Positions 1 through 42,861 of a DNA stretch of 42,861 nt are shown in pieces (positions within the stretch are counted from its first letter, which is position 1; the number at the start of each line of letters is the position of its first letter). The notes under the pieces are model-generated. The model did no database searches. It saw only the letters and a list, made by a program, of their open reading frames with translations, and was not told the DNA's origin. Location: IMG/VR virus record IMGVR_UViG_3300047319_000952, positions 1-42,861 of that record. One strand, written 5' to 3'. The position numbers were made by a program, and so were the translations under genes. This DNA comes from a virus.

Positions 1-849
1 ACCAACCCGTTCGACAAGGTGAAGTTCCTCATCCAGTCCACGTTCATGCTCGACAACGTGGACGAGGTCCGGCGCCTCATCCGCACCGTGAGTGACGAGA
101 CGCTGTTCCCTCGCACTCGCACGAGTCGCAAGGTCGTGGACGACGAGGGCGAGCACGTGGACACCATCGTCGAGGAGTCGGGTGGCTGCGCGCTCATCGT
201 GTTCGACACGCTGTCCCGCCTGACCATCGCGAACCAGAACGACAACACGGAGATGGAGCGCGTCTTCGCTAACATCCGCACCATCTGTGAGGTGACGGGC
301 GCGGCCGTGCTGCTGCTGCACCACAACTCCAAGCCCACCGAGTACAACGACGGCGGCGACTGGCGCGGTGCCATGTCGCAGATTGGCGCCCTCGACTCGT
401 GGGTCAACCTGTCGGCACACAAGAGCACGAAGCGGCTGGTCCGGGCGGACTTCAAGAAGTTCCGCGGCATCACGCCCAGCGCGTTCGAGTACAAGATGGG
501 AGTGGACGACGAAGCAACAGCGAAGCTGACGTTCGTCGGTCGCACCGACGGCTTCTTCGGGCAGGACGACCTCAAGGCCGAGATGGAACGGCAGTTCACC
601 GACTGGCGCACTGTGGGTGCGGTCGAGGAAGTGCTGTGGCCGGCGTGGCAGGACAAGTTTCCCGAGCGACTCAAGTTCAAGAAGGCTCTCAAGAATCGGA
701 TGGGCGACCTGTTCCCCGAGAAGCTGGAGCGTCGAGGGCAGCAGCGCACGTACGAGTACAAGGTGAAGGGAACATGCGAAAGCGATTCATCAGCACCCGT
801 GAACTCCGCGCCCTTAGTCGAGCCGGTTGGTTCGATTCCGACGAGGTAG
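1..849 (+). CDS. RepA-like/AAA_25 helicase ATPase, 5' end missing
   Basis: The reading frame is open from base 1, so the gene begins left of the window and its Walker A motif is not visible. What remains shows a RecA-fold ATPase: a Walker B strand ALIVFDTLSR, followed by a VLLLHHNSK strand and a DWRGA sensor-like motif, the order typical of RepA-like (AAA_25) replicative helicases of plasmids and phages. The C-terminal part (about 90 residues) is unassigned. The last 25 residues after KVKG look less protein-like; an overlapping frame from an ATG at 774 reads better there, so the true C-terminus may differ. With the primase at 10792 it would give the phage its own fork helicase. Fold is clear; exact family is inferred. 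Confidence 0.75.
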   Translation, partial: TNPFDKVKFLIQSTFMLDNVDEVRRLIRTVSDETLFPRTRTSRKVVDDEGEHVDTIVEESGGCALIVFDTLSRLTIANQNDNTEMERVFANIRTICEVTGAAVLLLHHNSKPTEYNDGGDWRGAMSQIGALDSWVNLSAHKSTKRLVRADFKKFRGITPSAFEYKMGVDDEATAKLTFVGRTDGFFGQDDLKAEMERQFTDWRTVGAVEEVLWPAWQDKFPERLKFKKALKNRMGDLFPEKLERRGQQRTYEYKVKGTCESDSSAPVNSAPLVEPVGSIPTR

Positions 850-856
850 ACGAACT

Positions 857-1099
857 GTGCCACTCTACACGTACGAGTGTCCGCAAGGACACCAGTGGGA
901 TGAAGTCCGAAGCGCCGACGAAGACTCGCAAGTCTCGGAAGCGCCGTGTCAAACCTGTCTGGAAGCAGTCGATGACGGACCAATCCCCATTCCAGCCGGA
1001 GTCATCCGACAGGGACGGAAGGTTGTCTCCCAAGTCTCGGTGAAGCTGTCGGGCAAGGGCTGGACACCGAAGTTCTACACGAACAGGAAGGGCAAGTGA
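857..1099 (+). CDS. FmdB-like zinc-ribbon small protein
   Basis: An 80-residue protein beginning MPLYTYECPQGHQWDE, the N-terminal signature of FmdB/CxxC-CxxC 'putative regulatory protein' zinc ribbons. The zinc ligands are CPQGH near residue 8 and CQTC near residue 36. It ends in a SGKGWTPKFYTNRK tail like those seen in phage members of the family. I chose the GTG at 857 because it lies just after the upstream stop and gives the family's standard start; the frame is open further upstream. The stop lies one base before the next ATG. The biochemical role of this family in phages is not established. Confidence 0.75.
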   Translation: MPLYTYECPQGHQWDEVRSADEDSQVSEAPCQTCLEAVDDGPIPIPAGVIRQGRKVVSQVSVKLSGKGWTPKFYTNRKGK

Positions 1100-1100
1100 C

Positions 1101-1883
1101 ATGATACGCCGCATCCATCCGATGGAGCGTATCCCACGGGGGTACGGCTTCGCCTACCGTGAGATGGACACAGACTGGTCCTTCGTTGCTCCCATCCCGT
1201 TGAACTTCATCATCGGGTGGGTGTACAACTTCTACTGGCGCGTGCTGGTGCGCGGCGTCCCAACGACGCTCCGCGACATCAAGTACCGCGCTCACACCCG
1301 GGGATGGGACGATGGCTACAAGCAAGGCTGTTCGGACAAGAACCTCGCGTGGCTCGAAGGCTACAACGCGGGCGTCGAAGCGCGCCTCACCGCAATCAAA
1401 GCGGCGGCGGAAGTCGGTGGCGGACGCGGCTTGGGCCGGGATGTCACGTGCCCAACTCCTCGCGTGCTTGGACCCGGAGATGGGAATCGAGAGGGTGCTG
1501 GAACTCTCGACGGCTACACGCTCCACGTTGATACGGCTTATCAAGGCGGAGATTCGCCGATACGCGCGAGCGGCGGAGCGGTGGAAGTGCCCGAGGGGAC
1601 ATGTGAAGGGCGACCCGGAGTGTGGGCTGATGTGCAGCCTGACGACCATCGACCCGATGCCGGAGTTGTTCCTGCCGACGGCAACGAAGACAGCGTCAAC
1701 GCACAAGTACCACGAGTGGATGGACAAACAGACGCCAGCGGAAGACCGGCTGTCACCGATAGGGATGGTAGACCCGTACGAGTCGTCGCTTGGGGGTGCA
1801 TCCCGACCGACCTCGGAGATTTCTGGTACCCCATCGCCGAGCAACGGAAAGGACTCTACGACCGCCGCTCCATCCGCCTGTGA
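1101..1883 (+). CDS. Hypothetical protein; only the first ~110 codons look coding
   Basis: The open frame encodes 260 residues. Residues 1-110 look genuine: aromatic-rich, with a hydrophobic stretch (PLNFIIGWVYNFYWRVLV, about residues 33-50) that could be a membrane anchor, then a helical segment containing WDDGYKQG and YNAGVEA. From about 1425 to 1790 the composition becomes Gly/Asp/Arg-rich and the better coding signal moves to the frame of the next entry. The last 30 codons (CIPTDLGDFWYPIAEQ region) look coding again, but more likely belong to the next gene across a frameshift. I do not recognise a family. The end coordinate should be treated as doubtful. Confidence 0.5.
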   Translation: MIRRIHPMERIPRGYGFAYREMDTDWSFVAPIPLNFIIGWVYNFYWRVLVRGVPTTLRDIKYRAHTRGWDDGYKQGCSDKNLAWLEGYNAGVEARLTAIKAAAEVGGGRGLGRDVTCPTPRVLGPGDGNREGAGTLDGYTLHVDTAYQGGDSPIRASGGAVEVPEGTCEGRPGVWADVQPDDHRPDAGVVPADGNEDSVNAQVPRVDGQTDASGRPAVTDRDGRPVRVVAWGCIPTDLGDFWYPIAEQRKGLYDRRSIRL

Positions 1884-2199
1884 CTTCATCGTAGAAACGT
1901 ATCGCCAAAATGACATGGGTGACTTGCATCGCCTGATGACGACACACATCGCAACCGACTACATGAACTGGGCGGCATTCGCGGAAAACTATCGCAAGTT
2001 GTGTCTTCAGTTCGAGGAGCCGAAGCGGAAGCGCGGCTGGTGGCCCGACTCGTGGGGCTGGTGGTGGCGCATTCCGTACGGCTGGTGGCTCACCCTCGTG
2101 CGGTGGTTCGATGAGTATAGCGAGGCGAACTATCAGATGGTCAAGGCGGAGTGCGAAGCCAAAAACGCTCTGTTGGAATACGAGAGGACGGGCAAGTGA
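1441..2199 (+). CDS. Hypothetical protein(s), possibly two genes joined by a frameshift
   Basis: The frame is open from 1441 (ATG; an alternative GTG at 1417 has GGAAG upstream) to 2199, 252 residues. Residues 1-115 read as a helical protein with a CPRGH...C...C cluster. Adding one G to the five-G run at 1792-1796 would join this segment to the coding-like end of the other frame, which stops at 1883. In that model a separate 94-residue gene starts at ATG 1915 and ends at 2199: it is extremely Trp-rich (PDSWGWWWRIPYGWW) and may be membrane-associated. I recognise neither part. The stop at 2199 is shared with the GTG start of the next gene (GTGA overlap), which supports the 3' end. Confidence 0.55.
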   Translation: MSRAQLLACLDPEMGIERVLELSTATRSTLIRLIKAEIRRYARAAERWKCPRGHVKGDPECGLMCSLTTIDPMPELFLPTATKTASTHKYHEWMDKQTPAEDRLSPIGMVDPYESSLGGASRPTSEISGTPSPSNGKDSTTAAPSACDFIVETYRQNDMGDLHRLMTTHIATDYMNWAAFAENYRKLCLQFEEPKRKRGWWPDSWGWWWRIPYGWWLTLVRWFDEYSEANYQMVKAECEAKNALLEYERTGK

Positions 2200-2459
2200 A
2201 CGAGCCAGCAATCGAGCGGGTCGCTGCGGCGTGCCCACACTCGAAGTACAAGGACGACCGGCACGAGTGGCACCTCATCATGCACGACGAGTGCCTCATC
2301 GCTTGTCGCGTACCGAAGTACCGGTACTACCTGCGTCGTTGTGAGACGTGCGGTCTCACCATCCTCACGCATGAGTTCGACGGTGAGTCGGGCGGCTACA
2401 ACGAGGGGCCGAAGAAGTCGGCCATCATCCAGCACGCCTTCTACGGGCCGAAGGACTGA
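2196..2459 (+). CDS. Small CxxC protein, hypothetical
   Basis: An 87-residue protein. The GTG start overlaps the previous stop as GTGA, and its stop overlaps the next ATG (TGATG), so it is translationally coupled on both sides. It has CPHS near residue 12 and CETC near residue 51, possible metal ligands, and a conserved-looking HEWHLIMHDE segment. No family is recognised. It is one of several small Cys-pair proteins in this transcription unit. Confidence 0.7.
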   Translation: MNEPAIERVAAACPHSKYKDDRHEWHLIMHDECLIACRVPKYRYYLRRCETCGLTILTHEFDGESGGYNEGPKKSAIIQHAFYGPKD

Positions 2460-2716
2460 TGAATCCGACCATCCTGAGCCCGTGGTTCGTTGTCATTCGC
2501 TACGACAACGTCTACGCCGAGAACTCGAACGGGCAGCAGATTGCGTGGATACCTCAGTGGTACACCTCGCAGAACGGTGATGAACCACCGTGGTCGAAGG
2601 ACCGGAAGCACGCCATGATATTCAACTCGCTCCACTCGGCCCATCGTGTCGCGCAAGGGTGCGGTGGCTACGTCGTGGCCGTGTGTGACGAGGAGGACCA
2701 TGCCGAATACCGATGA
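2459..2716 (+). CDS. Hypothetical protein
   Basis: An 85-residue protein starting MNPTILSPWFVVIRYDN, an alternating polar/hydrophobic strand pattern suggesting a small alpha/beta fold. The start ATG overlaps the upstream stop. The 3' end overlaps the next gene by 17 bases, and the strong GAGGAGG ribosome-binding site of that next gene lies inside this coding region. No recognisable motif; function unknown. Confidence 0.7.
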   Translation: MNPTILSPWFVVIRYDNVYAENSNGQQIAWIPQWYTSQNGDEPPWSKDRKHAMIFNSLHSAHRVAQGCGGYVVAVCDEEDHAEYR

Positions 2717-3170
2717 CGGTCCTACGCCCAACGAGGCGTACGCACGTCTACGCCGGATGTTCGAGGGACACTTCACACCATACAAGCACAACGTACACAT
2801 CCCGTGGACGTACGCGACGGAGCGGATGCTACAGACCCCCGCTGAGAAGCGCACTGTCTACGGAGACTATCACCTCATACAAGGAGTTCTCATGCTCAAG
2901 CCGCACGGCCCGCGCTACCTCGTGAAGCGCATGGACCCGGAGCGCCCCACGTCTTCATCCATCATCATCCCCGACACCATCGACGGCGAGGGCTCGCTGT
3001 TCGCCCTCGTGCTCGCGGTCGGGACGCGCTGCCATGAAGACGTTGAAGTCGCCGACACCGTCGTGCTCCAGAAGTACGTGGGCGCACCGGTGAGCGTGGA
3101 CTTCGACGGCGAACACCTCGATGCACTCATCGTCATGGAAGACGACATTCTCGGCGTAGTGGAGGACTAA
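2700..3170 (+). CDS. GroES-like co-chaperonin with N-terminal extension
   Basis: Residues 65-156 match the GroES/Cpn10 fold: YLVKRMDPERP, the mobile-loop/IIIPDT segment, VADTVVLQKYVGAPVSVD and the C-terminal EDDILGVVE signature. Co-chaperonins cap GroEL, and phage versions (T4 gp31 is the classic case) adapt host GroEL to fold the capsid protein. The full frame from ATG 2700, which has a strong GAGGAGG ribosome-binding site, gives 156 residues, about 60 more than a normal GroES. The extension (residues 1-64) has no recognised domain. A second in-frame ATG at 2892, preceded by AAGGAG, would give a standard-length 92-residue GroES. Either or both products may be made. The stop overlaps the next start (TAATG). 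Confidence 0.85.
   Translation: MPNTDDGPTPNEAYARLRRMFEGHFTPYKHNVHIPWTYATERMLQTPAEKRTVYGDYHLIQGVLMLKPHGPRYLVKRMDPERPTSSSIIIPDTIDGEGSLFALVLAVGTRCHEDVEVADTVVLQKYVGAPVSVDFDGEHLDALIVMEDDILGVVED
2881..2886 (+). promoter_or_regulatory. Internal ribosome-binding site for short GroES form
   Basis: A perfect AAGGAG lies five bases upstream of ATG 2892, in frame within the extended GroES gene. It decides whether a 92-residue canonical GroES is produced in addition to, or instead of, the 156-residue form. Spacing is optimal for bacterial initiation. Confidence 0.65.
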
Positions 3171-3394
3171 TGAAGTCATTCTTCGTCATCATCGGCGTGC
3201 CGCTTCTTCTGGCCCTCGTGTCCGTGCTCATCCTCGTCTGCTACGGCATCGGTGGCATCGTGTTCTCGTGGTTCTGGAACTGGCTTGCGCCCGTAGTCGT
3301 AGCCACCGCACCACACCTCTCCGCGAATGGCGGCTTCGCCCTCGGCGTGTTGGTCGGTGCGTTCCAGTGGTTGCTCGCGAAGCGTGGCAAATGA
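3170..3394 (+). CDS. Small membrane protein, two transmembrane segments
   Basis: A 74-residue protein. Residues 4-36 form a long hydrophobic segment (VIIGVPLLLALVSVLILVCY and onwards), with a second at about 54-70, and a basic LLAKRGK tail. This is an inner-membrane protein with a short loop. It overlaps its neighbours by one and four bases. It could be holin-like by size and topology, but it is far from the endolysin gene and a holin candidate exists elsewhere (20346-20756), so I leave the function open. Confidence 0.7.
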   Translation: MKSFFVIIGVPLLLALVSVLILVCYGIGGIVFSWFWNWLAPVVVATAPHLSANGGFALGVLVGAFQWLLAKRGK

Positions 3395-3576
3395 CAAAAC
3401 GACCGAACTTCCACTCCGTGTGCATCTACTGGCACTGGCGCCTTGGACGATTCTCGTTCATGGTCTGGTGGCAGGGGAAGTTCCACTGGAACAAGTTCTT
3501 CTTCCGGCGTAGCGACGGCGGCTGGGTGTTGCACCCGCTGCCGGACGTGTCGCTGGTGTGGGAAGGAAAGGACTGA
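3391..3576 (+). CDS. Trp/Phe-rich small hypothetical protein
   Basis: A 61-residue protein whose ATG overlaps the upstream stop (ATGA). It is rich in aromatic and basic residues (WHWRLGRFSFMVWWQGKFHW). No signal peptide or family is recognised. It ends three bases before the nucleotidyltransferase start and carries that gene's GGAAAGG ribosome-binding site in its last codons. Confidence 0.65.
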   Translation: MTKRPNFHSVCIYWHWRLGRFSFMVWWQGKFHWNKFFFRRSDGGWVLHPLPDVSLVWEGKD

Positions 3577-3578
3577 GT

Positions 3579-4292
3579 ATGTTGAACATCGTCATCCCGA
3601 TGTGCGGGAACGGTCAGCGATTCAAGGATGCCGGCTATGAGGACCCGAAGCCGTGGATGCCCGCGCGGGGCAAGTCCATGATTCAGGCGGTCGTGGACAA
3701 CCTGTCCGGGTTCGTCGCGAATGAGGACGCGCGCTTCATCCTCATCACGCAGAACGGACTCACCGGAGACATCGACTTCGGTCCTCACGGGCACAAGGTG
3801 CTCGCCGTGGGTTCGACCGAGGGCGCTGTTGCAACTTTGCTGCACGCTAGTCTTCATGTGCTCACGAGTGAGGGGCTACTCATTGCGAACTGCGACCAGA
3901 TTGTGGACCTTGAGCCTAACGAGTGGGCGATGCCCCTCGGCATGGATGGCTCGCTGCTCACCTTCTGCGAGCCCTCGCGGAGCCGGGCGTGGTCGTACGT
4001 GGTGAAGTCCTCGAATGGTCACATCGCACGCATTGTCGAGAAGAAGCCCATCTCGTCCGAGGCGTGTGTCGGCATCTACTACTTCCGCCACTCTCACACC
4101 TTCATGGACACCGCGCTCAGAGTGGTGCAAGAGGAACGGCCGGCAGTGAACGGCGAATACTATACGTCACAAGTCATCCAGCGCATGGTGGATGAACGTG
4201 TGGACCTCGGCACGTTCGAGGTGGAGCGCGCCCGTGTGCACATGATTGGCACGCCCGAGCTACTGCGGAGCTACAATGACTGTGCTTTTTGA
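3579..4292 (+). CDS. Sugar-phosphate nucleotidyltransferase-like protein
   Basis: A 237-residue protein of the NTP_transferase fold. The N-terminal strand and nucleotide-binding loop read IVIPMCGNGQRF, followed by PKPWMPARGKSMIQ, the equivalent of the PKP/K substrate loop. A strand with the metal-binding Asp follows (LLIANCDQIVD), then IARIVEKKP and a VGIYYFR strand. Known members transfer NMP to sugar 1-phosphates, giving activated NDP-sugars for glycosyltransferases. It opens a run of sugar-related genes and overlaps the HAD phosphatase by 17 bases, so the two are probably made together. Which sugar is activated cannot be told. The start at 3579 (after GGAAAGG) is preferred over an in-frame upstream start. 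Confidence 0.8.
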   Translation: MLNIVIPMCGNGQRFKDAGYEDPKPWMPARGKSMIQAVVDNLSGFVANEDARFILITQNGLTGDIDFGPHGHKVLAVGSTEGAVATLLHASLHVLTSEGLLIANCDQIVDLEPNEWAMPLGMDGSLLTFCEPSRSRAWSYVVKSSNGHIARIVEKKPISSEACVGIYYFRHSHTFMDTALRVVQEERPAVNGEYYTSQVIQRMVDERVDLGTFEVERARVHMIGTPELLRSYNDCAF

Positions 4293-4869
4293 CCTCGACG
4301 GCGTCCTGTTCGAGAGCCGGGACATGCACTTCCGCACGCTGAATCAGGCGCTCGCGGAGCGCAACCTCCCGACCATCTCGGCCTACGACCACAGTCAGAC
4401 GTACAATGGGCGCCCGACGGCCGAGAAGTTACGGCTGCTGGGCATCCCCATTGCGGAGCAGGTTGCCGTGCGCGAGCGCAAGCAGGTGCTCACGCTCGAA
4501 TGGGTGTCGAAGCTGACGACGGATAGCCGACTGGTCGGCCTTTTCTCCGACCTCAAACGGCGTGACCACCTCATCGGCGTGTGCTCGAACTCGGTGCGTG
4601 CGACGACGGAGTCGGCTCTCAGGGCGCTGGGTCTTCGAGGGTTCTGCAACATCGTCCTCTCGAATCAGGACGTGGAGCGTCCGAAGCCACACCCGGAAAT
4701 CTACTGGCGGGCTATCATGGCCCTCGGCGCATGGCCTCGCGAGACGGTCATCGTTGAGGACAGCCTCGTGGGCCTTGCCGCGGCGGGCTATACGGGCGCC
4801 AATATCCTCGAAGTCGAAGGGCCAGAGGACGTTACGCTCGACGCCATCTTCAGGACGTTCGCGTCATGA
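4276..4869 (+). CDS. HAD-superfamily phosphatase/phosphomutase, beta-PGM-like
   Basis: A 197-residue HAD hydrolase with all core motifs: LFDLDGVLFES (nucleophile Asp, DxD), VCSNS (motif II), RPKPHPEIY (motif III Lys) and IVEDSLVGLAAA (motif IV). The helical cap between motifs I and II (about residues 20-85) is the small C1 cap of beta-phosphoglucomutase and related sugar-phosphate phosphatases. Next to a nucleotidyltransferase it probably prepares a sugar phosphate, either by dephosphorylation or by moving the phosphate to C1. Substrate unknown. It overlaps both neighbours (17 and 4 bases). Confidence 0.8.
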   Translation: MTVLFDLDGVLFESRDMHFRTLNQALAERNLPTISAYDHSQTYNGRPTAEKLRLLGIPIAEQVAVRERKQVLTLEWVSKLTTDSRLVGLFSDLKRRDHLIGVCSNSVRATTESALRALGLRGFCNIVLSNQDVERPKPHPEIYWRAIMALGAWPRETVIVEDSLVGLAAAGYTGANILEVEGPEDVTLDAIFRTFAS

Positions 4870-5081
4870 TTACGGTCTACGTTCCCGAGCCCGTGTTGGA
4901 GAAGATGCTCGCACAGTGGGAACCCGCAGCCAGAGCACAGATGCCGTGCTACCGCTTCGCCAAGTGCTGGGGCTGCGGACGCACGCTGTTCTTCGGCATG
5001 TGGCACATCTTCTTCCGACGCGACCAGCGCGAAGCACACCTCTGTCGGAAGTGCGGGCGCCCGTACGAGATTCAACTGTGA
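4866..5081 (+). CDS. Zinc-finger-like small protein
   Basis: A 71-residue protein with two Cys pairs, CWGC at about residue 34 and CRKC at about 60, separated by an aromatic FFGMWHIFF stretch. This is a treble-clef/zinc-ribbon-like arrangement. ATGA overlap upstream and GTGA overlap downstream place it inside the sugar operon. No family assigned. Confidence 0.65.
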   Translation: MITVYVPEPVLEKMLAQWEPAARAQMPCYRFAKCWGCGRTLFFGMWHIFFRRDQREAHLCRKCGRPYEIQL

Positions 5082-5808
5082 CCACCACCTACATCTTCCA
5101 CGTCATCGGGACGCTCACGATGGCCCACGTGGCGCTGGCGGCGGAGTCGATGGGGCGGCAGCGGTTTCGGTGGCAGAACCTCGTAGTGCACAACGCGAGC
5201 ACGCTACCACTCCAGCCTATCCTCGACCTGATGCCCGCGGGGCAGTTCGACAAGGTGCAGGTGCTCGACTACAACCCGAAAGACCCACCGACGTGCGCGC
5301 AAGACTGGTTCAAACAGATGCGGTACGTCTGCGGGACCGACCGCTACTTCTCACACAAGGCGGACTTCTATCTCGCCAACGGTGTGTGCGAGGCGTTCGA
5401 CTCGCTGCCCGAGGGCGACTGGTTCGTGCCGTTCCACAAGTACGACATGAAGTCCCGGGCGAGCATCGCGACGCTGCGTGAGTACGCGGCGCTGCCGTGG
5501 GAGGAAGGGCTCAAGCTGTCCACCACGGGCTCGTACCAGAAGCACCTCGGCAAGCTGGCCATCCCGTTCATGCAGACGCAGGGCGTGGACGGCACCATCC
5601 ACGGGTACACCGAAGCTGCGAGGGGCTGTACGCTCCGTCGCTGCTCGAACGCAACACGCGCTGGGGCGTGGCCGAATCGCTCCGCGACATGCAAGAGCAC
5701 ATCCCCTTCATCACCAACGACACGCGGTTCTTCGCCTGCCACATGTGGCACGAGAGCCCGGACCGCACTGACTGGAACAAGAACACTTCGCCGGAGGAAC
5801 GCTTCTAA
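5078..5808 (+). CDS. Putative glycosyltransferase-like protein, frameshifted
   Basis: From GTG 5078 the frame reads as protein to about 5615 (MTTTYIFHVIGTLTMAHVAL...; YFSHKADFYLANG; EGDWFVPFHKYDM). The coding signal then continues in the -1 frame (LYAPSLLERNTRWG to SPEERF) and stops at 5808, overlapping the next ATG. Adding one G to the GGGG run at 5622-5625 restores one reading frame of about 243 residues. The fragment up to the shift resembles proteins of phage glycosyltransferase clusters in size and context, but I see no convincing DxD motif, so the enzymatic call rests mostly on neighbours. The unshifted frame runs on to 5818 in a non-protein-like tail. Confidence 0.55.
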
Positions 5809-6542
5809 TGGCCCATGACCCGGAAGTCCAGAAGTACAGCATGATGCAGAAGGCGTACTACGCGAGCATCCCACCCATCGACTCGTCGATGAAGAACTCG
5901 GTGGTCGGCTGCTTCGACGAGCACGAGCGGTATCCGTACGAGGACTACCTGCTCGACAGGAATCCCGCGCGCAATCTCGCCCTCGACTTCGGCTGCGGTC
6001 CCGGCCGCATGATTCTTCGCATGGCGCCGCTGTTCGGCCGTGTGGATGGCGTGGACATTTCGCCGACGTGCATCGAGACCGCCGAGCGGTGGACTGCGGG
6101 TCTGCTGAACAAACCGAAGCTATACGTCAATGACGGAGTCACGCTTGAGGGCATCCCCTCGGAGACGTACGACTTCGTCTACTCGACCATCGCGTTCCAC
6201 CACATCAACTCGTACGTCATCCGCATGTCGCTGCTGCGCGAGTTCTTCCGCGTGCTGGCGCCGGGCGGGCGCATCTCCATCCAGATGTTCTACACGACGA
6301 CGGGCCGCACGCAATGGGCGCAGCACACGTCATGGCGCGAGAGCAAGCACGACGCCCCCTCGACCAATGGCTACTTTGACGTGCGCATCTCCCCGGACAA
6401 CCTCCCCGAGGTGATGGAGGACTTGAAGGCCATCGGCTTCGAGCAGCCGGAGAGCGTGCTCGCACCCTACCCGCCGCCGCCACACCCGCAAGGGCCGAGC
6501 GAGACGGACTGGATTTTCATCCACGCGGTGAAGCCGTGGTAG
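5808..6542 (+). CDS. Class I SAM-dependent methyltransferase
   Basis: A 244-residue protein with the Methyltransf_11/25 pattern: motif I ALDFGCGPGR (about residue 57), an acidic end of strand 2 in VDGVDISP, the post-II segment YDFVYSTIAFHHI, and a FFRVLAPGGRISIQMF strand. Methyltransferases of this type in glycan clusters often methylate sugar hydroxyls or carboxyls, but small molecules and proteins are equally possible. It sits between two glycosyltransferase-like genes with overlapping ends (one and seven bases), suggesting one pathway. Substrate not determined. Confidence 0.85.
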   Translation: MAHDPEVQKYSMMQKAYYASIPPIDSSMKNSVVGCFDEHERYPYEDYLLDRNPARNLALDFGCGPGRMILRMAPLFGRVDGVDISPTCIETAERWTAGLLNKPKLYVNDGVTLEGIPSETYDFVYSTIAFHHINSYVIRMSLLREFFRVLAPGGRISIQMFYTTTGRTQWAQHTSWRESKHDAPSTNGYFDVRISPDNLPEVMEDLKAIGFEQPESVLAPYPPPPHPQGPSETDWIFIHAVKPW

Positions 6543-7198
6543 ACCGGCTGCTCGTCGTAGCGACGAACAACGGGGACGACCGGGTTCGGCAGATTGTCGC
6601 TGCGACGGACACGCCGATTCTGGTGGTGGACACCAACCTCGAACGCGGTCCGCGCCCGGACGACATCCTCGACAAGCCGCACGTCGTGGGCTGGCTCCAG
6701 ACGCCGTACGGTGGGTACGACACGGGCGCTTACCTGTGGGCGTACTTCAACGTCGAAGCCGCGGAATACATGTTCATGCAGGACTCGTGCCTGCCGCGGT
6801 CCCGGGACTTCGTGGACACGTTCCACGACTACATGCCGGGGCCGATGGGCGTCGTGGCGTGGAACCTATTCTCGTTGACCATCTGGGATTCACCAGAGCA
6901 GCGCACCGCTGTGGACTTCACGATGGGTCAGGGCGCACCGTGGCCCGACAAGGGAATCTTCGGTCCCATCTTCTACACGTCGCGACTCGCGCTCGACCGA
7001 CTCGCTCGCAAGCGTCTGCTCCCGCCGTACGCGCTGCACAAGCAGGGCGCGCAGGGCATGGAGAGGGCATGGGCAATCGGGTTCCACCGCGCGGGCATCC
7101 CCGTCCGAGGGCTCACCGACACACACGAGCCTGACCGCGCGGCGATGGCAGCAGGTAGGCTCCCACTTCTCACGAAGTCGTTCGGAGGGCGTGCATGA
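6536..7198 (+). CDS. Glycosyltransferase-like protein
   Basis: A 220-residue protein from GTG 6536. The N-terminal LLVVATNNGDDRVRQIV and ILVVDTN strands and the segment GGYDTGAYLWAYFN followed by YMFMQDSCLP resemble GT-A-fold proteins, where an acidic pair after a hydrophobic strand binds the metal-nucleotide. Only QDS is present rather than a clean DxD. It is shorter than most GT2 enzymes. The position between the methyltransferase and a clear GT2 gene, with seven- and four-base overlaps, supports a glycan role. Confidence 0.6.
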   Translation: MVDRLLVVATNNGDDRVRQIVAATDTPILVVDTNLERGPRPDDILDKPHVVGWLQTPYGGYDTGAYLWAYFNVEAAEYMFMQDSCLPRSRDFVDTFHDYMPGPMGVVAWNLFSLTIWDSPEQRTAVDFTMGQGAPWPDKGIFGPIFYTSRLALDRLARKRLLPPYALHKQGAQGMERAWAIGFHRAGIPVRGLTDTHEPDRAAMAAGRLPLLTKSFGGRA

Positions 7199-8202
7199 AA
7201 TCACTTGGCATCATCATCTCGACGCCCGGCCGGCGCTCGCTGGCGAAGACACTCCAGAGCATCTTCTACCAGCGCGAGCCGGTAGAGGATGTGCTGGTCG
7301 TGGGCGACGGCTTCGACGCACCGACGAGTGAACTGGTGTCCTACTTCAAGGACATTGGTCTGCCCGCGCGCTACGTCGCGACGACGAAGACGCGGGACTG
7401 GGGGCACTCGCAAATCAACTACGGGCTCCAGCAAGTACGCGGTGACTACGTGACGTATCAGGATGACGACGACATCTACCTTCCTCGCGCCCTTGAGGAG
7501 ATGGCCCGGCTGGCTGAGAACCTCGACTCGCCCCGGCCTATCCTCGGGCGCGTGAAGACGCCAATCCTCGGTGTGCTCTGGCAGATGCCGGGGATACAGG
7601 CGTGCTTGGATGGTCACTGTCTCGTCGCACCGAACGACAAGCGCCGCCTCGGCTGGATGCTGCCACAGTACAACGGCGACCAGTGCCTTCTCCACACGAC
7701 CATTCGGAACTACCCCGAGTGTGCGTGGGCCGACCGCATCTGGACACTGACGCGCCCGAAGTGGACGCTCATGCCGTGGCGACAAGGGCACGGCCCCGCC
7801 GAGGGCGACCGCCCGGAGTGGTGGTCGTGGGACTTCTACCGAGACTCTGACCTCGTGCCATGCGCGAAGCTAGAGATGTGGAAGGACGAGCGCCACGACC
7901 TGATGCACGCGAAGCTGCTGGCGTGGGCGGCGAACATCACCGAAGATGAACTCGGCGACGTTGCGCAGTTCGTGGTGTACGCAGGGCAAGGTAACGACGT
8001 GTCGTTCACGTACACGCCCGGCGAGCGCATCTCGACGGTGCTTCCCATCTGGAACTACAAGGAGCACTCACACACAGACCAAACACATAGCTGGCCTCCC
8101 GACTTCTGGCCCCCGATTCCACCGTTCGATAGATTCCTTACCGAGGATGGGCAGGAGCTACTCGACTGGCGCGACGACGTGTGGGGAGGGAGAGCCGTAT
8201 GA
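7195..8202 (+). CDS. GT2-family glycosyltransferase
   Basis: A 335-residue protein with a GT-A nucleotide-sugar domain: N-terminal LGIIISTPGRRSLAKTLQSI, then VEDVLVVGDGFDA (uridine-binding acidic residue), and the metal-binding DxD motif in YVTYQDDDDIYLPRALEEM at about residue 98. The DxD places it in GT2. Residues 200-335 form an uncharacterised Trp-rich C-terminal region (EWWSWDFYRD) that might recognise the acceptor. It ends the sugar island; ATGA overlap with the next gene. Donor and acceptor unknown; virion protein, host surface glycan and DNA base are all possible. Confidence 0.85.
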   Translation: MKSLGIIISTPGRRSLAKTLQSIFYQREPVEDVLVVGDGFDAPTSELVSYFKDIGLPARYVATTKTRDWGHSQINYGLQQVRGDYVTYQDDDDIYLPRALEEMARLAENLDSPRPILGRVKTPILGVLWQMPGIQACLDGHCLVAPNDKRRLGWMLPQYNGDQCLLHTTIRNYPECAWADRIWTLTRPKWTLMPWRQGHGPAEGDRPEWWSWDFYRDSDLVPCAKLEMWKDERHDLMHAKLLAWAANITEDELGDVAQFVVYAGQGNDVSFTYTPGERISTVLPIWNYKEHSHTDQTHSWPPDFWPPIPPFDRFLTEDGQELLDWRDDVWGGRAV

Positions 8203-8471
8203 AGGAACAGGATTGGAGTAAAGCCTACGCGTTGTCCGCGCTGCTGCCCGCGCGGGTGGCATGGGTGTTCAACACAACGAACATCGAAGGTGATGCTGTG
8301 CTCAACATCTGGGTGGACCGAGGGCTGTGGGAACTGTACGCCACGCTGCTGCATCTCGACACGCCCGACGAAACGAACAGTGATAGCGTGACGTGGTACG
8401 ACGAGGGGGGCTTCGCGCTCTCACTCATTCAACCGGAGGAACACAGTGGACGAGACAACGAATCAGTCTGA
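8199..8471 (+). CDS. Hypothetical protein
   Basis: A 90-residue protein starting at ATG 8199 within the upstream stop (ATGA). It has an alternating strand pattern (ARVAWVFNTTN, VLNIWVDRGLWELYATLL) and an acidic second half. No family recognised. The ribosome-binding site GGAGG for the next gene lies in its last codons and the two overlap by 26 bases. Confidence 0.65.
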   Translation: MKEQDWSKAYALSALLPARVAWVFNTTNIEGDAVLNIWVDRGLWELYATLLHLDTPDETNSDSVTWYDEGGFALSLIQPEEHSGRDNESV

Positions 8472-9456
8472 CGCCGCACAGGTGGCGATGGACAACCTGC
8501 TCAAGGTGGCGGGTGAGTCCGGCGCCGATGCCGTCGCGAAGTTGAAGGAGAAGTTGAAGGCGCTCAAGGCCCCCTCGGGCGTGCAGACCATGTCCGGCTC
8601 CGAGGCCGTGGATGTGCCCAAGGCGCTGACGGCCGAGGAACTTGGTGGTACGAAGGACGCTGCTGCGGCCCAGCCCGTGGCGGAGAAGTCGCTCACCGGT
8701 GACATGGTGGACTGGTCCGAGTACGACCTGAACTACAACGTGCGCCACCTGTACAAGAAGTCGGTCTACCGTGATACGCCGGAGGGACCGAAGTGGGTCA
8801 CGGTCATCCCGGACTTCCTGTCCCGGACCCGCGACTTCGGCAGCTTCGACAAGCAGGTGAAGGTGCCGGGCGGCCGCGCGGACGAGATGGAGTGGTTGAA
8901 CCTCGCGCAGTTCCTCAAGGACAAGGTGAACGGCCGGGAGCAGTGGCGTATCAGCGCCCTCATGCCCGCGGGAAGCCAGTGCGGCGTCCTGCTGGAGCGC
9001 GAGGTGCCGCTGATTCTGCCGGACCCGGTGCCGCTCAAGAAGTCCGAGGAAGTCGAAGTCCCGACGGCACCCGAGTTGAAGGCGGTCGAAGACGCGGCCC
9101 TCGCATACATGGAGAATGAGGGCTTGACACCAGTGGCTCCCGTGGTGCATGATACTCCCCCAGCCCCCATCGGTCTGCGCGGCATCGAGCGTGGGTCAGA
9201 CGAGGCGGAGGCCATCCGGGCGTCGTTGGAGGACAGCGGTGCGATTCAGGCTCGCGTGGGCGGCGGTGTTGCCCGGGCGATTCAGGTCGCGGCGCAAGAG
9301 ACGGTTGCGGCCCCCACCGAGGGTGTCATCCAGCCGGACGCCGAGTTCAATCCGCTCATTCAGGCGGCGGTGCCCTCGGCGGGCTACTCGGCGGCGCAGG
9401 ACATCCTGCGGGCGCTGACGGACCCGAACTTCCGGGCATCGCTGCCGCAGGAGTAA
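8446..9456 (+). CDS. Hypothetical phage protein with central folded domain
   Basis: A 336-residue protein from GTG 8446 (GGAGG at good spacing). Residues 1-85 are low-complexity Ala/Lys/Glu-rich. Residues 90-190 look folded (DWSEYDLNYNVRHLYKKSV, WVTVIPDFLSRTR, EWLNLAQFLKDKVNG). The rest is Pro/Ala-rich linker plus an Ala-rich C-terminus. I do not recognise the family. It sits between the sugar island and the replication module and is translated from its own strong site, so it may be abundant. Confidence 0.75.
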   Translation: MDETTNQSDAAQVAMDNLLKVAGESGADAVAKLKEKLKALKAPSGVQTMSGSEAVDVPKALTAEELGGTKDAAAAQPVAEKSLTGDMVDWSEYDLNYNVRHLYKKSVYRDTPEGPKWVTVIPDFLSRTRDFGSFDKQVKVPGGRADEMEWLNLAQFLKDKVNGREQWRISALMPAGSQCGVLLEREVPLILPDPVPLKKSEEVEVPTAPELKAVEDAALAYMENEGLTPVAPVVHDTPPAPIGLRGIERGSDEAEAIRASLEDSGAIQARVGGGVARAIQVAAQETVAAPTEGVIQPDAEFNPLIQAAVPSAGYSAAQDILRALTDPNFRASLPQE

Positions 9457-9458
9457 CC

Positions 9459-9758
9459 ATGACGCTCGTGACGCACATCGACTTCGTGGAGAGCAACTTC
9501 GGCTACGGCCCGCATCGTCTGTGGAATCGGCAGGCGCGGCAGGCGTGGCACACGTACTATGCGTGGAAGATGGAAGACCCGGGCATGGAGAGCATGGCCG
9601 GGTGTTGCGACACTGAGCCGGACGAGGATAGGAGCGAGGGGCTTCGGCCCCTCGTTCCATTGGAGGATAGATGGCAGCCAAGTACGAATCCTACGACGAC
9701 GGAGCCGCCAAGGCCACCATCGCCGGAGACCACTGGAGATTCCTCCGCTTCAAGCTAG
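9459..9758 (+). CDS. Small hypothetical protein
   Basis: The 99-residue frame starts at ATG 9459 just after the previous stop. Residues 1-60 read well (HIDFVESNFGYGPHRLWNRQ). The last 30 residues are Pro/Thr/Ser-rich, overlap the next gene by 88 bases and are doubtful. A UUCG-capped hairpin lies in its 3' part. The true end may be near 9616-9670 if a base is missing upstream. Function unknown. Confidence 0.55.
   Translation: MTLVTHIDFVESNFGYGPHRLWNRQARQAWHTYYAWKMEDPGMESMAGCCDTEPDEDRSEGLRPLVPLEDRWQPSTNPTTTEPPRPPSPETTGDSSASS
9635..9654 (+). other. UUCG tetraloop RNA hairpin
   Basis: A perfect 8-bp stem CGAGGGGC/GCCCCTCG closed by the extra-stable TTCG tetraloop. It is followed by only two Ts, so it is unlikely to be a full intrinsic terminator. 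It lies 16 bases before the ATG of the next gene and just ahead of its GGAGG site. A role in mRNA processing, stability or translational control is possible. Confidence 0.6.
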
Positions 9759-9880
9759 GCGCGCATGAACAGGTGGTCGCGGCCACTGGTGGCCACGGGA
9801 CCGCGGCGTTCGTCTCGCGCAACGAGCTACTCAAGGCCATCGACAAGTACGCGAAGTCGAAGGCCGTCCGCGGTGAGTAG
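9671..9880 (+). CDS. Small hypothetical protein
   Basis: A 69-residue protein starting at ATG 9671 with GGAGG upstream. It reads as a small alpha/beta protein (AKATIAGDHWRFLRFKLG, then an ELLKAIDKYAK helix). It overlaps the nuclease start by eight bases, so it is probably coupled to the replication/recombination genes. No family assigned. Confidence 0.7.
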   Translation: MAAKYESYDDGAAKATIAGDHWRFLRFKLGAHEQVVAATGGHGTAAFVSRNELLKAIDKYAKSKAVRGE

Positions 9881-10826
9881 CCCGTACGTTGTGAACGTGT
9901 CGTCGATTCAGGACTTCTACCAGTGCCGCTACCGGTGGTACTGCAAGTGGGTTCTGAACCGCGTGCCTCGCCATGAGGGGCCGGCGCTCGAAGCAGGGAA
10001 GCTGCTGCACCTCATCTTCGAGAAGCACTCTCGTGATGACATTCCGTTGAAGACGGCCGCAGTCCAAACGCTGTACCACTATCAGATATGGATGTGCGAA
10101 CTTCCAGTGAAATCGCCTGAGCGTGCGACGGCGCAAAGTGCGCTCGACACCATCATGAGTCTAATGGATGCGTTCCCGCTGTGGCAAGACGTGTTCCCGA
10201 TGGACATTACCACGCTGGAAGCGGAGGAGCCGTTCGAGATTTCGTTCCCTGAGATGCCGTGGGTTGTCTTCCGTGGGCGCCCCGACCGGGTGTGCCTGTC
10301 GGGGGGCGCGGTGTGGCACGTGCAGAATCGCGGCCTCGCGGCCTCGATGAACTTCGGTACGTACGCGTTGCTCGCGAAGCGTCACTACCACGAGCATCTG
10401 TACGCAGAGCATCTGAGTCGCAAGTACGCAGACCTCGGGGACTACGGCGGTACCATCTTCAACCTCGTCCGCAAGTTGAAGTTCAGAACGAACGTCGGCA
10501 AGAAGAACGAGAAGACGAAGACCGCGGCCGAGATGTTCTGGCAGATGCCGGTGGCCATCGCCCTCGGGGGACAGCAACACCGGGACGTGATGCGCTCGAT
10601 GTTCGACCACGTGCGAGACATGCAGACGGTCGAGAAGCGTGTGCGGGACTCGAAGGGGCTATGGCTTCCGCCGCCCAACGAGAAGATGAACGGTGGCTTC
10701 AACGGCAGCACGCCGGACCCGTACTTCCGCGTCCTCACGCGGGAGATTGACCTGATGGATGACGCCCACTTCAAGAACCGAGAGGACACGTATGCAGTCG
10801 CAGACGTTGACGCCGGACAGGACTGA
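9873..10826 (+). CDS. PD-(D/E)XK (RecB/Cas4-like) nuclease, atypical active site
   Basis: A 317-residue protein from GTG 9873. The N-terminus SSIQDFYQCRYRWYCKW followed by ALEAGKLLHLIFEKH is the PDDEXK_1 (AddB/RecB/Cas4-like) pattern, where the His of LLH...E is part of the active site. Next comes FRGRPDRVCLSGG, supplying the Asp, and VWHVQNRG where the (D/E)xK motif should be. There Gln and Arg replace the usual acidic residue and Lys, so activity is uncertain. Residues 170-317 contain a basic segment and an aromatic C-terminus. It precedes the primase with a 35-base overlap and probably processes DNA ends during recombination-dependent replication. Confidence 0.75.
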   Translation: MSSPYVVNVSSIQDFYQCRYRWYCKWVLNRVPRHEGPALEAGKLLHLIFEKHSRDDIPLKTAAVQTLYHYQIWMCELPVKSPERATAQSALDTIMSLMDAFPLWQDVFPMDITTLEAEEPFEISFPEMPWVVFRGRPDRVCLSGGAVWHVQNRGLAASMNFGTYALLAKRHYHEHLYAEHLSRKYADLGDYGGTIFNLVRKLKFRTNVGKKNEKTKTAAEMFWQMPVAIALGGQQHRDVMRSMFDHVRDMQTVEKRVRDSKGLWLPPPNEKMNGGFNGSTPDPYFRVLTREIDLMDDAHFKNREDTYAVADVDAGQD

Positions 10827-11772
10827 GATTCAGAAGTGCTGGTCGCTTCTGCCTCACCCGGACGGCAGCATCATCCGCGTGTTCGCTCGCAACCGAGTGA
10901 CCGGCGAGATGGACGGCGACTTCGCACGCAACGCAGACGAGATGTATCACTTCGCCGAGCGCAACGTGGACAAGCAGGTGTACGTGTGCCCCAACCCCGC
11001 GTCGAAGCGGGCGGGCACGCGGCACGGCGCCGAGGACGTGACACACTGGTCGTTCCTGTTGTTCGACATGGACCCCATCGAGGACGTGTACGACGCGGCG
11101 CCTGCCCTCGATGAGGCGCTGCTGTGGCTGGGCGAATGGGCGGGTCGGAACTTCTTCCAGCGCCGTCCCATCATCATCGACAGCGGCCGAGGGCGTCAGG
11201 CGTGGATTCGGCTGGACGACATTCTACTCGGTGGCGACCACGCTCCGGGCGGAGGGATGGACCGGAAAACGGCCCGCAAGACGATGGGTTACTGGCTCAC
11301 GCGGGTGTCGGACAAGGTCGGGCTCTCGCACGGCTGCAAGCTGGATACGTGCACGTCCGACTTGCCGCGGCCGATGCGGATGCCCGGCACGTTCAACCAG
11401 AAGACGCACCGCATGGCTCGCATCGTGGACGTGGGCGCCGGCAGCTTCGAGGGCTTCGCATCGCTGCTGGTGACGGGCACGCCTGACAAGGTGTTCATCG
11501 AGCCGGAGGTGCGGCCACTGGCCCCGGGTACGCCGTGGCAGAAGGTCGTGTCGAGTCTCACGCTCATGGCGAAGGACTACTTGAAGACCGGGCGCGAGGA
11601 ACCGGGTCGGCACAAGGCGATGTGGCACACGGCGAGGATGTTGCAGGAGCGAGGCATCGGCCGCGACGAGGCGCGCAAGGCGCTGCGTCAGGCCAACAGG
11701 CTCCGCGGTAAGTCACAGGAACTGTCCGCGGAAGAAGTCGAGCACGCGCTCGACACGGCATTCGGAGGGTGA
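10792..11772 (+). CDS. Archaeo-eukaryotic-type (AEP) primase with PriCT-like tail
   Basis: A 326-residue protein. The AEP hallmarks are the DxD metal motif in LLFDMDPIED (Asp92, Asp94), the SGRG...AW motif (IIIDSGRGRQAWIRLDD) and the downstream RPMRMPGTFNQKT motif with the catalytic basic residues. The last 75 residues (RHKAMWHTARMLQERGI...EVEHALDTAF) are a helical PriCT-like domain. It would make primers for the polymerase at 14384. No helicase is fused, consistent with the separate RepA-like ATPase at the left edge. The ATG at 10792 lies inside the nuclease gene; the stop overlaps the next start region. Confidence 0.85.
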   Translation: MQSQTLTPDRTEIQKCWSLLPHPDGSIIRVFARNRVTGEMDGDFARNADEMYHFAERNVDKQVYVCPNPASKRAGTRHGAEDVTHWSFLLFDMDPIEDVYDAAPALDEALLWLGEWAGRNFFQRRPIIIDSGRGRQAWIRLDDILLGGDHAPGGGMDRKTARKTMGYWLTRVSDKVGLSHGCKLDTCTSDLPRPMRMPGTFNQKTHRMARIVDVGAGSFEGFASLLVTGTPDKVFIEPEVRPLAPGTPWQKVVSSLTLMAKDYLKTGREEPGRHKAMWHTARMLQERGIGRDEARKALRQANRLRGKSQELSAEEVEHALDTAFGG

Positions 11773-11774
11773 GC

Positions 11775-12623
11775 ATGGCAACCGTTCAGAAACCGCTTCT
11801 CGAAGTCCTACAAGGTGGGCCGGCACCGGAGCACGTGATGGAACGTGTCATCGGCTATGGTCCTCCCGGCGTGGGTAAGACCCGATGGGGTCTGTCGCTG
11901 CCCGAGCGATTCGGCAAGATTGCGTACTTCGCGGCTGACAACAACAGTCACCTGCTGGCGTCAATCAGCCGCAAGAAGCGGGAGCGCATCTACGTGGTGC
12001 GGCCGGTCGGTGACAATCCGACGGCGACATTCATGGCGTTCTGTATGCGGGACTGGACCAAGGTGGACCCGGCAATCAAGACGCTCGTGGTGGACACGTT
12101 CAGCAAGGTGGGCTGGGACGCGCTCACGTGGTCGGCGAACACCGGCAGCGTGGACCGCGAGAAGCATTTCGTCGTCGGCACTCCCGGCGAGGGTGGTCAG
12201 GCAATCCCCAACCGTGGTGACTACCAAGGTCTGGACTCCGTGGGCAAGGGCTGGCTGGACATGCTCGCACAGCGGCAGGCCGACATGCACATCATCTTCC
12301 TGTGTCACGAGGAAGTGAAGGTCATCGACGGCTTCAAGGCGAAGGGCGGTCCGTCCTTCCCCGGCAGCAAGTTCACCGAGTACCTGCCCGGCCAGTTCAA
12401 CACGGTCATCAGGCTGGTGCGTGAGCAGCAACTCGTCAAGGGTGCCGACATGCCCGAGGACGTGGTCGTCGCCGTTGGTGAAGGTGACGGCAAGTACGTG
12501 GCGAAAGTTCGTACCGAAGACGAGACGCAGAAGAACGTCATGGCGCGCGTCGTGTGCAACCGCGACCCGCTCAACTGGTGGACCGCTTACGATGCCAGCC
12601 TCGGCATCAAGGAGAACAACTAA
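11775..12623 (+). CDS. Sak4-like RecA-fold ATPase (AAA_24)
   Basis: A 282-residue protein with Walker A GPPGVGKT (residues 29-36) and Walker B KTLVVDTFSKVG, then a conserved IIFLCHEEVK strand and a region typical of phage AAA_24/Sak4 proteins. Sak4 proteins are ATP-dependent single-strand annealing recombinases, usually encoded beside an ssDNA-binding protein, and that arrangement is seen here. The ATG at 11775 has GGAGGG at good spacing; an in-frame GTG at 11769 is an alternative start. Confidence 0.8.
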   Translation: MATVQKPLLEVLQGGPAPEHVMERVIGYGPPGVGKTRWGLSLPERFGKIAYFAADNNSHLLASISRKKRERIYVVRPVGDNPTATFMAFCMRDWTKVDPAIKTLVVDTFSKVGWDALTWSANTGSVDREKHFVVGTPGEGGQAIPNRGDYQGLDSVGKGWLDMLAQRQADMHIIFLCHEEVKVIDGFKAKGGPSFPGSKFTEYLPGQFNTVIRLVREQQLVKGADMPEDVVVAVGEGDGKYVAKVRTEDETQKNVMARVVCNRDPLNWWTAYDASLGIKENN

Positions 12624-12624
12624 C

Positions 12625-13254
12625 ATGGCTGACAATCAGAACCCCCCCGTTCCTGAGTTCGGTGACGAAGACGCACAGGCGGTAATGGCGGCGCAGAACG
12701 CGCTCGACTCCTCCCGCAGCAAGCCCCTCGCCATCCCGGCCGATGCGAAGAAGTTCAAGTCGGACAAGACGGACTCGACGTACACGCGCTTCACCGAGCA
12801 GGTGACGGTGCAGCAGGCGTATCGCTCCGTCACGAACGACGGCGGCAAGATTTCCGTGAACGTCCAGTTGCGCATCCGGCAGTCCGAGGTGAACTCGGGT
12901 CGCTCGTTCTGGGCCGGCTTCTACATCGCGCCCTCGGCCGAGGGCCTCAACGCGAACCAGATTGAGTACCGTGAGAAGCAGCGCGGTCTCGTGTTCGGTC
13001 TGGTCAAGGCGGTCGGTCTCCAGCCGGACTCCGGCAAGCTGACGGGGGCGCTGCTCAACATGCTGTTCCCGCAGAAGGGTGAGCCCGGCAAGTCGTCGCC
13101 CCTCGTGGACAAGACGGTCTTCGCAGAAATCTGCCAGACCGACAAGCCCGCGACGGACAGGACGGGCAAGAAGATTCTGAACGAGGACGGCGTGCAGGCG
13201 CGCGACGTTCGTGACGCCGTGGAAGGATGGATTTCCGACACGGTCGAGGAGTAA
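12625..13254 (+). CDS. Possible single-stranded DNA-binding protein
   Basis: A 209-residue protein starting two bases after the Sak4-like stop. The middle (residues 45-125) is strand-rich with basic and aromatic residues (YTRFTEQVTVQQAYRS, ISVNVQLRIRQSEV, FWAGFYIAP), compatible with an OB-like fold, and the tail is acidic (DTVEE) as in SSB proteins. The assignment rests on this pattern and on its place between a recombinase-like ATPase and the DNA polymerase. I do not recognise a specific family. Confidence 0.5.
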   Translation: MADNQNPPVPEFGDEDAQAVMAAQNALDSSRSKPLAIPADAKKFKSDKTDSTYTRFTEQVTVQQAYRSVTNDGGKISVNVQLRIRQSEVNSGRSFWAGFYIAPSAEGLNANQIEYREKQRGLVFGLVKAVGLQPDSGKLTGALLNMLFPQKGEPGKSSPLVDKTVFAEICQTDKPATDRTGKKILNEDGVQARDVRDAVEGWISDTVEE

Positions 13255-13256
13255 CG

Positions 13257-13952
13257 ATGGACATCAACGACCGTCACAGCCCGACCTCGGTGCCGAGCAA
13301 CGAACTGACTCAGATGATTGAGGCGGTCGCTGCGCGGAACCGTGGGGGCGTCGTGTCGTTGCCACCGGAGAGGGGGTCGGTCATCTCGGCCGACTCCCAA
13401 CCCACCGTGCGCAGCGCCGAACTCGGAACCGTTGTGCGTCAGGCGCCGCTCTCCGCAGAGGAAAGCGCACTGCTCGACCGCATGGCTCTTGAGTCCGGCC
13501 TCGTGCGAGGGCCGGTGACACCGGGCATCAGGAACATGTTGAACAACGCGGCGGAGGAAGGCCCGTACGGCTCGCTGGAGGATGCCATCCGTGCTGGCGC
13601 TCCGGTGGGAATGTCGGACGAGGAAATCGCAGCGCAGGCCGTGCGATTCCGCGAGCCCGAGCCCGTGCGTCGTGCCATCGGCGAGCGCGGTCCCGTGCAG
13701 ACGCCCCGTCAGTTCATCGCTGCCCAGCCCGCGTCGCAGTTGCCCCGGCTGCCCGACTTCAAGCAGGTTCAAATCATCGACCTCATCAACGGTAAGGTCT
13801 ACGTCGATGGCTTGGAGTTCGTGCTGACGAAGGAGCAGTCGCAGATGCTGCGCCGCTTCGCCGTGCAGACGGCCAAGGAGCAAATCCAGAAGTCGCTCGA
13901 CACGGCTCTCGCCGCGCTCGACGCGGAGGGTTCGGATGGCTCTAACGGGTGA
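13257..13952 (+). CDS. Hypothetical protein
   Basis: A 231-residue protein with GAGGAG nine bases upstream of its ATG. The first 165 residues are Pro/Glu/Ala-rich and probably flexible. Residues 168-225 form a compact unit: a beta hairpin (QIIDLINGKVYVDGLEF) followed by a long helix (EQSQMLRRFAVQTAKEQIQ). It lies in the replication module but no family is recognised. It overlaps the HNH gene by 17 bases. Confidence 0.7.
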   Translation: MDINDRHSPTSVPSNELTQMIEAVAARNRGGVVSLPPERGSVISADSQPTVRSAELGTVVRQAPLSAEESALLDRMALESGLVRGPVTPGIRNMLNNAAEEGPYGSLEDAIRAGAPVGMSDEEIAAQAVRFREPEPVRRAIGERGPVQTPRQFIAAQPASQLPRLPDFKQVQIIDLINGKVYVDGLEFVLTKEQSQMLRRFAVQTAKEQIQKSLDTALAALDAEGSDGSNG

Positions 13953-14580
13953 TGCGTGGGAACGCCAGAAAGCGTACTGGCGGGCATGGCGCTCGCGCAA
14001 CCGTGGGTATGACTGCGCACGTAATCGTGCGGCAGCGCATGATGTCACGGTTGAGTTCGTTTACTCAGTCTGGCGGTCGCACTGTAGCATCTGCGGCGTG
14101 TCTCCCCAACGACACGCGAAACTCGGCCGAGGACCCATGCAGGTCGGGCACCTCGTGCCGGGTGACAATACCGCGGGACACGTGCCGATGTGCAGCCCGT
14201 GCAACTTGAAGCTGAGTGCCCGGGCGTTGACGGCGAAGACGGGCCACGAAGTCCTACATCACTCACGCGATTTCTGGACCTTCCGCACAATGCGGTACGA
14301 ACCGTGGATGCACACGGCGGTGGACGAGCGCGGCTACGGTACAGGTGGAATCGCCGAGCCCGCTGGCCGTCAAAGGAGACTCGATGAATACAGCCGTGGG
14401 GCGGAAGGACGCGCCCGTACTGGTGGTCATGATGAACCCGCTATCCGAACGGATGCGGGCGTGGTTCTGGAGAATCATGATGGGCGCGGGGATTCAGAAG
14501 ACGGACGTGCGAATCGTCTACCTCCTGAACGAGATGCCCGCGGGGGCGAACAACAAGGCAACGGCCGGGCAGCTTCGTGA
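13936..14580 (+). CDS. HNH-type nuclease domain protein, doubtful C-terminus
   Basis: Residues 45-95 carry an HNH/treble-clef signature: HCSICG, then VGHLVPGDNTAGHVPMC and SPCN, i.e. two Cys pairs bracketing a His-rich beta-beta-alpha-metal core. The basic N-terminus (RQKAYWRAWRSRNRG) suits DNA contact. The frame continues 197 bases into the polymerase gene with Arg/Gly-rich sequence that looks non-coding. A single missing base would instead end the gene at 14387 in an ATGA overlap with the polymerase start. It may be a homing-type or a structural HNH protein. Confidence 0.65.
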   Translation: MALTGDAWERQKAYWRAWRSRNRGYDCARNRAAAHDVTVEFVYSVWRSHCSICGVSPQRHAKLGRGPMQVGHLVPGDNTAGHVPMCSPCNLKLSARALTAKTGHEVLHHSRDFWTFRTMRYEPWMHTAVDERGYGTGGIAEPAGRQRRLDEYSRGAEGRARTGGHDEPAIRTDAGVVLENHDGRGDSEDGRANRLPPERDARGGEQQGNGRAAS

Positions 14581-16846
14581 GGCCGAGGAACGGGTCTACC
14601 GCGAGGTAGGCGAGTGGACGGGCAAGGTCGCGATGCCGATGGGTACCGAGGCCCTGCACCTACTCACGGGCATCCGCGAGGGCATCTTCGACACGCGTGG
14701 GTTCATCATCCGCAAGGAACTGTTCCGCTCCATGTCGAAGAAAGTGCACAAGCAGATTGGTGTGTACAAGCGCGCCAGCAAGGCCACGGGCGCGCAGGCG
14801 GGTGATGCTCGCATGGGCTTCGTGACCGAGGAGGGCCACGGCGCCCTCGGGGCTGATTGGGACGGCGTCGTCATCCCGACGTTCTCAACCGACTACGTCC
14901 GCATCGAGCAGTTCACGCCGAAGCCCGCGTTCAAGGAGGACGCGCGTCGCGTCGGTCGGGCCATGCGGGGTGACCTGCACGAAGTCGGCAGCAACATGTC
15001 GTACTTCGTTGACGAGCACATGGTGCGGCTCCCGAACGGCGACTTGCGTTTCAGCGAGATGCCCTTCGAGGGGGCGCTGCAAGGCAAGGTCATCGCGATT
15101 GACATCGAGACCCACGGTGTGGGGAACGAGGTCATCGACACGGTGCAGGTGAGCGATGGTAAGGTCTCCTGCTGCTTCCCGTGGTCAGACCGCGCGCTGC
15201 GGATGGTGGAGCGGGTCTTCGCCCGCCCCGGCGTCATCTTCGCGCTGCACAACTCGACGTTCGACATTCCGCGACTGCGGCTCAACGGCGTGTACATCGA
15301 CCAGAAGGTCATCGACACGCAGGTGTTCGACACGATGCTCGCATCGGTCGTCCTCCAACCGGACCTCCACAAGGGTCTGGGCCGTTGCGCTACCATCTTC
15401 CTCGACGTTACGCCGTGGAAGTGGGACGACTTGAAGTCGATGTTCGCCGAACTGTACGCTGCGAAGGACGCGCTCGTCACGGCGTGGCTCGCGGTCGTTC
15501 AGATTGCGGTGCTCACCGGCAACGGGATGTGGAACCTGTTCATGGGGCAAGGCGGTCATCCGGGTCCGGGCGTCTGCGCGACGCTGCCGGAACTGGAACT
15601 GATGACGCAGGGCGGCGTGCCCCTCGACCGCGAAGGCGCGGCGAAGTGGTGCCATCGGCTGGAGCGCAGGCTGTTCCGACTCACGGTGCTGTGGGAGCGC
15701 ATGTTCCCCGGCGTCAACCCTCACGCGAACCCACAGGTGGCGAAGCTGCTGTACGGGATGTGGGGCCTGCCGGTCCAGCGCAACCGCTACACCGAAGGTA
15801 TCAGCGTGGACGAACTGGCACTCATCGTGCTGGGCTCATTCGTCCGCGACCAGCGGAAGAATCCGACGTGGAACGGCGAATGGCAGGACGACCCCCGCGC
15901 CGTGCCGCGCACGTTCGACTTGCTGGTGAAGCTGCGTGATGCGAAGAAGACGCTTGCGACCTACGTTCAGCCTGTGGCGGAGTCGATGGACGGCCGGGTG
16001 CACCCACGGTACGTCCCGAAGTCGAAGGACGCCGAGCGTGGTCAGGGCAAGCTGGTGAGCAAGGGCAACACGAGTACGGGGCGACTCGCGTCGTCAGACC
16101 CGAACATCCAGAACCAGCCGAAGAAGGTGCGGGCGCTGTACGTCCCGGACCAGCCCGACTGGTGCTTCATCCAAGCAGACTACAAGTCGGCCGAGTTGTA
16201 CGTACTGGCCGGCATGTCCGGGGACGAAGTGCTGCTGGCGGACTTGCAGGGCGACATTCACACGCGGAACTCGGAACGCTACGGCGTGCCGCGGCCCACG
16301 GTGAAGAATGTCACGTACGCCACGCAGTATCTCGCCAGCCCCTCGAAGGCGAGCGAGATGATTCTGGAGCAGTCGCGCATCTACATCTCACCGGCCGAGT
16401 GCGCTCGCATCGCGGCGCAGGTGTGGGGTGGTTACGCGAAGGCGTCGGCGTACAAGCAGCACCTCGTGGACCTGTGTGACACGAAGCACGAGATTCAGAA
16501 TCCGTTCGGGCGGTTGCGGTACTTCCATGACGGGCGTGCGCCCGCCGCGGTAGACTTCATCCCGCAGAGCACGGTGGCTGACATCCTGTGGTGTGTGCTC
16601 AAGCCGGTCGCCGAGATTGCCCGCAAGTACGGCGGTCGCATGGTGACGACGGTGCACGACTCGATTCTCGTGGCGGTGCCGTACGGCAACCACAAGACCT
16701 GTGCCGGTGAGATGAAGCGCGCGATGGAGCGCACGTTCGACTGCGTGCGGCCGGGCTTCTTCATCCCCGTGGAACTGGAAACCGCTGGCCCCGGGCAACC
16801 GTGGTCGGCTGTGAAACCATACAAGCTGGAGGAAGCGTATGTCTGA
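14384..16846 (+). CDS. DNA polymerase A with 3'-5' exonuclease and N-terminal UDG-like domain
   Basis: An 820-residue protein. Residues 1-200 resemble the uracil-DNA glycosylase superfamily (APVLVVMMNP start, VAMPMGTEALHLLTG, RGFI), as seen fused in some phage polymerases. The exonuclease domain has IAIDIET (Asp240, Glu242), LHNSTFDIPRL and YAAKDALVT, completing a DEDDy set. Polymerase motifs are A (DYKSAELYVLAG, Asp599), B (R637 to Y645, RPTVKNVTYA) and C (VHDS, H758-D759-S760). Position 645, equivalent to E. coli Phe762, is Tyr as in T7. Ser replaces the usual Glu after HD in motif C. ATG 14384 follows AAAGGAG. This is the replicative polymerase of the phage. Confidence 0.9.
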   Translation: MNTAVGRKDAPVLVVMMNPLSERMRAWFWRIMMGAGIQKTDVRIVYLLNEMPAGANNKATAGQLREAEERVYREVGEWTGKVAMPMGTEALHLLTGIREGIFDTRGFIIRKELFRSMSKKVHKQIGVYKRASKATGAQAGDARMGFVTEEGHGALGADWDGVVIPTFSTDYVRIEQFTPKPAFKEDARRVGRAMRGDLHEVGSNMSYFVDEHMVRLPNGDLRFSEMPFEGALQGKVIAIDIETHGVGNEVIDTVQVSDGKVSCCFPWSDRALRMVERVFARPGVIFALHNSTFDIPRLRLNGVYIDQKVIDTQVFDTMLASVVLQPDLHKGLGRCATIFLDVTPWKWDDLKSMFAELYAAKDALVTAWLAVVQIAVLTGNGMWNLFMGQGGHPGPGVCATLPELELMTQGGVPLDREGAAKWCHRLERRLFRLTVLWERMFPGVNPHANPQVAKLLYGMWGLPVQRNRYTEGISVDELALIVLGSFVRDQRKNPTWNGEWQDDPRAVPRTFDLLVKLRDAKKTLATYVQPVAESMDGRVHPRYVPKSKDAERGQGKLVSKGNTSTGRLASSDPNIQNQPKKVRALYVPDQPDWCFIQADYKSAELYVLAGMSGDEVLLADLQGDIHTRNSERYGVPRPTVKNVTYATQYLASPSKASEMILEQSRIYISPAECARIAAQVWGGYAKASAYKQHLVDLCDTKHEIQNPFGRLRYFHDGRAPAAVDFIPQSTVADILWCVLKPVAEIARKYGGRMVTTVHDSILVAVPYGNHKTCAGEMKRAMERTFDCVRPGFFIPVELETAGPGQPWSAVKPYKLEEAYV

Positions 16847-17297
16847 TTTCGGGGTGAAGGACAGCGGCGAGCGAGCCAAGTTCGACTCGGGCATGGTGCG
16901 GGACACCACGGCGGGGAAGGTGCGGTACGACCTGAACTTCGACGGCCCGATGTTCGAGCGGCTCGCCGCCCATCTGACTAAGGGCGCCGTGAAGTACGAG
17001 CCGCGGAACTGGATGAAGGCGTCGGGCGCCGAGGAGCGTGACCGCTTTAAGGAATCGGCCATCCGCCACTTCATCCAGTGGCTCCGAGGGGACCTCGACG
17101 AGGACCACGCCGCGGCGGTGTTCTTCAACATCAACGGGTACGAGTACGTGAAGGAGCGCATCGTCCAAGGTCAGTTCTCGACTGGTGGGCGGCTGTTCCA
17201 GTTCATCACCTCGCCGACGCAGGAGCCGCTGGTGAACCCGGCGTTCCCACAGACACCGTACCCTGACGTGTCAGGAGGCGGCAAGCCGTGCGCCTAA
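16839..17297 (+). CDS. dATP/dGTP diphosphohydrolase N-terminal-type domain protein
   Basis: A 152-residue protein with the pattern of the dATP/dGTP diphosphohydrolase N-terminal domain (DUF5664/dGTP_diPhyd_N-like): GMVRDTTAGKVRYDL, MFERLAAHLTKGAVKY, RNWMKASGAEE, SAIRHFIQWLRGDLDEDH and AAAVFFNINGYEYV. The EE and DEDH acidic clusters correspond to the MazG-like metal site. Such proteins hydrolyse purine dNTPs to dNMPs; relatives serve phages with modified or replaced bases but also occur widely in ordinary phages. It overlaps the polymerase gene by eight bases, so it is probably coupled to replication. Confidence 0.75.
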   Translation: MSDFGVKDSGERAKFDSGMVRDTTAGKVRYDLNFDGPMFERLAAHLTKGAVKYEPRNWMKASGAEERDRFKESAIRHFIQWLRGDLDEDHAAAVFFNINGYEYVKERIVQGQFSTGGRLFQFITSPTQEPLVNPAFPQTPYPDVSGGGKPCA

Positions 17298-17635
17298 CGT
17301 GTGGGCGGTGCAAGGTGTGGCCGCCCGTCGTCGGCTCACGGTGCATGAGATGTTTCATCAAGCAGGGCGCCAAGACCGCCGGTCTTCATGACCACATGTG
17401 GTGGCTTCGCGTCGAGGGGACGTTCACGGCGCTGATGATTGGGCGCTACCTGAACGACGGGAAGGGACTCCCACCGCCGTCGGCGGAATCGGTGGTGCGC
17501 GGCTTGCGCATCTTTAGTCTGTCAAGGCGTGTTGGGCATCTCGAAGACATCTACGCGCTGGTCGAGTCCATTGACCGCGCATCTCGGAGGAACCGTGAAG
17601 AATCTGGTGGTGGCAGCGAAGTTGAAGCAGGGTAA
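17288..17635 (+). CDS. CxxC zinc-ribbon-like small protein
   Basis: A 115-residue protein from GTG 17288. It starts MRLTCGRCKVWPP and has CMRC at about residue 20, a four-Cys zinc knuckle, followed by a helical domain (WWLRVEGTFTALMIGRYL and VGHLEDIYALVESID). The last 13 residues overlap the next gene and are Gly/Glu-rich. No family recognised. Confidence 0.65.
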   Translation: MRLTCGRCKVWPPVVGSRCMRCFIKQGAKTAGLHDHMWWLRVEGTFTALMIGRYLNDGKGLPPPSAESVVRGLRIFSLSRRVGHLEDIYALVESIDRASRRNREESGGGSEVEAG

Positions 17636-17795
17636 GTGGAAGGGCGCGTCTGTCGTGGACGCCGAGTTCATCGACTCATTCGCGGAGGATAGTCTCGTTG
17701 TGCTCGTGAGCGAGGCCATCACGGGAGCCCTCGCGGCGCCGTTCGCCGAAGGCACCGAGGTGAGCGTCAACATCACGTTCAAGACCGCCGAGTGA
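17595..17795 (+). CDS. Small hypothetical protein
   Basis: A 66-residue protein from GTG 17595, preceded by GGAGG at good spacing. It starts MKNLVVAAKLKQGKWKG and has a beta-alpha-beta pattern. It lies immediately before the endolysin (four-base GTGA overlap). It has no membrane segment, so it is not an obvious holin. Function unknown. Confidence 0.65.
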   Translation: MKNLVVAAKLKQGKWKGASVVDAEFIDSFAEDSLVVLVSEAITGALAAPFAEGTEVSVNITFKTAE

Positions 17796-18280
17796 CAGAC
17801 GCCCGAGGCCCGTTCTGGCCTAGCTGGCAAAAGCTGCGTGACGAACTGATTCGCGACGAGGGCCGGCGTTACGTCGCGTACAAGGACACCGCGGGCAACT
17901 GGACCATCGGCGTCGGGCATTTGCTGAACTCCGATGGTGAGCCGCGGATGCAGCTTATCACGGACAAGGAGTGCACGGCACTGTTGGACTCCGATACGCT
18001 GGACGCCGCTGCGTTGGCCCGGGAAGCATGTCCGGGGTGCGACGCGATGTTCTCGCCCGAGGGCCAAGTCCGGTACCGCGCACTCATCAACATGGCGTTC
18101 AACCGTGGCCGCAACATGGTCACCTCATCCACCATCACGCCCGCCGTCAACAACGCCATCAAGAGTGGCAACTGGTCGGGCATCTCGTCCGTCATCTTGC
18201 AGAGCCCGTGGGCGCGTCAGGTCGGACAGCGCGCGTCCCGCTTGGCCTTCATGCTGGAGACGGGGCAGGAGCCCGCGTGA
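17792..18280 (+). CDS. Endolysin, GH24 T4-type lysozyme
   Basis: A 162-residue muramidase. The catalytic triad is visible: Glu23 in LIRDEGRRY, Asp32 in YKDTAGN and Thr38 in WTIGVGHLL, with the same spacing as T4 lysozyme (Glu11, Asp20, Thr26). It would cleave the NAM-NAG bond of peptidoglycan at the end of infection. There is no signal peptide or SAR anchor, so release needs a holin, and the clear holin candidate is on the opposite strand at 20346-20756. It starts at GTG 17792 and overlaps both neighbours by four bases. Confidence 0.9.
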   Translation: MTDARGPFWPSWQKLRDELIRDEGRRYVAYKDTAGNWTIGVGHLLNSDGEPRMQLITDKECTALLDSDTLDAAALAREACPGCDAMFSPEGQVRYRALINMAFNRGRNMVTSSTITPAVNNAIKSGNWSGISSVILQSPWARQVGQRASRLAFMLETGQEPA

Positions 18281-18609
18281 ATCCTGTCGCCTACACAGTG
18301 TACGAAGGACGACAGGTAGACGCAGCAGGGAAGGAACATCACATCCGTCGCACTACGTGCGGCTGCGGTGAGGTGCTCTCGCTCTGGCACATCGGTTGCT
18401 GCGGGTTCGCGTCGTCCGGGTACGGTAAGACTTCACACACATGTAAGGAGCAAAGCATGTCACCTCGGGAAGCTGCCGTGCAGTTGTGCAACGCGGCGTA
18501 TTGGGAAGATACCTCCGGGCGCAAGACCCCGAAGGAGCAGGCGGCGCTGTGGCAGGCGCTCATCAAGGCGTTCAACATCGAGCGCGACGAGTTCGGGTTC
18601 TGGCGATGA
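18277..18609 (+). CDS. Small Cys-rich protein; possible internal start or two genes
   Basis: A 110-residue frame from GTG 18277 (overlapping the endolysin stop). Residues 1-60 have CGCGEV and CCGF, possible metal ligands. At 18457 an in-frame ATG with AAGGAG upstream (18445-18450) could start a separate 50-residue protein (MSPREAAVQLCNAAYW...). Either there are two nested products, or a base is missing and two genes exist. The stop overlaps the next ATG. No family recognised. Confidence 0.6.
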   Translation: MNPVAYTVYEGRQVDAAGKEHHIRRTTCGCGEVLSLWHIGCCGFASSGYGKTSHTCKEQSMSPREAAVQLCNAAYWEDTSGRKTPKEQAALWQALIKAFNIERDEFGFWR

Positions 18610-19184
18610 GAATCGGCCTCGACATCGACGGCGTCATGTACAAGTGGGACAAGACGGCCCGCTACATGCTCCGCGACGTGCTGCCGAACAGCCCGTACAA
18701 GGCCACGCTCCAGCAGGACTCGGAAAGCTGGAACTGGATTCAGACGCAGGTGGCGCCGGAGCACTGGGAGTGGCTCTGGACCGAGGGCGTCAAGCTGGGC
18801 CTGTTCCGCTACGGTCATCTGTACCCGGGCACGATTCAAGCGGTCCGGGAACTGGCGAAGCGGCACGAGGTCGTGCTCATCACACACCGGCCGAAGTCGG
18901 CGGTCGGCGACACCCTCGCGTGGCTGGGGTTGTTGAACCTGCCGCTCTCGGGTTTGCACCTACTGACGAATCAGGAGCCGAAGTCGCTGGTGCACCCGCA
19001 ATGCGATGTGTACCTCGACGACAAGCCGGAGAACGTCGTCAACCTCGCCGAGGACACGGGCGCGAAGCTAGTCTGCGTCATGCACCAGCCGTGGAACAGG
19101 GACTGGAATGAGCCGCATGGCATCACACGCGTGTTCGGCTGGACGGACTTCCTCTCGGTGGTGAAAGGAGCAACCAATGGGTAA
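18606..19184 (+). CDS. 5'(3')-deoxyribonucleotidase-like HAD protein
   Basis: A 192-residue HAD protein similar to NT5C-type nucleotidases. Motif I is GLDIDGVMYKWD with the nucleophile Asp6 and Asp8; motif II is VLITHRP; the C-terminal YLDDKPENV supplies the acidic motif IV pair. These enzymes dephosphorylate (deoxy)nucleoside monophosphates. In this position, beside a dNTP diphosphohydrolase-type gene, it could remove unwanted dNMPs or adjust pools. The ATG overlaps the previous stop (GATGA). Confidence 0.75.
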   Translation: MRIGLDIDGVMYKWDKTARYMLRDVLPNSPYKATLQQDSESWNWIQTQVAPEHWEWLWTEGVKLGLFRYGHLYPGTIQAVRELAKRHEVVLITHRPKSAVGDTLAWLGLLNLPLSGLHLLTNQEPKSLVHPQCDVYLDDKPENVVNLAEDTGAKLVCVMHQPWNRDWNEPHGITRVFGWTDFLSVVKGATNG

Positions 19185-19281
19185 CATCATCGGGCAGTTG
19201 ATGCAGAATCCGTTCGCGGGTTACAACGCCGCGCTCGCGCTGATTCACGCGGCTGAGATGGTCTTCAAGCACAAGGACTAG
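19177..19281 (+). CDS. 34-residue small protein
   Basis: Short frame MGNIIGQLMQNPFAGYNAAL... ending in MVFKHKD, with AAAGGAG eight bases before the ATG. It overlaps the nucleotidase end by eight bases and ends two bases before the next ATG, so position and ribosome-binding site both support it. It is an amphipathic helical peptide; no function can be assigned. Confidence 0.6.
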   Translation: MGNIIGQLMQNPFAGYNAALALIHAAEMVFKHKD

Positions 19282-19282
19282 C

Positions 19283-19534
19283 ATGAAACACCGGGTCGTA
19301 CCGAACACCGTCTCAAAGCGGTTCCGGCGCAAGCTGCGTCGAGCGCGCGCGCCGTACCTGTTGTGGCTGCAATGCAAGCGGCCACACGTGTACGCGCGTC
19401 TGCGGCGGTTGTGGAAGGCGCGGCTGTTGGAGATGATTTGCTCCGTCAGTCCTATCGACACACCACTGTTCTCACTCGCACCCATCTACACGCACATCCA
19501 TTGGAGAACCGATGCGCAAGCTGTTGGTGATTGA
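19283..19534 (+). CDS. Basic small hypothetical protein
   Basis: An 83-residue protein, very basic in its first half (SKRFRRKLRRARAPY, RLRRLWKARLLE), suggesting nucleic-acid binding or a membrane-surface role. The last 8 codons overlap the exonuclease gene. There is no strong ribosome-binding site, so it is probably coupled to the 34-residue gene before it. Confidence 0.55.
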   Translation: MKHRVVPNTVSKRFRRKLRRARAPYLLWLQCKRPHVYARLRRLWKARLLEMICSVSPIDTPLFSLAPIYTHIHWRTDAQAVGD

Positions 19535-20066
19535 CACCGAGACTGGCGGACTGGACGCCTCGAAGCACGCCATCATCTCGCTCGCCGCGGTGGTCTATAA
19601 CGACGGGCCGGAGGCCACGTTCCATAGGTACATCAAGGACGCAGAGGGCCTGACCACGGAAGAAGCGTTCAGGACGAACCAGATTCCGTCGCTCGTCGTA
19701 CACGAGGAAGGCAAGGACCCGTGGACAGTGGTGCAGGAACTACACTACTTTCTCGCGAAGAACCAGATGGACGTGCGAATCACGCTCGCGGGCCACAACC
19801 TGCCCTTCGACATTGCCTTCCTCCAGCGCCTATACCGGCTGGCGGGCGAGGACTACGACAAGGTGTATCACCACGGTGGGCTCGACACGAAGTCGGCGGC
19901 GCTGGTGTTCGAGCAGGCGGCGCTGTTCTTCCCACGGTCCTCGTCCCTCGTGGACGTGGCGCCTGCCTTCGGCGTGACAGTGAAGAAAGCGCACGATGCG
20001 CTGGCTGACGCATACGCGACGGCGCAGGTGTTGGAGAAGATGATAACGCGACTGCGTCGCAGCTAG
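19512..20066 (+). CDS. DnaQ-like DEDDh 3'-5' exonuclease
   Basis: A 184-residue protein with exo I VIDTETGGLD (Asp8, Glu10), exo II AGHNLPFDIAFL and exo III AHDALADAYATA (His and Asp), i.e. the DEDDh set of DnaQ/epsilon-type exonucleases. GGAG precedes the ATG. It may proofread, trim recombination ends or degrade RNA. The polymerase already carries its own exonuclease domain, so a separate role is likely. It is the last protein gene of the rightward unit. Confidence 0.85.
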   Translation: MRKLLVIDTETGGLDASKHAIISLAAVVYNDGPEATFHRYIKDAEGLTTEEAFRTNQIPSLVVHEEGKDPWTVVQELHYFLAKNQMDVRITLAGHNLPFDIAFLQRLYRLAGEDYDKVYHHGGLDTKSAALVFEQAALFFPRSSSLVDVAPAFGVTVKKAHDALADAYATAQVLEKMITRLRRS

Positions 20067-20087
20067 AAGGTGGCCGCCCCCGTTGAC

Positions 20088-20188
20088 CCGAGGTGGGTGG
20101 TGCCGCGGCATCGGGTCCCAATGTCCGGGCAAGTGTACACGGACCTACGCGAGTACAGCGCGTGATAACTGTGCAGCCGATACCTCGG
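20088..20188 (+). other. Structured non-coding region upstream of tRNA-like RNA
   Basis: No convincing gene lies between 20067 and 20300. This part has a 7-bp long-range helix CCGAGGT (20088-20094) with ACCTCGG (20182-20188) enclosing smaller hairpins: GTCCG/CGGAC (20123-20127, 20140-20144) and ACGCG/CGCGT with a seven-base loop (20147-20151, 20159-20163). The closing helix shares two bases with the acceptor stem of the following tRNA-like fold, so the two could compete. Confidence 0.4.
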
Positions 20189-20292
20189 AGCGGCGGAAGC
20201 AGGCTAACGGCGTGCCTGCCCTGTCCAGAGGGATAGTCGGAGGCGCTGGAACGACGCCCCGGCCATTGCGGTTCGACTCCGCCCCCGCTCCA
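20187..20292 (+). ncRNA. tRNA-like RNA with five-arm fold, non-canonical anticodon loop
   Basis: A perfect 7-bp acceptor-like stem GGAGCGG/CCGCTCC (20187-20193, 20285-20291) encloses a T-arm with the consensus loop TTCGACT (20272-20278) on a GCGG/CCGC stem. There is also a 6-bp D-like arm GCAGGC/GCCTGC (20199-20204, 20214-20219) and a long variable-type arm (about 20138-20161). At the anticodon position only a weak stem with a six-base loop CAGAGG or GTCCAG can be drawn, without U33. At 106 bases it is longer than a normal tRNA. It is either a degenerate tRNA or a tRNA mimic. I could not assign an anticodon. Confidence 0.45.
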
Positions 20293-20303
20293 CGCAAACG
20301 CAA

Positions 20304-20338
20304 AAACCCCCCGAGGCCATGACGGCTTCGGGGGGTTT
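20304..20338. terminator. Bidirectional intrinsic terminator between convergent units
   Basis: A 15-bp stem (AAACCCCCCGAGGCC with its complement, one G-T) closed by the loop ATGAC. An A tract before it gives a U tract for - strand transcripts, and TTTCGTGTTTTC follows for + strand transcripts. It sits exactly between the last rightward element and the leftward holin gene, so it would stop both transcription units. Confidence 0.9.
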
Positions 20339-20345
20339 CGTGTTT

Positions 20346-20756
20346 TCAGTGGTTGCCTTGCGCGCCCTGCAACTTCTCAACGGTGCGCATACCGCCGAGC
20401 CCGAGCATACTGATGACGAGCGTGGACAACAGCGTAGTGTCCAGCACGACCATCGGGACCGGGTGCCCCGCAAGGCCGCTAATCTGCACGGCAATCGGAG
20501 CGACTACAAGCTGCACCGCAAGCGCGCCACCGCAGACCCAGCCGATGAACGGCCGCCAGCCAGCGATGAACATGTTCGGGGACGCAGCTTCTACTGCGTT
20601 GATACGGGTCTGCTGCTCCATCGTGGCGAGGTCACCGGTCTGCTGCATCTCCAACAGCTTCTGCGTCGCCGCGGCTTTGGCCTGCGGGTCGGGGATGAGC
20701 TTGTCGATGAGTGCCTTGCCAACATCAAGCAATGAACTCAGTGGGTCTAGTGCCAT
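20346..20756 (-). CDS. Holin, three-transmembrane GTA type
   Basis: A 136-residue protein resembling the 3TM holin family first described from gene transfer agents (GTA_holin_3TM). An N-terminal soluble part contains KLIPDPQAKAAATQKLLEM, then EAASPNMFIAGWRPFIGWVC, and hydrophobic segments at about 62-82, 88-105 and 104-122. It would permeabilise the inner membrane and let the endolysin (17792-18280, + strand) reach the cell wall. It is the last gene of the leftward unit, next to the terminator. Its ATG overlaps the stop of the upstream gene. Confidence 0.8.
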   Translation of the reverse strand: MALDPLSSLLDVGKALIDKLIPDPQAKAAATQKLLEMQQTGDLATMEQQTRINAVEAASPNMFIAGWRPFIGWVCGGALAVQLVVAPIAVQISGLAGHPVPMVVLDTTLLSTLVISMLGLGGMRTVEKLQGAQGNH

Positions 20757-21013
20757 TAGAGTTTCCTCAAGATGCGGTCCAGCTTCTCGTCCATGTCCCG
20801 CTGTCCTTGTTTGAGTTCTTCCAGTGACTTGTCTTCGCCCTTAATGTGGTCCTCAAGCACGCTGATTCGCGTTTCATGCTTCGCATCCGCGTCAGAGAGA
20901 TGAGCACCCCACGTGACAAAGCCAGTGAGGAACAGCCCGACGATGGTGGTAATCACGGCGCGAATGGCCCATGAGGGTACGAATGGAACTACGGTGCTCG
21001 CGTGATTAGCCAT
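20756..21013 (-). CDS. Small membrane protein with coiled coil, probable lysis accessory
   Basis: An 85-residue protein from the ATG at 21013, overlapping the stop of the 1272-residue gene. One transmembrane segment (residues 15-36, AIRAVITTIVGLFLTGFVTW) is followed by a charged helix (ISVLEDHIKGEDKSLEELKQ...) likely to form a coiled coil. This is the layout of XhlA-like or spanin-like lysis accessory proteins. Its place directly before the holin supports a lysis role, but no family-specific motif is seen. Confidence 0.7.
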   Translation of the reverse strand: MANHASTVVPFVPSWAIRAVITTIVGLFLTGFVTWGAHLSDADAKHETRISVLEDHIKGEDKSLEELKQGQRDMDEKLDRILRKL

Positions 21014-24000
21014 CACTTGTTCCCCTTGTAACGCCGCGCGAGGTCTTCCTCGGGCGTCCTGTCGTACTTGACGGTTCCAGCACCGGTCTCGTCGTACTTG
21101 ACCTGTGCGTCCTTGTTCGCCTGATTCCACCGGTACAGCACCTTGGCGCGCTCGCTCTTGACGAGGTCCTTGGTCAGCTTCTCAGCACCAGCGTCCGAGA
21201 TGTTGCGCTTGCCCGAGGGCGTGGCGGTCAACGCGAGTGCCCTCGCGGTCGCGTGCATGTCCGCGGCCTTGATGTCCTCAAGGAACGCATTCATGGTGCG
21301 GTCGCTGACACGAACCGTGTGACCGTCCTTCGTGAACTGTATCGGCGCCGGGCCTTGGAGTTCCTTCTTGTAGGTCTCCACACCCATACCAACCTGCGCG
21401 AGCACTCCGAACTGAGCCAACTGCGCCGGGTCGTCGTGCCACTCCTTCGCCGCCTGCAACACGGAGCCGAAGGGAATCGGCACCATGCGCTCCAACGCCT
21501 CCTTGCCCATGTTGATAGGCAACCCGTCCGGCCCAAGCTGGTTGTCCAGCTTGCGGAAGCCGAGCACGATAAGCGAGGGGATGGGCGCTTCCTTGTTCGC
21601 GAAGAACTGCCCAATCACATCGAGCGTGGTCTTCGCACCGAACTTGCCACTGCGGAGGTTCGTGACCTTGCCGGTCTCCGAGGACACCGTCTGGCCCGAA
21701 CCAATCTGCCCGAGCAGACGAATCACCTGCGCATGTCCGCCGAGCGGGTCAACGCGGGTGTCGCCCTTGCGGGCCTTGCCGAAGTCGGCGCTGCGGTAGT
21801 CCATGCCGACCTTGTAGCCTGCGGCGCTAAACGTCCCGAGGATGGCCGTCGCCGCGGCTGCGGCCGACAAGTTCTGGCGCACGGTCTCGGTCATGAGGCC
21901 CTGATTGAACTTGGTGCCGTAGTAGAGCGGGTTGAACGGGTCGAAGCGTGAGACGGTGAGCCGCGGTGAGAACATCCACTCGGCGAGCAACTGCGACGCG
22001 CGCTCCGCGGACTTCGTCATCGCCCCTCGGCCGGTCTGGCTGTTCACCAGTTCGCCGAGGGCCTTGAGGAACTTCGGGTCCGTCACGTCACGGCCGGAGT
22101 CGGCCACGTTCTTGTAGACGCGGTCGAACATCTCGATGCGCATCCGGTTGAGACCAGCGACGAACGCACGGCCGTTGCGCGCGAAGAACTGCTTGCCCGC
22201 GACCGGTGTCCGCTCAAGCAACTGCTGGGCGGAGGCGAGACCTTCCTCGCCGCCCGCCTCGCTCATCTCGTTGAAGTGGACGCCTGCGCCGCCCTGTGAC
22301 ACGGGCTTCGACGCGACCTCGTAGGTCGGACGTGAGCGAATGTCAGCATCGAGCGAGCGCGCGAACTTCTCGCTGCCCCACGCACGGATGGTCGGGATGA
22401 TGCTTGTCCAGTATTCAGGTGTGCCGATGGCGCGGAAGCCCTGCCGGAAGAAGACAGAGAAGCCGTGCGAAGTCATGATGGCCCGGGGCATCTCCACCGC
22501 GACCTTGAGCCAGTGGCCAATGTCCTTCGCCAGCGAGCGGTCGCTGAGAGCTTCAACCATGTTGGCGCCGAACGCGCGCTTGAGCAGCGAAATCTCGAAC
22601 GGCCGCGGGGCTCCGCCCGGACTGAGGCCGAGCAGCCTGTGCAGGGCTTCCTCCGCGGAGATGCGCTCCCACTGAGAGAAGCCCGCCTTGCCGAGCCGGT
22701 CGTACAGTTCATTGACGCCGTCCTGCGTGAGCACGCCCTTGATGGCCTCGAACTTGGCCTTGGGCATCTCGCCGACGAGTTCTGCGCGAGCGGCAGCGGC
22801 GCCAGCGACGCCACCACCTGCGGCCTTGCGTGCACCCTCGGCGGCTTGCACGCGCTGTGCTCGCTCCTGTCGGTACAGCTTCGCCTGCTCGCTCGCAGTC
22901 TTCTGCGCGCCCTTGATGGCCTCGGTCAACCGCTCCTCGACCGGCTTCGGTTGCTCGCCACCCTTGCCCTCAACGACAGAGAGCGCAGGCTTCGGATTCG
23001 GTTGGAACTGGTTGCGGTCCACGACCGTCCGCTCGCCCTGCGCGCCCTCGACGACGAGCTTGTCGCCGTTGATTTCGCGCACGGTGCCGGGCAAGCCGCC
23101 GATTGTGCCTGTGGAACCCACGGCGTCCGGGGCAAGAGAAGCAGAAGTCGGGGCCTCCGCGGGCGCTTGTGCCTGCGGCTGCATGTGGTCCGGCTTCATC
23201 TCCTTGAGCGCGTCGATGTCTTCAATCGACACTCCGTGCCTCGACTTCGCCGCTGCGAGATTCGCCACGTCCGGGGTCTCCGGGTCCACGAGGGCGTGTA
23301 CATCGCTGGGGTCCATGTTGTGTTCTTTCGCGAACTGCGTGACCGCGGTGCCCCACCGCTGCTCTGCTTGAGCGCGGGAGGCGAGGGCGAGCACGTCAGT
23401 CGGCGGGGGCGGGGGCGGCGCCGGGGGCTGCGGCGTCAGGTCCGTGGTTGCGTCCGCCCGGGCCTGCGCATGAGCGTCCTGCGTGGCCTTGAGCCGTGCA
23501 GCGTCCTCACGGCCGGCAGCGAGCGCGCCTTCGCGGTTCGCGGCCTGCTCCGCTTCGTACGCGGCGTAGTCTGCCTTCTGTGTCACCGCGGACACATGCC
23601 CTTGGTGCAGTCCCGCGATGGTGCCCAGCGGAGCGGCGGTAGCCGCGCCCACGAGGGCCGCCTTGCCAATCTCGCCGGGGGACTTGCCCTCGACAGCAGC
23701 CTCGCCGCCGCCCTGCACGCCGCCCATCGTCGCTGCTTCCAGCGTGTGGGCTGCGACAGGAGCCGTCTCGCCCGCGCTGATGCCGAAGGCGTTGACAGCG
23801 GGAGCGATTTCCTCGGCCGCCTTGAGGCCGGCGCCGACAGCGGGGCCTGCGGCCGTAGCCGCGAGCGTCACGCCGCCCTTCGCCGCCTCTTGCAATCGTT
23901 GCTGCGCCGCCGCTGCTTCTGGCGTGCCGGGCTGCATGGCGACAATCTGCGCGTCGGTCGTGGTCTGCGGGCCGGAGCCCTCGGCACCGGAAGCCGCAAG

Positions 24001-24831
24001 CTGGGCCTGCGTGCTCTCGCCCGCCAACTGGCCGACGTTCTTGAGTTGGTCGCCGAGTCCGCGGATGAAGCCAGCGCCGATGTTCTGCGCCTTCTCCCAC
24101 AGCGTGGGCGCAGCCTGCTCGTGCAGCCAGTCATTGTAGCTGACGCTGGTCTTGTGGGCGTCGTGCTGCAACTTGTACTCGGCTTCGAGGGCATCGGGCG
24201 GCTCCAGAGCGGAGTTGTGCAGCGCCGGGTACTTGCGCGCTACAATCTGTGCCATGTCCTCGTACGTGATGGGAGGCAGTTCTTCGTTCTTGATGTGCTG
24301 CGTGTACATCTTGTCGATGACCTGCTTCTCATCTGTGAGGTCGTAGCTGCGCTTGGCCTGCGCGATGAGCGCCCTATCCACCGCAGTGCCGTACGCGCCG
24401 TGCAAGTCCTGCATGAACGTGTCGGGTGTGATGTTCGGCTCGTCCGCCGCCTGCAACTCGAACGCAGATTGGAGCACGTCATGGTCCGACATCTTCTCGC
24501 TGGGCTTGAGTTTGTACTCCCGACGCAACTGGTCAGCGAATAGCTTGGCCCCCTCGGGGCCGTTGCGACGGATAGAGAGAGTCAGTTTCCGCTTCGCCGC
24601 GTCTTCGCTAAGAGAGGTCGTGGCGGGCGAGACCGGGGTGGGGGCAGGGGGCGGAGTGGGTACATCAGGCGTAGGCGTCGCCGTCGTATCAGTCGCCGCA
24701 GAATCCGGCTCAAGGGCTGGTGTATCGTACGCCGGGTCATCAGGCACAGGAGCGTCTGGATGCCAAGGTCCAGTGGGACCGAGCCGCTTCTGATTCGCCT
24801 TCATCTGCTCGTACGTGAATGGTGACGCCAT
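21013..24831 (-). CDS. Very large internal virion/polyvalent-type protein, 1272 aa
   Basis: AAAGGAGG precedes the ATG. Residues 1-80 are Pro/Thr/Ala-rich. A folded helical region follows (90-260), then Ala/Gly-rich sequence with hydrophobic glycine stretches (300-420), a charged helical middle, and a folded C-terminal half (about 700-1200: KAKFEAIKGVLTQDGVNELY, RAIMTSHGFSVFFRQGFRA, NRMRIEMFDRVYKNV). The C-terminal half recalls large polyvalent proteins and DNA-ejection proteins that phages package in the capsid. No protease, transglycosylase or other catalytic motif could be pinned down. Its place at the 3' end of the structural block fits an ejection protein. Confidence 0.7.
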   Translation of the reverse strand: MASPFTYEQMKANQKRLGPTGPWHPDAPVPDDPAYDTPALEPDSAATDTTATPTPDVPTPPPAPTPVSPATTSLSEDAAKRKLTLSIRRNGPEGAKLFADQLRREYKLKPSEKMSDHDVLQSAFELQAADEPNITPDTFMQDLHGAYGTAVDRALIAQAKRSYDLTDEKQVIDKMYTQHIKNEELPPITYEDMAQIVARKYPALHNSALEPPDALEAEYKLQHDAHKTSVSYNDWLHEQAAPTLWEKAQNIGAGFIRGLGDQLKNVGQLAGESTQAQLAASGAEGSGPQTTTDAQIVAMQPGTPEAAAAQQRLQEAAKGGVTLAATAAGPAVGAGLKAAEEIAPAVNAFGISAGETAPVAAHTLEAATMGGVQGGGEAAVEGKSPGEIGKAALVGAATAAPLGTIAGLHQGHVSAVTQKADYAAYEAEQAANREGALAAGREDAARLKATQDAHAQARADATTDLTPQPPAPPPPPPTDVLALASRAQAEQRWGTAVTQFAKEHNMDPSDVHALVDPETPDVANLAAAKSRHGVSIEDIDALKEMKPDHMQPQAQAPAEAPTSASLAPDAVGSTGTIGGLPGTVREINGDKLVVEGAQGERTVVDRNQFQPNPKPALSVVEGKGGEQPKPVEERLTEAIKGAQKTASEQAKLYRQERAQRVQAAEGARKAAGGGVAGAAAARAELVGEMPKAKFEAIKGVLTQDGVNELYDRLGKAGFSQWERISAEEALHRLLGLSPGGAPRPFEISLLKRAFGANMVEALSDRSLAKDIGHWLKVAVEMPRAIMTSHGFSVFFRQGFRAIGTPEYWTSIIPTIRAWGSEKFARSLDADIRSRPTYEVASKPVSQGGAGVHFNEMSEAGGEEGLASAQQLLERTPVAGKQFFARNGRAFVAGLNRMRIEMFDRVYKNVADSGRDVTDPKFLKALGELVNSQTGRGAMTKSAERASQLLAEWMFSPRLTVSRFDPFNPLYYGTKFNQGLMTETVRQNLSAAAAATAILGTFSAAGYKVGMDYRSADFGKARKGDTRVDPLGGHAQVIRLLGQIGSGQTVSSETGKVTNLRSGKFGAKTTLDVIGQFFANKEAPIPSLIVLGFRKLDNQLGPDGLPINMGKEALERMVPIPFGSVLQAAKEWHDDPAQLAQFGVLAQVGMGVETYKKELQGPAPIQFTKDGHTVRVSDRTMNAFLEDIKAADMHATARALALTATPSGKRNISDAGAEKLTKDLVKSERAKVLYRWNQANKDAQVKYDETGAGTVKYDRTPEEDLARRYKGNK

Positions 24832-24843
24832 TGCGTCCCTCCT

Positions 24844-25965
24844 TTACTTGCCCGGTGGGTGTAGCCGAAGGTACTGCTGCCGCTTGAGGGGCGACATGCC
24901 CGCGGTCGGGTCCGTAGTCACCGGTGCGCCAGTCTCTGCCGGCGCGGGCTCTGCGGCGGTGCCACCGTGCCGCTGCAACACGCGCTGGTCAAGCTGGTCG
25001 TGCATCCGGTCCATCACGTCCGAGGTGACGGTCAGCGGGTCTTCACCCTTGCTGATACGCGTGTCGATTTCGCGCTGCGCATCGTTGTGCATCCCACGGT
25101 ACTCGGCGCTGTCCATCTTGATGCCGACGGCCGAGAGCATCGCGTCCATGCGGCTCTTGAGCATGTCCTTCGACGCCTGCATCTTGAGCGCCGTGACACG
25201 CGCGGTTTCGTCACCCTTCGTCTTCGCGAGGTCAAGCTGGCCTTGGAGCGCCGACTTGGCGTGCTCGATTTCCATCAACTGGTCCGCGTACTTGCCAGTG
25301 ACGACGCGCCGCATGTCGCCGGTCTGCATCGCCTGCTGCATCGCACCCTTAATGGCGTCCTGCTTGATTTGCAGGAGGTTCTTCCACTTGTCGAGTTCGT
25401 CCGCGTTCGCGGCCTTGTTGTCCTCGCTGTACTTCTGGACGAGCGCCGCGGCATGTTCCGGGTTGCCCATGCCCATCGCGAACATGAGGAGTGGGTTGTT
25501 GCGGTGTTCCCTCGGCATCGTCGCGAGGTCGGCCAGCTTCTGCTTCATGATGCCCTTGTAGTCTACGTTGGGCATGTTCGCTTCCATCTCCGCTTCGTAC
25601 TGCTGCAACTTGTCGTGAATGTCCTTCTTGTGCAGATAGCCGTACGGCCCCGAGTCGGTGTAGTCATCCTCCACGGGCGTGTACGTCTTACCCGGGTTGG
25701 CCTTCTCGAACTTCGCCTTCGCCGCCTGCCCCGTAGGGTTGAGCGACGAGTCGAGGTCGGGGAGCTTGAACGCCGGAGGTGCTGGAGGCTGCGCCGGAAC
25801 CTGCGTCGCGGCCTGATTCGCAATGTCTTCCATCTGACTCGGCGCCGGAGGTGGCGTCTGGCCCGTCAGGTCTCTCACGAGACCCGCGGTACCCTCGATG
25901 CCTTCCTTCCCGGCCCACAGTCCCGCCCTCGCGAGGGCGTGCCCCACACCACCAATGAGTCCCAT
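24844..25965 (-). CDS. Probable internal virion/ejection protein
   Basis: A 373-residue protein from the ATG at 25965 (AAGGAG upstream). The N-terminus is hydrophobic and glycine-rich (MGLIGGVGHALARAGLWAG), followed by a Pro-rich linker and a long helical region with heptad-like charged repeats (LLQIKQDAIKGAMQQAMQTG, IEHAKSALQGQLDLAKTKG). Short, Gly-rich N-termini and long helices are typical of podovirus ejection proteins such as T7 gp15-type or P22 gp7/gp16/gp20. This is a judgement from pattern and position; no homologous family is named. Confidence 0.65.
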   Translation of the reverse strand: MGLIGGVGHALARAGLWAGKEGIEGTAGLVRDLTGQTPPPAPSQMEDIANQAATQVPAQPPAPPAFKLPDLDSSLNPTGQAAKAKFEKANPGKTYTPVEDDYTDSGPYGYLHKKDIHDKLQQYEAEMEANMPNVDYKGIMKQKLADLATMPREHRNNPLLMFAMGMGNPEHAAALVQKYSEDNKAANADELDKWKNLLQIKQDAIKGAMQQAMQTGDMRRVVTGKYADQLMEIEHAKSALQGQLDLAKTKGDETARVTALKMQASKDMLKSRMDAMLSAVGIKMDSAEYRGMHNDAQREIDTRISKGEDPLTVTSDVMDRMHDQLDQRVLQRHGGTAAEPAPAETGAPVTTDPTAGMSPLKRQQYLRLHPPGK

Positions 25966-25975
25966 GTCGTTCTCC

Positions 25976-26539
25976 TTACGCCGCGGCCTTGGGCTTCGTG
26001 CCCGCGCCGCCAGCAAGTCGCTGCATCCAACCGCCGTAGTCACCTGAACCCATGCCGGAGAGGGCGCCGCTTGCGGCCTGCCCAACCTTGCCCCACATCG
26101 TGGGCTCTGCGTTCTGTGCGGCGAGGTTACCAAGTGCGAGGTCGCCTTCGCGCTGGACCATGCCTTGTGCGACAGGCATCGCGCTCTGCGTGAGCCCCGA
26201 GAGGACACCACGTTGAAGTGCACCACCCGCCTGTGGCGCCGCAGCAACGCCGAAGTCCGACGCACCGCTCGAAGCACCGCCCGCGGGGCCGAAGCCCGAC
26301 ATGGCCGCTTCCTTGTTGAGGCCGGTCTGGAGACCTTGCCCCTGCTCCATCGCCTGCTGCATCAGTTGCTGGCCGTAGGGCGAGTTGCTGATTTGGTTGA
26401 CGAGTTCCTGCGTGCGCTTGCCGACGGCGTTAGCGCCGAACATCTGATTGTACATCTGCGGGTCCATGTACTTCTGCTTTCGGCGCCCGAAGATGCCGCC
26501 CAGCGCGCTGAGTCCGCCGAGCATGAGTGGTGCGAACAT
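25976..26539 (-). CDS. Small internal virion-like protein
   Basis: A 187-residue protein starting MFAPLMLGGLSALGGIFGRR, a glycine-rich hydrophobic N-terminus like its neighbour at 24844-25965, then Gln/Met-rich helices (QQLMQQAMEQGQGLQ) and an Ala/Gly-rich second half. It probably belongs with the two large internal proteins as a set of DNA-ejection or core proteins. The family is not recognised. Confidence 0.65.
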   Translation of the reverse strand: MFAPLMLGGLSALGGIFGRRKQKYMDPQMYNQMFGANAVGKRTQELVNQISNSPYGQQLMQQAMEQGQGLQTGLNKEAAMSGFGPAGGASSGASDFGVAAAPQAGGALQRGVLSGLTQSAMPVAQGMVQREGDLALGNLAAQNAEPTMWGKVGQAASGALSGMGSGDYGGWMQRLAGGAGTKPKAAA

Positions 26540-26548
26540 GTTGACCTC

Positions 26549-28480
26549 TTATCCGAGTGAGATGATTCGGATGTACAGCGCGTACCGCGCGGTACCGTAA
26601 GTGCCGCCGCCAGTGACCGTGTACGTGATGTTGCCGGAGTTGACCTGCATAGGGATGGTTGCTTTCGACCGCCCTGTGGTGGTCAAGGCTTTCGTCACGG
26701 TGGCATCCGTTGTCGCACCGAGTACATCGGTCCAGCCGATAGTGACCGTCGCCGTGCCCGCGCCAGCATCTGACGCGGTGACGACAAGCAGCACTTCGAC
26801 TTCGTAGATGCCAGCCGGTGGTGTGTTCGAGAGGTTCGTGCTACCGATGTCGGCTGCTTGTGCGGTCAGGTCTATCTTGCCGAGGCGGCCCGCCGAAACG
26901 GCTGGGGCTTGGTCGCCGACAGTGACGACGTTACCGGTGAGGTCACCGAAGCCGTAGTTGCGTGCGGCCGTGTTCGTGAAGGTGAACGAGTTGTTGCCGA
27001 CCGCGCCCGAGAGCACGACGCGCAGTTTCTTTGAACTCGTCGTTGTGTCTTGGAACGAGACACCAGTGCTCGCCGTTGAGGCAATCAGTAGACACGTGGA
27101 ACTAAGCGTCTTATTCGCGAGTGTCTGAGTACCTACCGTGATGACGAAATCGCCAGTGCTCCCCAAGTTCGGCAAGTTGTACTGAATAGGGTTGCCGGCC
27201 AACGACACAATCTGGTGGCCGTTAGGCGGAGATGCCGGGTTGTTCACGAAGAACGACTGGTCGGCCACCATGTTCGGCACTTGGAAGATGTCGCCGAGCC
27301 CGGAGTCGTAGAACACGAGTGGCGTTCCAGCGTTGCTCTTGATGACGAACTGGTAGACACCGATAGTCGGTGTGGCCTCGGTCGTGATGCGGACGGCAGG
27401 GATACCGAGTGCGGCACCTTGAGCAATGTCCAAGGACGCAGCGGGTGCTACGCTACCCGTGTTGATGCCCACCTTGCCATCGGAAGCGATTTGACCAAGC
27501 TGCACACCGGCCTGCGTGTCCCACCGGAGCAGCGACGTGGTCGCCACGCCTACCGTCACATACGAGACGCATGTAAATAGAAACGCAGGGACGGCGTTAA
27601 TCATGCTCCCCGAGAGCCAGATAGCGTTCGCCGTGTTACCGGTGGATTTCGGCGTGCCTGAACAAACGACTGTCCGTGTTACGGGGAAGAAGGTCTGTGC
27701 GGGTGTCATCCCTGCGACTTCGGCGGCAGTGAAAGGCGAGTCTACGGCATTGAAGCCGATAGCACTGTCCCACTGATTACCCGCCGAATCAACTAGACTC
27801 ACCATCCATGCGGACGTGGTAATGTCAATCGTGCTGCTAAAGCACGCGACCATCGCAGTGACGATGTACGTTGCACCCGGTATCACCGTACCACTCAAGC
27901 CGTTCTTCTGCGGATTGGTACCAACAGTGGGTGCGTTGACTGCTTCGTAGCTCGTAATGCCATCATTCGACGCGAGCGCGGCACCCGTTGTCCCAGCGAT
28001 ACCACCACCACCCGCACCGCCGCGAGGTCCACCCCAGTTGTCAGCGATGACTACCGCAGTCGTCGTCATGGCGGCACTTGCAGCGCCACCACCAACGATG
28101 TGCAGCGTAGAGCCGGGGCTCGTCTGGTTGATGCCGACGATAGCTAGTGCCTCATCAACTGACAATCGCGGCGTCGGACTACCGAGATGAATCTTACCTT
28201 TCGCGGAGGCTGCGGTAGATGAAAGTACGAGCGTTCCAGCCGCACCAAGTCCACCGAAGCCTAGTTGCCCTGCTGCGCGCCCGGGCAAGAAGAAGTAGTT
28301 GGCAAGGTCAGGAACGAGAGGAGCCCCCGAACCATCCGGTGTCTCCCCTCGCGAGATTGCTGCAAGGCCGGTGGAGTTCTGCCGCAAGGCAGACCCCATC
28401 CGGCGCAGTTCCTTGTTGAGCCACGGCCAACAGATTGTCGGGTCGTTGGGCGGGACTACCGGTCCGAACTGACGGGCCAT
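26549..28480 (-). CDS. Tail fibre/spike-like structural protein
   Basis: A 643-residue protein with beta-rich, Gly/Ser/Thr/Asn-rich sequence typical of fibres. Residues 85-130 contain GKIHLGSPTPRLSVDEAL...VGINQTSPGSTLHI, a motif found repeatedly in phage tail-fibre and virion-attached beta proteins. The N-terminus (MARQFGPVVPPNDPTICWPWL) probably binds the tail, and the last 100 residues (EVEVLLVVTASDAGAGTATV, ITYTVTGGGTYG, ALYIRIISLG) resemble a receptor-facing or trimerisation domain. No enzyme motif is seen. Confidence 0.75.
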   Translation of the reverse strand: MARQFGPVVPPNDPTICWPWLNKELRRMGSALRQNSTGLAAISRGETPDGSGAPLVPDLANYFFLPGRAAGQLGFGGLGAAGTLVLSSTAASAKGKIHLGSPTPRLSVDEALAIVGINQTSPGSTLHIVGGGAASAAMTTTAVVIADNWGGPRGGAGGGGIAGTTGAALASNDGITSYEAVNAPTVGTNPQKNGLSGTVIPGATYIVTAMVACFSSTIDITTSAWMVSLVDSAGNQWDSAIGFNAVDSPFTAAEVAGMTPAQTFFPVTRTVVCSGTPKSTGNTANAIWLSGSMINAVPAFLFTCVSYVTVGVATTSLLRWDTQAGVQLGQIASDGKVGINTGSVAPAASLDIAQGAALGIPAVRITTEATPTIGVYQFVIKSNAGTPLVFYDSGLGDIFQVPNMVADQSFFVNNPASPPNGHQIVSLAGNPIQYNLPNLGSTGDFVITVGTQTLANKTLSSTCLLIASTASTGVSFQDTTTSSKKLRVVLSGAVGNNSFTFTNTAARNYGFGDLTGNVVTVGDQAPAVSAGRLGKIDLTAQAADIGSTNLSNTPPAGIYEVEVLLVVTASDAGAGTATVTIGWTDVLGATTDATVTKALTTTGRSKATIPMQVNSGNITYTVTGGGTYGTARYALYIRIISLG

Positions 28481-28489
28481 CGGATACCC

Positions 28490-31400
28490 CTACGCGACGG
28501 AGCGCGTCTGCTCCGGGCCTTGGTCATCGAACAGAATCATGAACTGGTGCAGGCGCATGTTGACACCGAGGTCCGCCCACGTCGCCGTGTCGTACCTATA
28601 GCCGTCTGCATCAGTAGTGAACGTGAGTGGTACCTTCTCGACTTGGAGTTCCAGCCCCTGTCGCACGTCATCAAGCTGCATGACGAGCATGTCACCCTTG
28701 AGGGTCGAGCCCCACTGTGTGTGCATGGTCGCCGCGGTCTCGCCGATACTAAGGCCCCGGTCGCTGAGAGCGATGGCGCCGGTATCGAACGTGAACGTGA
28801 CGCCCGCGCTAGTGGCGTTCGCCGCTCGCGAGAGGACACAGGACTTGAAGTCGCCCGCGACCGAGAGCACGATGGTGCCCTCGTCGAGGGACGAGCCCTT
28901 CGCCCGCATCCCTGCGACGACATTGGTGAAGACTGCCGAAGTGGACGAGAGCGTGGTGCTGGTGATAGTGCTGTTCGCCACCGCCGTGTTCGTCGTGCCG
29001 TAGGCCGAGTAGAGTAGGTATGCCTTGTAGAGGTGTGTGTCGTGCGTGATGCCCGCGGGATGAAGACGGCGCGTGCGGATAACCGGGGTGATGGGCGCCG
29101 CGGCGAGCGAGTTGCTCGCGTTGTGCACCTGATAGCCCGATGCCTGCACGGTACCGAAATCCTCCTGATACACGATGCCGGTGGTCTCGTGGCCCGTGAG
29201 CAGGAACTGTGTTCCTGACATGAGCACTTCGGTGGACGACCGACCGGAAACCGTGATAGGGCCGGTGACCGGGAGACGGCCGCCGTCCTTCAACTTGTCT
29301 GCCGCGTAGCTGAACACGAGCGCCTTGGTGTTCTTGTTGTGCGTCGCGCCCGCGGGGCAGTAGTAGAGAACAAGCCACTTCTCGCGCGGGTAGACGCGGA
29401 ACACACAGGTCGAGAGTGCGGAGAGCTTCACCGTGTTCGGCCAGTCGAGGTCGATGTTGAGTGGCCTCGGGGCGACGCCATCCGTGAGGAAGACGCCAGC
29501 GAACGAGGCGTACGCCATGACCGTCCCGGCGCCCGGCCAGTCGAACTTCACCGCGGCCAGAGGCCCGGCGATGCCGTGGTCGGACGCGTGGTCCTCGTGT
29601 GCGAGCCCCTCATGGAAGTCCGTGTCGGACTCTGACGGAAGGTAGTTCACACGCTTGATGCCGTTCTGCATCCCGACGTACAGAGCCGGGCCGAGTGTGC
29701 GGATGCACGTGACACGGTCTCGCCGCTTCGTCGTGTTAAACCGCATCACGTAAGGCTTGGGGAATGACTCTGGTGCGCCGGGCAACGAGAAGCGAATCGC
29801 CGTCTCGTCGCCAAGGTCGTTCGTGACGAGCGAGCCTTGAAAGAGGTCGCCAGTGGTACAGGTCGGCGGCACGCCATTAGCGGGTTCGTTGACGGTATCG
29901 CCAATCTGGTCGCGGAATGTCACGATGCGGAAGGGCTGACCGTTCAAGTTGATGGAGCCCGAGGTGAAGAAGACCTCGACCTTGACGCCGGTCACGCGGA
30001 GATGCTGGACGGAGCCGGTCGGGGACTTGATGAGCCGCACCTTGAAGGTGCCGTCCGCAAGGTCCGCTGCGACCCAACCGACGCCGAACGTCTCCATCTC
30101 ACCGCCGTGTGTCTGTGCGTCGAGGGATGTGCGGGTGAAGACGCCGAGCATGTCGTCCGTCGTCTTGGACGCGCCGCCTGCGGTGAGACCGTAGAGGTAT
30201 CCCGCCTGCGAGCCCGCGGCGCCGAACGCATCGGCCGCCCCTCGGACCGTGATGCGGATGCCGTAGATGGTACGCGTGGACCACGGGGCGCCGGTGACGA
30301 AGCCGAAGTTGCCAAGCAAGTTGCCGAACGGACCACCCGCCGAGCCCGAGAGCCCGGAGAACGCGTCCGCATTGTTGCTGCTGTTGTAACCCGCGATGCC
30401 CGCGGCCATGAAGGTCGGGTTCGTGAACTGTTGGAACGAGCCGAGCACGCCCGAGACTGAGGAGTAACCGGTCTGGACGGTGCGACTGTCCGACAAGTCC
30501 TTGGACTGTGTCCCGCTCGACGCTGCCGTCGTGAGGCGAATCTTCGCCACACGCTTGAAGCCACCGAGCGGTGGGAAGGTCCGGTTGTCCTGCGTCGGGC
30601 CGAACATGTAGAGGCCGTAGTGCGTCGCGTAGCGCCCGTCGCCGCCCGTGTTGATGGGCCGTGGGAACACCACGTGCACGCCAACGCCAGTGAGTGCGGT
30701 GATGTTGACCGCCACTGGCTCGCCCGAGTTCTTCGAGGACGCGCTCTTGCCGTAGTAGGCCGACTCGATTTCCAGCGGATTGTCCTCGCCGTCAGCCGTG
30801 CTGTCCGGGTCGAAGATTTCCGTGTGCAGGAACCAGTAGTAGCCCGTCGCCAGCGTCGGTGGCCACGCACATGCGACACCGTCGATGGTGGCGATGGTAG
30901 TCAGCGTGACTTGGTCAACGACCGGGTTCAGGCCCGCGGGACGGACGCTAAGAATGTCGTCGTACGTGAGGGTGCTCGACGTGGTCGGGGCCTTGCGGGG
31001 CCGCCACTCGATGCGCTGCATCGGGTCCTTGCCGTTCCACGTGAAGTAGTAGCCGCCGTACTGCGACATGTCGAAGATTTCATCGCCGCTGTTCGTGAAC
31101 GTGCGCACGCAACCTTGCACGAAGAACAGCGAGACCGCACCGTTAGAAATGCCCGTGCTCATGGTGATGGCGTTGTAGTGGCCGGTTGTGCCGCTCTGGC
31201 CGCTCACCGAGAGGACGATGATGCTCGTGGTACCCGGCAGGAAGACCGTCGCGCCAACAATGTCCGCGAGGAACGGGAAACCCGTGGTCGCGGTGAACAC
31301 GTTGGTCGTGACTGACCCGGCGATGAGGGCGGGGCCGCCCATCTCCTGCATCGGGTTGAAGGTGTAGTTCAGCGTGGTGCTCGACGTGGGCGCCTGCGAC

Positions 31401-31882
31401 AGCGTCGCGTGCGTGCCATCGTCAACAGACTTGATGCGAGTCCCCTCGGGGAGGTTCGTGGCGCGAACCTGCCAACCCACCTGCAACCGCGTCGTGCCTT
31501 CGGCGGTGACGATGGTAATCTGCGCGTTGCCGTTGACAGTCGTCACCGACAGCAACAGGTCGATGGGGTCGATAGTCGTGGGCGACAGCGACGAGAGGCA
31601 GGCGTGAGACATGACGGTGTCGGTCGTCGCGACCAGTTGGTCGAACCGGCCAAGCTCGAACGACATGTGCGCGAGGCCCTTGACAGGGGAGGCGGAACCC
31701 GCCCACACGCTGCCGAGGGCCGTCGCGTTCACCGCGGTGCGGCCCGGAGCCCGCCAGATAGCCGGGTCCTTCTCGCGGTAGACACAGTCGTCCGCACGCT
31801 GGAGTTCGCCCTCACTGAGGAGCGACGGATGGCGCACGGTGACGAGACCACCATTGAGCAACTCACTCAGGGTTGTGGGCAT
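28490..31882 (-). CDS. Tail tubular/stabilisation-like structural protein, 1130 aa
   Basis: The N-terminus (LLNGGLVTVRHPSLLSEGELQRADDCVYREK) matches the start seen in many podovirus tail nozzle or packaged-DNA stabilisation-type proteins (T7 gp12/P22 gp10 analogues), where a 'GG-x-(3-10)-L..GE...N/D' strand begins a beta-propeller. The rest is beta-rich, with repeated FTATTGFP- and ITSTTLSSTS-type strands. It is longer than T7 gp12 (794 aa); residues 120-260 and about 940-1050 could be inserted beta domains. It lies directly after the adaptor, as expected for a tail tube/nozzle gene. The assignment is by pattern and synteny. Confidence 0.65.
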   Translation of the reverse strand: MPTTLSELLNGGLVTVRHPSLLSEGELQRADDCVYREKDPAIWRAPGRTAVNATALGSVWAGSASPVKGLAHMSFELGRFDQLVATTDTVMSHACLSSLSPTTIDPIDLLLSVTTVNGNAQITIVTAEGTTRLQVGWQVRATNLPEGTRIKSVDDGTHATLSQAPTSSTTLNYTFNPMQEMGGPALIAGSVTTNVFTATTGFPFLADIVGATVFLPGTTSIIVLSVSGQSGTTGHYNAITMSTGISNGAVSLFFVQGCVRTFTNSGDEIFDMSQYGGYYFTWNGKDPMQRIEWRPRKAPTTSSTLTYDDILSVRPAGLNPVVDQVTLTTIATIDGVACAWPPTLATGYYWFLHTEIFDPDSTADGEDNPLEIESAYYGKSASSKNSGEPVAVNITALTGVGVHVVFPRPINTGGDGRYATHYGLYMFGPTQDNRTFPPLGGFKRVAKIRLTTAASSGTQSKDLSDSRTVQTGYSSVSGVLGSFQQFTNPTFMAAGIAGYNSSNNADAFSGLSGSAGGPFGNLLGNFGFVTGAPWSTRTIYGIRITVRGAADAFGAAGSQAGYLYGLTAGGASKTTDDMLGVFTRTSLDAQTHGGEMETFGVGWVAADLADGTFKVRLIKSPTGSVQHLRVTGVKVEVFFTSGSINLNGQPFRIVTFRDQIGDTVNEPANGVPPTCTTGDLFQGSLVTNDLGDETAIRFSLPGAPESFPKPYVMRFNTTKRRDRVTCIRTLGPALYVGMQNGIKRVNYLPSESDTDFHEGLAHEDHASDHGIAGPLAAVKFDWPGAGTVMAYASFAGVFLTDGVAPRPLNIDLDWPNTVKLSALSTCVFRVYPREKWLVLYYCPAGATHNKNTKALVFSYAADKLKDGGRLPVTGPITVSGRSSTEVLMSGTQFLLTGHETTGIVYQEDFGTVQASGYQVHNASNSLAAAPITPVIRTRRLHPAGITHDTHLYKAYLLYSAYGTTNTAVANSTITSTTLSSTSAVFTNVVAGMRAKGSSLDEGTIVLSVAGDFKSCVLSRAANATSAGVTFTFDTGAIALSDRGLSIGETAATMHTQWGSTLKGDMLVMQLDDVRQGLELQVEKVPLTFTTDADGYRYDTATWADLGVNMRLHQFMILFDDQGPEQTRSVA

Positions 31883-31885
31883 GGA

Positions 31886-32845
31886 CTAGCTCCCCATTGT
31901 CGGCCAGAAGTCTCCGTTGCCCACGATGGGCCGGTACTGCGTGCCCTGCTCGTAAGCGGACTTCATGTAGTTGTCTTCGTCATCCTCGACTTCCTCCTCG
32001 GACTCGCCCGCCTCCTGCGTCTTCATCTTGACGCCTTCGAGGTAAGCCATCGGGTTTTCCTGCGCACGCTTCGCTTCGAGCAGAATCGCGCGGCAGTAGT
32101 CGAGGAATGGGTAGAGGAACTTGTCGTGAACATCCACGTACGTGCCGGTCTTGTTGAACGTCCGGTAGTAGCGGACGAACAGGTCATCGGCCTGCTGTGG
32201 GATGCGGTCGAACTTGATGTGCTGCGTGCCGTGGTTCTGCGTCACTTCGGCGTACGGGTTGTACTGCGTGTACGCCTCGGGCGTGCCCTGAATCGTTTGG
32301 TCCCACTGGACGCGGTCCCACTGGCGCTGCCGAATGTACTTGAGCGGTCGCTTCGAGTTCGTGAGGAAGCGCGCTGTGTAGATTTCGTGGCAGTCGTTCG
32401 GTAGGCTGTAGTCGTTGACGCCCGCGGTGATGTGGATGTTGGCGCCGAAGGTCAGCGTTGCGTTCGTATCGGTCGAACCACCGAAGGGGGCAGTAAGGAT
32501 GAAGGATGCGACTGTCCCGTCCGTATTGCGTGTGTAACTCAGAATCGTAGTGCCGGGCGCGAGTGTTGCATTCCCGGTCACTGTGACCGACTGCCCAGCG
32601 TTGACGAAGTCGAACGCCCCCGAGGTGGGGGCGTTCACGGTGGACTGACCGGAAGTCGCGGTGACACCAGTGACAACGGTCGGCATCGAGACATCCTTGA
32701 GCAGGAAGTCCCAGTTGCGCATGATTTGCCAGTCGGCGTACCCTCGGAGGAGGGCCTCACCGGCTTGGTCGATGAGCATCGGGGATTGCGCCCCGCCGAG
32801 GATACGAGAGATGTAGACCTTCGCATCGACCGTGGTAATGGACAT
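31886..32845 (-). CDS. Head-tail adaptor, T7 gp11-like (tail tubular protein A type)
   Basis: A 319-residue protein. The N-terminal helical part (AKVYISRILGGAQSPMLIDQ, YADWQIMRNWDFLLKD) and C-terminal part (FVRYYRTFNKTGTYVDV, FLYPFLDYCRAILLEAKRA) form the conserved adaptor core. A beta domain is inserted in the middle (about residues 58-135, TGVTATSGQSTVNAP...). The acidic tail GESEEEVEDDEDNYM is unusual. It would join the portal to the tail nozzle encoded next. It starts with ATG 32845, three bases after the GT4 stop. Confidence 0.7.
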   Translation of the reverse strand: MSITTVDAKVYISRILGGAQSPMLIDQAGEALLRGYADWQIMRNWDFLLKDVSMPTVVTGVTATSGQSTVNAPTSGAFDFVNAGQSVTVTGNATLAPGTTILSYTRNTDGTVASFILTAPFGGSTDTNATLTFGANIHITAGVNDYSLPNDCHEIYTARFLTNSKRPLKYIRQRQWDRVQWDQTIQGTPEAYTQYNPYAEVTQNHGTQHIKFDRIPQQADDLFVRYYRTFNKTGTYVDVHDKFLYPFLDYCRAILLEAKRAQENPMAYLEGVKMKTQEAGESEEEVEDDEDNYMKSAYEQGTQYRPIVGNGDFWPTMGS

Positions 32846-32848
32846 GTT

Positions 32849-34159
32849 CTACCTCAAGGGCTGCGCCACCTTCATGATTTCCTCGTGGGTCGCAGGCTGG
32901 ATGATGGGCTTCCCGAGGTCCCGCTTCTGCTTCGCCCGCGTCTCCGCGTAGAAGTCGAACAGGCCGGAGATGGTCTTCTCCGGCGTGCGGTTCTCGATGA
33001 CCCACTTGTGTGCAGCGGTGCCGAGGCGCTTGCGCAAGTCGGCGTCCTCGATAAGGAGGCCCAGCTTCTGCGCGAACTCCTCCGGTGTGGAGAACAACAA
33101 GCCGGTCTCGCCGTCAACGATTTCGTTGAACACTGGCCCGCGCTGCGCGAGGGTGGCCTCGGGCATGTCCTCGAAGATGGAACCCTCGTAGAACTTGATG
33201 GCGGACTTGCCAGCGTTGAACACGTTGTTGGCGAGCGGGCAGAGGTTGATGTCAGCGTTCAGGAGGCCGCGGCGCAGCTTGTACGCCGGGTACTGGTCCC
33301 ACGGGTGGAACTCGCGCATGGACGCGGGCACGACCTCGTTAATCCAGTCGAAGTATTCGCCGTAGATGACGAACGTGAACTGGTCGCGGTACTTCGCTAC
33401 GACTGCCGCGAGGGCCTCGCGCAACGGGTACCAGTCGATGAGGTGGGACATGCCGCCCTGCCAGAGGACGCGGACGCGCTTGTCGTTGCGGACGGCGCGC
33501 ACCCCGTAGTAGTGCTCAGGCGAGATGGTATTCGGGAACACGTAGACGCTCTTGCAGCCGATGACCTCGCGGATGTACTTCGCGAGCATCGGACTGGAGC
33601 AGGTGACGCCGTGCGCGGTGCGCATTACCTCGTGCCGCACCTTCATGTCGTGTAGATTGCGGGCAATGTCGAAGGTAACACCTTCGTACTTCGTGCGGCC
33701 ATCGACCCACGCGCCGAGCAGTTTGCCCTCGCCGGTCTTGAACTCCAGTCCTTCCCCCGGCTCCAACAGGTGGGCATCGGGATAACCGCGGACACCCATG
33801 TGGGCGAACGTCTGGTTGAAGGGGTGAACGAAGTCCGTGTTGTCGTCGCAGTCCCAGATGATTGCGGGCGGGTACACGTCGATGCCGGTGCCCTCGCCTT
33901 CGCGGTGGCCGGGCTTCATACGCTTGATGGTACGGAACTTGTGGAGCACGTCCTCGCCCGTGAGCGCGTAGAACTGCGCAATGTCCGAGTGGAGCATCGC
34001 GAGGTACGCTTCCTTCGCGTCTCCCTTCTGGTTGTCCTCGTACACCTGCACGAGGCCCTCCTTGGAGAGGTGCATCATCGGCACCTGAATCCGGTACCAG
34101 CCGCAAGCAGATTGCTGTTGCGAGACGTTGAGCGTGTAGCAGAAGAAGTCAGCAGCCAC
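32849..34159 (-). CDS. GT4-like glycosyltransferase (GT-B fold) inside the virion gene block
   Basis: A 436-residue protein with GT-B features. The second Rossmann half begins RVRVLWQGGMSHLIDWYPL, continues with QFTFVIYGEYF and ADINLCPLANNVFNAGKSAI, and then KFYEGS...VFNEIVDGETGLLFSTPEEFAQKL, the E-x7-E-like nucleotide-sugar site region of GT4 enzymes. The N-terminal half has CGWYRIQVPM. It is encoded between the small basic proteins and the tail adaptor, so it is probably made late with virion proteins and may glycosylate a capsid or tail protein. It could also act with the island at 3579-8202. Donor and acceptor unknown. Confidence 0.75.
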   Translation of the reverse strand: MAADFFCYTLNVSQQQSACGWYRIQVPMMHLSKEGLVQVYEDNQKGDAKEAYLAMLHSDIAQFYALTGEDVLHKFRTIKRMKPGHREGEGTGIDVYPPAIIWDCDDNTDFVHPFNQTFAHMGVRGYPDAHLLEPGEGLEFKTGEGKLLGAWVDGRTKYEGVTFDIARNLHDMKVRHEVMRTAHGVTCSSPMLAKYIREVIGCKSVYVFPNTISPEHYYGVRAVRNDKRVRVLWQGGMSHLIDWYPLREALAAVVAKYRDQFTFVIYGEYFDWINEVVPASMREFHPWDQYPAYKLRRGLLNADINLCPLANNVFNAGKSAIKFYEGSIFEDMPEATLAQRGPVFNEIVDGETGLLFSTPEEFAQKLGLLIEDADLRKRLGTAAHKWVIENRTPEKTISGLFDFYAETRAKQKRDLGKPIIQPATHEEIMKVAQPLR

Positions 34160-34171
34160 GGTAGGCTCCTT

Positions 34172-34606
34172 TCACGTCAGCTTGATTTTGCCGCGCATGT
34201 CACACGCGTAGCCACTCGCTTCGAGGAAGTCGATGATGGCGTAGAAGAACGGCTTGTACAGCTTGACACATCCGACGGTCGTGTCGTACTTGTAGAGCAG
34301 GCCGTCATCCATGAACTCACCGGTCTCCTCGTCGTAGCGAGCGAACATACCGAGGATGACCTGCCAGATTTCGTTATCGACGTTCGCGACGTGCTGGAAC
34401 GAGCGCGTCGGGTCGAAGCCATCGGCGCGGCAGTAGAGGCCGAGCGTCGAGGCGGTCTGCTTCATCGCACGAAGTTCGACGACGTTCGCGCGGGTCGTTG
34501 CGATTTTCAGGTTGGACTCTAGGAGCGTCGGCATTACGTTACCGATAACCCCTAGAGCCCCCTTGTTCTGGCTCTTGATGCGGTTACAAATCATGTCACC
34601 CGACAT
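34172..34606 (-). CDS. Hypothetical late protein
   Basis: A 144-residue protein with GGAGGG upstream of its ATG. It is alpha/beta in pattern (ALGVIGNVMPTLLESNLKI, NEIWQVILGMFARYDEE, FFYAIIDFLEASG). It has two Cys residues and no membrane segment or signal peptide. It sits between the tiny basic proteins and GT4. Not recognised. Confidence 0.65.
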   Translation of the reverse strand: MSGDMICNRIKSQNKGALGVIGNVMPTLLESNLKIATTRANVVELRAMKQTASTLGLYCRADGFDPTRSFQHVANVDNEIWQVILGMFARYDEETGEFMDDGLLYKYDTTVGCVKLYKPFFYAIIDFLEASGYACDMRGKIKLT

Positions 34607-34620
34607 CGAGCCCTCCTCTC

Positions 34621-34800
34621 TTACGCGCCTGAAACCTTCTTGAGGCGCGGGTTCTTCGCCTTGGCTGCCTTGGATGCCTTCTGTGCGGATGCGGCGATGA
34701 TGGCCTCGCCGTGCTTGAGGTCTTCGCCCTCGCCAGCCGCCGCGGACTCCGCAGCCTTGCGGAATCCGACATGCTTCGTTGGGTCACCACGCTTGGACAT
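34621..34800 (-). CDS. 59-residue basic disordered protein
   Basis: Starts MSKRGDPTKHVGFRKAAESA and ends KAKNPRLKKVSGA; about a third Ala, with many Lys. Its start codon overlaps the stop of the next gene upstream. It is one of six consecutive small, basic, probably unstructured proteins downstream of the capsid gene. No family recognised; capsid-internal or DNA-contacting roles are possible. Confidence 0.65.
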   Translation of the reverse strand: MSKRGDPTKHVGFRKAAESAAAGEGEDLKHGEAIIAASAQKASKAAKAKNPRLKKVSGA

Positions 34801-34946
34801 TACTTCTTCCCTCCCTTGCGCAGCTTCAACTTGCGGTCGGCCTTGTCCTCCGCACCACCGAGGTCGGCTTCCTTCTGCGCCGCGGGCTTGGATTCGCCCT
34901 CGGCCTTGCGCTCTTTCGCGCTCTCGATAGGGCTCTTGCGGGCCAT
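34800..34946 (-). CDS. 48-residue basic disordered protein
   Basis: Starts MARKSPIESAKERKAEGESK and ends DRKLKLRKGGKK. It is almost entirely charged and helix-prone with a Lys/Arg-rich tail. It overlaps the downstream gene start (TAATG type). Likely nucleic-acid or capsid-surface binding; no family recognised. Confidence 0.6.
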   Translation of the reverse strand: MARKSPIESAKERKAEGESKPAAQKEADLGGAEDKADRKLKLRKGGKK

Positions 34947-34947
34947 G

Positions 34948-35208
34948 TTACTTACCGTGCCGCATACCGGCACCGTCACCCGGCTTGCGGTCTTTCGCCA
35001 CATCGTTACCGCTGCGGGACTTGCCCACAGACGGATTGCCGACGCCCTGATAAATCTTGTTCTTCGGGTTCGTCGGCACGACCTTGCTCCCGGCCTGATT
35101 CTTGCCCTTGTCGGTGTTCGTGCTGTTGCCGACCGGGTTCTCGACGCCCTGATTCAGGACGACACGCCGTGCTGCTTCCTCGACGGGGTTGCCACGCTTA
35201 CCTGCCAT
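34948..35208 (-). CDS. Small basic disordered protein
   Basis: An 86-residue protein from the ATG at 35208 (MAGKRGNPVEEAARRVVLNQ), Asn/Gly/Lys-rich with repeated NP motifs (ENPVGN, VPTNPKNK, VGNPSVGKS). It shares the MxxKR-type N-terminus with its neighbours. Function unknown. Confidence 0.6.
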   Translation of the reverse strand: MAGKRGNPVEEAARRVVLNQGVENPVGNSTNTDKGKNQAGSKVVPTNPKNKIYQGVGNPSVGKSRSGNDVAKDRKPGDGAGMRHGK

Positions 35209-35209
35209 G

Positions 35210-35464
35210 TCAGTATTCCTCGTTCTTGGCACCCTTCATCGCTTTGTGAAGGGTGTCGATATGAGCCTTCGCGGCCGAAGCCTCGGGGGTCTCGCCTTTC
35301 TGCAAACCCTTCGGGAGCAGCGCCTCACCGGCACTGTGGAAGGGCTCGCGGATTTTGTCGCCGAGAGCGTAGAGCGCATCGTGCATCTCGGACAGTTTCT
35401 TCTCGTGTGGGCTCTGCATCGGCATCCCGATGCGGGCTGTGCCCGGTGCCTTGCGCTTCGCCAT
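35210..35464 (-). CDS. Small basic protein with helical middle
   Basis: An 84-residue protein starting MAKRKAPGTARIGMPM, with a helical segment (EKKLSEMHDALYALGDKIRE) and a basic tail. It is one base from the downstream gene. It belongs to the run of tiny proteins after the capsid gene. No family recognised. Confidence 0.65.
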   Translation of the reverse strand: MAKRKAPGTARIGMPMQSPHEKKLSEMHDALYALGDKIREPFHSAGEALLPKGLQKGETPEASAAKAHIDTLHKAMKGAKNEEY

Positions 35465-35473
35465 GTGGACTCC

Positions 35474-35740
35474 TTACTGCTTGCCGGGCTGGTCCGGTTG
35501 CGTATTCGTCACCGGCTTCGGCGTATGCTTCGTGCCGAAGTGCGTGTTGAGGAAGTCGCCGACGTTGGACGCAACCTGCTTGGCGCCACGAACCATCGCG
35601 TCGAGGGGCGTGTCCTTGTCGAACTCGGGGTGCGAGCCGGGGGCAATCATGCCGTAACCAGTCTCGCGGTCGTTCGCGACGCCCATGTACGGGCTCTGCC
35701 GTGGGGGCTGGACGGTCGGATTCTTGCGCGGGGTGCCCAT
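35474..35740 (-). CDS. Small hypothetical virion-block protein
   Basis: An 88-residue protein from the ATG at 35740 (MGTPRKNPTVQPPRQSPYMG), Pro/Asn-rich, with DKDTPLDAMVRGAKQVA as the only likely helix. The start overlaps the upstream stop (TAATG). A longer frame runs further upstream but that part reads as the shadow of the neighbouring gene. Confidence 0.6.
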   Translation of the reverse strand: MGTPRKNPTVQPPRQSPYMGVANDRETGYGMIAPGSHPEFDKDTPLDAMVRGAKQVASNVGDFLNTHFGTKHTPKPVTNTQPDQPGKQ

Positions 35741-36054
35741 TACGGCGCTCCCACCTTGCCGGGAGCATCCGGGTTGTTCGCCATGCCGACGCCAACGCGG
35801 TTGCGCTGGTCCTTGCCGGATGCGAAGTCGATGGAGTCCGCAATCTTCGGGTTGTCCCCGTTGCAATCGCGGCTGTAGCCCTTGTACGTGTCGGGGTTGC
35901 CCACGGCGCCGGGAGTTGCCTCACTGGCCGCCTCGCGCTCGCCGAGCAACTTCATATCGACACCGATGGGATTCGGCAGGTTGTCTACCCCTCCCACGGG
36001 ACCCGGGTCGGGCGCAACCTTGCTCACCCACTTGGGCGGCATTCTCTTGCTCAT
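35740..36054 (-). CDS. Small hypothetical virion-block protein
   Basis: A 104-residue protein from the ATG at 36054 (MSKRMPPKWVSKVAPDPGPV), preceded by AGAGGA. It is Gly/Asn/Asp-rich with little predicted structure and includes VDNLPNPIGVDMKLLGERE and YKGYSRDCNGD. It is the first gene after the capsid-gene hairpin. The next in-frame upstream start would lie in the hairpin region and is less likely. Confidence 0.6.
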   Translation of the reverse strand: MSKRMPPKWVSKVAPDPGPVGGVDNLPNPIGVDMKLLGEREAASEATPGAVGNPDTYKGYSRDCNGDNPKIADSIDFASGKDQRNRVGVGMANNPDAPGKVGAP

Positions 36055-36096
36055 GTGTCCTCTTGCGCCCTCGGGCGCGTAAGTTGGGGAAGTGAA

Positions 36097-36122
36097 GGGG
36101 ACGGAGCCGAAGCCCCGCCCCC
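36097..36122 (-). terminator. UUCG hairpin after the major capsid gene
   Basis: On - strand RNA an 11-bp stem with two G-U pairs is capped by UUCG (loop bases 36108-36111). On + strand RNA the same two positions would be A-C mismatches, so the structure is built for leftward transcripts. A second short hairpin GCGCC/GGCGC lies at 36065-36078. No long U tract follows, so it is probably a partial terminator or 3'-end stabiliser that sets capsid mRNA above downstream genes. The 95-base gap 36055-36149 holds nothing else obvious. Confidence 0.55.
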
Positions 36123-36149
36123 ACCCACTCATTCAAGCAGCAGCGACTA

Positions 36150-37193
36150 CTACGTCACCGCCGACTTGTTGTTGACGCTCAGGATGCGGCCGTTCGCCTT
36201 CTCGGCCAGCACCTCCAGCGTGCACTCACCAACCACGTAACCGGCAACCGAGTCTCCACGCTTGCCAATCAACTCGTGATGCACGGGGCGGAGCCACGCG
36301 ATACGGTTGATGGCGCGCGACAGGAAGAACATCTGCCCGCCAGTAGCGGTCGCCGAAGCGGTCGCCGTGGTGATGTTGGTGCTCTCCGGCACCCAGCGGT
36401 CCAGCACAATCTGAATCAGACCGAAGTCCGAGTCATAGAAGTCGATTGCGCCGACCAGCTTCTTGTCCACAGCCGCGATGTTGCGCGCGTGCGGAGTACC
36501 CGCAGCCGCACCCGGGACCGTGAACGCGGAGACCTGACGCTTCACCTTCGGCGACACGTACACCTGCTCCGGGTTACCACCCTGCGAGTAGATGCTGTTC
36601 AGCATGTCGTTGAAGTCGCCCACGGCAACCTGCCCGTCGTGGGTCGCGTCGCCAAGCGTGCCGCCGTTGGTACCGGCAAGCGACGTATTGGTCGCGATGA
36701 AGGACTGGAGACCGCGCATGATGCGGCCGACACCGGAGGTGCCCGTCGCAGTCGTGAGGTTACCGAAGCAGAGACGCTCCAGCTTGACGGCCAGTTCCTT
36801 ACCGGCCTTCTGAACCTCGTACGCGTACTGGTCCGCGAAACCAGCGTTGTCAACTGCACGCACCGACTCCGACAGACCGATGTCCTTGCGGAGAATCATC
36901 GTCACGTTGAACACGCGCGTCGGGGTCGTGGTCGTATCGAGCGACCAGTCGGCACCTTCCACAGCACCCGTCAGGGCGTTGGGCTCAGAGCCGATTGCGG
37001 CGAGGGAATCCTGCAACCACTGGTGATAGATGTGGCGGCAGCCAACCTTCGGAGCCTGCGACACGAAGGGCGTGTCATAGGGCGAAATGTTGGTAATCTG
37101 CTCCAGAAGGTCTTCCTTCGCAAAGCCGCCGTCGAACTTGGCGCCTGTGTCGAAGTTGTACGCTCCGAAGTTGAATGTGGCGCTACCCGGCAT
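36150..37193 (-). CDS. Major capsid protein, SU10-like (DUF5309 type)
   Basis: A 347-residue protein with the HK97-fold SU10/DUF5309 pattern: LLEQITNISPYDTPFVSQAPKV near the N-terminus, FNVTMILRKDIGLSESVRAV with the conserved AYEVQKAGKELAVKLE helix, VGRIMRGLQSFIATNTS, QVYVSPKVKRQVSAF, and a DFGLIQIVLDRW strand. It has no long N-terminal delta domain; a separate scaffold gene lies just upstream. AGAGGA precedes the ATG. It would form the icosahedral shell; the co-chaperonin at 2700-3170 may assist its folding. Confidence 0.9.
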   Translation of the reverse strand: MPGSATFNFGAYNFDTGAKFDGGFAKEDLLEQITNISPYDTPFVSQAPKVGCRHIYHQWLQDSLAAIGSEPNALTGAVEGADWSLDTTTTPTRVFNVTMILRKDIGLSESVRAVDNAGFADQYAYEVQKAGKELAVKLERLCFGNLTTATGTSGVGRIMRGLQSFIATNTSLAGTNGGTLGDATHDGQVAVGDFNDMLNSIYSQGGNPEQVYVSPKVKRQVSAFTVPGAAAGTPHARNIAAVDKKLVGAIDFYDSDFGLIQIVLDRWVPESTNITTATASATATGGQMFFLSRAINRIAWLRPVHHELIGKRGDSVAGYVVGECTLEVLAEKANGRILSVNNKSAVT

Positions 37194-37239
37194 GGGGGCG
37201 TCCTCTCAAGTTGTACTACGTGGGAACAACCGCTCCTTT

Positions 37240-38475
37240 CTAGCCCTGTGGGCCGAAAAGTTCGGGGGGAAGGAAGCGAGTGATGGTCGCACGCCTCCAC
37301 GCCTCTGCGGACCGCGAGCCCGGGGTTTCACCCTCGCGCCTCATGGCCGCCGCGAGACCGTTGATTTCGTCCTGTGAAGGACCGGTCACGCCGGGCGTTT
37401 CGACTGCACTTGCACCACCTGCGGAGCCGTGGACGATGCCCGCGTCTTTCAACGCGGCGTCGCGCGCCTCCTTACGGACCTGCTCACGGGCCTCAAGCTC
37501 GACTTCCTGTTTGATGGCCTCCGCACGATTGGCAACCGGGAGGTTGCCTCGCGTCTTGTCGAACTCTATCCAAGCCAGTTCGGCAGCCCGCTTTTCGCGC
37601 CCCTGCGCGACGAGAGCCTCAACGGCATCTCTGAGCAGCGGGTTCGACCTGACATGCAGGCCGACCTCGTCTGAGAAGGTAACGGAGTCCGGGTACGCAG
37701 TTTTCATGTACTCGTTCACCGCCAACCACTTCTCATTCTCAACCTCGGTGGTGTGCTGCGCCATCCGACGGTCGTCTTCCGCAGCGACACGTGCCTCCAC
37801 CCTAGCCGCTTCACGAACAAGCTGGGCGTATTCACGTGCACTCTCCACGTCGAGAACACCGTTCTCGCTTGCCTTCGACAGCACCTTGTCAAGGCGAGCC
37901 TGCACCTCGTTCAACTCCGCTCGTGACGCGGGAACGAAGGGCTTGGCCGTGACCGCAGCAGGGGCCGCTGCGGGCGGTGAGGCGGGGGCTGCCGTACGGA
38001 GCGCCTTGAGGTCAGCTTCCGCTGACTCCGCGCGCCCGAGGGCGTCCTTCGCCATTTGTGCGAGATGGCCCGCACCTTTCAGCGCCGCTTCCACGTCCTT
38101 GTACTTGCCCATGATGAGACCATTCGCGTCCCGGAGGGACTCGAACAGGGCAGCCACATTCTGTGAAGCAGGCTGGGATGCGTCCGTCTTGGCCGGGGCG
38201 GGCTGTGCGACTGGTTCCTGCTTCGCGGGTTGTCCGCTCTGCGGGGCCGGTGTCACGACGGCTGCCGGGGCCGGTGCTCCTTCCACCGGTGCGGGTTGTC
38301 CGCCAGTGGAAGCATTGTGCGCCGCAATCGCTGCGGCAAGTTGCTGGGGTGTGGGCGGCTGACTGTGTGTCCAGCCGATAGCTGACATCGGCGCCACGAC
38401 TTCTGGAACCACAATCAACTGAGCGATTTTCTTCGTCAGTTCGATTTCCGCCTTGCTGTTACCAAGCATCGCCAT
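37240..38475 (-). CDS. Scaffolding protein
   Basis: A 411-residue protein with Ala/Pro-rich low-complexity sequence (residues 50-105), a long charged coiled-coil-type middle (ALGRAESAEADLKALRT, REYAQLVREAARVEARVAAE) and a small C-terminal domain (RREGETPGSRSAEAWRRATI) that probably binds the capsid protein. Position directly before the major capsid gene and this architecture are typical of phage scaffolds. AAGGAG precedes the ATG at 38475. Confidence 0.75.
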   Translation of the reverse strand: MAMLGNSKAEIELTKKIAQLIVVPEVVAPMSAIGWTHSQPPTPQQLAAAIAAHNASTGGQPAPVEGAPAPAAVVTPAPQSGQPAKQEPVAQPAPAKTDASQPASQNVAALFESLRDANGLIMGKYKDVEAALKGAGHLAQMAKDALGRAESAEADLKALRTAAPASPPAAAPAAVTAKPFVPASRAELNEVQARLDKVLSKASENGVLDVESAREYAQLVREAARVEARVAAEDDRRMAQHTTEVENEKWLAVNEYMKTAYPDSVTFSDEVGLHVRSNPLLRDAVEALVAQGREKRAAELAWIEFDKTRGNLPVANRAEAIKQEVELEAREQVRKEARDAALKDAGIVHGSAGGASAVETPGVTGPSQDEINGLAAAMRREGETPGSRSAEAWRRATITRFLPPELFGPQG

Positions 38476-38511
38476 TGTGTCGCTCCTTCGGAGGTCGTCT
38501 CCTAGTGAGTG

Positions 38512-38721
38512 CTACTTGCGTTTGCGAGTACCAGCGAGCGGATTCTTCCGCTCACCACCCGAAACGTATTCGCCACCATGTTCGGCTTCGTTCTCACGCT
38601 CCGAGAACATGATAGCTTCGGCTTGCTTTTGTCCTTTCTTGGTCTTGGGAACTGGTTTCCCCGAACCACCGGACTTCAACTCGCCGGTCTTCCATTTGTG
38701 CATCACTTCGCTCGAAGGCAT
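38512..38721 (-). CDS. Small basic virion-block protein, DUF6496-like
   Basis: A 69-residue protein (MPSSEVMHKWKTGELKSG...), Lys/Gly-rich, with the HKWKTGELKSG and KTKKGQKQAEAIMFSE segments seen in small phage proteins of the DUF6496 type. Its ATG overlaps the stop of the 136-residue gene. The role of this family is unknown. Confidence 0.65.
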   Translation of the reverse strand: MPSSEVMHKWKTGELKSGGSGKPVPKTKKGQKQAEAIMFSERENEAEHGGEYVSGGERKNPLAGTRKRK

Positions 38722-39131
38722 CAGTAGTCCTCGGCCGGGTCGTACGCGGATACCGGCTGCGGCAGTGCCTGCTGGTCCACTCCCGTGACGGGGGCGACGC
38801 GGCCCTGCTGCCTGCGTTGGTCGTATTGCTTATCGTCGGACAGGACGTTCATGCTGTTCTGCACTCGGTCCTGCGACGATTGCTTGATGAGTTCACCGAA
38901 CAGACTCAGGAGGCCCTCGATGGCAACGATGTTGCCTGCGAGAAAGTCATCCGGGAGCCGGTCCTTGCGCTCGCGCGTCCGGTCCAGCATCTGTCGCTGG
39001 AGCGAGTTGCGCATGTTTTCGAGGTACGGCTTGAAGGCTTCCTCGTACGCCGGGCTGGTGAGCACGAACTCAATCATGCCGAGTTGGCGCTCATCCAGCT
39101 TCGCGATGTTGAAGACTTCGTTTGGGAGCAT
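38721..39131 (-). CDS. Hypothetical protein between portal and scaffold
   Basis: A 136-residue helical protein (ERQLGMIEFVLTSPAYEEAF, MRNSLQRQMLDRTRERKD, IVAIEGLLSLFGELIKQ) with a Gln/Pro-rich tail. It starts one base after the portal stop. Position suggests a capsid-assembly or portal-associated helper; no family recognised. Confidence 0.65.
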   Translation of the reverse strand: MLPNEVFNIAKLDERQLGMIEFVLTSPAYEEAFKPYLENMRNSLQRQMLDRTRERKDRLPDDFLAGNIVAIEGLLSLFGELIKQSSQDRVQNSMNVLSDDKQYDQRRQQGRVAPVTGVDQQALPQPVSAYDPAEDY

Positions 39132-39132
39132 G

Positions 39133-41121
39133 TTACGCCGCCTGCTGTTGGAGTTGGCTGATACCCGGCGCGTTCATCATCGACTGCGCGGAGCCAGCAG
39201 GCATACCCGTCATCGAGGGCATCCCCAACTGCGGGAGGACACCACTCGCGCCCGGGCCGGCAAGCTGCCCGGAGGTCGGGATTCCGGCGACGCCGCCCGG
39301 CAACGAGAGCAGACCACCACCGTTCATCTGTAGCATGTTCTTGAGCCGCGGGTCCTGCATGAAAATCTCGTTGATGTTCGGGATGTCGAACGCCTTGAAG
39401 ATTCCACGGAAGAAGTTCACCGCGTTGATTTGACCCATGACAGACTGGCCGAGCGGCCCTTGTAGCGACTGGAGAAGCTGCATCAACGCCTGCTGGTGCA
39501 TCCCCTTCGAGAGGCCGACGGAGGCGCCGAGCGCCCTCGCAGCGTAGTTCGGCGAGAGGTCGTAGCCGCTGAGTCGCTCGCGCGAACTCGGGATGGGCAT
39601 CTGTGTGACCGGGTCGAGCATCGCTCCGTCGCCGAGGATGAGGACTTCGACGGGGAGTTCGAGGAACTGCTTGTCGAGGGCGACGAACATATTCGCCATC
39701 GGCTCAAGCAGCATCTCCTCGTAGATGCGCGATTCGAGGAGCAAGCGTGTGCCCGCTGCCTCGCGCCGACCCACGAACTCGCGGGCCGTCTGTCGCTGGT
39801 CGCCCTTGAGTCCCATGACAGCGTCATCCACAATGCCGGTGCCCATGTTGGCGAGCGTCTGCATCTGTGAGACTTTGCTGTCTGCGACGGTGAGGCCCTC
39901 GACGCCGTGCTCGACGCGCTGAATCAACTGGCCGGGGTTACCGGTGACAGGGATGAAGCGTCCGGGCTTGCTGTAGAGGTTCTTCGTGACGAGGCCCGCC
40001 GCGCGGTCGTAGAACCACATCGGGTCGATGAGGAGGTCCGCGGCGTCGAGCGACTGGTTGAGGTACCGGTTCGCGGCGACCTGAATCTTCTCGACGACTT
40101 CCGCCTTGCCGGGCGCATAGAAGTAGTGCATGTCCGGCGTGGGCGAGAAGGTGACGAAGGGAAGCTGGCCGTGGTTGAACGGGTTCGGCTTGTTGCGCAT
40201 CAGATAGCGGCGGTTGGCCACTGTGATGACGCGCTGGAGCACGCCGTCTGGCGCAAGCTCCGAGGGCACCACGCCCCACATCTCAAGAATCTCGATGGGG
40301 CGCGAGTATTTGTCCATGAAACGCGCAGTCTCGTCGTCCATGCCGACCCGGACCTGATAGCGCCGGATGGACGTGGTGATGAGGCCGCCGCCCGGACCGA
40401 CGGTCCCCTCGCGTTCGAGCCGCGCCAGTTCGGCCTTGTCGAAGGCGCCGGTGGAGGCGAGGTAGCGGAGGTCGTCAAGGTCGAGGAAGTAGCGCCGCAC
40501 GACCCACTTCATGTCCTTGAGCCGCGGAACTGCGGGCTGCGGGAAGAAGTCGAGGAGGTCGATGAGCGTGGACTCGGGGCCGTCGAACATGACGACCTTC
40601 TGCTTCTTGATGTGCCGGACGATTTTCCCGGAGAGCGGCGCGCGGTCGATGTACTCGACGATGCGCATCGGCTCGTCCTTCTTCCAGCCCACCTGCATGA
40701 CCGCGACCCCATAGAGGTCGGCGGACACGACCGCGTCAACCTGCTTGAGGAAGCACTGGTCGTCCTTCATCTGCGCAGAGATGAGGGCCTCGCGTTTGCG
40801 CGCGGTCTGCATGTCGTCGGGGCCGTAGCCGAGGAACGACACGATGGGGTAGTCGGCGAGCGACGTGGCCACCTTGCGCGCAGCGTCGGCCCAGATGGCC
40901 GAGAAGATGAGCGGGATGTGCACGTTGTTCTTGTGCGGGTGGAACCGACCGCTCCAGTTGCCACGCCAGAGGTCGTAGAGCCGTGGCCACTTGGCACGAA
41001 TGCCCCAGAAGTGGCGTTCGGAATACTCCATGTGGTCAGCGACGAGGTTGCAAATCTGCTCGCGCTGGGCCACAGCGCCGCCTGCGCGCTGGAAGTTTGT
41101 CAGTTCGATGTTGTTCATCAT
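39133..41121 (-). CDS. Portal protein
   Basis: A 662-residue protein starting at the tandem ATG at 41121/41118. The core pattern is that of large podovirus-type portals: an N-terminal helical region (ERHFWGIRAKWPRLYDLWRG), a strand-rich wing (VVMFDGPESTLIDLLDFFPQ), the conserved PFNHGQLPFVTFSPTPD and EKIQVAANRYLNQSLDAADL stem region, then helices with RQTAREFVGRREAAGTRLLL and a disordered Gly/Met/Gln-rich C-terminus. Twelve copies would form the DNA channel at one vertex. It lies upstream of scaffold and capsid genes as expected. Confidence 0.85.
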   Translation of the reverse strand: MMNNIELTNFQRAGGAVAQREQICNLVADHMEYSERHFWGIRAKWPRLYDLWRGNWSGRFHPHKNNVHIPLIFSAIWADAARKVATSLADYPIVSFLGYGPDDMQTARKREALISAQMKDDQCFLKQVDAVVSADLYGVAVMQVGWKKDEPMRIVEYIDRAPLSGKIVRHIKKQKVVMFDGPESTLIDLLDFFPQPAVPRLKDMKWVVRRYFLDLDDLRYLASTGAFDKAELARLEREGTVGPGGGLITTSIRRYQVRVGMDDETARFMDKYSRPIEILEMWGVVPSELAPDGVLQRVITVANRRYLMRNKPNPFNHGQLPFVTFSPTPDMHYFYAPGKAEVVEKIQVAANRYLNQSLDAADLLIDPMWFYDRAAGLVTKNLYSKPGRFIPVTGNPGQLIQRVEHGVEGLTVADSKVSQMQTLANMGTGIVDDAVMGLKGDQRQTAREFVGRREAAGTRLLLESRIYEEMLLEPMANMFVALDKQFLELPVEVLILGDGAMLDPVTQMPIPSSRERLSGYDLSPNYAARALGASVGLSKGMHQQALMQLLQSLQGPLGQSVMGQINAVNFFRGIFKAFDIPNINEIFMQDPRLKNMLQMNGGGLLSLPGGVAGIPTSGQLAGPGASGVLPQLGMPSMTGMPAGSAQSMMNAPGISQLQQQAA

Positions 41122-41126
41122 GGGCG

Positions 41127-41723
41127 TTAGGTCTCCAGCGCCGCCTTGCGGAGCCAGTCGGGCATGTGGAGGGAGATGTAGCCGGTGGGGCCGGTACAAC
41201 CGCCGTGTTCAGCGATGTACAGGAATAGGTCCCGTGTCAAGCGCACATCATCTGCGCAGTAGGCCCACAGGCGTGCCCACTGGCCCTCCATCGCGAGTTG
41301 CTTCGCGTGAGAGCCATGCTCGATTTTTCCACGCCCGAGCGTTCGGCGCGCGATGCGTTCCAACGTGCAATCGCCCTTCGTCGCTACGTATCCTCGCTCT
41401 GCGAGGGCTCGTGCGAGTTCGACGTGAATGTCGAAGGAACATCGTAGGGCGAGACGGCGCCCGAGAAGTCCCTCCACCACAGCGCAGTCGAACTTATCAC
41501 TGGAGTATCCGACAACGGCGTCGGCGGACTCAAGGTGCCGGGCGGCGAGACCGATGGTGTGGTCGTCGTAGTGGTATAGCCAACGGTCTTTCGTGTCCCA
41601 AAGCGCAAGTGCGGACACCCCGCCTTCACCTCGCCGCAGCATATCCCAACCACGGTCAGTATCAGTTGGACAAAGGTCCTCGGCATGTAGGCGGGTCTCC
41701 AAGTCGAAGTAAACGATGCGCAC
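41127..41723 (-). CDS. DEDDy-type 3'-5' exonuclease, RNase H-like
   Basis: A 198-residue protein from GTG 41723 (AAAGGAG upstream). Exo I is VYFDLETRL (Asp/Glu), exo II is DAVVGYSSDKFDCAVVE, and exo III is AYCADDVRLTRDLFLYI with Tyr-x3-Asp, so a complete DEDDy set resembling predicted YprB-type exonucleases. It is encoded between a fibre-like gene and the portal, i.e. with late virion proteins and not with replication genes. It is distinct from the DEDDh enzyme at 19512 and from the polymerase domain. Confidence 0.8.
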   Translation of the reverse strand: MRIVYFDLETRLHAEDLCPTDTDRGWDMLRRGEGGVSALALWDTKDRWLYHYDDHTIGLAARHLESADAVVGYSSDKFDCAVVEGLLGRRLALRCSFDIHVELARALAERGYVATKGDCTLERIARRTLGRGKIEHGSHAKQLAMEGQWARLWAYCADDVRLTRDLFLYIAEHGGCTGPTGYISLHMPDWLRKAALET

Positions 41724-41756
41724 GAGGCGCTCCTTTCGGGAAAGTCAATGGGGCGG

Positions 41757-41837
41757 CGGGGAACCACCCACCGCGGCTGGTGAAGCCGTTACCGTTCGGA
41801 CGCGCTGCAACGCGCACGCGGAACCGCCCAGCACGGC
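41757..41837. repeat. Imperfect 21-bp direct repeat, 60-bp period
   Basis: Copies at 41757-41777 and 41817-41837 agree at 17 of 21 positions (core GGAACC-CCCA...CGGC) and are exactly 60 bases apart. They occupy the only sizeable gap (41724-41860) in the leftward unit. A small hairpin CGGCT/AGCCG lies at 41774-41788. No protein-coding frame is convincing here. They may be operator- or promoter-like sites for the portal operon. Confidence 0.45.
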
Positions 41838-41851
41838 GCGCTCATGAGCGC
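41838..41851. repeat. 14-bp perfect palindrome
   Basis: GCGCTCATGAGCGC is a perfect palindrome ten bases past the stop of the small gene at 41861-42049, as read on the - strand. It could form a short hairpin in leftward RNA or be a dimeric protein-binding site. No U tract follows, so a terminator call is weak. Confidence 0.5.
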
Positions 41852-41860
41852 ACCGTACGT

Positions 41861-42049
41861 CTAGAAGTTGAGTTTGTCCGGGCTGTCCGCGATGGTGATT
41901 GTGCGGACGCCGAAGTCGTTCAAGTAGAAGACAGTACCATCCGGCATGACGAACTTGTGGTACGTGCCCGCAGGATTCGCGAGGATGGTGTGGCTCTTAC
42001 ACTTGAAGTCAAGATGAATCCCGGTACCCGTGACTTTGACGTAGTTCAC
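41861..42049 (-). CDS. Small hypothetical protein
   Basis: A 62-residue protein from GTG 42049 (AAGGAGGG upstream), overlapping the stop of the fibre-like gene (GTGA). The sequence is strand-rich (GTYHKFVMPDGTVFYLN, VRTITIADSPD). It may be a small tail-associated or chaperone-type partner of the fibre gene before it. No family recognised. Confidence 0.65.
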   Translation of the reverse strand: MNYVKVTGTGIHLDFKCKSHTILANPAGTYHKFVMPDGTVFYLNDFGVRTITIADSPDKLNF

Positions 42050-42861
42050 TTCGGCCCTCCTTCATAGTAGCGTTGGTCCCCTCGGGCGATGGCCGCGCCG
42101 ACTTCGGGTGTAACGCCACCTTCGATAGGACGTGTGGTCCAGTCCCATGAGTAGTCGTACGACGTGTAGCTACCACCACGTGTAGGTGGCGGAGGGGTCG
42201 TACCGGTGAACTGCACGTAGATGACAGTGCGGTGTTTCGGGAGCGCGGCGTTCACTGAGCACAGGTCGATGGTCACGGCTGCGGCGTTGTTCGTCGCCGC
42301 ATCTGAGGAAGTGTTCCACGCACTGTGACTATGATTACTGTTGGCGAACCCATTAGACGCATTGCTCGCGGCCGTCGTCGAGCCACTTGTAGCCGTGTCA
42401 ACGGTGACGTGCGTGTGCGCGTCCTGTACTGGTTGACAGTCGGAGGCAGTGTGTGCGTGCTGTGACCCGCCGCCAGTGACGACGCCAGATTCACCGTTTG
42501 CGTTTGCACCCTTGAGCCACGTGCTGTCCATCGCCGTGTAGCGCACCCAAGTCGCGGGGACGCCGAGGTTGGTGCCGAGCCAGAGCGTGATGATGTTCGT
42601 CGGCAGACTGGCGCCGCTTGTCTGCACGATGTTCAACTTCTTGAAGGGCGGTTCCTGCGATGCGGCGTTGATGGTCGTCGTCACCGACTGGTTTGTAGGT
42701 AGTGACGACTGGAGAGTGACAGAGTGCGTGTGTCCCGAGTTAGCAACGCTCGTTGCCCCCACGCCTTTACCCAATGTTGCTGCATCGCCAGACGTAGATG
42801 TACCAGTATGGAAATGTGATGTCTGCGTGTGCGTGTGCGCGGGCGAGGTGTGCGTGTGGGT
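42046..42861 (-). CDS. Tail-fibre-like protein with His-x-His motifs, 5' end missing
   Basis: The frame is open to the right edge, so the gene starts outside the window; at least 271 residues are visible. At least seven H-x-H motifs occur (HTH twice, HFH, HTH, HAH, HTH, HSH), interspersed with Gly/Ser/Thr/Asn-rich sequence. In T4 gp37 and similar fibres such motifs bind metal ions along the trimer axis. The C-terminal part (TVIYVQFTGTTPPP, SYDYSWDWTTRPIEGG) looks like a tip or attachment segment. Fibre role is by composition and motif, not by family match. Confidence 0.65.
   Translation of the reverse strand, partial: THTHTSPAHTHTQTSHFHTGTSTSGDAATLGKGVGATSVANSGHTHSVTLQSSLPTNQSVTTTINAASQEPPFKKLNIVQTSGASLPTNIITLWLGTNLGVPATWVRYTAMDSTWLKGANANGESGVVTGGGSQHAHTASDCQPVQDAHTHVTVDTATSGSTTAASNASNGFANSNHSHSAWNTSSDAATNNAAAVTIDLCSVNAALPKHRTVIYVQFTGTTPPPPTRGGSYTSYDYSWDWTTRPIEGGVTPEVGAAIARGDQRYYEGGPK

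Follow-up and report, generated by a model that had tools for sequence, protein, structure and literature searches.

The window analysed here, the 42,861-base IMG/VR virus record IMGVR_UViG_3300047319_000952, is a genome fragment of an uncultured phage. Its + strand carries a replication unit (helicase, exonuclease, primase, a Sak4-like annealing protein and DNA polymerase), and its - strand a structural unit that includes the portal, the major head protein and a head-tail adaptor. Seven head-to-tail + strand genes, here called g1 to g7, occupy positions 3579-8202, from the start of g1 at 3579 to the stop of g7 at 8202:

3579..4292, + strand: g1, sugar-phosphate-type (NDP-sugar-type) nucleotidyltransferase, 237 aa, with GNGQRF..DPKP, NCDQ and EKKP motifs
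4276..4869, + strand: g2, HAD enzyme with a beta-PGM fold and C1 cap, 197 aa, HAD_2 1.6e-23
4866..5081, + strand: g3, 71 aa, four cysteines arranged as two CxxC pairs, read from the sequence
5078..5808, + strand: g4, orphan protein of ~244 aa with an apparent frame break, in two frames with a GC3 switch
5808..6542, + strand: g5, class I SAM methyltransferase, 244 aa, Methyltransf_25 1.7e-16
6536..7198, + strand: g6, probably a divergent glycosyltransferase of the GT-A type, 220 aa, with borderline similarity to a GT2 protein
7195..8202, + strand: g7, GT2 glycosyltransferase, 335 aa, Glycos_transf_2 2.8e-13, the one part of this allele that relatives also have

Neighbouring genes in this island overlap by 17, 4, 4, 1, 7 and 4 bp, in order, and g7 overlaps the next downstream gene by 4 bp; g1-g7 and that gene form a single translationally coupled run within the replication unit. 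This agrees with a preliminary description of the DNA, which had reported seven tightly overlapped genes sharing a unit with replication genes. The GC and GC3 of the island agree with those of the rest of the phage, and a recent import, as judged by composition, was therefore rejected.

The same description had named g1 a sugar nucleotidyltransferase, g5 a SAM methyltransferase and g7 a clear GT2 enzyme, and all three assignments were borne out. The g1 protein has the NTP_transferase fold and the GxGxRx..PKP loop, metal Asp and EKP signature of sugar-1-phosphate nucleotidyltransferases, conserved in the alignment. It matched PHROG_3980 (3.5e-39) and, by profile, PDB 4evw (2.2e-33), while its score against Pfam NTP_transferase (21.0 bits) lay 0.2 bits below the cut-off of 21.2; identity to the nucleotidyltransferase (NTase) halves of viral HAD-NTase fusions was ~28-37%. 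In g7, the Glycos_transf_2 score of 50.6 bits exceeds the cut-off of 23.3, the acidic DxD motif is present, and the sequence QDDDD is invariant across a six-member alignment. For g2, described earlier as a beta-PGM-like HAD enzyme, the fold was confirmed and the mutase assignment was not. The g2 protein shares 39-42% identity with the HAD portion of the fused HAD-NTase proteins of cyanophages and retains D6, D8, S104, K137, E161 and D162; it has both the fold and the HAD catalytic residues of beta-phosphoglucomutase. However, Thr48 of g2 aligns with the phosphate-binding arginine of the mutase cap domain (Arg49 in L. lactis numbering), and the viral relatives of g2 also have threonine there. 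Mutase activity of g2 is thus unsupported.

Two further proteins had been called glycosyltransferase-like. Residues 25-191 of g6 align colinearly with the product of positions 1446-2186 of locus L183, a protein that matches Glycos_transf_2 (2.4e-6) and whose gene lies immediately upstream of one for a HAD-NTase fusion. Because this alignment is marginal and below significance, we call g6 only a probable divergent GT-A glycosyltransferase; profile searches gave no direct match of g6 to a GT-A family, and comparison with the GT2 family by hhalign also gave nothing. The claim for g4 is unsupported, as none of the searches gave a homologue, Pfam and PHROG profiles included, and hhalign gave no match to the GT2 family. 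Structure prediction, suggested earlier as a check, gave single-sequence models of g4 and g6 (pLDDT 46 and 39, respectively) that were too poor for a fold search.

The g4 gene does not read through in a single open frame. GC3 periodicity of the coding type tracks the 5078 frame until ~5600 and the 5497 frame from there to 5808; the switch, one base out of phase, falls somewhere from about 5600 to 5625. The window shows another apparent change of frame in the GC3 periodicity at ~1330-1450, a hint that assembly or sequencing indels, rather than biology, may account for the break in g4. No canonical slippery heptamer was seen in the sequence at the switch, and an assembly indel or a real mutation is more likely than programmed -1 frameshifting. 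The short g3 protein, a possible zinc ribbon judging from its cysteine pairs, had no family match and no relative anywhere searched, Pfam and PHROG profiles included.

We then examined whether the genes for sugar activation recur together in other viruses. Loci were recruited from viral contigs with the NTase alignment alone, giving at least 80, and the counts that follow are among the matches listed. A HAD domain homologous to g2 was fused to the NTase in 78 of the 80 listed loci, the NTase forming the C-terminal half, and in the remaining two a HAD gene was adjacent. Homologues of g5 (E<1e-10, ~32-38% identity) were found near the HAD-NTase gene in 28 of these 80, usually as the next gene. 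Separate genes ordered NTase then HAD, as in the window, were not found among the 80. Among isolated phages, g1 and g2 have their nearest relatives in a single fused protein of cyanophages such as B23, DSL-LC03 and S-CAM9, one in each half, and the fusions sit among glycosyltransferases and epimerases. Relatives were reached only with alignments; scans of viral contigs with the single proteins g6, g1 and g7 returned nothing, and a near-identity DNA search among phages gave no match.

The position of the island was compared in phages of the same clade, which probably are podovirus-like and have a size of roughly 60 kb. The major head protein recruited 62 contigs, ten long ones of which hold the locus, and three further locus-bearing relatives were reached via the exonuclease (n=13). 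Two genes bound the interval in all 13:

2646..3170, + strand: GroES-like (Cpn10) gene, left boundary of the variable locus, Cpn10 2.1e-10, in 13/13 relatives
8446..9456, + strand: conserved gene with no Pfam match, right boundary of the variable locus, in 13/13 relatives

The adjoining replication genes are conserved. Between these boundaries, in an interval of about 1.1 to 5.2 kb, every one of the 13 relatives has at least one GT2 gene, and the other content is swapped:

G004, G016, G039, G046, G058: GNAT, DegT and GT2
G012: GNAT, short-chain dehydrogenase, DegT and GT2
G018: cytidylyltransferase, formyltransferase, DegT and two GT2
G037, G047: FAD oxidoreductase and GT2 enzymes
G008: cytidylyltransferase and GT2
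G010, G013, G031: lone GT2

These families are Pfam matches for representatives, with GNAT resting on a weak Pfam match in one allele and on homology in the others; the contigs are metagenomic, and some of the relatives, G010 and G013, resemble each other closely. Orthologues of g7, 43-56% identical, occupy the same place in five of the 13 (G004, G012, G016, G018 and G037), and the remaining eight hold GT2 types other than g7. None of the 13 has g1-g6, and a protein search with g1 found no counterpart in 45 related records. Outside the interval, a profile search of the 13 contigs found no other copy of the modelled GT2, DegT, GNAT, CTP-transferase and FAD-oxidoreductase genes. Since the interval makes up no more than a few percent of any one contig, the clustering of glycan families within it is far beyond chance.

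The gene content and boundaries indicate that positions 3579-8202 are a single allele of a hypervariable locus for glycan biosynthesis whose place in the genome is fixed, which the preliminary description had not recognised. That description had held that its pathway idea would fail if close relatives carried the genes scattered and individually; the locus as a unit is not dispersed in this way, though g1-g6 are absent from it in the relatives. A predicted pathway of sugar activation and transfer is supported, because in all 80 listed loci a HAD is either fused to the NTase or next to it, with g5 homologues nearby in 28, and because the relatives have alternative sets of glycan genes in this place. 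The proposal of a nearly complete path, from sugar phosphate to a transferred and possibly methylated glycan, thus gained from the recurrent linkage, and g4 lost its assigned role in it.

It could be argued that the island is decaying or chimeric cargo, in which g4 is broken, only g7 matters and the other genes are passengers. The frame break in g4, with GC3 support on both sides, and the lack of g1-g6 in all 13 relatives fit such a view. Against it, six of the seven frames are intact with catalytic motifs retained, the genes overlap by 1-17 bp, the composition is that of the phage, and the second frame change suggests assembly or sequencing indels. We consider this explanation improbable.

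The likely target of the pathway was sought in the wider gene context. In the structural unit of the window, two adjoining genes are relevant:

32849..34159, - strand: core GT4-like glycosyltransferase gene, PHROG_7162 5.1e-19, weak match to Glyco_trans_1_2
31886-32845: SU10-type head-tail adaptor gene, adjoining the GT4-like gene

The GT4-like gene lies beside the head-tail adaptor in every related record with the structural module present, and is a possible partner of the variable locus. More distant cousins, with head proteins 56-58% identical, have comparable cassettes directly after the portal gene and before the following structural genes, with the composition GT2, GNAT, GT2 and DegT in G048, and GT2-GT2 and an epimerase in G049 and G050; the exonuclease that marks the replication site was detected in none of these three. 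A different phage group (L137) has GT2, DegT and GT4 genes flanked by those for a head-tail connector and the major tail protein, and in L139 relatives of GT2, GNAT and DegT lie near an HK97-gp10-like tail component. None of g1-g7 contains a segment typical of a transmembrane helix, the highest 19-residue hydropathy mean being 1.41, and the cassette families examined included no membrane protein, such as a flippase or a lipid-carrier transferase.

The best explanation overall, held tentatively at close to an even chance, is that this glycan-allele locus serves to glycosylate the virion. The HAD enzyme g2 would dephosphorylate or otherwise process a phosphorylated sugar or polyol, acting as a phosphatase rather than a mutase since the mutase Arg49 is replaced by Thr, and g1 would couple the product to NMP, giving an NDP-activated donor. 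Methylation of the donor or product would fall to g5, and transfer of the activated sugar to g7, together with the probable transferase g6. The acceptor would most likely be a virion protein of the head, connector or tail, perhaps primed by the core GT4-like enzyme; mycobacteriophages offer a precedent, with glycosylated capsid and tail-tube subunits in work cited in PMC12619734. Swapped alleles would then place different surface chemistry on otherwise similar particles: amino sugars carrying an N-acyl group from GNAT or formyltransferase, sugars whose activation depends on a cytidylyltransferase and, in the window, a methylated sugar. The families of g1, g2, g5 and g7 predict neither the nucleotide nor the phosphosugar, and so point to no particular sugar.

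In a more specific version, virion proteins are primed by the GT4-like enzyme whose gene is constantly found next to the head-tail adaptor, and the interchangeable GT2-bearing cassettes of the early module cap them with different activated sugars. We regard this as less likely than not. If true, GT4 priming with swapped caps would amount to a serotype-like variation of the phage particle itself.

Several observations speak against virion glycosylation. Members of the clade carry the locus in their replication unit and not among the structural genes, comparable cyanophage clusters have been interpreted as modifying the host surface so as to shut out rivals (PMC7824862), soluble transferases together with host flippases can also build lipid-linked surface glycans, and within the island g4 is frame-broken and g3 and g4 are without family assignment. 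The first two also favour remodelling of the host surface: enzymes made early would decorate LPS, capsule or some other envelope glycan with an unusual and perhaps methylated sugar, and rivals, or progeny that attach to debris, would no longer bind. Quick allelic turnover would also suit an arms race over surface receptors. However, the cassette families examined lack any membrane protein of the kinds listed above, homologous cassettes form part of the structural module in two or more other phage groups, and no sign of lysogeny was noticed in passing. Early host-surface remodelling, as put forward in the preliminary description, is fairly plausible but less probable than virion glycosylation. 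We favour the latter because related cassettes lie in structural modules, the island has no clear membrane segment, and the GT4-like gene is beside the head-tail adaptor.

The preliminary description had also offered DNA modification as an option, and glycosylation or hypermodification of DNA against restriction, as in T4-type phages, would be compatible with soluble glycosyltransferases in a replication unit; phage transferases that decorate DNA are known from work cited in PMC12619734. We searched for a thymidylate-synthase-family gene (dCMP/dUMP hydroxymethylase) in 17 related records, of which about ten are near-complete; the window, itself a fragment, is not among the 17. None of the 17 had such a gene, while the search was positive in nine of 14 control genomes. 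In addition, the swapping of sugar chemistry and the portal and tail neighbourhood in cousins do not fit a conserved base modification. DNA modification is disfavoured on these grounds, and we consider it highly improbable.

Phage glycan clusters are already known, above all from cyanophages, and virion glycosylation is known in mycobacteriophages through studies cited in PMC12619734. The glycan ('LPS') clusters of T4-like cyanophages such as S-CAM9, B23 and DSL-LC03 contain a homologous NTase and HAD (about 30-42% identity) and, like the locus described here, are ringed by glycosyltransferases and sugar modifiers and are polymorphic between relatives. They differ in having one fused HAD-NTase protein where the window has two genes in the opposite order, NTase then HAD. 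The window further differs in its clade-specific g5, g6 and GT2, its ~60 kb phage background and its fixed position beside replication genes.

Serotype-converting cassettes of the gtrABC type in temperate phages likewise consist of a few swappable genes, include GT2 enzymes and diversify a surface glycan, a likeness to the locus described here. They require a membrane flippase (GtrA) and a membrane-anchored transferase, neither of which is present among g1-g7. In most cases the glycan enzymes encoded by phages occur one at a time or in genomes of very large size, and what they modify has seldom been established. With mycobacteriophage virion glycosylation, as described in PMC12619734 and PMC11256854, our system shares phage-encoded glycosyltransferases, and the cousins' genes lie among structural genes; in contrast, the locus in the window is outside the structural module and includes donor-synthesis enzymes, and its proposed link to the virion is one of gene neighbourhood.

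A literature search, with subscription journals mostly outside its scope, found no description of a fixed-position locus at which the uncultured phages of one ~60 kb clade interchange sets of glycan genes. What appears to be new is the fixed locus that always includes a GT2 gene, paired with a GT4-like gene that stays constant in the structural unit. A GT2 scan of bacterial and archaeal genomes gave one weak match, on a short contig titled uncultured archaeon, which offers no clue to the host.

With at least 13 further natural alleles and the cousins in structural modules, the fixed locus provides a natural comparison set that makes the choice between virion and host surface directly testable, and it can be mined for modules of donor synthesis and sugar transfer. 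The HAD-NTase(-methyltransferase) unit, which recurs in at least 80 viral contigs with no assigned product, is a concrete biochemical target.

Proteins in which a HAD enzyme is fused to a nucleotidyltransferase (NTase) are frequent in viral contigs, as seen in 80 loci (L165-L244) recruited by the NTase alone and kept out of many more; the HAD enzyme is fused in 78 of them and encoded by an adjacent gene in the other two. A gene resembling glycerophosphodiester phosphodiesterases, as judged by eye, was also present in 68 of these 80 loci; a representative of it had no Pfam match.

Glycan genes were also seen among structural genes, both in the window and elsewhere:

Window 32849-34159, - strand: GT4-like glycosyltransferase gene, adjoining the head-tail adaptor gene
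L143 5995-8839 (cousin of the window phage): glycan cassette, immediately after the portal gene
L144 and L145 5989-8123 (cousins of the window phage): glycan cassette, immediately after the portal gene
L137 4516-7833 (unrelated phage): GT2, DegT aminotransferase and GT4-like genes, flanked by head-tail connector and major tail protein

The GT4-like protein of the window is 51-61% identical to its counterparts in the related phages, and its gene seems to belong to the core set of the clade.

Small genes lie at both edges of the variable locus. A gene for a strongly hydrophobic 74-residue protein (window 3170-3394) separates the island from the GroES-like gene, and similar small membrane proteins were found at the matching position in three related contigs (G004, G010 and G013). 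At the other edge, a small conserved gene (window 8199-8471) ends the locus in most alleles; its relatives carry a NDDDAESPSVLNIF-type motif, and it matched no known family. Upstream of the island, GC3 switches frame near window 1330-1450, where ORFs 1101-1883 and 1312-2199 overlap. These ORFs look like a single coding region (1101-2199) with an apparent frame change at that point.

Two alleles of the variable locus have in common a DAO (FAD oxidoreductase) protein of ∼600 residues (G037 31491-33380, locus L124; L131 3760-5541), whose FAD oxidoreductase domain is N-terminal and whose C-terminal part is weakly RmlD-like. In some relatives, a gene for an RNA-ligase-like protein, recognized by eye from a ITEKLDGTNAAV motif, lies immediately downstream of the locus (L127 8211-8903 and L131 7859-8716).

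Follow-up and report, generated by a model that had tools for sequence, protein, structure and literature searches.

The stretch of DNA analysed here (the window) is a 42.9-kb record, IMGVR_UViG_3300047319_000952, which based on its gene content belongs to a tailed phage. Its rightward unit includes DNA polymerase, lysozyme and exonuclease genes, and its leftward unit holin, SU10-type capsid, adaptor and portal genes. These two transcription units converge between 20066 and 20346, and in that gap, on the + strand, lies a tRNA-like element (Table 1). Elsewhere on the + strand, a GroES-like (Cpn10) gene (2646-3170) and a run of nucleotidyltransferase-like, HAD hydrolase, methyltransferase and glycosyltransferase genes (3558-8200) are found.

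Table 1. Positions of the tRNA-like element, its predicted parts and the surrounding features in the window
Feature	Position	Strand	Basis or remark
Exonuclease gene, phrog_192	19512..20066	+	left synteny marker
tRNA-like RNA, whole element, G1 to position-73 base, 106 nt	20187..20292	+	sequence reading; homologs L102:7142-7247, L094:7652-7757
Acceptor stem, 5' strand GGAGCGG, then bulged C 20194	20187..20193	+	perfect pairing with CCGCTCC
GG, pairing possible with CC 20283-20284	20195..20196	+	MFE fold; invariant in all three sequences
D-like arm, 6-bp stem GCAGGC/GCCTGC (20199-20204/20214-20219), 9-nt loop	20199..20219	+	three-sequence alignment
Pseudoknot stem 1, 5' strand TCCAG, at anticodon-arm site	20224..20228	+	2/5 pairs covary
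Pseudoknot loop 1, AGGGATA (AGAGATA in homologs), 7 nt	20229..20235	+	sequence comparison
Pseudoknot stem 2 (variable arm), 5' strand GTCGG-A-GGCG	20236..20245	+	3/9 pairs covary
Pseudoknot stem 1, 3' strand CTGGA, within variable-arm loop	20246..20250	+	covariation
Pseudoknot stem 2, 3' strand CGCC-CCGGC	20255..20263	+	covariation
T arm, stem GCGG/CCGC (4 bp, not 5), loop TTCGACT	20268..20282	+	L094 stem CCGG/CCGG
Acceptor stem, 3' strand CCGCTCC	20285..20291	+	A at 20292 is the position-73 site; CCA not encoded after 20292
Intrinsic terminator hairpin, 15 bp, between convergent units	20304..20338		terminator-like hairpin also in L102 and L094
Holin gene, phrog_3427, convergent	20346..20756	-	right synteny marker

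Two canonical tRNA features are present in the element, namely a 7-bp acceptor stem and a TTCRANY T loop. The perfect acceptor stem, the consensus T-arm loop, the 6-bp D-like arm and the long variable arm reported in a preliminary description of this DNA could all be confirmed. Acceptor and T stem together stack to 7+2+4 = 13 bp (9/4) with a bulged C. The pairs G1-C72 and G2-C71 occur in 3/3 elements (the one in the window and its two homologs, see below), with A, A and U at position 73. Over the 42.9 kb, a descriptor for acceptor plus T arm has a single site, namely this element; on first-order Markov shuffles it finds a mean of 0.025 sites, with one site in 5 of 200 shuffles. The folding energy is mildly better than that of shuffles (z -2.2 for the window element, -1.2 and -0.9 for the homologs) and is therefore insufficient to carry the case. 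While energy alone is weak, the comparative evidence, drawn from the aligned sequences, is decisive.

The preliminary description had also considered a larger RNA that would include the foldable segment at 20088-20188. Its closing helix CCGAGGT/ACCTCGG (20088-20094/20182-20188) indeed overlaps the acceptor stem by two bases. Yet blastn found no homolog of the segment in any fetched locus, it folds no better than shuffles (z -1.0), and unrelated sequence stands in its place upstream of both homologs. Judged by this comparison, the segment is not part of the conserved RNA unit, and the larger RNA was discarded.

Related loci were collected by means of the exonuclease. The window protein as a lone query retrieved none; the exonucleases of the window and of loci L006, L007 and L017 were aligned and then used to fetch 80 loci. 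Homologs of the element were located by reading the gap 3' of the exonuclease and by a fuzzy pattern scan. Two true homologs were found, on a 32-kb contig (L102) and a 64-kb contig (L094) from different metagenomes, with blastn E-values of 3e-30 and 1.5e-21, respectively, in a search space of the fetched loci only. They are 85% (L102) and 79% (L094) identical to the window element (pairwise set 85/79/81%), whereas the DNA identity of neighbouring genes is 52-74% (41-61% at third codon positions) and that of the exonuclease adjoining the element 52-54%. The element is thus the best-conserved stretch among those compared in the region, and since its identity exceeds that of the neighbouring genes and of their third codon positions, the RNA itself is under selection. 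The element and the polymerase agree in grouping the window with L102.

The order exonuclease-RNA-terminator-holin is common to the window, L102 and L094, the other genes of the records are syntenic, and a terminator-like hairpin is also present 3' of the element in both homologs. In the window and L102, the element lies directly before this terminator, at the transcript end. In L094 it is located inside a tRNA island, between a tRNA-Tyr and a His-like tRNA, and two further tRNA-like genes separate it from the terminator. Many relatives hold other RNAs in the same gap and do not carry the element, which is therefore not essential to the clade.

Model R1 was built from the three members, which makes its E-values for them circular, and these were not counted as evidence. 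Over 86 loci and 79 virus records it identified no further credible member; weak matches in L003 (21 bits) and G002 (14.5 bits) were taken as chance. The pattern CCAGAGNGATAGTCGGAG matched 12 times in about 85,000 genomes, which is roughly the chance expectation, and none of these matches has an adjoining T arm. A viral scan with a wider gap returned the two known homologs and otherwise tRNA genes and chance matches, and blastn against phage and plasmid collections gave short chance matches and nothing more. So far, the RNA family consists of three members: window, L102 and L094.

In an unbiased enumeration, every helix of at least 4 bp kept by the three sequences was considered; the third acceptor pair was not counted, as the homologs carry a bulged A. 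Just four helices covary: the end of the variable arm (3 pairs), NNCAG/CTGNN (2 pairs), the acceptor (1 pair) and the T stem (1 pair). In the alignment, no helix other than the first two, the pseudoknot stems, reaches two covarying pairs; these stems have five between them. Of column-shuffled alignments, 6% contain a helix with two covarying pairs, and a helix with three occurs in none. In the three sequences, stem 1 reads TCCAG/CTGGA, ACCAG/CTGGT and TACAG/CTGTA, and the end of stem 2 GGCG/CGCC, GACG/CGTC and GCAC/GTGC. NNCAG at the anticodon-arm site pairs with CTGNN in the variable-arm loop as an H-type pseudoknot. Its stem 1 has 5 bp, its loop 1 has 7 nt (AGRGATA) and its stem 2 has 9 bp with one bulge; stem 2 directly adjoins the 3' strand of stem 1, with no base in between, and the last loop spans 3-4 nt. 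Loops of this size seem compatible with a classical H-type fold.

In the remaining parts, the acceptor has A-U/U-A/C-G at pair 3 and G-C/A-U/A-U at pair 6 in window/L102/L094, the acceptors of L102 and L094 contain one bulged A, and the D-like arm combines an invariant stem with a variable loop. Covariance analysis, as proposed in the preliminary description, supports the acceptor, the T stem and both pseudoknot stems: of the 30 pairs in the consensus structure, 90 of 90 cells are paired and 7 pairs have changed on both sides, in an alignment of three sequences in which each pair has undergone few independent events. None of 500 shuffles matches the score of that structure, and sliding the partners destroys it. 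Neither result named in the preliminary description as refuting its reading, a canonical tRNA model with an anticodon or lost pairing in homologous sequences, was obtained.

A conserved 5-bp anticodon stem with a 7-nt loop and U33 was not found across the three elements. The short anticodon arm with a six-base loop that had been described does occur in the window, as a CCCT-GTCCAG-AGGG hairpin, but this CCCT/AGGG pairing breaks in both homologs and the region forms a strand of the pseudoknot. The anticodon stem UGUCC/GGAUA of the MFE fold breaks in the homologs as well. As read from the alignment, the three-member family keeps the acceptor, T and D arms and the long variable arm, and an H-type pseudoknot replaces the anticodon arm. 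As a possible alternative fold, AGTCGGA in the variable arm (20235-20241) is complementary over seven bases to the T loop TTCGACT (20272-20278); this complementarity is invariant in window, L102 and L094 and so carries no covariation signal.

Searches against known RNA families gave no canonical tRNA call. ARAGORN reported no tRNA and no tmRNA in the window, Rfam at curated cut-offs had no match for the element, and RF00005 did not match the window even at an E-value of 10, while the same model matched 14 of 14 control genomes. The element resembles tRNASec (RF01852) in its 13-bp acceptor/T branch (9+4), 6-bp D stem and long variable arm (tRNASec features from PMC7609411 and PMC9976931). In contrast to tRNASec, it has no anticodon arm with UCA, a D loop of 9 instead of 4 nt, A/A/U instead of G at position 73, a bulged C (and A) in the acceptor, and a pseudoknot. 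Full-length matches to this model are weak, 10-13 bits (12.1, 12.7 and 10.4 in the three elements) against a cut-off of 47.

With type II tRNASer, the element shares a long variable arm, which starts with ATAGTCGG as in one phage tRNASer (L233), and the pairs G1-C72 and G2-C71, which are typical of bacterial tRNASer (PMC9976931). It differs in the lost anticodon arm, the 9/4 rather than 7/5 arrangement, the 6-bp D stem and the missing G73, which SerRS favours. Among the 142 tRNAs of the fetched loci, tRNASer is the top isotype by pairwise similarity to the element; as the best-scoring tRNASer had been fetched through a pattern that it has in common with the element, descent from tRNASer is a lead only. 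Perhaps the element derives from a Ser-like tRNA.

In tmRNA, a tRNA-like part that lacks an anticodon is joined to other structure (PMC3985003, PMC2481249). The element and tmRNA share the tRNA-like acceptor and T arm without an anticodon and the link to a pseudoknot. At 106 nt, the element has a real D stem and a single pseudoknot in the variable arm, and neither a tmRNA model match nor a tag-encoding frame was found in it. Virus-encoded tRNA mimics with a pseudoknot have already been described in plant RNA viruses, namely the tRNA-like structures of TYMV and BMV, of which that of BMV has no anticodon (PMC9976931). There, the structure forms the 3' end of an RNA genome and its pseudoknot belongs to the acceptor arm, whereas the element is a gene of a DNA phage with a continuous acceptor stem and its pseudoknot in the anticodon/variable region; the Tymo_tRNA-like model scores 13.2 bits on it against a cut-off of 40. 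Allo-tRNAs (8/4, 9/3) also combine an unusual acceptor/T split with a long variable arm. Their acceptor branch has 12 bp and, being used as amber suppressors, they decode (PMC7590224), unlike the element with its 13 bp and no anticodon.

The element is, on balance, probably a maintained, non-decoding tRNA mimic of some kind that works in trans. A mimic was among the readings of the preliminary description and agrees with the missing tRNA model match and with the acceptor, T and D parts conserved in two homologs. Since these two relatives keep the fold through matching mutations, the element looks like a working molecule and not a broken tRNA, and with no anticodon arm it should not read codons. 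Transcription of the rightward replication genes would yield the RNA at the transcript's end; host tRNA-processing enzymes would release it, as they would its tRNA neighbours in L094, and a host enzyme would add CCA. The tRNA-shaped acceptor and elbow might subsequently act in trans on a host tRNA-binding protein, and SerRS or LeuRS could charge the RNA despite the missing anticodon as a step of the same scheme. Counting against a mimic, the tRNA-Tyr and tRNA-Pro beside the L094 copy encode CCA and the element does not, and the A, A and U at position 73 count against serylation.

Phages are known to be rescued by their tRNAs from tRNA-cleaving defences, some of which cut in the variable loop (PMC11555353, PMC13096335). 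A tRNA-shaped RNA in which the anticodon is absent and the variable arm locked would suit as a decoy for tRNA-cleaving enzymes. We tentatively suggest that the element may represent a class of phage RNA that is new: a tRNA mimic whose variable arm is tied by a pseudoknot to the former anticodon strand, and which occupies, or is charged by, host tRNA enzymes without decoding, e.g. as a decoy against tRNA-cleaving defences. Its most likely role, though a doubtful one, would be to act as a decoy for a host factor that targets tRNAs, for instance a defence nuclease that cleaves them, or to compete for such a factor.

An unlikely alternative is a processing or stability element, in which the tRNA-like fold serves to be cut by RNase P/RNase Z and thereby defines the 3' terminus of the mRNA of the replication genes, or serves as a spacer in the tRNA island, and the released RNA has no target. 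RNase P reads the acceptor and T arm, both of which the fold retains, and the location directly before the terminator at the transcript end in the window and L102 would fit. However, with two more tRNA-like genes before the terminator in L094 the element is not always the 3' end, and RNase P cleavage does not need an elaborate conserved pseudoknot.

It is quite improbable that the element is a charged non-decoding tRNA that donates an amino acid or binds the ribosome in the manner of tmRNA. Serine identity does not involve the anticodon, minimal A73 variants can be leucylated (PMC9976931), and tmRNA sets a precedent for a tRNA-like part of this kind. Against this, there is no tmRNA match or tag frame, CCA is not encoded, position 73 is A73/A73/U73, and no transferase or SmpB-like gene was found among the phage proteins scanned.

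As no anticodon arm is conserved, a decoding function is very unlikely, and we give little credence to a divergent elongator tRNA (type II, Ser- or Sec-like) that still decodes with an anticodon arm merely hard to recognise. The tRNASec-like branch, D stem and variable arm, the weak full-length tRNA-Sec scores, the top similarity to tRNASer genes (with a top match pre-selected by pattern) and the L094 copy inside a tRNA island would fit such a tRNA. Yet a 5-bp/7-nt anticodon arm is not conserved, both candidate stems break in the homologs, the strands needed for it covary as a pseudoknot instead, RF00005 has no match at E-values up to 10, and the tRNA-Sec scores are far under 47 bits. A decayed tRNA gene, a remnant with no function as the preliminary description had considered, would explain the missing tRNA model match, the lost anticodon arm and the other RNAs in the same gap of many related phages, but is hardly credible for the best-conserved stretch compared in the region, with a perfect acceptor stem in the window and compensatory changes in the acceptor, T and pseudoknot stems.

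Pseudoknots are found in the tRNA mimics of plant RNA viruses and in tmRNA. To our knowledge, no tRNA mimic of a DNA phage is known in which a pseudoknot replaces the anticodon arm; none was found in Rfam or in the literature searched. If the element is trans-acting, the content of phage tRNA islands would not be limited to spare tRNAs for decoding, and this bears on why phages carry tRNA-like genes at all, which is an open question. Because standard tRNA and Rfam searches miss the element, more such RNAs may hide in annotated islands.

Other RNAs were observed in the fetched loci. Five related phages carry tRNA-His(GTG)-like genes whose T loop is aberrant (TGCGANT or TGTGAGT) and whose D arm is odd, at about 7766-7838 in L094, about 6953-7026 in L102 and in the islands of L097, L100 and L101; these genes are missed by ARAGORN and Rfam. 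A 93-nt tRNA-like RNA at L017:3418-3510 (-) has an extra hairpin, two T-arm-like hairpins (GCAGGTTCGATTCCTGC, GCGGTTCGATTCCGC) and an encoded CCA, and scores 23.9 bits with the tRNA-Sec model. A recurring non-coding stretch with a GCGCGAGC-CGTCGA core and the end TAGAGCCCGACCA adjoins tRNA-like genes in three phages (L102, about 7025-7130; L098, about 3340-3455; L017, reverse complement, about 2250-2400) and has no Rfam match. A lone T-arm RNA, AGAGGTGTGGGTTCGANTCCCACCACTGGG, is shared by two groups of phages, in which it lies at the same exonuclease/holin junction or close to it: it occurs in L006 (reverse complement, about 6529-6580) and L088, and in L089 and L091-L093 directly before the terminator, with weak partial RF00005 matches only. 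In L007/L106, the gap before the holin terminator at the same junction contains a stretch closed by GGGTTGAC/GTCAACCC, without a T arm. A further record fetched through the exonuclease, L104, carries a dense island of 28 tRNA genes at 8796-12504 (-).
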